Positions 1-37,764 of a stretch of DNA of 37,764 nt are shown in pieces; the stretch's first letter is position 1, and the number at the start of each line of letters is the position of its first letter. The translations under genes were made by a program, and so were the position numbers. The stretch comes from a virus: IMG/VR virus record IMGVR_UViG_3300032288_004724, positions 1 to 37,764 of that record. The stretch is one strand, 5' to 3'. Below the pieces are notes generated by a model that was not told the origin of the DNA, did no database searches, and saw nothing but the letters and a program-made list of their open reading frames with translations.

Positions 1-554
1 TCCTTAAGAATACCAATAGTATCCTTAGAATTATCGCCAAAATATTTATTCAACTTATCTGATGAGAAATTTCTAATTACATTACCAAAATTGAAATTTA
101 TCAATTCTTGTAGATTTTCTGGAGAAATATTAATTGGTTGTTTAGAAACAGACAATAAACTTCTAGTTACAAAACTTCTATCAAATCTATTTGCAGTTAA
201 TTGTTCTTTAATCTTTTTAATGTTTCCTCTATTAATAGAAACATTCTTTAACTCCTCTTTATCAAATTTAAAATTAATAGTCTTCGTTTGAATCTCTTGA
301 TTATCTAATGCTTCTCCAATTTTAGATATAACATCTGATTCCTTTTCTCCTGAATCTTGTTCAACATCTGTCTTAAAATCTTCTTTTACTATTCCTTTAT
401 AAGTATTCCAAACATTTTTAACTTGATTCTTTAAAAAGTTGCCAATACCTTTAAAGATATTACCAAACATCCCTTCATTTATAATATATTCTTTTGTAGA
501 ATCTTCAAATGATTCTACTCGCTCTTTTAGTAATTCATCGAATTTACTCTTCAT
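1..554 (-). CDS. Unknown phage protein with capsid-targeting-like N-terminus (3' end beyond window)
   Basis: An open frame read on the minus strand from ATG at 554 runs without a stop to the window's left edge (about 184 codons seen). It begins MKSKFDELLKERVESFED and continues to a YIINEGMFGN segment near residues 23-32. The I-N-E/G stretch fits the (L/I)-x-E cleavage rule of the T4 gp21 prohead protease, and the same MKSKFDE opening is found in the gene at 1317-1700. After it come a short aromatic helix-like stretch (FKGIGNFLKNQ), an acidic linker and a Lys/Asn-rich region. Its start overlaps the end of the upstream gene by 11 nt, so it is the last visible gene of a minus-strand operon. I infer a virion-internal or prohead-associated protein. 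No family is recognised. Confidence 0.7.
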   Translation of the reverse strand, partial: MKSKFDELLKERVESFEDSTKEYIINEGMFGNIFKGIGNFLKNQVKNVWNTYKGIVKEDFKTDVEQDSGEKESDVISKIGEALDNQEIQTKTINFKFDKEELKNVSINRGNIKKIKEQLTANRFDRSFVTRSLLSVSKQPINISPENLQELINFNFGNVIRNFSSDKLNKYFGDNSKDTIGILK

Positions 555-1014
555 ATTCCATTTTATAAATTGCTAAAAGGTCTTTTTCAGTACAACCATT
601 GTGAAGAAGATAGGTTTCTAACATCTCAACAGTAGAACTATTCATTATCATTTGTACTAAGGCATCATTTGGTCTGATGCCTTTTTCTTCTTGAAGATAC
701 ATTAAACAATACATCTTAAGTCTTTCCATTTTAGTAGGAGCAAATGTTAAACTTCCTTGAATAGGTTCTAACATGTCATTTGGTATCATTGCTACTACTC
801 CATCTTGACCATAACCACTAGGTTGTGCATTACTACAACCACATTCAATATAAACTTTAGATTCTTTATCTTTCTCTGCTAAAATGTAACCTTCATATCC
901 TTGATACTTGGAAATCTCTCCTCGTTCACAATAAGCAGGATCTACCTTTAATCTTACTCTTTTAAGATTAGCAGATTTAAATGTGTTTTCTAATAAACGA
1001 GAGAATTTGCTCAT
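544..1014 (-). CDS. Conserved-looking hypothetical protein, possible virion component
   Basis: 156 residues, beginning MSKFSRLLENTFKSANLK, a short amphipathic start of the type seen on neighbouring genes. The body has mixed composition with a Gly-rich centre (CGCSNAQPSGYGQDG, about residues 57-71) and an acidic C-terminus. The region around residues 20-60 (VKVDPAYCERG, YQGYEGYILAEKD) could be a small beta-barrel, which is only an impression. It sits in a minus-strand run with 1 nt between it and the upstream gene and an 11 nt overlap with the downstream one, so it is translated from a shared transcript. No Shine-Dalgarno site is visible. Function unknown. Confidence 0.75.
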   Translation of the reverse strand: MSKFSRLLENTFKSANLKRVRLKVDPAYCERGEISKYQGYEGYILAEKDKESKVYIECGCSNAQPSGYGQDGVVAMIPNDMLEPIQGSLTFAPTKMERLKMYCLMYLQEEKGIRPNDALVQMIMNSSTVEMLETYLLHNGCTEKDLLAIYKMEYEE

Positions 1015-1015
1015 A

Positions 1016-1315
1016 TTAAGATTGCTGTTCTACTTTTTTAAGTTCTTGATTGGCTTTAGCTTTAATTTGAGCTTTCTTCATATCTTTTGGACTGATTGGT
1101 CCTTTTGCTTTCTTAGCTTGTTCTTCTTTTTCTTTTTTTGCAATTTCAGCAGGATTTGTTGAAAGATTTTCATCTTCATCTGAACCTTCAGAGAAGATAT
1201 ATTTAACCAATAAACTATTCACTACATGGTCAAAACTTTCCTTTGCAACCTTCTTCTTATATTGCTTTTTAGATTCTTCCTTTTTACAATCTTTTTTATC
1301 TTTATCGTGTTTCAT
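1016..1315 (-). CDS. Small Lys-rich hypothetical protein
   Basis: 99 residues, strongly charged. The first 25 residues are almost all Lys, Asp and Glu. An embedded segment KESFDHVVNSLLVKYIFSEG (about 25-44) resembles the amphipathic peptides that open neighbouring genes. The second half is Lys/Ala/Glu-rich and probably helical. It starts 1 nt after the stop of the 1317-1700 gene, in the same minus-strand operon. The composition would suit a virion-internal or nucleic-acid-associated protein, but nothing assigns a function. Confidence 0.65.
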   Translation of the reverse strand: MKHDKDKKDCKKEESKKQYKKKVAKESFDHVVNSLLVKYIFSEGSDEDENLSTNPAEIAKKEKEEQAKKAKGPISPKDMKKAQIKAKANQELKKVEQQS

Positions 1316-1316
1316 A

Positions 1317-1700
1317 TTAAAGTGATGGTTTATATCTATCGTTTGCTTGTTTAATAAGTTCTTGTATCTTATCTAAACTTTGTAAAGGATTATCCTTTGT
1401 AAATTGTGATTGAATACCTTCAATCAATTTTGAAAATTCAGGACTTTTAATTTCTAGTTTCCCAGCAAGCTTTTCTTCAATAATCATACTTATAAAATCA
1501 ACAAACATTTCTTTCATTGATAATGAAGCTGCATCAATCGTATCTGCAACTTTCTTTGCTGGGTCTTCTCCTTCAGGTGCTTGTTCCTCTCCTGAATTAT
1601 TTGCTGCATCAGGAGGGGTGTTACCTTCCTCCTCCTGAGCTTCTACATTTAAAAAAACTTTGTAAGCGTTCTTTATCGCTTCATCAAATTTCGACTTCAT
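1317..1700 (-). CDS. Acidic hypothetical protein, first gene of a minus-strand operon
   Basis: 127 residues. It opens MKSKFDEAIKNAYKVFLNVE, sharing MKSKFDE with the partial gene at the left edge. This opening looks like a T4-type capsid-targeting peptide. An acidic, Pro/Gly-containing linker (about 20-50) follows, then a predicted helical C-terminal half (about 55-127). A late-type octamer GATAAATA lies exactly 5 nt upstream of the ATG, making this the likely first gene of the operon running to the left edge. Inferred to be a late, virion- or prohead-associated protein. Confidence 0.7.
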   Translation of the reverse strand: MKSKFDEAIKNAYKVFLNVEAQEEEGNTPPDAANNSGEEQAPEGEDPAKKVADTIDAASLSMKEMFVDFISMIIEEKLAGKLEIKSPEFSKLIEGIQSQFTKDNPLQSLDKIQELIKQANDRYKPSL

Positions 1701-1705
1701 TCATA

Positions 1706-1713
1706 TATTTATC
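1706..1713 (-). promoter_or_regulatory. Late-type promoter GATAAATA, 5 nt before start codon
   Basis: Minus-strand GATAAATA followed by the 5-nt spacer TATGA and then the ATG at 1700. T4 late promoters carry TATAAATA at about -13 to -6, so +1 would fall on the start codon. It drives the operon 1700 to 1. Confidence 0.6.
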
Positions 1714-1715
1714 TG

Positions 1716-1937
1716 CTACTTCAGATTTTTTAAGTAGTCAGTAAATGATTCGAAATCTCCTCCAGTAGATTCAAGCATATTTTGAATAGCTTGTTCAAAG
1801 AATTCATTAAATGTCAAATCACTTTCATTCATCTTTGAAAGAATTCCAATTAATTCTTCTTTTGAAAAATCTTCTAGATTAATTTCAATTTCACCAAGAT
1901 CTTGTTCTTCTTCATTAGTATTAGGTTCATTAGTCAT
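1716..1937 (-). CDS. Small acidic hypothetical protein
   Basis: 73 residues, very acidic in the first half (NEEEQDLGEIEINLEDF). The second half, TFNEFFEQAIQNMLESTGG (about 42-60), resembles the N-terminal peptide of the gene at 3017-3238 (TFNEYYKYLMETLTASGG), which links it to the capsid-targeting-like family. It is 15 nt upstream of the 1317-1700 gene, whose own promoter lies in that gap. No clear promoter was found for this gene. Function unknown; a scaffold or core component is possible. Confidence 0.6.
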   Translation of the reverse strand: MTNEPNTNEEEQDLGEIEINLEDFSKEELIGILSKMNESDLTFNEFFEQAIQNMLESTGGDFESFTDYLKNLK

Positions 1938-1982
1938 ACAATTTAATAATACATTATAAATATCAAAAAGCTAGTATTATTT

Positions 1983-2501
1983 TTAAATAATATTAAATTT
2001 AAAAGATTCTTCAACTGAATTTAATCTATTCAAAACATAATTCAAACCATTTTTCTCACAAAACATTTTGATTTTTTTTCTTGGACTAATATTCTTATTT
2101 CTTTTTTGCAAAAATAATTGAAGTTCTAAAATTTTACTCTGACTAATATTCTCATTAAAATTAAATTTTTGATCAAATAATATTAAAAAATTTAAATATT
2201 TTGCAATATATTCTAAACAATTTTGTAATAATATTATAATATCCTCGTTATTAAATAATTCTGATAATAATATACAATTAATATTATTTGCAAAAATATA
2301 AATATTTTTATAATTAATATCAAAATTATCAATAAGTTCAGAAATAATAAAATCTAAAAATATTTTTTTACAATCAATATTATTAATATTAATAATTAAA
2401 TTATTGCAATTAATAAATGAATATATTTTATTAGATATAATATTATTAAATAACGAATCGAAATTTATTAATTTAATATTTTTTTCTTTTATTATTAACA
2501 T
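1983..2501 (-). CDS. Extremely AT-rich hypothetical protein
   Basis: 172 codons built largely from Ile, Asn, Leu, Lys and Phe. Positions 2341-2400 hold only 4 G/C of 60. The protein begins MLIIKEKNIKLINF and ends with a more ordinary segment (KKIKMFCEKNGLNYVLNRLN, about 143-162) that looks like real coding sequence. Base composition is well below that of both neighbours. No Shine-Dalgarno site or late octamer precedes the start. It could be a fast-evolving native gene or a recent arrival. No family recognised. The AT-rich non-coding 108 nt on its 5' side (2502-2609) show nothing else. Confidence 0.6.
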   Translation of the reverse strand: MLIIKEKNIKLINFDSLFNNIISNKIYSFINCNNLIININNIDCKKIFLDFIISELIDNFDINYKNIYIFANNINCILLSELFNNEDIIILLQNCLEYIAKYLNFLILFDQKFNFNENISQSKILELQLFLQKRNKNISPRKKIKMFCEKNGLNYVLNRLNSVEESFKFNII

Positions 2502-2609
2502 TAACCAGGATTTTTTAAATTCTTTATATTATTTATACATTATGAAAATAGAAAGTCAAGCAATATTTTTGATATTTTTTATATTTTCGATATTTTTTTG
2601 GGAATTTTT

Positions 2610-3008
2610 TTAGAATTTGACTTTTCCAAGACGTAAATTGATGATTCCGTTGTAATATTCTTCTTTAATTAAAACTTCTCTATCGAATTGTTCTTTTGCT
2701 TCAAAATATGCCATTTGACTTTTATTATCACAAAATCTGAGAATTTCAAATGAAAAATTCGATTTTCCAAATTTTATCATATCTTCATTTAATTCTTTAG
2801 AACTTCCAGTATAAGTTTTCCAATCAGTTTCTTTAATAGAGATTCTTCTATTAACTTTACCTTTTAAAGGTTTTCTTTTAAGTTTTGTGAGTATTTGTTT
2901 TTTACCAACGTATTTTCTACCATTTACATTATTTGTGATGATGTAAATGAATCCATATGGATTTTCTGGTATTTCAATATTGCAAGTCCAATGTCCTAAA
3001 TCATTCAT
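2610..3008 (-). CDS. GIY-YIG-type endonuclease domain protein
   Basis: 132 residues. The N-terminal part holds the GIY-YIG-like core: GFIYIITN (about 19-26) followed by GRKYVGKKQ (about 30-38), then a basic stretch and KTYTGSSKELNEDMIKFGK (about 64-82), and a Glu-containing helix (YFEAKEQFDREVL, about 101-113). Spacing and order match short stand-alone GIY-YIG proteins common in T4-like phages, which cut DNA with a tyrosine and arginine/glutamate centre. No separate DNA-binding module is present, so a Seg-type homing role is less certain than a housekeeping nuclease role. It lies 8 nt after the 3017-3238 gene on the same strand and is probably cotranscribed. Confidence 0.75.
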   Translation of the reverse strand: MNDLGHWTCNIEIPENPYGFIYIITNNVNGRKYVGKKQILTKLKRKPLKGKVNRRISIKETDWKTYTGSSKELNEDMIKFGKSNFSFEILRFCDNKSQMAYFEAKEQFDREVLIKEEYYNGIINLRLGKVKF

Positions 3009-3016
3009 TTAAGCAT

Positions 3017-3238
3017 TTACTTTTTCTTTTTTTGTTTTCTACTTTTATTTGTAGTATCCATTTTAGCTCTACGTCTTAATAATGGACCACCTGATGGAAT
3101 AACATTTGAGCCTTTATTATAGCCATCAATATTACCTACCATTCCTCCAGTAGCACCATAATCTACAGTACCAAACATACCACCACTAGCAGTTAAAGTT
3201 TCCATTAAATATTTATAATATTCATTAAATGTATCCAT
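3017..3238 (-). CDS. Small basic protein with capsid-targeting-like N-terminus
   Basis: 73 residues. It opens MDTFNEYYKYLMETLTASGG, close in style to T4 capsid-targeting peptides (MKTYQEFI-type) with a possible L-M-E cleavage point. A Gly-rich middle (MFGTVDYGATGGMVGNIDG) follows, then a strongly basic tail ending KSRKQKKKK. A peptide that could be removed plus a basic tail fits an internal head protein that binds packaged DNA; this is inference. TATAAATA is found 10 nt upstream of its ATG. Confidence 0.65.
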   Translation of the reverse strand: MDTFNEYYKYLMETLTASGGMFGTVDYGATGGMVGNIDGYNKGSNVIPSGGPLLRRRAKMDTTNKSRKQKKKK

Positions 3239-3265
3239 TGCTTTTTAATATTTATATGATATTAT
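3238..3265 (+). promoter_or_regulatory. Sigma70-like promoter of uvsY
   Basis: TTGCTT (3238-3243), 16-nt spacer, extended -10 TGATATTAT (hexamer 3260-3265). Exactly 6 nt separate the -10 from the uvsY ATG, so +1 would coincide with the start codon. Confidence 0.55.
3249..3256 (-). promoter_or_regulatory. Late-type promoter TATAAATA
   Basis: Exact T4 late consensus TATAAATA on the minus strand, 10 nt before the ATG at 3238. It lies in the 33-nt divergent gap shared with the rightward uvsY promoter, so the two overlap back to back. Confidence 0.6.
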
Positions 3266-3271
3266 TTAACT

Positions 3272-3664
3272 ATGGAAACTTATAATAAGTATGATAAAGA
3301 ATTAGCGCAAGAGTTTGTGCTGAATTCTATTAATATTAAAGAAGTTCTATATAAGTTACCAGCAAAAAAGCATTTTTGGGCATCTAGACTAGTACAACAT
3401 AAAGTAGAAGTTCAGAAGCTTAAAAAAGCTAAAACAAAGTTGATTTCAGTAGCAAAAACAGAAGGAACAGCACAATCAAGAATTAAGTTCAGCAAAGAAA
3501 ACGATTCAACACTATTGGATGCATTACCTCAGATTGAAACAATAAATGATAGAATCCATGAGCAAGAATGTATTATTGAATTATTAAATAATGCAATCGA
3601 AACTTTTAAATCCATGGATTGGCAAATTAAAAGTTTATTACAATTAATGACAATGGAAATGTAA
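3272..3664 (+). CDS. uvsY: UvsY-like recombination mediator
   Basis: 130 residues (T4 UvsY is 137). UvsY loads the UvsX recombinase on single-stranded DNA coated with gp32. The protein is mostly helical and charged: an N-terminal segment, then LPAKKHFWASRLVQHKVEVQ (about 28-47), a basic linker, and a C-terminal helix pair ending in IETFKSMDWQIKSLLQLM, where the Met/Trp-containing end is typical of the family. Support also comes from position: it precedes uvsW by 1 nt, as uvsY neighbours uvsW in T4. The first gene of a rightward run uvsY-uvsW-55. The assignment rests on length, composition and synteny rather than catalytic residues. Confidence 0.75.
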   Translation: METYNKYDKELAQEFVLNSINIKEVLYKLPAKKHFWASRLVQHKVEVQKLKKAKTKLISVAKTEGTAQSRIKFSKENDSTLLDALPQIETINDRIHEQECIIELLNNAIETFKSMDWQIKSLLQLMTMEM

Positions 3665-3665
3665 T

Positions 3666-5117
3666 ATGGCTAAGATTATTTTAGATGTTGAAAACGAAAA
3701 TAAATGCATATTGATATCAGATAATCTTGATATCGTGCGTGAATATTTTTCAACTTTTAATCCAGCCGCAAAATATGGTCGTTCTCCTTATATTCCTAAA
3801 AGATTATATGCAATAAGTCCATTAGGACAGTTTGATATTGGTATGACTTTTGAGATTCAAAAGCATATGATAATGAATTATCCAGAAGAGAATATAGAAG
3901 TATCGCAAAGAGTTTTGGATAAATTGAAGCCATGTTTAATAAAACCAGTAATAGATAGGCTAAAACTTTCATTAAGAGACTATCAATATGAAACTGTAGA
4001 AACATGTATGAAAGAGGGTAGAGGACTAGCAATATTGGCTACTGCTGCTGGTAAAACATTGGTTAGTGCTAATCTGATTGAAAACTATTATTTGTACTCT
4101 GATGACATTAAGAAATTTAAATGTTTAGTTATTGTTCCTGACATAGGATTAGTAGAGCAAACATATAATGATTATTTGGAATATGGTGTCACATTTAATG
4201 TTGGCAAATGGTCTGGTACTAACAAGTTAGACACTAGTTGTAATGTCATTATAGCAAATTCTGCGATATTGCAAAGAAGATTTTCAGAAAATGATTGGAT
4301 TAAAGATGTAGATTTACTCATTATAGATGAAGTTCATAGAATTACTAAAGGTTCTCAAATATCAAAAGTCGTAGATAATATAATAACGACAAGGAAGTTT
4401 GGATTTACTGGCACTATACCAGAAGACCAATCAGATAAATGGAACATCATAGGTAAAGTTGGTCCAATATTAATTCAAAAGAAATCTTCTGAACTTAGAG
4501 AAAGAAACATTTTAACAAATGCAGAAGTAAAGATATTGAAGATGAAATATCTTACAAAACCACCTTATGATAATAAGCTAAAGGGCCAAGACAACTATTG
4601 GATAGAGTTAGAGTACATCTATAATAATTCTTTTAGAAACTATGTTATAGGTTCTGTATGCAAAAACATAGATAAGAATATATTGATTTTGGTTAATCAC
4701 TTAGCTCATGGAAAATTGTTATTGGACAATTTAACAAAGAGATATCCTAATAAAAAGGTATTTTTCATTAATGGAGAAGTATCAACTGAAGATAGAGATA
4801 AAGCAAAAAAATTAATGGAATCGAATGATGATATTATTTGTGTTGCTATGACATCAATATTTTCTACTGGAGTGAATATTAAAAACATTCACATGATTGT
4901 TTTTGCTGCATTAGGTAAGAGCTTTACAAGAGTTGTACAAAGTATTGGTAGAGGACTTAGAAAACATAAGGATAAGAAGAAACTGATAATTGTTGATATA
5001 GCCGATATGATTAAATTCGGTTCTCATCATTATATTAAACGTAAATCGATTTACGATAGTGAACAGATAGTATTCCAAGAATTTGAAATTAAAGAAGATT
5101 ATGAAAACAAAAGATAA
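3666..5117 (+). CDS. uvsW: UvsW-like superfamily 2 DNA helicase
   Basis: 483 residues (T4 UvsW about 500). ATP-dependent helicase that unwinds branched DNA and R-loops during recombination-dependent replication. An N-terminal substrate-binding region (1-110) is followed by the RecA-like core: Q-type LRDYQYE (about 107), Walker A ATAAGKT (about 124-130), Walker B IIDEVHR (about 219-225), motif III GFTGT (about 255), and in the second core domain FSTGVN (about 399) and QSIGRGLRKHK (about 422-432), the arginine-finger motif VI. All helicase motifs are present, so it should be active. Starts 1 nt after uvsY and overlaps gene 55 by 17 nt. Confidence 0.93.
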   Translation: MAKIILDVENENKCILISDNLDIVREYFSTFNPAAKYGRSPYIPKRLYAISPLGQFDIGMTFEIQKHMIMNYPEENIEVSQRVLDKLKPCLIKPVIDRLKLSLRDYQYETVETCMKEGRGLAILATAAGKTLVSANLIENYYLYSDDIKKFKCLVIVPDIGLVEQTYNDYLEYGVTFNVGKWSGTNKLDTSCNVIIANSAILQRRFSENDWIKDVDLLIIDEVHRITKGSQISKVVDNIITTRKFGFTGTIPEDQSDKWNIIGKVGPILIQKKSSELRERNILTNAEVKILKMKYLTKPPYDNKLKGQDNYWIELEYIYNNSFRNYVIGSVCKNIDKNILILVNHLAHGKLLLDNLTKRYPNKKVFFINGEVSTEDRDKAKKLMESNDDIICVAMTSIFSTGVNIKNIHMIVFAALGKSFTRVVQSIGRGLRKHKDKKKLIIVDIADMIKFGSHHYIKRKSIYDSEQIVFQEFEIKEDYENKR

Positions 5118-5541
5118 AGACAAATATTATGTAGATGCAAATAAGTTCAAGCAAGAAATAGAATTGTATTATTCTACTATGGAATGTACGAATTATCTTG
5201 GTGATTGTTTGAATAAAATTGCTGAAGGACTTAGTTATAACAGTAAGTTTTACAAATATTCATATAAAGAAGAAATGGTCGGAGATGCTTTATTAAAGAT
5301 GTTTTCTGCATTAAAACGTAAGAAGTTTGATGTAAAATCTGATGCATCACCTTTTAATTATTTTACAACAATAGCATTTCATGCTTTTATTAATAGAATA
5401 AAAAAAGAGAAGAAACAGTATGATACTGTTCAAGCATATAAAGATAGAAAGTATGAAGAATTTCTATCTGTTTGTGATGGTCATATCTATGTGAAACCAA
5501 TTATTGATTCTACAGAAGAATCATTCTTTGAACAAGATTGA
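5101..5541 (+). CDS. 55: gp55-like late transcription sigma factor
   Basis: 146 residues from ATG 5101 (an earlier ATG at 5083 adds 6 residues deep inside uvsW). gp55 is the small sigma factor that lets host RNA polymerase recognise the TATAAATA late promoter. The stretch EEMVGDALLKMFSALKRKKFD (about 53-73 from this start) followed by PFNYFTTIAFHAFINRIKKEKK matches the sigma region 2-like core, with the aromatic/basic run that contacts the -10 element and RNA polymerase. Presence of this gene fits the many NNTAAATA octamers in the window. It overlaps the uvsW 3' end by 17 nt. Shorter than T4 gp55 (185), mostly for lack of an extended C-terminal region. Confidence 0.85.
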   Translation: MKTKDKDKYYVDANKFKQEIELYYSTMECTNYLGDCLNKIAEGLSYNSKFYKYSYKEEMVGDALLKMFSALKRKKFDVKSDASPFNYFTTIAFHAFINRIKKEKKQYDTVQAYKDRKYEEFLSVCDGHIYVKPIIDSTEESFFEQD

Positions 5542-5565
5542 CACCAAGGTATGATGTGGTAAACT
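5538..5565 (+). promoter_or_regulatory. Sigma70-like promoter of gene 47
   Basis: TTGACA (5538-5543), 16-nt spacer, extended -10 TGGTAAACT (hexamer 5560-5565), then 6 nt to the GTG at 5572. The -35 overlaps the stop of gene 55. The spacing supports GTG as the true start of gp47. Confidence 0.6.
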
Positions 5566-5571
5566 TGTTTA

Positions 5572-6639
5572 GTGAATTACTTTAATAAGAATAAAATAGC
5601 AATATTCTCTGATATCCACATAGGAGTACATCATGATTCTAAATTTTGGCATGATGTATCTCTAGATTGGGCTAACTGGTTCATACAAGAACTAAAGCAA
5701 CGGGATATCAGAGATATTGTTTTTTGTGGAGATTACTTTCATACTAGAGATGAAATCTCTGTTGATAGTTTACATTTTGGTTCTAAACTTCTTGAATTGT
5801 TTTCAGATTTTAATTTAACCATGATTGTTGGAAATCATGATTGTTTCTTAAAGGATAGTTCAGATGTAAATTCATTATCCCCCTTTAAGAATTGGAAAAA
5901 TGTAACAGTCGTTGATACGATGAAGACTGTTAAAAGCCATGATAAGGATATTAACTTTGTTCCATGGGGTATTAAAATTGATGAGATTCCAGTTGCTGAT
6001 GTAACATTTGGTCACTTTGAGATTGTAATGTTTAAAATGAATTCTTTTGCTTTATGCGAAGAAGGATTTGATGCTGATAGTTTATTGATGAAAAGTCCAA
6101 CAGTATTTTCTGGTCACTTTCATTTAAGAGATGAGAAGTTCTATGATAATGGTAGAATCGTTTATGTTGGTAATCCTTTTCAAACGGATTATAATGATGC
6201 TGGTTCTACTAAAGGGTTTTATATTTGGGATGTAGAAACTGATGGTATTGAATTTATTGAAAACGAAAAATCCCCAAAACATAATAATGTTCAACTATCA
6301 CACCTTATTAGTGAAGGTGGTATTACACAAAATGTAGTAGATATCTTTAAAAACAATTTAGTTAAATTTAAAGTTGATAGGAAGATTACATCCGAAGATA
6401 TGGAATTCATTTTGTATAAACTTCGTGAATTGAATCCTACTGATCTTAAGATTGAATATGAATCTATTGGATGTGAATATGGTTTAGAGGAAGAGAGAAA
6501 AGACTTTTCTGGAATTGACATTTCTCAAGCTATCATTGAATATATTGAATTGATGGACATGAATAATAAAGAAGAAATTATTCAATGTGCAATGGAAATC
6601 TTTAACAAAGCTAAAAACGATGACGCACGTAAATTTTAA
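5572..6639 (+). CDS. 47: gp47-like recombination nuclease subunit (Mre11/SbcD type)
   Basis: 355 residues from a GTG start (T4 gp47: 339). Metallophosphoesterase subunit of the gp46/gp47 complex, which resects DNA ends for recombination-primed replication. Metal-binding motifs appear in order: FSDIHIG (about 11-17), CGDYFH (about 51-56), GNHD (about 87-90), GHFEI (about 147-151) and SGHFHLR (about 180-186), all with their His/Asp residues. The C-terminal third would carry the capping and gp46-binding segment. The GTG start is supported by the promoter whose -10 ends exactly 6 nt before it. It overlaps gene 46 by 20 nt, which suggests coupled translation of the two subunits. Confidence 0.93.
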   Translation: MNYFNKNKIAIFSDIHIGVHHDSKFWHDVSLDWANWFIQELKQRDIRDIVFCGDYFHTRDEISVDSLHFGSKLLELFSDFNLTMIVGNHDCFLKDSSDVNSLSPFKNWKNVTVVDTMKTVKSHDKDINFVPWGIKIDEIPVADVTFGHFEIVMFKMNSFALCEEGFDADSLLMKSPTVFSGHFHLRDEKFYDNGRIVYVGNPFQTDYNDAGSTKGFYIWDVETDGIEFIENEKSPKHNNVQLSHLISEGGITQNVVDIFKNNLVKFKVDRKITSEDMEFILYKLRELNPTDLKIEYESIGCEYGLEEERKDFSGIDISQAIIEYIELMDMNNKEEIIQCAMEIFNKAKNDDARKF

Positions 6640-8428
6640 TAAATTAACTATACAAAACTTTTTGTCATTTGGTAATGAACCTGTGACATTAGAATTCAAA
6701 AAGGGATTGAATATTGTTACTGGAATTAACAGAGATGATAATGATAGAAGAAATGGATTAGGTAAGTCTTCGATGATGGAATCCTTATATTATGCAATCT
6801 TTGGCAGCACAATTAGAGGAGACCTTAAAAAGGAATTAATCACTAATTCATTTACAAATGGTCAATGTAAGATTGAATTGCAATTTGACATTGAAAAGGG
6901 TTCTTCTAAGAATTCATATACTTTGATTCGTACTGCAAATCCATCTAAATTGTATTTGTATGAGAATGGTAAGGATATTACTTTAGATACAATTAAGAAT
7001 ACAGAGGAGTTTCTTCATAAATTAATCAATGCTACTCCAAGTATATTTGAGAACTGTGTAATCATGACATTGAATAATACAGTTCCATTTATGGCGAAGA
7101 ATAAAGTTGATAAACGTAAGTTTATTGAAGGTATTCTTAATTTGGATGTGTTTAGTAAAATGTTAAACATAGCTAGAGATGATTTTAATGCAAAGAAGAA
7201 AGACTTTGATATTGAGTCTTCTAAACTAGAAGGAATTGAGAGAAGTTTAAACTCATTTGTAGCACAACGTAAAAGCATCCTAGATAATAGGCAAATCAAA
7301 TTACAGAAGTATATTGATAGAAAGAATTCAAACATTCAGGAGAAGGAAAAGATTCAATCAGATATTCTAGCAGTTAAAGTAGAAAGTATGGATGATGTTA
7401 AGAATAACATTATTAAACTTGATGATGCATATTTAAAGATTGTTGATGTGATTGAAGAAAGTCAGCAAAAGTATTGGAAGATTGAAAATGCTATTGAGAA
7501 TCTTAGAGAAAAGATTAATCAAATTGAGAATAAACCAAAGAATTGTCCATTATGTAAAAGGGAAAATTTGGATCATAATCATAAGGAATTGGAATTAGAA
7601 AAGGTAAATTATCTCAATAAAGTAAATGAACTACTAGTTAAAAAGACTGAACTTTCTGAATATATCAATACTTTTAAAACCAAAAGAACAAAGGTTAAAT
7701 CTGGAATTGATGCTTGTAATTTAAAAGTTTCTACTGTTAAGTTGTCACAACAAAAGAAGATTAATCTTGAATCTAGACTTACTCAATTAAATGAATGGTT
7801 ATCTACATTAGATGAAGACATTCAAGCAATGCAATCTCAAGAAACAGAGTTAGACTTAACAATTGTTGATGAAGAGAAATTATTATCTTTATCTAAGGAC
7901 AATGTTGATATTGTAAGAAACAAAATGAATATGTTGGAGACAATGAAATTCATATTTTCCGAGGATGGAATTAAGACTTATATTGTCAATAAGATATTGG
8001 AGATTTTAAATGAACGTATTCAATATTATCTCAATAAAATGAATGCTAATTGTTTGTGTTATTTTGATTGTCACTTTGAAGAAGAAATCATAAATGATAA
8101 CAATAAGAAGTGTTCTTACTTTAATTTCTCTGGAGCAGAGAGGAAGAATATTGATTTTGCTTGTCTTTTTGCATTCATGGATATGAGAATGCTACAAGGT
8201 GATGTTACTTATAATATTGCAATTTATGATGAGCTTTTTGATTCTTGTTTGGATGATAAAGGAATTAATTTGATTTTAGAAATTCTAAATGAACGTATTA
8301 AGAAATATAATGAATGCGTTTATATTATTTCTCATAGAAAAGAAAGTATTGATGCTGCAACTGGAGAAGTTATATATTTGGAGAAGAAAAATAACGTAAC
8401 GAGAAAAATAGATTATAATCCATTTTAA
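6620..8428 (+). CDS. 46: gp46-like recombination nuclease ATPase (Rad50/SbcC type)
   Basis: 602 residues from ATG 6620 (MTHVNFNKLTIQNFLSFG); an earlier in-frame ATG at 6587 would lie inside gene 47 and add residues without counterpart in the family. ABC-type ATPase partner of gp47. Seen: N-terminal Walker A GLGKSSM (about 46-52), long coiled-coil arms, a zinc-hook CPLC (about 308-311) in the middle, signature FSGAERK (about 503-509) and Walker B IYDELFD (about 534-540), then the ISHRKES switch region. All parts of a working SMC-like ATPase are present; a little longer than T4 gp46 (560). A hairpin follows directly after the stop. Confidence 0.93.
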   Translation: MTHVNFNKLTIQNFLSFGNEPVTLEFKKGLNIVTGINRDDNDRRNGLGKSSMMESLYYAIFGSTIRGDLKKELITNSFTNGQCKIELQFDIEKGSSKNSYTLIRTANPSKLYLYENGKDITLDTIKNTEEFLHKLINATPSIFENCVIMTLNNTVPFMAKNKVDKRKFIEGILNLDVFSKMLNIARDDFNAKKKDFDIESSKLEGIERSLNSFVAQRKSILDNRQIKLQKYIDRKNSNIQEKEKIQSDILAVKVESMDDVKNNIIKLDDAYLKIVDVIEESQQKYWKIENAIENLREKINQIENKPKNCPLCKRENLDHNHKELELEKVNYLNKVNELLVKKTELSEYINTFKTKRTKVKSGIDACNLKVSTVKLSQQKKINLESRLTQLNEWLSTLDEDIQAMQSQETELDLTIVDEEKLLSLSKDNVDIVRNKMNMLETMKFIFSEDGIKTYIVNKILEILNERIQYYLNKMNANCLCYFDCHFEEEIINDNNKKCSYFNFSGAERKNIDFACLFAFMDMRMLQGDVTYNIAIYDELFDSCLDDKGINLILEILNERIKKYNECVYIISHRKESIDAATGEVIYLEKKNNVTRKIDYNPF

Positions 8429-8439
8429 TGTTGACACTA

Positions 8440-8475
8440 ATGCAGCATATAATAAATCATTGTATGCTGCATTTT
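8440..8475 (+). terminator. Hairpin after gene 46, terminator-like
   Basis: Arms ATGCAGCATA (8440-8449) and TATGCTGCAT (8463-8472) form a perfect 10-bp stem with a 13-nt loop, followed by TTT. It begins 11 nt after the gene 46 stop. The loop holds the putative promoter octamer of the next gene. The T-run is short, so termination strength is uncertain. Confidence 0.5.
8451..8458 (+). promoter_or_regulatory. Variant late-type promoter AATAAATC
   Basis: AATAAATC differs from the NNTAAATA pattern at the last base, and ends exactly 5 nt before ATG 8464. It supports that ATG over the one at 8428. The same C-ending variant is seen at 37301-37308. Confidence 0.4.
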
Positions 8476-9660
8476 AAACCGCCATTACCTTTTAGTAATC
8501 AGAGTCATCTTCCAGTTACTAGATTTGTTGAAAAACAAAATAATAAACCTCCAGAAGCAGAAGTTCCTAGAGTAGTACAATTCACTGCTGATTTTAGTGG
8601 ATGTGGATTGTATCGAATGGGTTGGATGTCTCACTTAATGAATTATCAGGCTAAACTAGCTGTTTCTGATATGTTTGTTATGGTTGGAGATGCTAATTGG
8701 TATAGAAATGTTAAGGCTATTCGTCTACAAAGACAAGCAACTACTGACCAAAAGAAGTTTGTTCAATTCCTTAAACAAATACAACCAGAAATTGGTTTTA
8801 AATTAATTTATGAAGTAGATGATGTAGTTTTTGCTGAAGATATTCCAGACTTTAATAAATTTAAATCTGCTTTTACTTCGGATGAAATTCGTAATAACGT
8901 AATTGATATTATTAATATGTGTGATGAAGTATCGGTCACATGTGATTTCATGAGGGATTTATATACACAAAGAACAGGTAAAAAGGAAATAAGTGTTATT
9001 CCAAACTTCCCTGCTAAATTCTGGATTGGCAATTACTTTGATCCAAATAAAATAAATAGAGATTATGATGCAAATAAGAAAAAGCCTAGAATCCTTTATT
9101 CGGGTTCTGGTGCTCATTTTGATGTTGAAAATAAAGTCAATCAGAAGGATGATTTTGAACATGTTATTAAAGCTATAATTGATAGTAGACATAAGTTTCA
9201 ATGGATTTTCATTGGAGCGTTTCCTCTACAATTACAACAATATATTCAGAATAAAGATATTGAATTCCATCCTTGGTGTAGATTATATGATTTTCCTAAG
9301 AAAATCTATGATTTGAATGTCCAGATGATGGTAGCACCATTACAGGATAATAATTTCAATAAATCTAAGAGTGATATTAAGTATATTGAAGCCTGTGCTT
9401 TTGGATTACCAGTAGCATGTCAGGATATGTGTACATATCAAAATGCTGAAATTAAATTTAGGACTGGTGAAGAAATGATTGCTAAAATCGAAGAAGAAGT
9501 CTTTAGAGCAGGACATTATAAGAATTCTTATCATAGGAGACGTAAAGTTGCTGAAGATAGATTTTTGGAATTGGAAAAGAATTTAGATTGTTATTATGAA
9601 TTATTCATGACTCCTTATGGTTCTCCAGATAGAAAGAACATGAAGAGATATAATCCTTAA
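8464..9660 (+). CDS. Glycosyltransferase, GT-B fold (family 4-like)
   Basis: About 398 residues from ATG 8464 (MLHFKPPLPF). The upstream ATG 8428 would have to translate through a terminator-like hairpin. N-terminal Rossmann-like part: VVQFTADFSGCGLYRMGWMS (about 36-55). The second half has the donor-binding domain, with PRILYSGSGAHFD, then WIFIGAFP, EFHPWCRLYDFPK and the GT4-style loop NKSKSDIKYIEACAFGLPVAC (about 311-331), where the acidic E in the IEAC motif contacts the nucleotide-sugar ribose. Transfers a sugar to an unknown acceptor; in phages these modify DNA, the virion or host envelope. Located between recombination genes and an Ig-domain gene. Acceptor not predictable. Confidence 0.85.
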   Translation: MLHFKPPLPFSNQSHLPVTRFVEKQNNKPPEAEVPRVVQFTADFSGCGLYRMGWMSHLMNYQAKLAVSDMFVMVGDANWYRNVKAIRLQRQATTDQKKFVQFLKQIQPEIGFKLIYEVDDVVFAEDIPDFNKFKSAFTSDEIRNNVIDIINMCDEVSVTCDFMRDLYTQRTGKKEISVIPNFPAKFWIGNYFDPNKINRDYDANKKKPRILYSGSGAHFDVENKVNQKDDFEHVIKAIIDSRHKFQWIFIGAFPLQLQQYIQNKDIEFHPWCRLYDFPKKIYDLNVQMMVAPLQDNNFNKSKSDIKYIEACAFGLPVACQDMCTYQNAEIKFRTGEEMIAKIEEEVFRAGHYKNSYHRRRKVAEDRFLELEKNLDCYYELFMTPYGSPDRKNMKRYNP

Positions 9661-9661
9661 G

Positions 9662-9669
9662 GATACATA
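9662..9669 (+). promoter_or_regulatory. Variant late-type promoter GATACATA
   Basis: One mismatch to GATAAATA, ending 5 nt before ATG 9675. Fits late expression of the Ig-domain gene that follows. AT-richness makes a single case weak evidence. Confidence 0.4.
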
Positions 9670-9674
9670 TTAGT

Positions 9675-10847
9675 ATGGCTGATAAAGAAATAACGGAATA
9701 TGATGATTTATTAAATCTATCCGATGATGTAGAAATGTATTTGGATAGAAATGGTGTCTTATTCAAAACATCTGTATCAGCCATTAAGGAATTGTTTTAT
9801 GATTCTTTATTTCAAGATGAAACTTCTGCTCCAATAATATCTTCTATATCAATATATCCAAAATTAGAAGATATAAAGTATGGATCATATGTTAGTTTAA
9901 ATGCTGAAGTTAGTGGATTTCCAGAATTATATTATGAATGGTATAAGGATTACCAATTAGTATCTACAGATGTGGAATATCATATTCCAAAATTTAATGT
10001 AGATAATGAAGGAAGTTATTATTTGACAGTTTATAATTCTTTTGGTGAGATTCGAAGTGATGAATTTATTTTAAGTGCAGTTAAAGTGCCTGAAATACAA
10101 ATAGAACAAGTTTTAGATGAAGAAGGTAATGTAATTTCAGAGGGTGCAATACCATCAGAAACAGTAGAAGAAATGGTATTATATTCTCCAGATATATTAT
10201 CATTCTTTGTTTATCCAATGGATAAAGGAATATTTAATGTTGGAGATTCTATTAAATTATCTGTTGCTGTAGTTAATATGGATGAAAATTCATATTATGA
10301 ATGGTATAGAGATGATGTTTTATTGTTTACAACAAAAGACCCTGAATATTATATAGAATATATTGAAGACGAAGATATTGCTAGTTATTTTGTTCGTTGT
10401 TATAATTCTTCTGGATATACTGATACTTCAGCAATTTCATTATTTGGAAATGTTGATGAACAAAAATATTATAGTAGATGTAAAGGATTTCCTGTTAAAA
10501 ATTTCATAGATAATAGTGTAGGCTGGAATTTAACAGAACCTGTTACTGCATATTATAGTGGTTCTATTGGATTTGATTGTTGTGATTTATCTAATAGTAG
10601 ATACAAAGAGTTTTATATAGATGATTTGACACAAGAAGAATTAACATATCTTTCTAACTTTGTAGCATTTAATGTTTTTGAATATAGTTCTACATATTCT
10701 AATTATGGAGTTAGAAATCAATTTTTTAATAGTCCATTCAAAAAGATTGTAATTAATAGTACTAATTATGATATGATTGTAGATAGATATACCGGAAATG
10801 GTGTTGATTTGAATGATATCATTGTCTACTCTGTGAACCTAATTTAG
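9675..10847 (+). CDS. Two-Ig-domain protein, probable virion surface protein
   Basis: 390 residues. After an acidic N-terminus (about 1-50) come two immunoglobulin-like domains. The first (about 55-135) has the strand-C WYKD and an F-strand NEGSYYLTVYNSFG. The second (about 175-258) has YEWYRDD and ASYFVRCYNSSG. Tryptophan and tyrosine-corner features are clear, though the usual disulphide cysteines are mostly absent. The C-terminal 130 residues, from YYSRCKGFPVKNFIDNSVGW on, form a separate domain of unknown fold. Ig-like domains on tailed-phage virions typically decorate capsids or tails and bind glycans weakly. A gene within a replication region but with a late-type promoter fits a virion part; this is inference. 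Confidence 0.75.
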   Translation: MADKEITEYDDLLNLSDDVEMYLDRNGVLFKTSVSAIKELFYDSLFQDETSAPIISSISIYPKLEDIKYGSYVSLNAEVSGFPELYYEWYKDYQLVSTDVEYHIPKFNVDNEGSYYLTVYNSFGEIRSDEFILSAVKVPEIQIEQVLDEEGNVISEGAIPSETVEEMVLYSPDILSFFVYPMDKGIFNVGDSIKLSVAVVNMDENSYYEWYRDDVLLFTTKDPEYYIEYIEDEDIASYFVRCYNSSGYTDTSAISLFGNVDEQKYYSRCKGFPVKNFIDNSVGWNLTEPVTAYYSGSIGFDCCDLSNSRYKEFYIDDLTQEELTYLSNFVAFNVFEYSSTYSNYGVRNQFFNSPFKKIVINSTNYDMIVDRYTGNGVDLNDIIVYSVNLI

Positions 10848-10855
10848 CTTTTTTC

Positions 10856-10884
10856 TTGAAAGATTAGAATTCTGATGCTATCAT
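10856..10884 (+). promoter_or_regulatory. Sigma70-like promoter of DNA polymerase gene
   Basis: TTGAAA (10856-10861), 17-nt spacer, extended -10 TGCTATCAT (hexamer 10879-10884), 6 nt to ATG 10891. Near-ideal host-type promoter. Confidence 0.65.
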
Positions 10885-10890
10885 GAAAGG

Positions 10891-13443
10891 ATGGCAAAAA
10901 TGAATGGCTACAGAAATGTAGTATATGATATTAAAAGAAAAGAAGTCATTGTCTATACTTGGGATGATGATGGTAATAGAATTGATTTTTCTGTTAATTT
11001 TAGACCTTATCTTTTTATAGAAGACCATAAAGGAGTTGATACTAGTATTTTTGGTACAAAGATTAAGAAAGTAGATTTCAAAGATTTGTTTGATAGGATG
11101 AAATATGTCAACGAACATAATCTTAAAAGAGTATTTGAGAATGTAAGACCTGAACAACAAGTGTTATTGGATTTGTTTTCTGAACATATTGATGACCCAG
11201 ACTTTTCAAAGTTTCCTCTAAAGATTGCATATCTTGATATTGAAGCTGTTGATGAGAATGAATTCTCTTCTCCAGAAGATGCTAAAACACCTATTAATGT
11301 AATTACAATTTATAATTCATTAAGTAAACAATATACTGTATGGGGTCTTAAGCCATTTAAGAATAAAGAACCTGATATTCATTATAGACATTATGCTGAT
11401 GAGGCAGATATGTTGGAAGATTTTATCAAGTTCATGGAGAGAGAAAGATTTGATGTTGTTTCTGGATGGAATATTCAAGGATATGATATTCCTTATTTGA
11501 TTAATCGTATATGCAATATTTTACCTGAAGGTTCAGCATCTAGATTATCTACTATCAATAGCATTTATGATAAACAAGTAATGACAAAGTTTGGCAAACC
11601 TCAAGTCATTTATAAGATTGAAGGATTGGCTATTGTTGATTACATGGATATCTATAAAAAGTTTTGTTTAACTAATAGAGAGAGTTATAAGCTGGATTAC
11701 ATTGCTAATGTTGAGCTTGATGAACAAAAATTAGATTATGGTGATTTAAGTTTGTATGAATTCATGAGAGATGATTGGAATACTTTCGTAGAGTACAATA
11801 TTCATGATGTTAGACTTTTGGTTAAGCTAGAAGAGAAATTGATGTATATTGATTTGCTTCGAATGATTGCATATATGGGTTGTGGAACCCTTGATATGGC
11901 ACTTACTACAGTATCAATTGTAGTTGGTTGCGCTGCTATTAAAGCTAGGAAACAAAAACAAAGGATTAATACATTTATTAGGGATTCTGAAAGAGATAAT
12001 CCTGGTGGATTTGTATTTCCACCAAAAACAGGACATCATGAAGGGATTGTAACATTTGATGCAAACTCATTGTATCCAAACATTATGATTTCTTTGAATA
12101 TGTCTCCAGAAACTAAATTTGGAAGCATAAAAGATAGAGATGATAACTTTATTACAATTAAACACGTAAATGGTAAGATTTATAAATTAAGTACGGAGAA
12201 CTATGAAAAATTATTGAAAGATAATCAGATTGCAGTATCTAAAGCTGATATTCTTTTTACTCAAAAGAAGAAAGGTATTATGTGTGATTTGGTAGACGAG
12301 AACTATAAGAAGCGTGTACAAATTCAGAAAAAATATAAGAAACTTAAAAAGGATTTAGATTCTGGAAATGTAGAAAATCCTATATTAGCTAAAGAAGAAT
12401 GTAATCGTCTTAAAACTAAACAACAAGCTATTAAGATTTTCATTAATAGCGTATATGGTGTATTTGGTAACAAACATGCACCTATTGGAGATGATGATAT
12501 TGCTTCATCTATTACATTGACTGGACAATCTGTTATTCAAAAATCTAAAGAAATCTTACAACAATATTTTGACGATAAAATTGGAGCAAATGCTCAGGAT
12601 TGTTTTATCTATGGAGATTCTGATAGTTGTTTCATTACAGTAAAACAATTACCAATTAAATTCTTTGAAAATGATAAAGTTACTAAACAAGGATATGAAG
12701 AGATTGCGAATATCAATAAACATTTAAACATTGGTATTGATAAGTACATGAAAGAAGAATTGAATTCTATAGATTCTAGAATTGAATTCAAGCAAGATAA
12801 AATTGCTGATAAAGGAATCATGTTAAGTAAAAAAAGATATGCTTTACATATTCTAGATGAAGAAGGATTGGCATGTAATGATTGGAAGTATACTGGTATT
12901 GATATTGTTAATACTAGAATGCCCAAAGAAATTAAACCACATGTAGAGAAAATCATTCAAACAATGATTCTTACTAAATCAAAAACTGCAACAAATCAAA
13001 AGTTTAAAGAAGCTTATGATAAGTTTGTTGAGATGGAAATTGAAAAAATATCTTTAACTGTTGGTATTAGGAATCTTGAGAAATATTCTGCATTATGTAA
13101 AGATAATATTACAGTAAAAGGAATGCCTTGTCATGTTAAGGCAGCATATTTTTATAATAGATTAATCAAAGAATTTAAGATTGAAAACAAATATGAAAAG
13201 ATATTTAGCGGAGATAAAATAAAATATTTTTTTGTGAATATGCCTAATTCATATAATCTAGAAGCAATTGCTTTTAAGAATAGATATCCTAAAGAATTCA
13301 ACGAACTATTTTCTTTAGATATTGAAAAGATGTTTGATAAAGATGTTTATAAATGTATTGAAAGATTTTATTCTGTTATGAAATGGGAAATTTATAAACC
13401 AACAAATCAATTTAAAGTCGATTTGGATGAATTATTCTCTTGA
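10891..13443 (+). CDS. 43: Family B replicative DNA polymerase (gp43-like)
   Basis: 850 residues (T4 gp43: 898). Copies the phage genome with 3'-5' proofreading. Exonuclease motifs: YLDIEA (about 114-119) and SGWNIQGYDIPYL (about 191-203), then NIHDVRLL. Polymerase motifs: A, DANSLYPNIM (about 390-399); B, KIFINSVYGVFGN (about 515-527); C, YGDSDS (about 574-579), with both catalytic aspartates. The C-terminus ends FKVDLDELFS, which has the look of a clamp-binding tail. A second ATG at 10900 is preceded by AAAGG and could be used instead; the promoter spacing favours 10891. Single gene with own promoter; a small conserved gene follows 15 nt later. Confidence 0.96.
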   Translation: MAKMNGYRNVVYDIKRKEVIVYTWDDDGNRIDFSVNFRPYLFIEDHKGVDTSIFGTKIKKVDFKDLFDRMKYVNEHNLKRVFENVRPEQQVLLDLFSEHIDDPDFSKFPLKIAYLDIEAVDENEFSSPEDAKTPINVITIYNSLSKQYTVWGLKPFKNKEPDIHYRHYADEADMLEDFIKFMERERFDVVSGWNIQGYDIPYLINRICNILPEGSASRLSTINSIYDKQVMTKFGKPQVIYKIEGLAIVDYMDIYKKFCLTNRESYKLDYIANVELDEQKLDYGDLSLYEFMRDDWNTFVEYNIHDVRLLVKLEEKLMYIDLLRMIAYMGCGTLDMALTTVSIVVGCAAIKARKQKQRINTFIRDSERDNPGGFVFPPKTGHHEGIVTFDANSLYPNIMISLNMSPETKFGSIKDRDDNFITIKHVNGKIYKLSTENYEKLLKDNQIAVSKADILFTQKKKGIMCDLVDENYKKRVQIQKKYKKLKKDLDSGNVENPILAKEECNRLKTKQQAIKIFINSVYGVFGNKHAPIGDDDIASSITLTGQSVIQKSKEILQQYFDDKIGANAQDCFIYGDSDSCFITVKQLPIKFFENDKVTKQGYEEIANINKHLNIGIDKYMKEELNSIDSRIEFKQDKIADKGIMLSKKRYALHILDEEGLACNDWKYTGIDIVNTRMPKEIKPHVEKIIQTMILTKSKTATNQKFKEAYDKFVEMEIEKISLTVGIRNLEKYSALCKDNITVKGMPCHVKAAYFYNRLIKEFKIENKYEKIFSGDKIKYFFVNMPNSYNLEAIAFKNRYPKEFNELFSLDIEKMFDKDVYKCIERFYSVMKWEIYKPTNQFKVDLDELFS

Positions 13444-13445
13444 TT

Positions 13446-13454
13446 TGCTATAAT
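13446..13454 (+). promoter_or_regulatory. Extended -10 promoter TGCTATAAT
   Basis: Perfect extended -10 (TGnTATAAT) just after the polymerase stop. No good -35 at 16-18 nt. It ends 4 nt before ATG 13459 and 22 nt before ATG 13477. Confidence 0.5.
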
Positions 13455-13458
13455 CTTT

Positions 13459-13833
13459 ATGTTATATTATTCGCCTATGGTAACTAATAAAATTGTATTC
13501 CTAGATAATATTGGTAGGGCTATTTGTGGAGAACTTGTTGGTACAACTGATACTACGGTATCAGTCAAGAATCCAGTAATGGTTCATACTCTTCAAGGAG
13601 ATCGTGGTCAACTTCAAGTTCAGTTGATTCCATTGTTCTTTACTGAATTTCTTTCAGAATCAAAGAGGAGTGAAGGTTCTACTTGGGAGTATCTCAAGAG
13701 TTCTATTACAGTTGGTCAAGGTGTAGAGATTGATGAACGATTGGGCGGTCAATATGACCGTATTTTTAATCCTTCTCCAATTATCACACCACCACAAGGT
13801 GATGGTAATGTTGTAAAATTATTTGATGAATAG
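13459..13833 (+). CDS. Small conserved beta-rich protein between polymerase and uvsX, possibly Sm-like
   Basis: 124 residues from ATG 13459, or 118 from ATG 13477 (MVTNKIVFLDNIGRAICGEL), which has the more family-like start. The order FLDNIGRAICGELVG, TVSVKNPVMVHTL, LQVQLIPLFFTEFL suggests a five-strand Sm-like barrel. I recall a similar small protein next to the polymerase gene in marine T4-like phages, from memory and not checked. The C-terminal tail is Pro/Gly-rich and flexible. Followed at once by a strong terminator, so the unit is short. Possible roles include an RNA-binding or polymerase accessory factor; none is shown by the sequence. Confidence 0.7.
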   Translation: MLYYSPMVTNKIVFLDNIGRAICGELVGTTDTTVSVKNPVMVHTLQGDRGQLQVQLIPLFFTEFLSESKRSEGSTWEYLKSSITVGQGVEIDERLGGQYDRIFNPSPIITPPQGDGNVVKLFDE

Positions 13834-13855
13834 AAAATAATATTATAGGTATTCT

Positions 13856-13890
13856 AAAGCTACTACTAGAAATAGTAGTAGCTTTTTTAT
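13856..13890 (+). terminator. Strong intrinsic terminator before uvsX
   Basis: A 13-bp perfect stem (arms 13856-13868 and 13873-13885) closed by a GAAA tetraloop, with a T-rich tail. Separates the small Sm-like gene from uvsX, whose promoter begins 8 nt later. Confidence 0.85.
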
Positions 13891-13897
13891 TTTAATG

Positions 13898-13906
13898 TGT
13901 TACACT
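13898..13906 (+). promoter_or_regulatory. Extended -10 promoter TGTTACACT of uvsX
   Basis: TGT-TACACT ends 8 nt before ATG 13915; no convincing -35. An ATG at 13897 would overlap this element, which argues for 13915 as the uvsX start. Confidence 0.45.
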
Positions 13907-13914
13907 TAGTGTCT

Positions 13915-15009
13915 ATGGATAAAGATATAATGTCTGTTTTAAGTTCTTTGGATGATAATCCTCATGCTAGGATGCTTGAAGAAAATACACTATCAACAGT
14001 TACTAAATGGATTGATACTGGAAGTTATCCTTTAAATGCTGTGTTATCTGGTAAAATTAAAGGAGGTGGTATTCCTTGTGGACGTATCACTACATTCTAT
14101 GCAGAGTCTCAAACTGGTAAGAGTTTATTTTTACAGAAGATTATTGCAAATGCCAATAAAGATGGTTTGGTTGCAGTGATATTTGATTCAGAAAATGCAA
14201 TTGAAAAAGATGCAGCAGTAAGACTTGGAATTAATCCAAGTATGACAAAACACGTTCCAGTTACAACTATTGAAGAATGTAGAAATGCTTTACATAAGTT
14301 TTTGACAGAAGTTTATAATAAGAATCTTATTGGTAAGTTTATTGTTGCTATTGATTCATTAGCAAACTTATCAAGTTCACTTGATGTTAATAGGATTGAA
14401 AAGGATTCTACATCCTCTGATATGGGTGGTAGAGCAAAAGCATTAAGAGGTTTATTAGTTAATAGCACACATTTAGCAGCTAAGACCAATACTCCAATTA
14501 TAGCTACAAACCATTTATACGATGATCCATCACAATTGCATCCAACTCTTGTAAAGAAAATGACTGGCGGTAAATCAGTTGAATATCTATCTTCTATTGT
14601 TCTTCAAATGAGTCGTAAAGCAACTAAAGAAGACTCTTCTAAGGATGATAAGACAGCAGTTGGTCAAAGGAACTATGTTGGTGTTTTGGTTCGTTGTCTT
14701 ACAACAAAGAATAGGTTCGTTAAACAATATCTAGAATGTGAAACCTATATCTCTTATGATAGAGGTATTGATAGATATCATGGTTTATTAGACTTAGCTG
14801 TAGGGTTTGGAATTATCAATCAAAATGGTCCAACTTATACTTTAGATGGGGAAAAGATTGGTTATGCAAAGAACTTTGTTAGAGATATAGCATTTTGGGA
14901 AAATAAAGTAATTCCACGTTTACAAGAACAAATTGATGTTGCTTGGAAACTAGGTGGGTTTACTACAGAAGATGAGGAAGCTCTTCTATCTGAAGTATAC
15001 GATAAGTAA
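13915..15009 (+). CDS. uvsX: UvsX-like RecA-family recombinase
   Basis: 364 residues from ATG 13915 (MDKDIMSVLSSLDDN); T4 UvsX is 391. Forms filaments on single-stranded DNA and carries out strand exchange for recombination-dependent replication. Visible: Walker A-type FYAESQTGKSLF (about 63-74), a conserved region FDSENAIEKDAA, Walker B FIVAIDSLANL (about 142-152), an L2-like region (KKMTGGKSVEYLSS), and an acidic C-terminus as in other RecA-family proteins. The Walker A has A-E-S-Q-T-G-K-S, still a proper P-loop. A bidirectional terminator follows the stop. Confidence 0.94.
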   Translation: MDKDIMSVLSSLDDNPHARMLEENTLSTVTKWIDTGSYPLNAVLSGKIKGGGIPCGRITTFYAESQTGKSLFLQKIIANANKDGLVAVIFDSENAIEKDAAVRLGINPSMTKHVPVTTIEECRNALHKFLTEVYNKNLIGKFIVAIDSLANLSSSLDVNRIEKDSTSSDMGGRAKALRGLLVNSTHLAAKTNTPIIATNHLYDDPSQLHPTLVKKMTGGKSVEYLSSIVLQMSRKATKEDSSKDDKTAVGQRNYVGVLVRCLTTKNRFVKQYLECETYISYDRGIDRYHGLLDLAVGFGIINQNGPTYTLDGEKIGYAKNFVRDIAFWENKVIPRLQEQIDVAWKLGGFTTEDEEALLSEVYDK

Positions 15010-15020
15010 TTATTAAACTA

Positions 15021-15050
15021 AAAAGCCCCAGTGAAAACTGGGGCTTTTTT
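15021..15050. terminator. Bidirectional terminator between uvsX and a convergent gene
   Basis: 12-bp perfect stem (15021-15032 and 15037-15048) with GAAA loop, A-run on one side and T-run on the other. Works for uvsX (plus) and for the minus-strand gene that ends at 15052. Confidence 0.85.
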
Positions 15051-15051
15051 A

Positions 15052-15624
15052 TTATTGAGAATATTTTTGTTCGATAGAATACAATCTTTGCATTCTCTTT
15101 TTATACTGTTCGTTTAATACTTGAGCAGTTTGTTTCTTAGATAATTTCACTGATTCTGCTGCTGTCATAGCTAGTTCTTGGCTATCTAATTGAGAATCTG
15201 AGTACTGATATTCTTGTTCTTGAGAATCTTGTTCTCCTTGTGAATCTAGATAATTAGATATTATATCATCAGTGAAATCTGTTTCAGTTTTAGTAGAAAC
15301 ATCAGTTTGTTGTGCTTGAATTTCTTGTGGTTGTTGTTCTTGAGGTTGGGATACTTGTCTTAGTTTTGGTTCGAATAAACCTCTAGTAACATATGGAAGA
15401 TTTGCTGTTTTTAAAATCTCATCAGTCTTTAATGTAGATAAATCGAAGTTTTCACCATATTTTAACTTTAATTCTTCTGCAATCTTTTGTACAACATATG
15501 CAGGAGATTTTCCTAGGGATTCTCTATCTAGGACATCAGAAATTCTTTTCTTAAGAATATCTGTATGGATTCTACCTTCATTTAAAACATAATCAGCAAA
15601 TCCTGGTCTTCTTAAAATACTCAT
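15052..15624 (-). CDS. Hypothetical virion-type protein with Gln-rich linker
   Basis: 190 residues. It begins MSILRRPGFADYVLNEGRIH, where L-N-E/G fits the T4 prohead protease cleavage rule. A helical segment (about 20-75) and a Gln/Glu/Asp-rich, low-complexity linker (about 93-150) follow, then a basic helical C-terminus (KKQTAQVLNEQYKKRMQRL). It is the only leftward gene within the replication block, with a late-type GATAAATA 6 nt before the ATG and a terminator at its end, so it is a stand-alone late unit. I infer a prohead-core or internal head protein; function unproven. Confidence 0.7.
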   Translation of the reverse strand: MSILRRPGFADYVLNEGRIHTDILKKRISDVLDRESLGKSPAYVVQKIAEELKLKYGENFDLSTLKTDEILKTANLPYVTRGLFEPKLRQVSQPQEQQPQEIQAQQTDVSTKTETDFTDDIISNYLDSQGEQDSQEQEYQYSDSQLDSQELAMTAAESVKLSKKQTAQVLNEQYKKRMQRLYSIEQKYSQ

Positions 15625-15630
15625 ATTTAC

Positions 15631-15638
15631 TATTTATC
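15631..15638 (-). promoter_or_regulatory. Late-type promoter GATAAATA
   Basis: Minus-strand GATAAATA with a 6-nt spacer before ATG 15624, in a 34-nt divergent gap. Confidence 0.6.
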
Positions 15639-15645
15639 TTTTTTG

Positions 15646-15653
15646 GATAAGAT
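15646..15653 (+). promoter_or_regulatory. Possible promoter GATAAGAT
   Basis: GATAAGAT (containing TAAGAT, the same -10 as the primase gene) ends 5 nt before ATG 15659. No -35 seen. Confidence 0.35.
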
Positions 15654-15658
15654 ATTTC

Positions 15659-16351
15659 ATGGATATTAATTTAGCTGTTATATCATGTACTAGACTTAAA
15701 AGAGAAGAAGCAATGCAATCACCTTTAATAAGGTCTGCTGAAGATTTTCGTTATAGAAATGATATTGTGTTTGATATTGTTTATGAAAATACAAAAGGTT
15801 TACCTCAAGTATATAATGAAAAAATAGAACAATATAAAAATTCTGATATCAATTATCTATTATTTGTTCATGATGATGTTTATATTGATGATTTGAAATT
15901 ATATGAAAAGATTAAAAGTGCTAAGAAAGATTGTGGATACGATATTGTAGGATTAGCAGGATGTTTGAATCCACGTCTGACAAATCCAGCATTATGGCAT
16001 ATAATGTCAGATAAACAAGACCATAGAGGTCAAGTAGCACATCCAATTGCTAAAGGAAAAAGTCAAACCTATATGTCAGCTTTTGGCATGACGCCAAGTA
16101 GAGTTGCTATTATTGATGGATTATTTATTGGAGTTCATTTACCTTCTATTCTTGATAAGGGTTGGAGATTTAATGAAAATTATACATTTCATCATTATGA
16201 TATGGCTTCTTGTATTGATGCTAATAGAAAAGGATTAAAGATTGGAGTATATCCAATTCATGTTATTCATCAATCTCCGGGATTATTATCAGTAGAAGAT
16301 AAATTATGGAAAACTTCCAACGAAAAATTCTTGCAAGAATATGCTTCTTAA
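15659..16351 (+). CDS. GT-A-like glycosyltransferase
   Basis: 230 residues. The N-terminal nucleotide-sugar domain runs from INLAVISCTR (about 3-12) to LLFVHDDVYIDD (about 67-78), where the H-D-D is the DxD-like metal site. The second half has GLFIGVH (about 159), then FNENYTFHHYDMASCIDANR (about 178-197), matching the acceptor-side ED/HxYD-type block in GT2-like proteins, and IHVIHQSPG (about 203-211). It would transfer a sugar to an unidentified acceptor. Sits directly before gp41 (16 nt apart). It is the second glycosyltransferase in the window. Activity and acceptor are inferred, not shown. Confidence 0.8.
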   Translation: MDINLAVISCTRLKREEAMQSPLIRSAEDFRYRNDIVFDIVYENTKGLPQVYNEKIEQYKNSDINYLLFVHDDVYIDDLKLYEKIKSAKKDCGYDIVGLAGCLNPRLTNPALWHIMSDKQDHRGQVAHPIAKGKSQTYMSAFGMTPSRVAIIDGLFIGVHLPSILDKGWRFNENYTFHHYDMASCIDANRKGLKIGVYPIHVIHQSPGLLSVEDKLWKTSNEKFLQEYAS

Positions 16352-16359
16352 GATAACAT
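16331..16359 (+). promoter_or_regulatory. Candidate sigma70-like promoter of gene 41
   Basis: TTGCAA (16331-16336), 17-nt spacer, TAACAT (16354-16359), 8 nt to ATG 16368. The -35 is part of a 14-bp palindrome (16327-16340) inside the end of the upstream gene. Moderate match only. Confidence 0.35.
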
Positions 16360-16367
16360 GATTATCT

Positions 16368-17699
16368 ATGGTTTTGAATTTGGATAATTTTGAAAGTGTC
16401 TTCTGTTATAAGATGCTTACAGATAAAAGCTTTTTTGCTAGGATTGATCCGTTTTTTGAAGTAGATTATTTGCACGACAAAGATAGAAAGTGTATTATAC
16501 AAATTCAAAAGAATATTGTTACGGAAAATAAGATATTTCCAAATCTCACAGAAATTAAAAATTACATTACAAATAAAGAACAATCACAATCGTTTGTAAA
16601 AGTTCTTACAGAAATTAAAAATATTAATCCTGATTTGAATGAAACAGAATTGTATAGTTGTACTGAAAGATTTTTAAAAGAACGTGGGATTTATAATGCA
16701 ATGTTAAGTGTGGTTGATGATATTCAATCTGGCAATATTGATTCGTCAAAGATTTTAGATTCTTTTGAGAAGAGATGTAAAATTAATCTAGACAATAAAG
16801 GTGGATTCAACCTTGCTAAAGATTTAAATGTGTTAGTCGATTCCTTAAAAGCTAAGGAATCATTCATTAAATCAAAATATAATTGGTTGGATAATATTAT
16901 GGATGGAGGTTTTAGAGCAGAAGGAAAGGCTTTATATCTTGTTGTGGGTCAAGTAAATATTGGTAAGAGTATTGTTCTTGGTAATCTTGCTAAGAATATT
17001 GTTGAGAGTGGAAAGAATGTGCTTTTGATTTCATTAGAAATGTCTGAAATGATGTATGCTTCTAGGATTACATCTAACATGACAAAGATTCCTATTTATA
17101 AATTAAAGGATGAAGTTGATACGATTGAAGAAGCAATGGAGATTTATAGGAATCGTAGCAATGTTGGAGAGTTAATGATTAAGGAATTTCCTCCTAGTAA
17201 AATTACACCAAATCAATTAGAAGCTTATATTAATAGTGTAATTAGTAGTGGCTTTAAAGTTGATGCGGTAGTAATTGACTATTTGAATCTTTTACATGGA
17301 GAAACTGGTAGTAATTCTTATGAGAGATTGAAATATGTTACGGAACAAATAAGAGCATTATCATACATATTTGCTTGTCCATTTATTACTGCTACACAAC
17401 TTAATAGAGGTGGATTTGATGAGGATGATGGTCCAGAATTATCTAATCTATCTGAATCTATTAATATTGCTGCTACATGTGATTTTATTTTTGGAGTATA
17501 TAAAAAGTCTTCAGAGAAATCTTTACCAGTTATTCGTTTTAAGATGTTAAAAAATAGGTGGGGAGCAAATTATGGAGAATATGCTTTCAAAGTTGATACG
17601 ACTACTTTAGCATTGATTGAGGATGATGAATTCAATAATACAATGTGTACTATTGAAGATAGTGAAGAAGAAGAATCGCTTGAAGAATTATCTGAGTAG
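16368..17699 (+). CDS. 41: DnaB-like replicative helicase (gp41-like)
   Basis: 443 residues (T4 gp41: 475). Hexameric 5'-3' helicase that drives the replication fork and works with the gp61 primase. The N-terminal half (to about 150) is the small helical domain. The RecA core has P-loop GQVNIGKSIVLGN (about 194-206; N replaces the more usual residue before the I-G-K-S), SLEMSE (about 222), Walker B VVIDYLNLL (about 301-309) and the sensor TATQLNRGG (about 343). The C-terminus is a short acidic tail ending ESLEELSE. This tail, with its stop, is repeated at 19251-19298 downstream of the inserted DUF1501 gene. Confidence 0.94.
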   Translation: MVLNLDNFESVFCYKMLTDKSFFARIDPFFEVDYLHDKDRKCIIQIQKNIVTENKIFPNLTEIKNYITNKEQSQSFVKVLTEIKNINPDLNETELYSCTERFLKERGIYNAMLSVVDDIQSGNIDSSKILDSFEKRCKINLDNKGGFNLAKDLNVLVDSLKAKESFIKSKYNWLDNIMDGGFRAEGKALYLVVGQVNIGKSIVLGNLAKNIVESGKNVLLISLEMSEMMYASRITSNMTKIPIYKLKDEVDTIEEAMEIYRNRSNVGELMIKEFPPSKITPNQLEAYINSVISSGFKVDAVVIDYLNLLHGETGSNSYERLKYVTEQIRALSYIFACPFITATQLNRGGFDEDDGPELSNLSESINIAATCDFIFGVYKKSSEKSLPVIRFKMLKNRWGANYGEYAFKVDTTTLALIEDDEFNNTMCTIEDSEEEESLEELSE

Positions 17700-17710
17700 A
17701 TTTTTTATAT
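17660..17710 (+). repeat. Direct repeat copy 1 (3' end of gene 41)
   Basis: Positions 17668-17710 match 19256-19298 at 42 of 43 bases; similarity extends about 7-8 bases further upstream if one GAA codon is counted as missing in copy 2. Covers the last codons and stop of gene 41 and the following T-run. Offset between copies is 1588 nt. The non-coding 17711-17866 that follows is very AT-rich and holds only scattered late-like octamers. Confidence 0.9.
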
Positions 17711-17866
17711 GTATTTATAAAAAAATAAAACAAATATTTTAGATAAATAAATTATATATAAAATATTTTAATGGCTATATTTTTATTTATAATATTATGC
17801 AATATAAGTTATAGTCTTTAAAGTTGAATAATATACACTACCAAGGTCCACTAATTAAAATACTAT

Positions 17867-19216
17867 ATGATTACTATACCTAGTTCAAATTCAGGAAGAT
17901 TTTGTGATGGAATGCTAAGAAGAGACTTCCTTCGTATAGGTAGTCTTGCTTTGGGTGGTGTAAATTTATCTCAACTATATGCGGCTGATACAAATAATAT
18001 TTTAGCATCTACTGGAGCTAAGTCAGTAATTATGATTTACTTACCTGGAGGTCCAAGTCATCAGGATATGTTTGATTTGAAAATGGATGCTCCTTCAGAA
18101 GTTAGAGGAGAATTTAAACCTATTAGTACAAATGTAGATGGTATACAAATTTGTGAGCATTTACCTTTATTAGCTAAGAGAGCAGACAGATATACTATTA
18201 TTCGCTCTATGGCTGATTGTGAAGAAAGACACGATGCTTTTCAGTGTCTAACAGGTAAACCTTCCAAGAATCAACCTTCAGGTGGTTGGCCATCTTTTGG
18301 TTCAGCAATTTCTTACTTTCAAGGACAAAGAGACGAATCAGTGCCTTCCTTTGTTGGCCTATCCCCTAAGATGGGACATGCTCCTTGGTCAAGAAGTGGA
18401 GAGCCTGGTTTTTTAGGTGTTAAGCATTCTCCCTTCCAACCAAACAAAGGAGGAGCGGGAGAAGATATGACTTTAAATGGTCTAACGCTAGAGCGTTTAT
18501 CAGACAGAAAACATCTACTGTCTACTATTGATTCATTTAAGAGAGAAGCGGATTCTTCTGGCATAATGTCTGGATTAGATACCTTCAATAAACAAGCTTT
18601 TGGTGTGTTAACATCATCGAAATTGTTGGATGCTTTGGATGTAACAAAAGAAAAGGATTATATTTTAGAGCGTTATGGTAAAGGAGATTCTAAGAATAGA
18701 GATGATGGTGGACCTAAGTTAATGACCCATTTCCTTGCAGCTAGAAGACTAGTAGAAGCAGGGGCAAGAGTAGTAACTGTTGCATTTAGTCGTTGGGATC
18801 ATCATGGAGATAATTTTGGAGCACTAAGACAAGATCTTCCATTATTTGATAAAGGGTTAACTGCCCTACTTGATGATTTAAGAGATCGAGGTTTAGAGAA
18901 AGATGTAGCAGTAGTAGTTTGGGGAGAATTTGGAAGAACACCTATTATTAATAAAGGTGGAGGTCGAGACCACTGGCCAAGAGTATCATGTGCTCTGATA
19001 GCTGGTGGAAATTTTAGGCATGGTCAAATTATTGGTGCTACTGATAGATTAGGAGGAGAACCAGTAGAAAGACCTGTACAATTTGCAGAAGTATTCTCTA
19101 CCTTATATAATCATATGGGAATAGATACAATGACTAGTACAGTCAACGATTTTTCTGGAAGACCTCAATACTTAGTTGATCCAGTAGTAATGCCTATTAA
19201 AGAATTAATAAACTAA
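17867..19216 (+). CDS. DUF1501 (sulfatase-like) protein with Tat-type signal
   Basis: 449 residues, the usual full length of DUF1501 proteins. The N-terminus holds FCDGMLRRDFLRIGSLALGG (about 12-31), a twin-arginine motif followed by a hydrophobic stretch and an Ala-rich cleavage-like region (LYAADTN), so it should be exported folded. The mature part carries family hallmarks: VIMIYLPGGPSHQDMFD (about 55-71), the ERHDAFQCLTG block (about 123-133), FSRWDHHGDNF (about 307-317), GEFGRTP (about 352-358) and GRDHW (about 366-370). These lie in the alkaline-phosphatase/sulfatase-like superfamily; the family's substrate is unknown. No frameshift is seen. The gene is richer in G+C than its neighbours in sampled stretches (29 of 60 at 18361-18420, versus 18-20 of 60 in gene 41). 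It lies between direct repeats of the gene 41 end, so it is an inserted cassette. No clear promoter was found. Confidence 0.93.
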   Translation: MITIPSSNSGRFCDGMLRRDFLRIGSLALGGVNLSQLYAADTNNILASTGAKSVIMIYLPGGPSHQDMFDLKMDAPSEVRGEFKPISTNVDGIQICEHLPLLAKRADRYTIIRSMADCEERHDAFQCLTGKPSKNQPSGGWPSFGSAISYFQGQRDESVPSFVGLSPKMGHAPWSRSGEPGFLGVKHSPFQPNKGGAGEDMTLNGLTLERLSDRKHLLSTIDSFKREADSSGIMSGLDTFNKQAFGVLTSSKLLDALDVTKEKDYILERYGKGDSKNRDDGGPKLMTHFLAARRLVEAGARVVTVAFSRWDHHGDNFGALRQDLPLFDKGLTALLDDLRDRGLEKDVAVVVWGEFGRTPIINKGGGRDHWPRVSCALIAGGNFRHGQIIGATDRLGGEPVERPVQFAEVFSTLYNHMGIDTMTSTVNDFSGRPQYLVDPVVMPIKELIN

Positions 19217-19250
19217 TTCGTTGCATTAAGTGTTATTTTAATATACTATC

Positions 19251-19298
19251 TAGTAAAGAAGAATCGCTTGAAGAATTATCGGAGTAGATTTTTTATAT
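19251..19298 (+). repeat. Direct repeat copy 2 (remnant gene 41 3' end)
   Basis: Read in frame it still encodes S-K-E-E-S-L-E-E-L-S-E-stop, against S-E-E-E-E-S-L-E-E-L-S-E-stop in copy 1. The Leu-Ser codon differs synonymously (TCT versus TCG). This looks like the original gene 41 terminus left behind after insertion. Confidence 0.88.
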
Positions 19299-19305
19299 AG
19301 TGATG

Positions 19306-19313
19306 GATAAGTA
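19306..19313 (+). promoter_or_regulatory. Variant late/middle promoter GATAAGTA
   Basis: One mismatch to GATAAATA, ending 5 nt before ATG 19319. It lies just downstream of repeat copy 2, so it was probably the native promoter after gene 41. Confidence 0.35.
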
Positions 19314-19318
19314 TTTGA

Positions 19319-19732
19319 ATGATACATCAAGTCATTGATAAAAAGTTAATAGAACACAAGTTTTTATGCTTTTGTAGTTTTTTATGCATAATTAATGGTA
19401 AGCGATTAAACATTGCAAATATATTTTTGGAACTAATTAAAAATGAAAATTATAAAAATATACTAAAGGATATTTTAGCAATAGAAACTGATTATGAATT
19501 ATTAAAGTTTATTGTGGATTACGATCCAACTATTGCTAAAAGTAAATACATTTCAAAATTTTTAAACTCACCTAAAGGAACAATCATTAAGAAAAATGCT
19601 CACGAATTTCGAAAAATTTCTATACAACGAACACCTGTTATTGTCACGAAAACTAAAAGGGAAACCGTATCGGCTAAGAGAGGACTTCGAACAACTGGAA
19701 AACCAAAAGGTAGAAGACCTAAAAAGGCTTAG
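19319..19732 (+). CDS. Hypothetical protein with basic, AT-hook-like C-terminal tail
   Basis: 137 residues. The first 90 are mixed hydrophobic and helical (IANIFLELIKNENYKNILKD). The last 45 residues are strongly basic and end in RTTGKPKGRRPKKA, which resembles an AT-hook (the R-G-R-P type core), so DNA binding is plausible. Its last 137 nt overlap the next gene in another frame. It lies between gene 41 and gene 32, the region where T4-like phages keep helicase-loading and late-transcription accessory genes, but I do not see gp59 or gp33 signatures. Function unknown. Confidence 0.6.
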   Translation: MIHQVIDKKLIEHKFLCFCSFLCIINGKRLNIANIFLELIKNENYKNILKDILAIETDYELLKFIVDYDPTIAKSKYISKFLNSPKGTIIKKNAHEFRKISIQRTPVIVTKTKRETVSAKRGLRTTGKPKGRRPKKA

Positions 19733-20231
19733 TTCATTCTTTGAACAATTTGAAAATATTAGTGTAAAGGATTTCTTTACTGCTCCTTACATTATATATC
19801 CTCAAGAAAATCATTTTCCTTTGTCCTTTTATTTGACTAGAAGGGCTATTAATGCTTACAATTTATATCTTAAAAAGATATTAAACTCAGACCCTGATTC
19901 TGATGCTATGCTTGAAAAAGCTCAAGAATCTTTTGAGTTTATAAAAAAATTTATTTCCGAAAAGGGAATAGACATTGACGATTATCCTCGTCATTGTGAA
20001 GGTTTATCAAACTCGATGCTTCTTCATTTGAAAGATGGAAAGATTCCAATCTATTTCATTTTTTCCTTGAACGATGCTGAAAGTGTGATAAAGTCAATAG
20101 ATGAAGATTTGATTATGCTATGGTTTGATTCAAATTTCTTTGATATCTTATCAAAAGCAAAATTTAAATTTCATAAATCAGTAAAACTAAAACAATTAAT
20201 TAATAATAAAATAAAGACAATTAAACAATAA
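19596..20231 (+). CDS. Conserved-looking hypothetical protein upstream of gp32
   Basis: 211 residues. The N-terminal opening NFEKFLYNEHLLLSRKLKGK (about 4-23) leads into PYRLREDFEQLE, KRLSSFF, then DFFTAPYIIYPQENHFPLSF (about 59-78) and YLTRRAINAYNLYLKK. I recall similar proteins in other large AT-rich phages but can give no function. No later ATG exists before residue 100, so the 137-nt overlap with the previous gene appears genuine. Ends 6 nt before gp32, so probably cotranscribed. May be a replication or packaging accessory factor; this is context only. Confidence 0.65.
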   Translation: MLTNFEKFLYNEHLLLSRKLKGKPYRLREDFEQLENQKVEDLKRLSSFFEQFENISVKDFFTAPYIIYPQENHFPLSFYLTRRAINAYNLYLKKILNSDPDSDAMLEKAQESFEFIKKFISEKGIDIDDYPRHCEGLSNSMLLHLKDGKIPIYFIFSLNDAESVIKSIDEDLIMLWFDSNFFDILSKAKFKFHKSVKLKQLINNKIKTIKQ

Positions 20232-20237
20232 AATAAT

Positions 20238-21104
20238 ATGTATACATCCGAAATATTCAAATCAATTAGGGATTCATTGAATCGCACTACTAGTGATGGT
20301 GGAAATTCTTCATATAAGAATATCCTGAAGCCAAAAGCAGGAAAGACTTATCAACTACGTTTGCTTCCAAACATTAAGAATGGGGAAGAAACTTTTGTCC
20401 ATTATTACAATCATGGATGGAATAGTTTTAGTACTGGAGATTATGTTTCTATTATTTCTCTCCAAACATTTGGAAAGAGAGATCCAATCGGAACAGAACG
20501 TCTTAAGATTAAGAATGGTGAAAATGAATTGCTTAAGAAGAAAGCAGAGACAGTTAAGTGGAATGAATATTGGGCAGTAAATGTTTATGTTGTGGATGAT
20601 CCAGTTAATCCAGAAAATAACGGTACTGTTAAGATTCTTCGTTTTGGTCGTCAGCTTAATAAGATTATTGATGCTGCGATTAATGGAGAAGATAGCGATG
20701 AGTTTGGTGAAAAGGTATTCTCTCTTGGTAGTGATGGTGTAAACTTTAAGCTTAAGGCTGAAAAGCAAGGACCATACACTGTCTATACTAGCAGTCGTTT
20801 CTCATCACCAAGTGACTTGCAATTATCTGATGATAAGATGAAGGAAATTTATAATTCTCTTCATGATTTGTCTGGATTGATTCAAGTAAAAACTGAACAA
20901 GAGATTCGTGATTTCTGGACAGAACACTTTTTAGCAACAAAGAGTATTCGTACTGATGACGATGAAGTTGTTCAACAAAAACCAAAGAAGAATAGAGAAA
21001 TTGAAGAAGAAGAACTAATGGCATCAGTTAAAGATACTGATACATCAAGTGTTGATGATTTAGGTATTGATGAATTGATTGAAGACGTAATTAACAGCAA
21101 ATAA
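20238..21104 (+). CDS. 32: gp32-like single-stranded DNA-binding protein
   Basis: 288 residues (T4 gp32: 301). Coats single-stranded DNA and organises replication and recombination proteins. N-terminal basic segment (about 1-30), OB-fold-like core: KTYQLRLLPN (about 36-45), FVHYYNHGWNSF (about 53-64), AVNVYVVDDP (about 114-123), KILRFGRQLNKII (about 132-144), then a flexible acidic C-terminus (VKDTDTSSVDDLGIDELIED), the partner-docking tail. I see no cysteine in the whole protein, so the zinc site of T4 gp32 (His plus three Cys) is missing although the histidine-containing HGW region is kept. Six nt after the upstream gene and 3 nt before the next. Confidence 0.9.
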   Translation: MYTSEIFKSIRDSLNRTTSDGGNSSYKNILKPKAGKTYQLRLLPNIKNGEETFVHYYNHGWNSFSTGDYVSIISLQTFGKRDPIGTERLKIKNGENELLKKKAETVKWNEYWAVNVYVVDDPVNPENNGTVKILRFGRQLNKIIDAAINGEDSDEFGEKVFSLGSDGVNFKLKAEKQGPYTVYTSSRFSSPSDLQLSDDKMKEIYNSLHDLSGLIQVKTEQEIRDFWTEHFLATKSIRTDDDEVVQQKPKKNREIEEEELMASVKDTDTSSVDDLGIDELIEDVINSK

Positions 21105-21107
21105 TAT

Positions 21108-21488
21108 ATGACTAGAGAAGAATTCGAAACAAGAAATGCGGTTCTCAATTTTTTGGGAACCATCTATCAAGAAGTGTCAAAGGTTGACAAGAATATTGTT
21201 GGTGCAAATTCGCATCTAAGACCTAAGAAGGAAGAGTTTACTAGACTAGCTGAAAGTGCAGTTATGTCTATTCAAAATGATCCTACTCCAAGTATTCCTA
21301 CTAATGATGAAATCCTTAAAATGAAGGAAGAAATTGGTGGTAAGGGTGGCAGTGTGAGTATTCCTCAAGAAATGGTTAATGCTGTTATTGGTATTGACAA
21401 TACACTGAAAGGATTATATACTCTGTTCCAACAAATCTATGGAACAGATTCAAAAATTAACGATACTGAACAAGAGCAGCTTTCTTAG
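21108..21488 (+). CDS. Hypothetical protein between gp32 and clamp
   Basis: 126 residues, helical and charged: FETRNAVLNFLGTIYQEVSK (about 6-25), a Pro/Gly middle (NDPTPSIPTND) and a C-terminal helix VNAVIGIDNTLKGLYTLFQQ (about 89-108). It overlaps the start of the clamp gene by 50 nt in another frame, implying coupled translation. Not recognised. Its place between gp32 and gp45 makes a replication or late-transcription accessory protein reasonable. Confidence 0.6.
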   Translation: MTREEFETRNAVLNFLGTIYQEVSKVDKNIVGANSHLRPKKEEFTRLAESAVMSIQNDPTPSIPTNDEILKMKEEIGGKGGSVSIPQEMVNAVIGIDNTLKGLYTLFQQIYGTDSKINDTEQEQLS

Positions 21489-22182
21489 TAAGTTCTTAGT
21501 TCCAATATCTAGAATACAGGAAACGTGTCTTATCACCTTGCGTGATGGACACGTTTTCTCTTTGGTGAATGCTGAGAATAATATTAAACTATATGCCAGA
21601 TGTGATGATATTAAGTATTCTGGAGAGAGTCTCAATCTAGGTTTTTCAGATATTAAAAAGCTTATTAAAGCTATTGATATGATTCAAGATAATGAAGTTG
21701 AATTAAAATTGAATTCTAATAATATTGAATATACTGGAAAGAATAATATGTTTAAGATATTTCTAACAGATGATTCAAATATTCCTCTTCCAAAGATTTC
21801 TATTAAGAAAATAATGGATTTCCAGTATGACACTAAGTTCTTGGTTAATCCTGACATTTTCTCAAACTTAATCAAATCATCTGCTTTCATTACAAATAGC
21901 AATAAAGTTTATATTACAACTGTTGATGGAGGAGTAATGGCAGAATTAAATGACAAGACAAAGAAGAATGTTGATGTCTTTACGATTAAGATTTCTGAAA
22001 CATTTGATGGGTCTAATGTAAGGTCTATTCCATTTCCATTTGATTTGTTTAAGATAATTAATGGATATGGTAAAACCAATAACATCGGGATGTCTATAAA
22101 TAATAATGTAGGCATTATTGCAATTGATGTTTTTGATAATAACTATATTTTAAAATATATAGCATCTGCTCATGAACAATGA
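21439..22182 (+). CDS. 45: Sliding clamp (gp45-like)
   Basis: 247 residues (T4 gp45: 228). Ring-shaped processivity factor for gp43, which also activates late transcription with gp55. Start MEQIQKLTILNKSSFLSKF places the first helix as in T4; no other in-frame ATG lies nearby. The strand pattern (TCLITLRDGHVFSLVN, VELKLNSNNIEYTG, KVYITTVDGGVMAELND, GIIAIDVFDNNYILKYIASA) is the double-domain DNA-clamp repeat. It follows gp32 here, unlike T4 where it sits with the clamp loader. Genes for the loader (44/62) are not in the window. Overlaps the next gene by ATGA. Confidence 0.85.
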   Translation: MEQIQKLTILNKSSFLSKFLVPISRIQETCLITLRDGHVFSLVNAENNIKLYARCDDIKYSGESLNLGFSDIKKLIKAIDMIQDNEVELKLNSNNIEYTGKNNMFKIFLTDDSNIPLPKISIKKIMDFQYDTKFLVNPDIFSNLIKSSAFITNSNKVYITTVDGGVMAELNDKTKKNVDVFTIKISETFDGSNVRSIPFPFDLFKIINGYGKTNNIGMSINNNVGIIAIDVFDNNYILKYIASAHEQ

Positions 22183-22562
22183 AACTAAGCATTAATAAGA
22201 GACAGCAAAATAAGATTAAAACGCCCGGATATTTCATTAAACGGATGCGTGATAGTGGTTATTGTGTACTTAGAGTGTTTCAGCAGTTTAGTGTATATGA
22301 CCCAAGAAAGTGGGTAGTATTGATAGATCCAGGTGGAGCTTCAGTATTTCTTACTTGTTATCATAACAAAGATTTTAACAATCAAGTTATGTTTGAATTC
22401 AATGATGGTGGAAATTTCTTTCCGAAGAACTTTTCAGTTAGCACTGAGTCCATAGAAGTTATAGTTCAAATTTTAGTAGAAAAAAACATACCTGTAATCA
22501 ATGAAAAAAACAAATTTTATAAACCAAAACCAGAAAGAAAAAGTTCGAATGATTCCATCTAA
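22179..22562 (+). CDS. Conserved-looking hypothetical protein after clamp
   Basis: 127 residues starting inside the clamp stop (ATGA overlap). Ordered beta-rich body: GYFIKRMRDSGYCVLRVFQQ (about 17-36), DPRKWVVLIDPGGASVFLTC (about 41-60), VMFEFNDGGNFFPKNF (about 70-85), SIEVIVQILVEKNIPV. The block DPRKW...FNDGGNFFPK is well formed and looks conserved. I know of similar proteins in T4-like cyanophages only from memory. Basic C-terminal tail. Function unknown. Confidence 0.7.
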   Translation: MKLSINKRQQNKIKTPGYFIKRMRDSGYCVLRVFQQFSVYDPRKWVVLIDPGGASVFLTCYHNKDFNNQVMFEFNDGGNFFPKNFSVSTESIEVIVQILVEKNIPVINEKNKFYKPKPERKSSNDSI

Positions 22563-22914
22563 TGATAATTCTTCAGAAGGCGAAGTTCCAAAAAAGAAAA
22601 AGAAGCCTTCAAATGCCAAAAAGCGTACTCCAAGAGAAAAGCCATTAGATAAAGCTTATATGGAATATATTGAGCAAATATTAATGGATTCAATGGAGGA
22701 AGCAATCATTGAAGAAAATAAAGTAAGGAAACTTGATAATAAAACATTAACTTCTATTATGGAAGAATACCTTAGTGCATTTATAGTAATTGGATATGAT
22801 TGTAATAATGAACCAGTTATTATAATGAATGCAAAGAACCAAATGCAAGCAGATGGTATTGCTACATTGGTTAATAAATTAATTATGAACGCAAATAAAA
22901 ACGGATTAGAATAA
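22549..22914 (+). CDS. Hypothetical protein with basic N-terminus
   Basis: 121 residues from ATG 22549 (overlaps the previous gene by 14 nt; an ATG at 22501 would overlap by 62 nt). Lys/Arg-rich start (KKKKKPSNAKKRTPREK), then a helical and mixed body: AYMEYIEQILMDSMEEAI and SIMEEYLSAFIVIGYDCNNEPVII. Possibly a small accessory factor such as a late-transcription coactivator, though no specific gp33 feature is seen. In the clamp-centred operon. Confidence 0.55.
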   Translation: MIPSNDNSSEGEVPKKKKKPSNAKKRTPREKPLDKAYMEYIEQILMDSMEEAIIEENKVRKLDNKTLTSIMEEYLSAFIVIGYDCNNEPVIIMNAKNQMQADGIATLVNKLIMNANKNGLE

Positions 22915-22917
22915 ATA
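22910..22917 (+). promoter_or_regulatory. Late-type octamer AATAAATA
   Basis: Ends 5 nt before ATG 22923; overlaps the stop of the upstream gene. Confidence 0.4.
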
Positions 22918-22922
22918 AACGT

Positions 22923-23132
22923 ATGCAACTTGTACAACCAAAGATTATAACATCACCAGTTAGTGGTAATCCAGTTAGACCAACACTCAGGGAGTCTAAA
23001 GTTGGTGATAAGATTTATGTAGAAGCAGTTTGGATTGACCCAAGTAGCGGAACTTTCTTACAAAAAGGTATTGTAAAAATTCTAGATGCTGCTACAAGAG
23101 CAGATGTTACTTCTGAGTTTAGGAAAGTCTAA
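22923..23132 (+). CDS. Small hypothetical protein
   Basis: 69 residues, MQLVQPKIITSPVSGNPVRP at the start, then VGDKIYVEAVWIDPSSGTFL and GIVKILDA: a compact beta-rich small protein resembling neither neighbour. The late-type octamer 5 nt upstream suggests late expression. Function unknown. Confidence 0.55.
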   Translation: MQLVQPKIITSPVSGNPVRPTLRESKVGDKIYVEAVWIDPSSGTFLQKGIVKILDAATRADVTSEFRKV

Positions 23133-23161
23133 TTGACATTTCATAAGTTATCTGATAAGAT
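23133..23161 (+). promoter_or_regulatory. Consensus sigma70-like promoter of primase gene
   Basis: TTGACA (23133-23138), 17-nt spacer, extended -10 TGATAAGAT (hexamer 23156-23161), 6 nt to ATG 23168. The best host-type promoter in the window. Confidence 0.75.
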
Positions 23162-23167
23162 GCTTGA

Positions 23168-24196
23168 ATGATTTTGGTTCCAGAAGATTACGTGGTTTGC
23201 AAGTTTTTTCAATTTGCAGGTAGACCAAAAAAAGTAATCGGAACTAATAAGTATCAAGCATCTTGTCCACATTGTAGAGAAGGAAATTCTTGGAATAAAA
23301 AGCGACGTTTCTTTTATATTCCTGATAAAAATTTATTATATTGTCATAATTGTGGTTATTCTAAATCATCATTTAATTGGTTGGTAGATATAACTGGAAT
23401 GACTCCCAGAGAACTTATTAGAGACCTTGAAAGTAATAAGTATGACATTCTTCAATATGAAGAAAAACCAGAAGTAGTAAAGGAAGAAACGCCTTCTTTA
23501 CCACAGGATTGTATAAATCTTTTTGATACCGTTCAAACTGATTATTATAAATCGAATGCGGTAGTAAATGTAGCATTAAAATATATTTCAGATAGAAAAT
23601 TAGATATCGCTATTAATAAGCCTAAAGCATTATTTTTATCTCTAGTAGATAGAGTTCATAAAAATAGGTTGATTTTACCATTTTATGATGATGATGGCAA
23701 AATCTTATTTTATCAGTCTAGAACTATTTTGAATAGTGATAAAATGCCTAAGTACATTTCAAAACAGAATGGAGAAAAGAGTATCTTTAATTATGATAAG
23801 ATAGATGCTGATTCTGATTATGTTTTTGTATTTGAAGGTCCAATTAATTCATTCTTTATGAGGAATGGTATTGCTGTTGGAGGAATTCAAGAAAAATCTT
23901 ATACCTTGTTTAATTCTAAACAGAAAGAACAAATGGATAAGTTATCCTTCAAGAAAAGGATTTGGGTATTAGATTCTCAATGGATTGATAATGCTGCTGC
24001 TACTAAGACTAAAAAGCTATTAGAAATTAATGAGAGAGTGTTTATATGGCCGAAGAATATTGGTACTAAATTTAAAGACTTCAATGATATTATTATGAAG
24101 TCTAAGGATGGAAAAGAAATCCCTCCTGAGTATATTATTAGTAACTCTCAGGAGGGACTTAAAGGTATGGTAAGTTTGAGTGGAATTAGATGTTAA
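23168..24196 (+). CDS. 61: DNA primase (gp61-like)
   Basis: 342 residues, the same length as T4 gp61. Makes RNA primers with gp41 at the fork. N-terminal zinc-binding domain: CPHC (about 33-36) and CHNC (about 58-61). Central linker, then a Toprim-like core: GKILFYQSRTI, VFVFEGPINSFFMRNG (about 218-233) with the conserved Glu, and RIWVLDSQW (about 262-270) carrying the acidic Asp. The stop shares bases with the stop of the convergent gene (TTAA at 24193-24196). A minus-strand terminator lies inside its 3' end. Confidence 0.9.
   Translation: MILVPEDYVVCKFFQFAGRPKKVIGTNKYQASCPHCREGNSWNKKRRFFYIPDKNLLYCHNCGYSKSSFNWLVDITGMTPRELIRDLESNKYDILQYEEKPEVVKEETPSLPQDCINLFDTVQTDYYKSNAVVNVALKYISDRKLDIAINKPKALFLSLVDRVHKNRLILPFYDDDGKILFYQSRTILNSDKMPKYISKQNGEKSIFNYDKIDADSDYVFVFEGPINSFFMRNGIAVGGIQEKSYTLFNSKQKEQMDKLSFKKRIWVLDSQWIDNAAATKTKKLLEINERVFIWPKNIGTKFKDFNDIIMKSKDGKEIPPEYIISNSQEGLKGMVSLSGIRC
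24120..24157 (-). terminator. Minus-strand terminator embedded in primase gene
   Basis: Perfect 11-bp stem (24120-24130 with 24147-24157), 16-nt loop. Read on the minus strand it is followed by TTTCTTTT, matching an intrinsic terminator for the leftward gene 24627-24193. On the plus strand there is no T-run, so the primase mRNA is not terminated by it. Confidence 0.65.
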
Positions 24197-24627
24197 ACTC
24201 CCTTGAACTTTGGATCTTGTGAGGACGATAGATATCCTTTTAACATTTCGTTCAATGAAGTAACTTCCATTGATACGCGAGCAATTTTCTTATTTTCTGC
24301 GATACGAATCTTATCAAAGATAGTATCAGGAATAGCACTTCTTAATCTGGATTGCATTGATGTTGGATTGCTTGGGTCATTTAAGAATTTAGAAAACTTT
24401 TCTAATTCACTAATCCATCTTTGAAGTTCGGATACCATTTGTTGTTGCATCTTACTAGATGCTTCAATATGCTTTTGAGCACTATCGGCACCATTAATGT
24501 CAAAGTCTTCTGGAGAAGAACCATCATCTAATGTTTGTGCCATAGCTTCTCTATCCGTCATTTCTTCTGGAGTTGGTTCTTCCTTAAGAACTTTTAAGAA
24601 AGTTCGTTCATAGGCATTAATACTCAT
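24193..24627 (-). CDS. Hypothetical virion-type protein
   Basis: 144 residues beginning MSINAYERTFLKVLKEEPTP, like the short leader-type openings of other leftward genes here (possible L-K-E cleavage site). An acidic stretch (about 16-50) and a helical body (about 50-140) with QRWISELEKFSKFLNDPSNP follow. ACTAAATA 6 nt upstream of the ATG marks a late unit, and an intrinsic terminator follows within the primase gene. Function unknown; virion or prohead role inferred. Confidence 0.65.
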   Translation of the reverse strand: MSINAYERTFLKVLKEEPTPEEMTDREAMAQTLDDGSSPEDFDINGADSAQKHIEASSKMQQQMVSELQRWISELEKFSKFLNDPSNPTSMQSRLRSAIPDTIFDKIRIAENKKIARVSMEVTSLNEMLKGYLSSSQDPKFKGV

Positions 24628-24633
24628 ATATTT

Positions 24634-24641
24634 TATTTAGT
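24634..24641 (-). promoter_or_regulatory. Late-type promoter ACTAAATA (minus)
   Basis: Ends 6 nt before ATG 24627 on the minus strand. Sits in a 38-nt divergent gap with a rightward counterpart at 24654-24661. Confidence 0.5.
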
Positions 24642-24653
24642 GCATTAAGATTA

Positions 24654-24661
24654 AATAAATA
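24654..24661 (+). promoter_or_regulatory. Late-type promoter AATAAATA (plus)
   Basis: Ends 4 nt before ATG 24666. Back to back with the minus-strand element. Confidence 0.45.
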
Positions 24662-24665
24662 TATA

Positions 24666-25031
24666 ATGAAGAAAAGATTTTTGAAAGAAGACCAGCAGAT
24701 GATGAACGTCAATCGTATGGTATCTGGAGTTGGTCCAGGCTCTACTGATAACCCATTTCAACAAGCTGAAGTACCAAAATCTCCATCAGATTTAAAAACT
24801 GTTAATACTACCTTAATGCCACATGAGTTGAATTTTGTAGTAAAAGATGTAGGAGACATATATGCAGCAGTTCTTGAAGTTCGTAAGAAGTATCAAGAAT
24901 CATATAATAATCCTTCAATGAATAATACTAAGAAAGCTATTGTCGAAAAATCTTGTGAAAAAATCGATGATATTATGGATGACCTTGTTGAACTTATTTC
25001 ATTGTTAGATAACTTTGAAGAGCAATTATAA
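24666..25031 (+). CDS. Hypothetical protein, probably late
   Basis: 121 residues, MKKRFLKEDQQMMNVNRMVS at the start, a Gly/Pro-rich flexible stretch (about 20-45), then a helical second half (about 55-121: VVKDVGDIYAAVLEVRKKYQ). The opening with L-K-E/D is reminiscent of the leader-like peptides on leftward genes. Divergent from 24193-24627, which it may accompany in the same virion structure. Not recognised. Confidence 0.6.
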   Translation: MKKRFLKEDQQMMNVNRMVSGVGPGSTDNPFQQAEVPKSPSDLKTVNTTLMPHELNFVVKDVGDIYAAVLEVRKKYQESYNNPSMNNTKKAIVEKSCEKIDDIMDDLVELISLLDNFEEQL

Positions 25032-25065
25032 TTGATTTTAACATAATTCGTAGTAAATTAATTAT

Positions 25066-25497
25066 ATGGCTACGAAAGTCATTCAATCAATACTATCTTT
25101 ACTTTTAATAAGTACTAGTGTTTCATTATTATTTTCTAATAATGTACTTGGTTTTATAAAGTACTTTTTATTCACTACAATTGTTCAGATTATTTTCTAT
25201 GAGATTTATAAGAAAATAATGACAGAACGTGCTGAAAAAATCTATAATGAGAGATTGAAAGAATATTCTAAGCAAGGTTGTGAAGTTACATGTCCATGCG
25301 ATAGAGCATGTAAACATTTTATTCCTATAGAAATGAATACAGACAATTCATACGTTTGTAATGATTGTGATAGAAAAGTTGTTGTAGATGTTCAAGTGAA
25401 AAGTTTTTTATCAACAGATCCGCTGAATTTGGAAAAAGAAGACGAAAAATTCGCGGAAATATACTCAAAAATAATCAACAAAATTAGGCAAAGTTAA
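25066..25497 (+). CDS. Membrane protein with Cys-rich zinc-ribbon-like domain
   Basis: 143 residues. Two hydrophobic helices at about 6-26 (SILSLLLISTSVSLLF) and 29-47 (LGFIKYFLFTTIVQIIFYEI) would form a membrane hairpin. A basic helix follows, then a cysteine cluster CEVTCPCDRACKHF (about 72-85) and YVCNDCDRK (about 97-105), which could bind one or two zinc ions. The soluble zinc domain would be on the cytoplasmic side. Membrane attachment plus zinc binding suggests a scaffold or host-takeover factor, but no family function is known. Adjacent to two small unknown genes, with 2 nt to the next. Confidence 0.65.
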   Translation: MATKVIQSILSLLLISTSVSLLFSNNVLGFIKYFLFTTIVQIIFYEIYKKIMTERAEKIYNERLKEYSKQGCEVTCPCDRACKHFIPIEMNTDNSYVCNDCDRKVVVDVQVKSFLSTDPLNLEKEDEKFAEIYSKIINKIRQS

Positions 25498-25499
25498 TT

Positions 25500-25895
25500 A
25501 TGGAATTTCAATCTAAAGAATTAAGAGAGGCGACTGAAGTTAAATCATCATTTGTAGTAGAAGAAAAAATAGATTATACTATTGATATTGATTCTGCAAT
25601 AGAAAAAATGATTTTATCCAAAGATAAAACATTATTAGTATCATATCATTATGGAAAAATGAATTGTACTAAAAATACTACATCTACAGATGTAATTAAA
25701 AATGTTATCAAGATTTTAAAGAGCAGAATAATTGATACAACTAACGAGCAAAATACGATAAAAAAATTGACTATCAAGAAAATATTTGATAGTATTATCG
25801 CCAACATAGAAGCACTAGAATTACTAGGATGCGAGTCAAAAGCATCTGACCTTGCAGTAAGTATTTTAGGGTTTCTTGTTAAAAGCGATTTATGA
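25500..25895 (+). CDS. Hypothetical protein
   Basis: 131 residues: an acidic beta-like start (SSFVVEEKIDYTIDIDSAIE), then a helical body (DVIKNVIKILKSRII, IFDSIIANIEALELLGCESK). Two nt after the membrane-protein gene and overlapping the next by ATGA. Not recognised. Confidence 0.55.
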   Translation: MEFQSKELREATEVKSSFVVEEKIDYTIDIDSAIEKMILSKDKTLLVSYHYGKMNCTKNTTSTDVIKNVIKILKSRIIDTTNEQNTIKKLTIKKIFDSIIANIEALELLGCESKASDLAVSILGFLVKSDL

Positions 25896-26155
25896 ACATA
25901 AACATTCAACTTAAAAACAAAAAGCAAATGAATATGACCATCGAAGAATTTTGTCGATGGGGATGCTTGTTAGAAGCGATTGAACATCTTAATGGTTTCG
26001 CTTTTAATAATAAAAATATTGATATCGAAAATAATAAAGAATGGATTAAACAAAAACCTTTTCTAAAGTATATTGAGGAAAGGTTTCCAGCAATGTTGTA
26101 TGATTTGAATTGCGATGTAGTTAACAATAAATTAGACAGATTCACCAATACTTAG
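25892..26155 (+). CDS. Small hypothetical protein
   Basis: 87 residues, helical, with EEFCRWGCLLEAIEHLNG (about 18-35) as its clearest element. Starts in the stop of the previous gene (ATGA overlap). Its 3' end overlaps the convergent lectin-like gene by 24 nt. Function unknown. Confidence 0.55.
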   Translation: MNINIQLKNKKQMNMTIEEFCRWGCLLEAIEHLNGFAFNNKNIDIENNKEWIKQKPFLKYIEERFPAMLYDLNCDVVNNKLDRFTNT

Positions 26156-26803
26156 TGTATTAACATAGGTTCCTTGAACACATATATCTTTGATATATAA
26201 TTTAGCTTTCCCTATACCAGTTATTGTTGGACTGGTATAACTAAAACCCAAATTTAGCATTCCATCTGTAGTGTTGAAATCTAAATTTGGGTTTAGTATT
26301 TTTATACATACAAAATCGTTTGTAGTTCTGTCCAATTTATAAATTTTTAGAGTATTTCCAGAATCTGTTAAACAGAATTTTAGTCTATTATATGTTTCAG
26401 TTTCAGTGACTGATTGAATATCAAAACTACTTAAAGAAAAGTTTGTTAATAAATTGAAGTTATCTGTAGTTGTTTTATTTCTAACTGTCATTACTTGAGA
26501 TAATACATTAGTTGTAGTATATCCAGTAGACATTAATTTTTTTCTAGAAAACTCTCCATGAGTATCTAAAGCAATACATATTACGCCACTAGTGATTCCA
26601 GATTTAGAACCATATGGTCCATAACCCAATGAAGAGTACTCTCCTCCACCAATTAGATTTCCACCCTTTTTAAATAAGAATGTTGTAAGTCCAGCTGAGG
26701 CAGATAACGGTCCAACAATAGAGTAATCAAATGACCATATAATATCCATCTTTGGATTTAAGTCTACTGTAGTAACATAAAAATTTGTACATATATCAGC
26801 CAT
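26132..26803 (-). CDS. Lectin-like beta-sandwich protein, probable virion adhesin
   Basis: 223 residues, almost all beta strand. Gly-rich segment GGNLIGGGEYSSLGYGPYG (about 47-65) is followed by SGVICIALDTHGEFS (about 71-85), a pattern of concanavalin A-like (L-type lectin/glucanase) folds, where the D-T and adjacent residues bind metal or sugar, and by GIGKAKLYIKDICVQG near the end (strand with closing motif). I infer sugar binding at the virion surface. The gene ends within the convergent small gene and starts back to back with the fibre gene at 26831. CATAAATA lies 22 nt upstream. Confidence 0.6.
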   Translation of the reverse strand: MADICTNFYVTTVDLNPKMDIIWSFDYSIVGPLSASAGLTTFLFKKGGNLIGGGEYSSLGYGPYGSKSGITSGVICIALDTHGEFSRKKLMSTGYTTTNVLSQVMTVRNKTTTDNFNLLTNFSLSSFDIQSVTETETYNRLKFCLTDSGNTLKIYKLDRTTNDFVCIKILNPNLDFNTTDGMLNLGFSYTSPTITGIGKAKLYIKDICVQGTYVNTLSIGESV

Positions 26804-26817
26804 AATGGACGTTTAAT

Positions 26818-26833
26818 TGTAAATATATTTATG
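26818..26833. promoter_or_regulatory. Overlapping divergent late-type promoters
   Basis: Plus strand TGTAAATA (26818-26825) ends 5 nt before ATG 26831. Minus strand CATAAATA (26826-26833) points to the lectin-like gene 22 nt away. The two elements abut in a 27-nt divergent gap. Confidence 0.5.
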
Positions 26834-28402
26834 GCTGGTAATGCAAGATTCCATGATAAACTACATAGCAAAAATCATCATACCCTACCAACATCGGGAT
26901 ATTATGATAGTGCTTCTGATCCTATTGCTTCTCCAGCATCACCATTTCAAGGAGATTTTCATATTAATGGGACATTAAGTGCTAGTAATGGAATTATTAT
27001 TCCATCTTCAGTGATTGTAGGAAATCTTACTGCAACAAATGCTATATTTGATGGAGTAGTTAAGATGGATTATTTATCAGGAGAATTTGATGAGGCTATA
27101 TTGAGTGATAATCCAAGTACTGTTGGAAACGGTTCTAGAACATTAACATTAGATTTCGAAAATGGTATTTATACTACTAGCGTTTTAAATATAAATTCAA
27201 ATGTATATTGTACATCTGGAATAGATGCGAAATCAATTGATGTTGATAATGGTATAGTTCAAAATAATTTTAAAGTTCAAAATGATTTATTAGTTGTTGG
27301 AAATTTAACTGCCAATCAATTGAAATTAAACTCAAATCTTATTGGAAATGGGTATTTAAATCTTAATAATTCTTCATCGAATACAACAATTAGTGCTAAT
27401 CAAGCATCTGGAACTAATCCATTAATCACAATGCATTATGGTAATGTTCAAAAATTTAAAGTGAATTATGATGGAAGTGTTGAATCATCTGGAGATGTTA
27501 TTGGAAATAATATTACATTATTACAAACTACATCTTCATTATGGAACGATTCAAGAAGTTCATTGCAATCAAATTCTGCTATTTGGAATAGAGCATATTC
27601 AACAATAAACAATTTATCATCAAATTGGAATACGACATACAATACAGTATCTTCAATTTCATCAAATTGGTCAGAAGTTTATACATCATATCAAACAAAT
27701 TCGGGAAGTTGGGTAAATGCTAGAACTACATTGGCTTCAAATTCTGGAAAATGGGAATCATCATATAATACATTAACAGCAACTTCAGCAAATTGGAATT
27801 TAGCATATGCATGGTATAATAATGATTATACTACAATAAACAATGTTGTTACATCTGTAAATGCTTATCAAAATAATTGGAATGCATCATATACAACACT
27901 AACTTCTACATCTGGAAATTGGTCTGGAGTTTACACATCATATCAAACTAATTCTGGAAATTGGGTGGAAGCTAGAACTACTTTGTCAGCAAATTCTGCA
28001 AATTGGAATGAAACTAGAACAACAGTTCAAACAACATCTTCTGATTGGTTAAGTGGTAATAATACATTAACACATTCTTCATCTGTAATAAAAACTCAGA
28101 TATTATCTACTGCACAATCTTTCTATGTGCCTGTAACATCAGTTGTATTATCTGCTGCTAATGTAAATCTATCTGCTAATAGCCCAACATACATTAGTGT
28201 TACAAATGCTACAGGAGCAGAACAATTTAATCTTCCAACTGGTTTAAATTCAGTTCATAATGGATTAACTTTTGTTATTAAAAATAATACTATAACAAAT
28301 AATCATTTCCATGTTTATTATAATGGAAGCGCATTACAACAAATTGACCAGTATCAAAGATATTCATTTATTTGGAATTCAACAACATGGTTAGTATTCT
28401 AA
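26831..28402 (+). CDS. Phage fibre-like protein with 14-residue Trp repeats
   Basis: 523 residues. The N-terminus (ARFHDKLHSKNHHTLPTSGY and DPIASPASPFQGDF) resembles virion-attachment modules I recall from large phages. The middle (about 60-225) contains repetitive NGTLSAS-like and beta-rich segments. Residues about 238-406 hold twelve 14-residue intervals, each anchored by Trp (for example W-n-x-x-Y-x-T). The C-terminal domain (about 425-523: LSAANVNLSANSPTYISVTN through FIWNSTTWLVF) looks like a tip or chaperone-type domain, unassigned. I infer a trimeric fibre or decoration protein. Late-type promoter 5 nt before the ATG. Confidence 0.8.
   Translation: MAGNARFHDKLHSKNHHTLPTSGYYDSASDPIASPASPFQGDFHINGTLSASNGIIIPSSVIVGNLTATNAIFDGVVKMDYLSGEFDEAILSDNPSTVGNGSRTLTLDFENGIYTTSVLNINSNVYCTSGIDAKSIDVDNGIVQNNFKVQNDLLVVGNLTANQLKLNSNLIGNGYLNLNNSSSNTTISANQASGTNPLITMHYGNVQKFKVNYDGSVESSGDVIGNNITLLQTTSSLWNDSRSSLQSNSAIWNRAYSTINNLSSNWNTTYNTVSSISSNWSEVYTSYQTNSGSWVNARTTLASNSGKWESSYNTLTATSANWNLAYAWYNNDYTTINNVVTSVNAYQNNWNASYTTLTSTSGNWSGVYTSYQTNSGNWVEARTTLSANSANWNETRTTVQTTSSDWLSGNNTLTHSSSVIKTQILSTAQSFYVPVTSVVLSAANVNLSANSPTYISVTNATGAEQFNLPTGLNSVHNGLTFVIKNNTITNNHFHVYYNGSALQQIDQYQRYSFIWNSTTWLVF
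27542..28048 (+). repeat. Tandem 42-nt (14-codon) repeats
   Basis: Tryptophan codons at strict 42-nt steps from 27542 to 28046, with one position (in the YNNDYTTI section) replaced. The repeat units share a Tyr/Arg and Thr pattern between Trp residues. Confidence 0.9.
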
Positions 28403-28403
28403 T

Positions 28404-28715
28404 ATGTTCGTAAAAACAAAATATTTTAAGTTTAAAGTATTGGCAAATATACCATCTGCTCCAATAATTTCCAGAATGGTTATTCCTTCATTGTTTGTAA
28501 TTGGTCAACCAATTGTTGCTGAAGTTATTTGCGAAACATATGTTCCATTAACATATCAATGGTATAAAAACAATGCATCATTAGGTCCAGTTTACAATAA
28601 ACCTAAATTATCAATATCTTCATTAGCATCTACAGATGCTGGAATATATTTTTGTATTGTTAAAAATAGTAAAGGAAGAACAGTTAGGTCTACATCTTTT
28701 ACTGTTAAATTTTAG
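28404..28715 (+). CDS. Single Ig-domain virion-type protein
   Basis: 103 residues. One immunoglobulin-like domain: IVAEVICETYVPLTYQWYKN (about 36-55) with B- and C-strands, SISSLASTDAGIYFCIVKNS (about 71-90), the classic D-x-G-x-Y-x-C F-strand, and a closing G-strand. Both Ig cysteines appear to be present (C of EVIC and C of YFCI). It follows the fibre gene by 1 nt and ends with its stop overlapping the convergent gp14-like gene. Likely a decoration or adhesion protein partner of the fibre; the WYKN/DAGIY motif matches the Ig domains at 9675-10847. Confidence 0.8.
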   Translation: MFVKTKYFKFKVLANIPSAPIISRMVIPSLFVIGQPIVAEVICETYVPLTYQWYKNNASLGPVYNKPKLSISSLASTDAGIYFCIVKNSKGRTVRSTSFTVKF

Positions 28716-29641
28716 AAATCTCCAGCATCTACTACATCTATACCTTTTCTGATAAATCCATCTGGTGCTGTACCAATAGCTTCTTTGATTTCTTCTTCAA
28801 TATATTCACCTAATAATTCTTCATTATCGATGATATCAATCATACGTTGAGGTCTAGCTGGAACCGCATCTTCGACTCCAGTACTTAAGTCGTAAGTTCC
28901 ATAAACATGTGTATCATTGAAATTCATATCAATAATATTTTGTTTACTGAATTGATCTGCACTACCAACATAGAATTTTCCACCAGATTTTTCTTCCATA
29001 GGAATTGTACTTGAAAGTTTTCCATAGAAAGTATCTTCTGTCATTTGTTGATTTACTGCTTCTTGTGGTAAACCAGGTTGCCATGAGTATTCCATCCTCT
29101 TTGCCTTAATTTCCCATCCATAATGTCCCCCTAATGGATTAAGATTATTTCCACTTACATCTTGGTCTTTTCTTTGTGTAATTTCAAAAAAGTTTCCACC
29201 TCTACCATTTACTCTATCACTGCCATATTCAAATAAACACACAACATCACCACTCTTTGGTTCAAGATTTTGATTTAATGCTATATGAATGCCATCTCCT
29301 GAAAATGCACTAACGAATGATTCATATGTAAAATATCCTGTGAATTCATCATCTTGATTGAAACCAAATTGACTTAAAGATAATGATGATTCATTTAAAT
29401 TGATTATCATTTTTATCAACTTTGGACCATGAAAACCAGCAGTTGGTTGCTCTCCATAAAATGTATCTGCACTTAATGTCGTGGTCATATTAACATAGTA
29501 ATTGACCTTTTGGCCCATCAATTGAACCATTTCATCAGCAGCAGATTTAATAACTTGCATATCTGGTGCTAAACTCAATTTATCATATAGTTCAGCACAT
29601 TGACCCCCATTACCAGCACCAGAATAAAAAAAGCAAGCCAT
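28712..29641 (-). CDS. 14: gp14-like neck (head completion) protein
   Basis: 309 residues (T4 gp14: 256). gp14 joins the neck to close the filled head for tail attachment. The pattern QKVNYYVNMTTTLSADTFYG (about 49-68), SGDVVCLFEYGS (about 129-140), GGNFFEITQRKDQDVSG (about 147-163), GHYGWEIKAKRMEYSW (about 172-187) matches the neck-protein family, which has the tail-end of strand YxxxIKxKRxEYS. Synteny agrees: it lies near gp17 and gp18. Leftward gene with GATAAATA exactly 5 nt before its ATG; the stop overlaps that of the Ig-domain gene. Assignment is by motif memory, not alignment. Confidence 0.6.
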   Translation of the reverse strand: MACFFYSGAGNGGQCAELYDKLSLAPDMQVIKSAADEMVQLMGQKVNYYVNMTTTLSADTFYGEQPTAGFHGPKLIKMIINLNESSLSLSQFGFNQDDEFTGYFTYESFVSAFSGDGIHIALNQNLEPKSGDVVCLFEYGSDRVNGRGGNFFEITQRKDQDVSGNNLNPLGGHYGWEIKAKRMEYSWQPGLPQEAVNQQMTEDTFYGKLSSTIPMEEKSGGKFYVGSADQFSKQNIIDMNFNDTHVYGTYDLSTGVEDAVPARPQRMIDIIDNEELLGEYIEEEIKEAIGTAPDGFIRKGIDVVDAGDF

Positions 29642-29646
29642 ATTAT

Positions 29647-29654
29647 TATTTATC
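29647..29654 (-). promoter_or_regulatory. Late-type promoter GATAAATA
   Basis: 5 nt before ATG 29641 on the minus strand. Its outer edge touches the stop codon of the 30028-29654 gene. Confidence 0.6.
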
Positions 29655-30028
29655 TAAATTTTAGATAGACTAAAATTTGTTCCATTATTTTTTAAAACTA
29701 ATCCAGACTTTCTTAGTTTTACACTTTTACCAACTTCTGGTAAATTTACATTAGATTTTGAAGCCATTTCTTGAGCTTGTTGATTTGAAATACTACCATC
29801 AGATATTTTTTGTTTATAGTTATGGTCTCCTTGCTTATATCTATTAGCAATAATATTCATTCCTTCTTCTTTTCCATTTCTAACTTCTACTCCTCTATTT
29901 GTTAATCTTCTATCTGTTCTATGATGAGGATTTTTTGGTTCTTTTGAATTCAAAAGTTTTTTATTCCCTTTATCTGTCATAAAGGGATTTTTACCAACAC
30001 CAAAAAAATACTCTAGAAATGTTTGCAC
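29654..30028 (-). CDS. Basic hypothetical virion-type protein (GTG start)
   Basis: 124 residues from a GTG start. Opens MQTFLEYFFGVGKNPFMTDK, another leader-like start without a clear cleavage site. Basic, Asn/Lys-rich body (RTDRRLTNRGVEVRNGKEEG) of low hydrophobicity. TATAAATA ends 5 nt before the GTG, supporting this start. Late unit; virion-internal role inferred. Confidence 0.6.
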   Translation of the reverse strand: MQTFLEYFFGVGKNPFMTDKGNKKLLNSKEPKNPHHRTDRRLTNRGVEVRNGKEEGMNIIANRYKQGDHNYKQKISDGSISNQQAQEMASKSNVNLPEVGKSVKLRKSGLVLKNNGTNFSLSKI

Positions 30029-30033
30029 AATAT

Positions 30034-30041
30034 TATTTATA
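30034..30041 (-). promoter_or_regulatory. Late-type promoter TATAAATA (terminator-promoter junction)
   Basis: Exact consensus, 5 nt before GTG 30028 on the minus strand. The T-run of the preceding hairpin reads directly into it. Confidence 0.65.
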
Positions 30042-30043
30042 AA

Positions 30044-30074
30044 AAAAGGGATGTCTTTTTAGGACATCCCTTTT
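30044..30074 (-). terminator. Intrinsic terminator of the leftward gene 30718-30098
   Basis: 12-bp stem (30044-30055 with 30063-30074), 7-nt loop, then a T-run on the minus strand that merges with the next late promoter. Confidence 0.8.
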
Positions 30075-30097
30075 AAGCATGAATATATGAACTACTT

Positions 30098-30718
30098 TTA
30101 ACGATTTAAAATATTTTTACCTTTTCCTGAAACACCATACTCAGTGGTATGAGCCTTCATGCTCTTACCATCATCATATGACATATTCATCTTTTGAAGA
30201 CCGTGTGGCTTAGTTACATCAGTCTTTGCTGTACCGTGTGCGTTTGTTGCATTGGTTGCAGCACCTTGAACACGTTGATTTCTTCCTTGAAGAGCTTTTA
30301 CATACTTATCAACTGGAAGCTCTTCCATGGTTTCTACTGCTGGAGATTCACCAAATGAACCACCTTCTTCTTCACCTTCTCCACCTTCTTCGCCTTCGCC
30401 GCCTTCTTCACCTTCTCCACCCTCTTCTTCACCTTCTCCTTCTTCTCCACCTTCATCTTCACCAACTACACCCTTGAGAACTTCCATGAGTTGTCTAGCC
30501 ATATCTTTTGAAATGGTTAGAGTTACAGAATCTCCTTCATCTTCTCCACCCTCATCTCCTCCACCAATACCGAGTTCAGCAGCATCGTCATCCATTTGTG
30601 AATCACCACCTGCGTCTCCACCCATATCAGGAGCACCACCACCAAATGAAGGTTCCATACCAGACTGTTCGTTGATAACTTGATTGAATAACTTATCGAA
30701 TAATGAATTTTTAGCCAT
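30098..30718 (-). CDS. Gly/Glu-rich virion-type protein, possible prohead core or scaffold
   Basis: 206 residues. Starts MAKNSLFDKLFNQVINEQSG, where I-N-E may be a prohead protease site. Residues about 22-55 and 75-120 are Gly/Glu/Asp-rich low complexity with EEGGEGEEGGEGEEGG-type tandem units; acidic, disordered. A hydrophobic-charged helix (TLTISKDMARQLMEVLKGVV, about 67-86) separates the two. The C-terminus is basic and Asn/His-rich (ATNATNAHGTAKTDVTKPHG). TATAAATA lies 5 nt upstream. Acidic low-complexity with a leader-like peptide suits T4-type core/scaffold proteins, but this is inference only. Confidence 0.65.
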   Translation of the reverse strand: MAKNSLFDKLFNQVINEQSGMEPSFGGGAPDMGGDAGGDSQMDDDAAELGIGGGDEGGEDEGDSVTLTISKDMARQLMEVLKGVVGEDEGGEEGEGEEEGGEGEEGGEGEEGGEGEEEGGSFGESPAVETMEELPVDKYVKALQGRNQRVQGAATNATNAHGTAKTDVTKPHGLQKMNMSYDDGKSMKAHTTEYGVSGKGKNILNR

Positions 30719-30723
30719 ACATC

Positions 30724-30731
30724 TATTTATA
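30724..30731 (-). promoter_or_regulatory. Late-type promoter TATAAATA
   Basis: Exact consensus on the minus strand, 5 nt before ATG 30718. Opposes the terminase gene across a 59-nt gap that shows no clear rightward promoter. Confidence 0.65.
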
Positions 30732-30777
30732 TTGTTTATTACATTTTTTCTAGGTCATTGAATAAAAACTTAAAATT

Positions 30778-32490
30778 ATGTTAAGTAATTATATGCCTAG
30801 AGTAGCAAAAAGTATTTATTTAAACAATCCAAATTTGCCATCAATAGATGCAACTTTCGAATACACTCCTCATATGGTGAAAGAATTGAGGAAATGTAAA
30901 ATGAATGTTTTATATTTTGCTGAAAACTATTTTCACATTATTCATTTGGAAAAAGGTAAAGAAAAAATAAAATTACATAATTACCAAAGAAATGCATTAA
31001 GGTTGATGAGAGATAATAGATTTAGTCTTTTATTATTTTCCCGTCAGAGCGGTAAAACTACTTGTTCTACTATATTCTTATTATGGCACGCTATATTCAA
31101 TGATTATCAATCAATAATGATTGTTGCTAACAAAGAAGAAACTGCTAAGGAAATTTTTTCAAGGATGAGGTTAGCATTCGAAGGTTTGCCAAACTGGCTG
31201 AAACCTGGTGTTAAAGAATATGGTAAAGAGTCCATGGAATTATCTAATGGTAGTAAGATTAAAATAACAACTACTACTAGTTCTGCTGGTCGTGGTAGTT
31301 CTTGCAATGTTCTATTCATAGATGAGGCTGACCATATTGAACATAGTTTATTGAATTCTTTTTGGTCTGCTGTTTATCCTATTATTTCTTCTTCAAAGAA
31401 ATCTAAGATTATCATGGCATCAACGCCTAGAGATACTTCTGGTATTTTCTATAGATTATATAAAAAGTCTATAGAAGATAGTGATAGTGTTTGGAAATCA
31501 TTGGTAGTTAAATGGAATGATATTCCTGGTAGAGATGAAGAATGGGTAAAAACTACAAAACTTGGTATGGATGACCCTACTACGTTTTCTCAAGAATTTG
31601 AATGCGAATTCCAACAAATTGGAGAATCAACAATTAATGCAGTTGTAGTTGAAGAATTGAAGAAAAGTATAGAAGCTCCAATGTATGTGTACGATGAAGG
31701 AAATTATCTATTATGGGATACTCCACAAGAAGATAAATTTTATGTAGCAGGAGTTGATATCGCAGAAGGTGTGATGAAAGATGCATCAGTTATTCAAATA
31801 TTAGATATTACTGATGTTAAATCAATTAATCAGGTTGCAATATACAGAAATAATGCAATAACCCCCATGGAATTTACTACTAAATTGAATGAGATATTAG
31901 GACATTGGGGCAAACCATTAGCATTAATTGAAAGAAATAATTGTGGTGCTCAAGTTGTTGATAATCTTAAACGCGAGTTTCATTATGATAATATTGTTTG
32001 TTATGGTGAATCTAAAGTTAACAATATAATAAACAGACGTTTAGGGGTAATTGCACATACAAATACCAAATACGAAGCAATTCAAAATCAAAGATATTGG
32101 ATTAATGTAACAAATTCATTAAAGCTTAGAGATATTAATACATTAAATGAATTAAAAGATTTCGTAAAAGTTAGAAATAATACATGGAGTGCAAAAGCAG
32201 GGAGCAATGATGATAGAGTTATGGCATTATTTTGGGCATTAATGATATTGCATGATGAGATTGTTGAAAAATATTTTGATGTAATATCGAGAGATGAAAA
32301 TAAAAAACCAAATGCAATTCACCCAATTGATTATGGTGTAAAGTTATTCACAAATCCTCATTCTATATATAGAAACGAAAAAGATGGTGCTGGTGGAGAT
32401 GCTTTACCATCAATATTTGGAGGATATGGTGGAATAATGGATAATCCTGATTATATGGATTTGATAAATAGTGGATATAAACCATTATGA
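30778..32490 (+). CDS. 17: Terminase large subunit (gp17-like)
   Basis: 570 residues (T4 gp17: 610). Motor that pumps DNA into the prohead and cuts the concatemer. N-terminal ATPase: Walker A SRQSGKT (about 88-94), Walker B LFIDEADH (about 178-185), coupling motif ASTPRD (about 213-218). C-terminal RNase H-like nuclease: GVDIAEG (about 325-331) with the first Asp, ALIERNNCG (about 381-389) with Glu, and NDDRVMALFWAL (about 477-488) with the last Asp pair. All key residues are present. Its stop overlaps the next gene's start (ATGA). Confidence 0.95.
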   Translation: MLSNYMPRVAKSIYLNNPNLPSIDATFEYTPHMVKELRKCKMNVLYFAENYFHIIHLEKGKEKIKLHNYQRNALRLMRDNRFSLLLFSRQSGKTTCSTIFLLWHAIFNDYQSIMIVANKEETAKEIFSRMRLAFEGLPNWLKPGVKEYGKESMELSNGSKIKITTTTSSAGRGSSCNVLFIDEADHIEHSLLNSFWSAVYPIISSSKKSKIIMASTPRDTSGIFYRLYKKSIEDSDSVWKSLVVKWNDIPGRDEEWVKTTKLGMDDPTTFSQEFECEFQQIGESTINAVVVEELKKSIEAPMYVYDEGNYLLWDTPQEDKFYVAGVDIAEGVMKDASVIQILDITDVKSINQVAIYRNNAITPMEFTTKLNEILGHWGKPLALIERNNCGAQVVDNLKREFHYDNIVCYGESKVNNIINRRLGVIAHTNTKYEAIQNQRYWINVTNSLKLRDINTLNELKDFVKVRNNTWSAKAGSNDDRVMALFWALMILHDEIVEKYFDVISRDENKKPNAIHPIDYGVKLFTNPHSIYRNEKDGAGGDALPSIFGGYGGIMDNPDYMDLINSGYKPL

Positions 32491-33062
32491 GCCATATAAC
32501 TTACTATGACCAAACTCCTTTAAATAAGGCGAGGTCAGATAAATTTTCTTTGAGATTTAATGTTCCATTAGCTTTGATGGATAAAAATAAAAGGTTTCAA
32601 AGAAATAATTCTACATTTGATTTGACTACATTTCAATTTTCGGTTTTTGGTACAATAGTACCTAAGATACAAGTTCCAGCAATAGATGCGAAATATAGTG
32701 GGAGCAATATCTATGTTTCAAGTCATGCAAAACCAAGTTATGAACCTGTTACTGTAAAATTTACAATCGATAATATGTTTAATAATTATTGGGTAATTTT
32801 TTCTTGGTTAGATTTATTAAGAAATCAAGATACAGACATATATTCTGGAACATTAAAACATTCGGATAAAGGATTAGGACAATATTCTACAGATTTTGAA
32901 ATTGTAGGTAAAGATGAATTTAATAAAGATGTAATTAAATGGATTTATAAAACAGCATTTCCAACAGATTTGGGAGAAATTTCATATAATTATAGAACTC
33001 CTAATGAATTAGAAACTGAAATGACTTTTGTTTTTAGAAGTTTAGAAACGATTTTGCTATAA
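32487..33062 (+). CDS. Tail tube-like protein (gp19 superfamily member 1)
   Basis: 191 residues, overlapping gp17's stop by ATGA. The C-terminal half holds the tube-type pattern VIKWIYKTAFPTDLGEIS (about 151-168) followed by ETEMTFVFRSLETILL, the closing beta-strand of the gp19 fold. The N-terminal part includes LSLRFNVPLALMD-like strands and TVKFTIDNMFNNYWVIFSWL. It differs from the two other tube-like proteins further right. It may form a neck, tail-end or tube-initiation ring (as the gp19-like gp54 and gp48 do in T4). The exact role is inferred. Confidence 0.6.
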   Translation: MSHITYYDQTPLNKARSDKFSLRFNVPLALMDKNKRFQRNNSTFDLTTFQFSVFGTIVPKIQVPAIDAKYSGSNIYVSSHAKPSYEPVTVKFTIDNMFNNYWVIFSWLDLLRNQDTDIYSGTLKHSDKGLGQYSTDFEIVGKDEFNKDVIKWIYKTAFPTDLGEISYNYRTPNELETEMTFVFRSLETILL

Positions 33063-33087
33063 CATTTAATTTTTTAATCATTAGAAA

Positions 33088-33095
33088 ACTAAATA
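33088..33095 (+). promoter_or_regulatory. Late-type promoter ACTAAATA of sheath gene
   Basis: Ends 5 nt before ATG 33101. Confidence 0.55.
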
Positions 33096-33100
33096 AGTTT

Positions 33101-35905
33101 ATGGCAAGATCAATTCAATCACCCGGCGTAGAAATTCGAGAAAAAGATTTATCGTTATCTCCAGTTATTCCAGCAGGAACAAACATCTTTATGGCTGGTT
33201 TCGCACCAAAAGGACCAACTGATGAAGTTCTTCAAATTACTTCTGTAGAAGAATTGGAACAAGTTTATGGTACTCCTACCAATTCAGCAGAAAGATATTT
33301 CTATCATAGTGCAAGACAAATCCTAAATGTACCAGCAGGAACACTATTTACTACAAGATTACCATATGGTCAAGGTTCTGGTGAAGGATATGGTTCAAAA
33401 TATGGTGCATTAGTTTATCCTGTTGTTGTAGCTGAAAAGAAATCATACAAAACATACAGATTATATGATGTAAATAAAAGCGTTTTTACAATTCCTACTG
33501 TTTTAGACGCTTTACTTTCAAATGATCCTGCTAATCCTACCGTAAAACTAATAATTTCAGAATTTGACACAGATTTACAAGACATTACAATAGATGATTT
33601 AAATAATTCTTCTACTTTGATTGCTAATGGTATTGTTGGTGGAAATAGAAAAATTTCTGTTGTAGATGGTGATAAACTCAGAGATGCTATTCAAAATTTA
33701 AAAGATAATGTAAAAGATGATGCATATTATGATTCTGATGCTCCAACATCAGGATCAGCATTTGACGAAATGAATGCTTGGTATGATAGCTTAAACGCAT
33801 TATATAATAGAATCAACGATTATTGGTATTCTGATAATATTGAAGTTCATACAAATTTGGATATTAGCGAAGATAATACAACATCAACATATGTATTAGG
33901 TGCTCCAAAATTCTTTGAATTAAGCATTGATCAATATAATGGAGTAATTGAAAGGTCGGCATTTACTTCTACTGGTGGTGATTGGAGCTTATCTGCTAAA
34001 GGCGTTAATGAAATTAATGGACCTGAAGATTTTGGTCATGCTGGATTAATTGTTCTTAATAAGATACAATCAACAATTAATGGAAAATGGGAAGGACATT
34101 ATCTATCATTGATTGATAATACTAATCTTCAACCATCAACTGATTCTGATTCACTTACTGGAATTTATACAAATATTAAAGAATTAAATACTTTAGGTGC
34201 TACAGTTAGTTCAATGACACCTGTAGTTGATGCTAAGTTGGCATTCAAGATTACTGACTCTGCTAATAGAGGTGGAACAAAATCGCTAGCTGAAACTGTT
34301 GAGAGTTTAGCTTTCCAATTCAGTGATATGGTTGATTCAACATTTGATGATATTTTAGGTGTAACTCTTATAAAATTAAGAACCAGTCCATATGCTCCAA
34401 CTTCCGTTCAACTTGATTATATGGTTGAAGAGAATTTTGTTGGTTCATTAGATTTCCACAAGCAAATCAATTCAAAATCAGGTGGTCTTCCAACATCATT
34501 TTTCTTAGATAATCTTTCAGATCCATCTAATAATGTTGTTATAATGACAAACACATATATTAATGGAAAGAACAGAGGCTCATGGCAAGATGCACAAGGA
34601 GTACCAAAAACAAAAGTTCGTTTGATGGGTGGAAATGCAATTAAAGTTTTATCACAAACATTAAATGCATCTCAAGCAAAATATGGGTTTACTTCACATG
34701 AAGTTGAAATGATTCAAACAAAACTAATAAATTCTTCTTCTAGCGTCTCTAGTTCTGCATTAAAATATGCAAATTCTGATAATGTTTATCCAATCGGAGT
34801 ATATTCTTCTTCAAACAATAGTAAGAAACTTATTGGAGAAGTTGGAGCAAAATTAGATCGCGTATTTAGAAAAATTGAAAATGATGAATTGTTTGATGTT
34901 AGCTTATTGATTGAAGCTGGTCTTGGAACAATCTATACTGCATCACAATTAAATGCTCACAATGGAACTAATGTAGATCAAACAAAAACATATTTTGATG
35001 ACGAACAATTGAGTCCTAAATACAAGCAAGAATTGGCGGTATTAAAAACAAGCATGTCAAACATGATTACAGATAACTATAGAACTGTATTTGATAAGTT
35101 TGACCAATTCTGTTCTTCATTAAGAAAAGATTGCATGTTTATTGCAGACCCACTAAGACATATTCTTATTACTGGAGCAAATGCAAAAACCTTAAGTGAT
35201 AGAACAAAGACATTCTCTTCTGATATTTATGAGCCACTTAGAAATCTATTTGCATTAGCTAATAGTAGCTATAGTTGCACATATGCAAACTGGGTGAAAG
35301 TAACCGATCCATTCTCAAGTACAAAAGTATGGGTACCATTCTCAGCATGGGCAGCAGCAGATATGGCAGCAATGGATGTTAATTACCAACCATGGTATGC
35401 TCCAGCAGGATTTACAAGAGGTAAGGTTACTGGCGTTCTAGATGTAGCATTGACTCCAAAGCAAAAAGAAAGAGATTCTCTTTATAAGATTTCAGTCAAC
35501 CCAGTTGCTTACTTCCCAGGTGATGGATTTAATATCTTTGGTCAAAAAACAATGTTAAGACAACCAAGTGCATTTGATAGAATCAATGTACGCAGATTGT
35601 TTATATTCCTACAAAAGGCTACAAAGAAAACTACAAGATATTTTGTGTTCGAACCTAATACAGCATTTACACGTTCAAGAATGGTTAATACATTAAAACC
35701 AATATTTGAAATCGCAAGAAATGATAGTGGTATTAGTGAATATGAAATTGTTTGTGATGAAAGAAACAATACATCAACAACAATTGATCAAAATGAATTG
35801 ATTGTTGATATTTATATCAAACCAGTAAGAACAGCTGAATTCATATTAGTGAACTTCTATGCTACTTCAACATCAACTTCATTTAATGAATTAATTGGAG
35901 CTTAA
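33101..35905 (+). CDS. 18: Contractile tail sheath protein (gp18-like)
   Basis: 934 residues; T4 gp18 has 659, so this is a long version. N-terminus MARSIQSPGVEIREKDLSLS is the sheath signature, followed by NIFMAGFAPKGPTDE and TRLPYGQGSGEG. A large central insert (roughly 130-420, varied and Asp/Ser-rich) is where size is gained. Conserved C-terminal core: DDGLNI-like positions, TRSRMVNTLKPIFEIARND, IVDIYIKPVRTAEFILVNFYATS. Likely exposed on the outside of the sheath. Forms the contractile layer around the gp19 tube. Late-type promoter 5 nt before the ATG; head of the structural run gp18, gp19, gp19-like. Confidence 0.93.
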   Translation: MARSIQSPGVEIREKDLSLSPVIPAGTNIFMAGFAPKGPTDEVLQITSVEELEQVYGTPTNSAERYFYHSARQILNVPAGTLFTTRLPYGQGSGEGYGSKYGALVYPVVVAEKKSYKTYRLYDVNKSVFTIPTVLDALLSNDPANPTVKLIISEFDTDLQDITIDDLNNSSTLIANGIVGGNRKISVVDGDKLRDAIQNLKDNVKDDAYYDSDAPTSGSAFDEMNAWYDSLNALYNRINDYWYSDNIEVHTNLDISEDNTTSTYVLGAPKFFELSIDQYNGVIERSAFTSTGGDWSLSAKGVNEINGPEDFGHAGLIVLNKIQSTINGKWEGHYLSLIDNTNLQPSTDSDSLTGIYTNIKELNTLGATVSSMTPVVDAKLAFKITDSANRGGTKSLAETVESLAFQFSDMVDSTFDDILGVTLIKLRTSPYAPTSVQLDYMVEENFVGSLDFHKQINSKSGGLPTSFFLDNLSDPSNNVVIMTNTYINGKNRGSWQDAQGVPKTKVRLMGGNAIKVLSQTLNASQAKYGFTSHEVEMIQTKLINSSSSVSSSALKYANSDNVYPIGVYSSSNNSKKLIGEVGAKLDRVFRKIENDELFDVSLLIEAGLGTIYTASQLNAHNGTNVDQTKTYFDDEQLSPKYKQELAVLKTSMSNMITDNYRTVFDKFDQFCSSLRKDCMFIADPLRHILITGANAKTLSDRTKTFSSDIYEPLRNLFALANSSYSCTYANWVKVTDPFSSTKVWVPFSAWAAADMAAMDVNYQPWYAPAGFTRGKVTGVLDVALTPKQKERDSLYKISVNPVAYFPGDGFNIFGQKTMLRQPSAFDRINVRRLFIFLQKATKKTTRYFVFEPNTAFTRSRMVNTLKPIFEIARNDSGISEYEIVCDERNNTSTTIDQNELIVDIYIKPVRTAEFILVNFYATSTSTSFNELIGA

Positions 35906-35919
35906 TAACAACAATAAAC

Positions 35920-35927
35920 AATAAATA
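35920..35927 (+). promoter_or_regulatory. Late-type promoter AATAAATA of tube gene
   Basis: Ends exactly 5 nt (ATAAT) before ATG 35933. Confidence 0.55.
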
Positions 35928-35932
35928 ATAAT

Positions 35933-36583
35933 ATGGCTACAACAGATCAATATATTGACAAGTTCTTTCAAAATGCGGTTGCTAATGATTTTTCTAGGGA
36001 TTATCATTTTAGAATAAATTATATTCAAACTGGTGGTCCTGGTGGAATTCTATTGAATTCTAATGATATGGTTTTTGCTAGAACTGGTAAATTACCAGGA
36101 AGAAATATAACAAATCAAACAGTAAAATATGCTGGACAAACATTCAATCTACCAGGAGCCGTTGAGTTTCCTGGTAGTGAAGCTTACGAAATGGAATTTT
36201 ATTGCCAAGAAAATTCTTTGTTGAGAGAAAAGTTATTGCAAGAAAGTATTAGAACATTTAATGCATTTGATGGCAGTGCTGGATATGCATTTGGTGCTGG
36301 AGCTACTCCAAATGCAACAGGTTCTATTGCTGGTCCATCTTCAGTAATGGAAGTGACACAATTAAATAAATTGTTAAGTCCCATAGCTAGGTATACTTTA
36401 GTTGGTGTTTCTATTAGAAGTGTTGGAGAAGTAGCATATGAAATAGCTGAAGGTAGTGGTGCAATTAAAACATTTAGTGTTTCATTCGCATATCATTTCT
36501 TTACTAGTGATCCATCAAATGCTACTGGAAATGTTGGTTTAGAATTAAATCCTTATTCTTCAAACGCGAATTTAAGAAGGTAA
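35933..36583 (+). CDS. 19: Tail tube protein (gp19-like)
   Basis: 216 residues (T4 gp19: 163). Forms the inner tail tube. Visible features: DYHFRINYIQTGG (about 23-35), VFARTGKLPGRNITNQTVKY (about 44-63), GQTFNLPGAVEFPGSEAYEM (about 65-84), EVTQLNKLLSPIARYTLVGV (about 142-161) and the C-terminal IKTFSVSFAYHFFT (about 178-191) strand. Position directly after the sheath gene matches T4. A Gly/Ala/Ser-rich insertion (about 113-138) lengthens it. Followed 12 nt later by a related protein. Confidence 0.88.
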   Translation: MATTDQYIDKFFQNAVANDFSRDYHFRINYIQTGGPGGILLNSNDMVFARTGKLPGRNITNQTVKYAGQTFNLPGAVEFPGSEAYEMEFYCQENSLLREKLLQESIRTFNAFDGSAGYAFGAGATPNATGSIAGPSSVMEVTQLNKLLSPIARYTLVGVSIRSVGEVAYEIAEGSGAIKTFSVSFAYHFFTSDPSNATGNVGLELNPYSSNANLRR

Positions 36584-36595
36584 TTTTAGCATATA

Positions 36596-37288
36596 ATGGC
36601 TACGGCTTTACAAGATTATAGTCCAGCCAGTAGATTTTTAGAGTTGATTGGTAAGTGGGAGTATGATGTTCCACTTACCACTCAATGGTTTGTAACCATA
36701 ACTCCTAAAAATCCTTCATACTTTTTAAGTAAATTAAACGACAAAAATTCATCTGGAATTTTTAAAGATAATGGTATTGTTTTAGGTGGTAAAGAATTAG
36801 ATTTATTATTAAATTCTTCTGTACAAAAAAATATTACTGATCCAGATGCTTCTGGATTATTTTTTGTTCAAAGTATTAAAATGCCTAAAGAATCATTTGC
36901 AATATCTACTGCTGGTATTGAAAATATGGGAGGATATTTAAAAGGAGCAGTTGGTGGTGATAGACTTAGTTTAAGTGAAAGAACTATTAACATTGGATTT
37001 TTGGAAACTAATGTAGATTTTAATGATGGTATTATAAGACCTTGGATTATTACAGCAGGATATGAGGGATTAATAGCTCTTAAAGGTAGTTCAATTAAAG
37101 CTGATATTAGAGTTGCTCAATATACTAAAGCTAAAGGTTCTGAAAAAAAACCAAGAAGAAAGTTGTTTGAATTTTTTGATTGTGTACCATATAGTATGGG
37201 AGAATCTTCATTAGATTATGAGGGAGAAAAAATAATAACTAATAGTGTAGACTGGGTTTTTAATAATTATTCATATAGTATTGTTTAA
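36596..37288 (+). CDS. Tail tube-like protein (gp19/gp54-related)
   Basis: 230 residues. Begins ATALQDYSPASRFLELIG, then EYDVPLTTQWFVTITPKNPS (about 23-42), FFVQSIKMPKESFAISTAGI (about 88-107), RLSLSERTINIGFLETNVDF (about 122-141), and ends FFDCVPYSMGESSLDYEGEK with NSVDWVFNNYSYSI: the tube-fold C-terminal strand as in tail-tube initiators. I infer a tube-terminator or baseplate-tube connector rather than the main tube, because gp19 precedes it. 12 nt after gp19; no late octamer in the short gap. Confidence 0.65.
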   Translation: MATALQDYSPASRFLELIGKWEYDVPLTTQWFVTITPKNPSYFLSKLNDKNSSGIFKDNGIVLGGKELDLLLNSSVQKNITDPDASGLFFVQSIKMPKESFAISTAGIENMGGYLKGAVGGDRLSLSERTINIGFLETNVDFNDGIIRPWIITAGYEGLIALKGSSIKADIRVAQYTKAKGSEKKPRRKLFEFFDCVPYSMGESSLDYEGEKIITNSVDWVFNNYSYSIV

Positions 37289-37310
37289 GATTTAATTCGA
37301 GTTAAATCTT
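37287..37310 (+). terminator. AT-rich hairpin after tube-like gene, overlapping next promoter
   Basis: 9-bp stem AAGATTTAA (37287-37295) with TTAAATCTT (37302-37310), 6-nt loop, then TATT. GTTAAATC at 37301-37308, 6 nt before ATG 37315, is a late-type variant that overlaps the right arm, so this may be a terminator-promoter fusion. Weak stem. Confidence 0.4.
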
Positions 37311-37314
37311 TATT

Positions 37315-37764
37315 ATGAAATATAAAAAAGGTTGCAAATTACCTATATATAAAAAAGAATTATATATTGAAAGAATGCGTAATGATACGTATTTAGAATT
37401 TTTATATTTGACTTCTTTAGAAGATGATGTATCATTGAATAATTTTATTGAAGAATACTTAAAATATAATATAAATGATGATTCAATATATAAAAACTTG
37501 ACAAGTTTAGACAAGTTCGTTATAATGTTATATATAAGAATGATTTCATTAGGAAATGATTTAAAAATTAATGCAGAATTAACATCATTAAATTATAATA
37601 TTAATAGTATAATAGATAATATTAATAATAAATTTAATGAAACAGATTTAATAAAATCTTATAAAACTGATTTAATTACTATTAATATTGGTTTGCCTAA
37701 AAATTTAATTATTAATGATATAGATGATATATATCAATCTATTATAAATTATATAAAAATTGAA
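37315..37764 (+). CDS. Probable baseplate-hub-like protein (3' end beyond window)
   Basis: 150 codons seen from ATG 37315, no stop before the window edge. MKYKKGCKLPIYKKELYIER (1-20), then RNDTYLEFLYLTSLEDDVSL, and LDKFVIMLYIRMISLGND (about 65-82). The pattern L-D-K-F...LYIRMIS matches T4 gp26/gp51-type baseplate hub proteins I recall, and the position after the tube genes agrees. The second part is AT-rich and Asn/Ile-rich. The assignment is tentative; an unrelated tail protein is possible. Confidence 0.55.
   Translation, partial: MKYKKGCKLPIYKKELYIERMRNDTYLEFLYLTSLEDDVSLNNFIEEYLKYNINDDSIYKNLTSLDKFVIMLYIRMISLGNDLKINAELTSLNYNINSIIDNINNKFNETDLIKSYKTDLITINIGLPKNLIINDIDDIYQSIINYIKIE

Follow-up and report, generated by a model that had tools for sequence, protein, structure and literature searches.

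T4-like phages carry morons, or auxiliary metabolic genes, in plastic regions that lie amid their core genes, and these are the closest described counterparts of the locus analyzed here: a DUF1501 gene behind gene 41 in a metagenomic IMG/VR virus record of 37.8 kb (37,764 nucleotides, hereafter the window). As in those cases, one cargo gene of apparent host-lineage origin stands between conserved replication genes, and close relatives lack it at this site, as is expected of a moron. In contrast to T4-like morons, two 43-bp copies of the end of the neighbouring core gene flank the cargo. PeSL cassettes, as far as the account cited in PMC4503421 describes them, likewise place a repeated sequence beside exchangeable genes in a T4-like genome; there, an early promoter with a conserved stem-loop marks the exchange points, whereas the repeat of the window is a gene terminus. 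A PeSL-type repeat was rejected because no promoter-like site was found in the repeat and the stem predicted around the upstream copy (z -2.4) is not kept around the downstream copy (z -0.7). For the T4-like cyanophage S-PM2, it has been proposed that genes were captured through illegitimate recombination while concatemers formed (PMC4503421). The likeness lies in this proposed capture of foreign DNA; the S-PM2 case concerns a large ORFan region, whereas the window has a single gene with a visible junction duplication. On the cellular side, DUF1501 genes of Verrucomicrobia occur beside PSCyt/PSD1 (DUF1549/DUF1553) genes. In freshwater Verrucomicrobia, the functions of PSCyt/PSD genes and their conserved neighbours are described as entirely obscure, with carbohydrate metabolism suggested (PMC5615132). 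The window protein shares with the cellular proteins 76% amino acid identity (the best cellular value, over 448 residues of a Chthoniobacter homologue), a Tat-type N-terminus and the invariant residues, but its gene is a single copy, the phage is low in GC and the 37.8-kb window contains no PSD1 partner. Events of this type are commonplace in T4-like phages; what is unusual is the visible junction and the cargo family.

The T4-like gene content of the window includes a phage DNA helicase, an SbcD/SbcC-type nuclease (putatively gp47/gp46 by T4 analogy), a DNA polymerase, a UvsX-like recombinase, the gene 41 helicase and gp32, as well as a large terminase, a tail sheath and a tail tube. All features of the locus lie on the + strand. 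Gene 41 (16368-17699) encodes an intact DnaB-type replicative helicase of 443 aa. Its DnaB_C match (PF03796, E = 3.1e-26) and the position of gp32 after it bear out the gene name used in the original prediction, and 2412 phage records have tblastn matches to the protein that cover 80% or more of its length. The end of this gene is present twice, as direct repeats at 17668-17710 (copy 1) and 19256-19298 (copy 2), which are identical at 42 of 43 bases and are separated by 1588 nt from start to start. The extension score of the pair was 40, whereas no repeat exceeded 19 in 300 second-order Markov simulations of a 7-kb region, which rules out a chance origin. Copy 1 is the resident gene 41 end with 11 nt past the stop, and its left side joins resident DNA; copy 2 is a detached remnant of that end, which runs into resident downstream DNA on the right. 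Read in frame, copy 1 ends in S-E-E-E-E-S-L-E-E-L-S-E-stop and copy 2 in S-K-E-E-S-L-E-E-L-S-E-stop; as originally reported, copy 2 has one codon fewer (GAA), a Glu-to-Lys change (GAA to AAA) and a synonymous Ser change (TCT to TCG). The insert of about 1.5 kb between the repeats contains a single intact, full-length DUF1501 ORF (17867-19216, 449 aa) with AT-rich non-coding flanks of 156 nt on the left (17711-17866, GC 0.147) and 39 nt on the right (19217-19255, GC 0.231). The composition claimed for this segment thus held up, with a PF07394 match at E = 2.4e-84 (284 bits, cut-off 27) that covers profile positions 1-389 of 390. The left flank has weak promoter-like sites in a number equal to the chance expectation, and no terminator-like site was found after the DUF1501 gene. 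Elsewhere in the window, an imperfect direct repeat of 132 nt (78%) was noted at 27623-28006 within a 523-aa ORF, and a low-complexity repeat array with 9-12 nt spacing and locally raised GC lies at 30351-30562 within an ORF of the - strand (30098-30718).

An exact search with a 24-mer of the left flank matched only L002, a separate IMG/VR record that is 100% identical to the window over 5188 bp and spans both junctions. This identity bears on the reading that a cellular or foreign contig was joined into the phage during assembly. Such an error is conceivable in a metagenomic record with short direct repeats, which can mislead assemblers, but the exact matches between the two copies extend over just 25 nt (the longest) and 17 nt, so that an assembly with k of at least 27 would be unable to confuse them. 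Since the DUF1501 gene also has a phage-like GC3 and a relative in another phage lineage, an assembly artefact is extremely improbable.

Comparison with relatives bears on the direction of change. Records L004, L005 and L006 (G003, G004 and G005) are syntenic with the window in the parts covered, at about 75-81% nucleotide identity in long blocks. Their alignment to the window runs up to 17706-17708 and starts again from 19256, with 38-41 bp common to both copies, and all three have a clean empty site in which one gene 41 end is directly followed by ORF B (19319-19732 in the window, 137 aa, 83-84% identical in these relatives). DUF1501 was found in none of the 42 records of the wider helicase clade, many of which are fragments and which include L004-L006, and it is absent behind gene 41 in every clade record that spans this gap. 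As the gene is missing from all 42, the ancestor is taken to have lacked it, and the gain is placed in the lineage of the window. The feature is real: a gene inserted recently and flanked by the duplicated end of gene 41. The converse history, in which an ancestral insert was precisely lost from L004-L006 by recombination between the repeats, would yield the same clean empty sites, as direct repeats allow exact excision. Besides the absence of DUF1501 across the clade, repeats that predate the separation from L004 would be expected to show as much divergence as gene 41 itself (dS about 1.0), and the observed difference of 1/43 makes this history quite improbable. Among loci L007-L079 (e.g. L008:6318-7241), a gene of about 300 aa often occupies the space that separates gene 41 from ORF B, so the content behind gene 41 is variable. 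This gene is DHH-phosphoesterase-like by eye, has no Pfam, NCBIfam or PHROG match and is absent from the window clade. At L046:4992-8011, the helicase gene is apparently broken by an intein-like insertion. The other large length difference between the window and G005 corresponds to a gene with Ig-like repeats and contains no cassette.

Direct repeats on both sides of an insert are also what the target-site duplication of a transposon-like or homing element would leave. A duplication of 43 bp is unusually long for known transposases. In agreement with the original prediction, the insert shows no transposase, no integrase and no terminal inverted repeats, and an endonuclease ORF was not seen either; a transposable or homing element was rejected on this ground. 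The closest viral relative of the DUF1501 gene beyond L002, found in L003 (G002) with 93% amino acid and 82% nucleotide identity, points the same way. Its similarity to the window ends at the ORF, the edges differ, the neighbours in the sequence at hand are unrelated and flanking repeats are missing, which shows that the repeats of the window are not part of a mobile unit. A transposon-like or homing element is highly improbable. Nor is a flanking duplication a general trait of such genes: among the viral DUF1501 genes scanned, strong flanking repeats were found only in the window and L002, where they exceed those of 238 control ORFs (maximum 26).

The two copies were originally explained as diverged alleles of the gene 41 end, which does not agree with the relatives. 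The copies differ from each other at 1/43 bases, whereas L004 differs from copy 1 at 5/42 and from copy 2 at 4/42, and L005 likewise at 4-5 of about 42. L004 and L005 group with neither copy, having the run of four GAA codons seen in copy 1 together with the TCG serine codon of copy 2; this mixed pattern implies that each copy holds its own derived change. A short duplication at insertion followed by decay fits these two informative sites better than two old alleles do. The same comparison weakens the proposal that homologous recombination brought the segment in from a close relative in which the cargo already accompanied gene 41, with the resident terminus left over. Two similar, non-identical termini around the cargo would be expected from such an exchange, T4-like phages recombine actively and the window has a UvsX-like gene. 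But no known relative is as near to either copy as the copies are to one another, no IMG/VR phage other than the identical L002 combines gene 41 with the cargo, and such an exchange would merely shift the origin of the junction to an unseen donor, so that this route is unlikely, though not negligible. What stands of the proposed import is the insertion itself and the probable derivation of the cargo from another phage, given its GC3 and its 93% identical relative.

The preferred reading, to which a probability of about 0.6 is assigned, is that the DUF1501 gene is a recently acquired auxiliary gene (moron) of a T4-like phage, a hydrolase gene of Verrucomicrobiota origin that arrived by the joining of DNA fragments. 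Genome copies with free ends would be present during replication or recombination, and a DUF1501-bearing fragment from another phage may have been attached to one such end just past gene 41. The other side of the fragment would then have been joined to a second genome copy whose end lay 43 bp farther upstream, and the overlap would thereby have been duplicated. Such an event would leave gene 41 intact and restore the normal upstream sequence of the downstream ORF, and copy 2, lying outside gene 41 since then, would have begun to decay. Two genome ends overlapping by 43 bp would be the simplest joining route; the duplication is the sole diagnostic trace of this step, and IMG/VR searches found no donor fragment. 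Under this reading, the junction is young and well preserved, and it documents how a T4-like phage can acquire a gene amid essential replication genes with both neighbours undamaged.

Regarding the origin of the cargo, phylogenetic analysis indicated that the window and G002 copies group together (support 100) inside a Chthoniobacteraceae-type clade of the Verrucomicrobiota (support 99), in which some names of metagenome-assembled genomes, such as "Akkermansia", follow the deposited records and may be incorrect. Although the total GC of the DUF1501 gene (0.376) is above the phage mean, its GC3 of 0.18 lies within the range of the other tabulated window genes (0.11-0.26), compared with 0.77 in the Chthoniobacter homologue; this phage-like GC3 rules out a recent direct capture from a high-GC bacterium. 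Comparison of the window and L003 genes gave a dN of 0.050 and a saturated dS of 1.47 (dN/dS 0.034), which indicates that its function has long been maintained in genomes of low GC. Before it inserted, the cargo was probably already carried by phages, and it appears to be of Verrucomicrobiota (Chthoniobacteraceae-type) origin, which fits a later phage-to-phage transfer of a gene long resident in the phage gene pool. A low-GC bacterium outside the collection compared is a possible donor as well. The suggestion of a Verrucomicrobia-type host comes only from the cargo phylogeny, and GC content (30% in the phage and 63% around the nearest cellular homologue, L088) lends it no support.

The N-terminus of the DUF1501 protein, LRRDFLRIGSLALGG, shows a twin-arginine (Tat-type) pattern, in which R18 and R19 are invariant across an alignment of 42 sequences. 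The other invariant positions are D70, S114, H122, D311, H313, E354-F-G-R357, G366-R367 and H369; D368 is kept in 41 of the 42 sequences, and every invariant DUF1501 column is present in the window protein. The structure model (mean pLDDT 78.7, pTM 0.79) is poor at the N-terminus and in much of residues 195-238. Foldseek searches with this model retrieved sulfatases, LtaS and YejM with E-values down to 1.2e-7 and a probability of 1.00, at TM-scores of only 0.28-0.45 among the matches listed; a fold of the alkaline-phosphatase/sulfatase superfamily is accordingly predicted, with modest TM-scores. Inspection of the translation revealed no formylglycine sulfatase signature (C/S-x-P-S-R), which rules out a classical sulfatase. 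D311, H313, E354-F-G-R357, R367 and H369 are candidate metal or active-site residues. As a best guess, the product is most likely a periplasmic metal-dependent hydrolase of the alkaline-phosphatase superfamily that would be exported by the Tat pathway of the host. Judging from its family, fold and conserved residues, such an enzyme might adjust the envelope or the nutrient use of a Verrucomicrobia-type host. No match to the DUF1501 protein was found in NCBIfam or, for anti-phage defence, in PADLOC. The surroundings of the cellular homologue contain other DUF1501 genes and a PSCyt2-PSD1 gene, and five PVC genomes (four of Verrucomicrobia, one of Planctomycetes) have 44-79 DUF1501 matches each. 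The strong purifying selection on the phage copies may offer a handle on DUF1501 function and on Verrucomicrobia-infecting phages.

Unlike the cargo of T4-like morons, this family has no match in PHROGs (searched with three representatives) and is practically absent from INPHARED, in whose 50,697 phage records the B-type protein had one weak partial match, and the window protein, the A-type protein and PSCyt-PSD1 had none. In BFVD, one protein from an uncultured Caudovirales phage is automatically annotated as a "DUF1501 domain-containing protein". A weak CDD match to DUF1501 is listed for a 61-aa Pseudomonas phage ORF in PMC5418858. The parts of the literature searched contain no description of phage DUF1501 as an auxiliary gene, nor of the pattern seen here, in which phages repeatedly adopt a family present in dozens of copies in Verrucomicrobia. 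An IMG/VR search with a diverse alignment as the query detected DUF1501 in 40 records (G001, G002 and G045-G082) of up to 320 kb, with one to three genes each and mostly 2-3. PSD1 is also present in 10 of these 40, including one complete PSCyt1-PSCyt2-PSD1 protein. Six DUF1501 records have a terminase match above or near the curated cut-off, and G047, a PSD1 carrier and sister of G002, has tail and baseplate genes, indicating that at least these records are phages; among the others there may be fragments that were misclassified. At least seven changes between cell and virus labels are required by the tree, which was built by a quick method and has some long branches. With about even odds, DUF1501 and PSCyt-PSD1, both large protein families of Verrucomicrobia and Planctomycetes, may form a recurrent auxiliary set of uncultured, partly jumbo-size phages, which would have been taken from hosts several times and passed between unrelated phages; if so, periplasmic DUF1501/PSCyt-PSD1 systems would matter during infection. 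The viral DUF1501 genes fall into several subfamilies with separate cellular neighbours. PSCyt-PSD1 (DUF1549/DUF1553) genes were also observed in phage contigs at L087:255-3236 (- strand) and L196:2894-5038 and in G047, G049 and G078; the long ones are open frames of 962-998 aa, some of which lie beside ThyX or DUF1501 genes.
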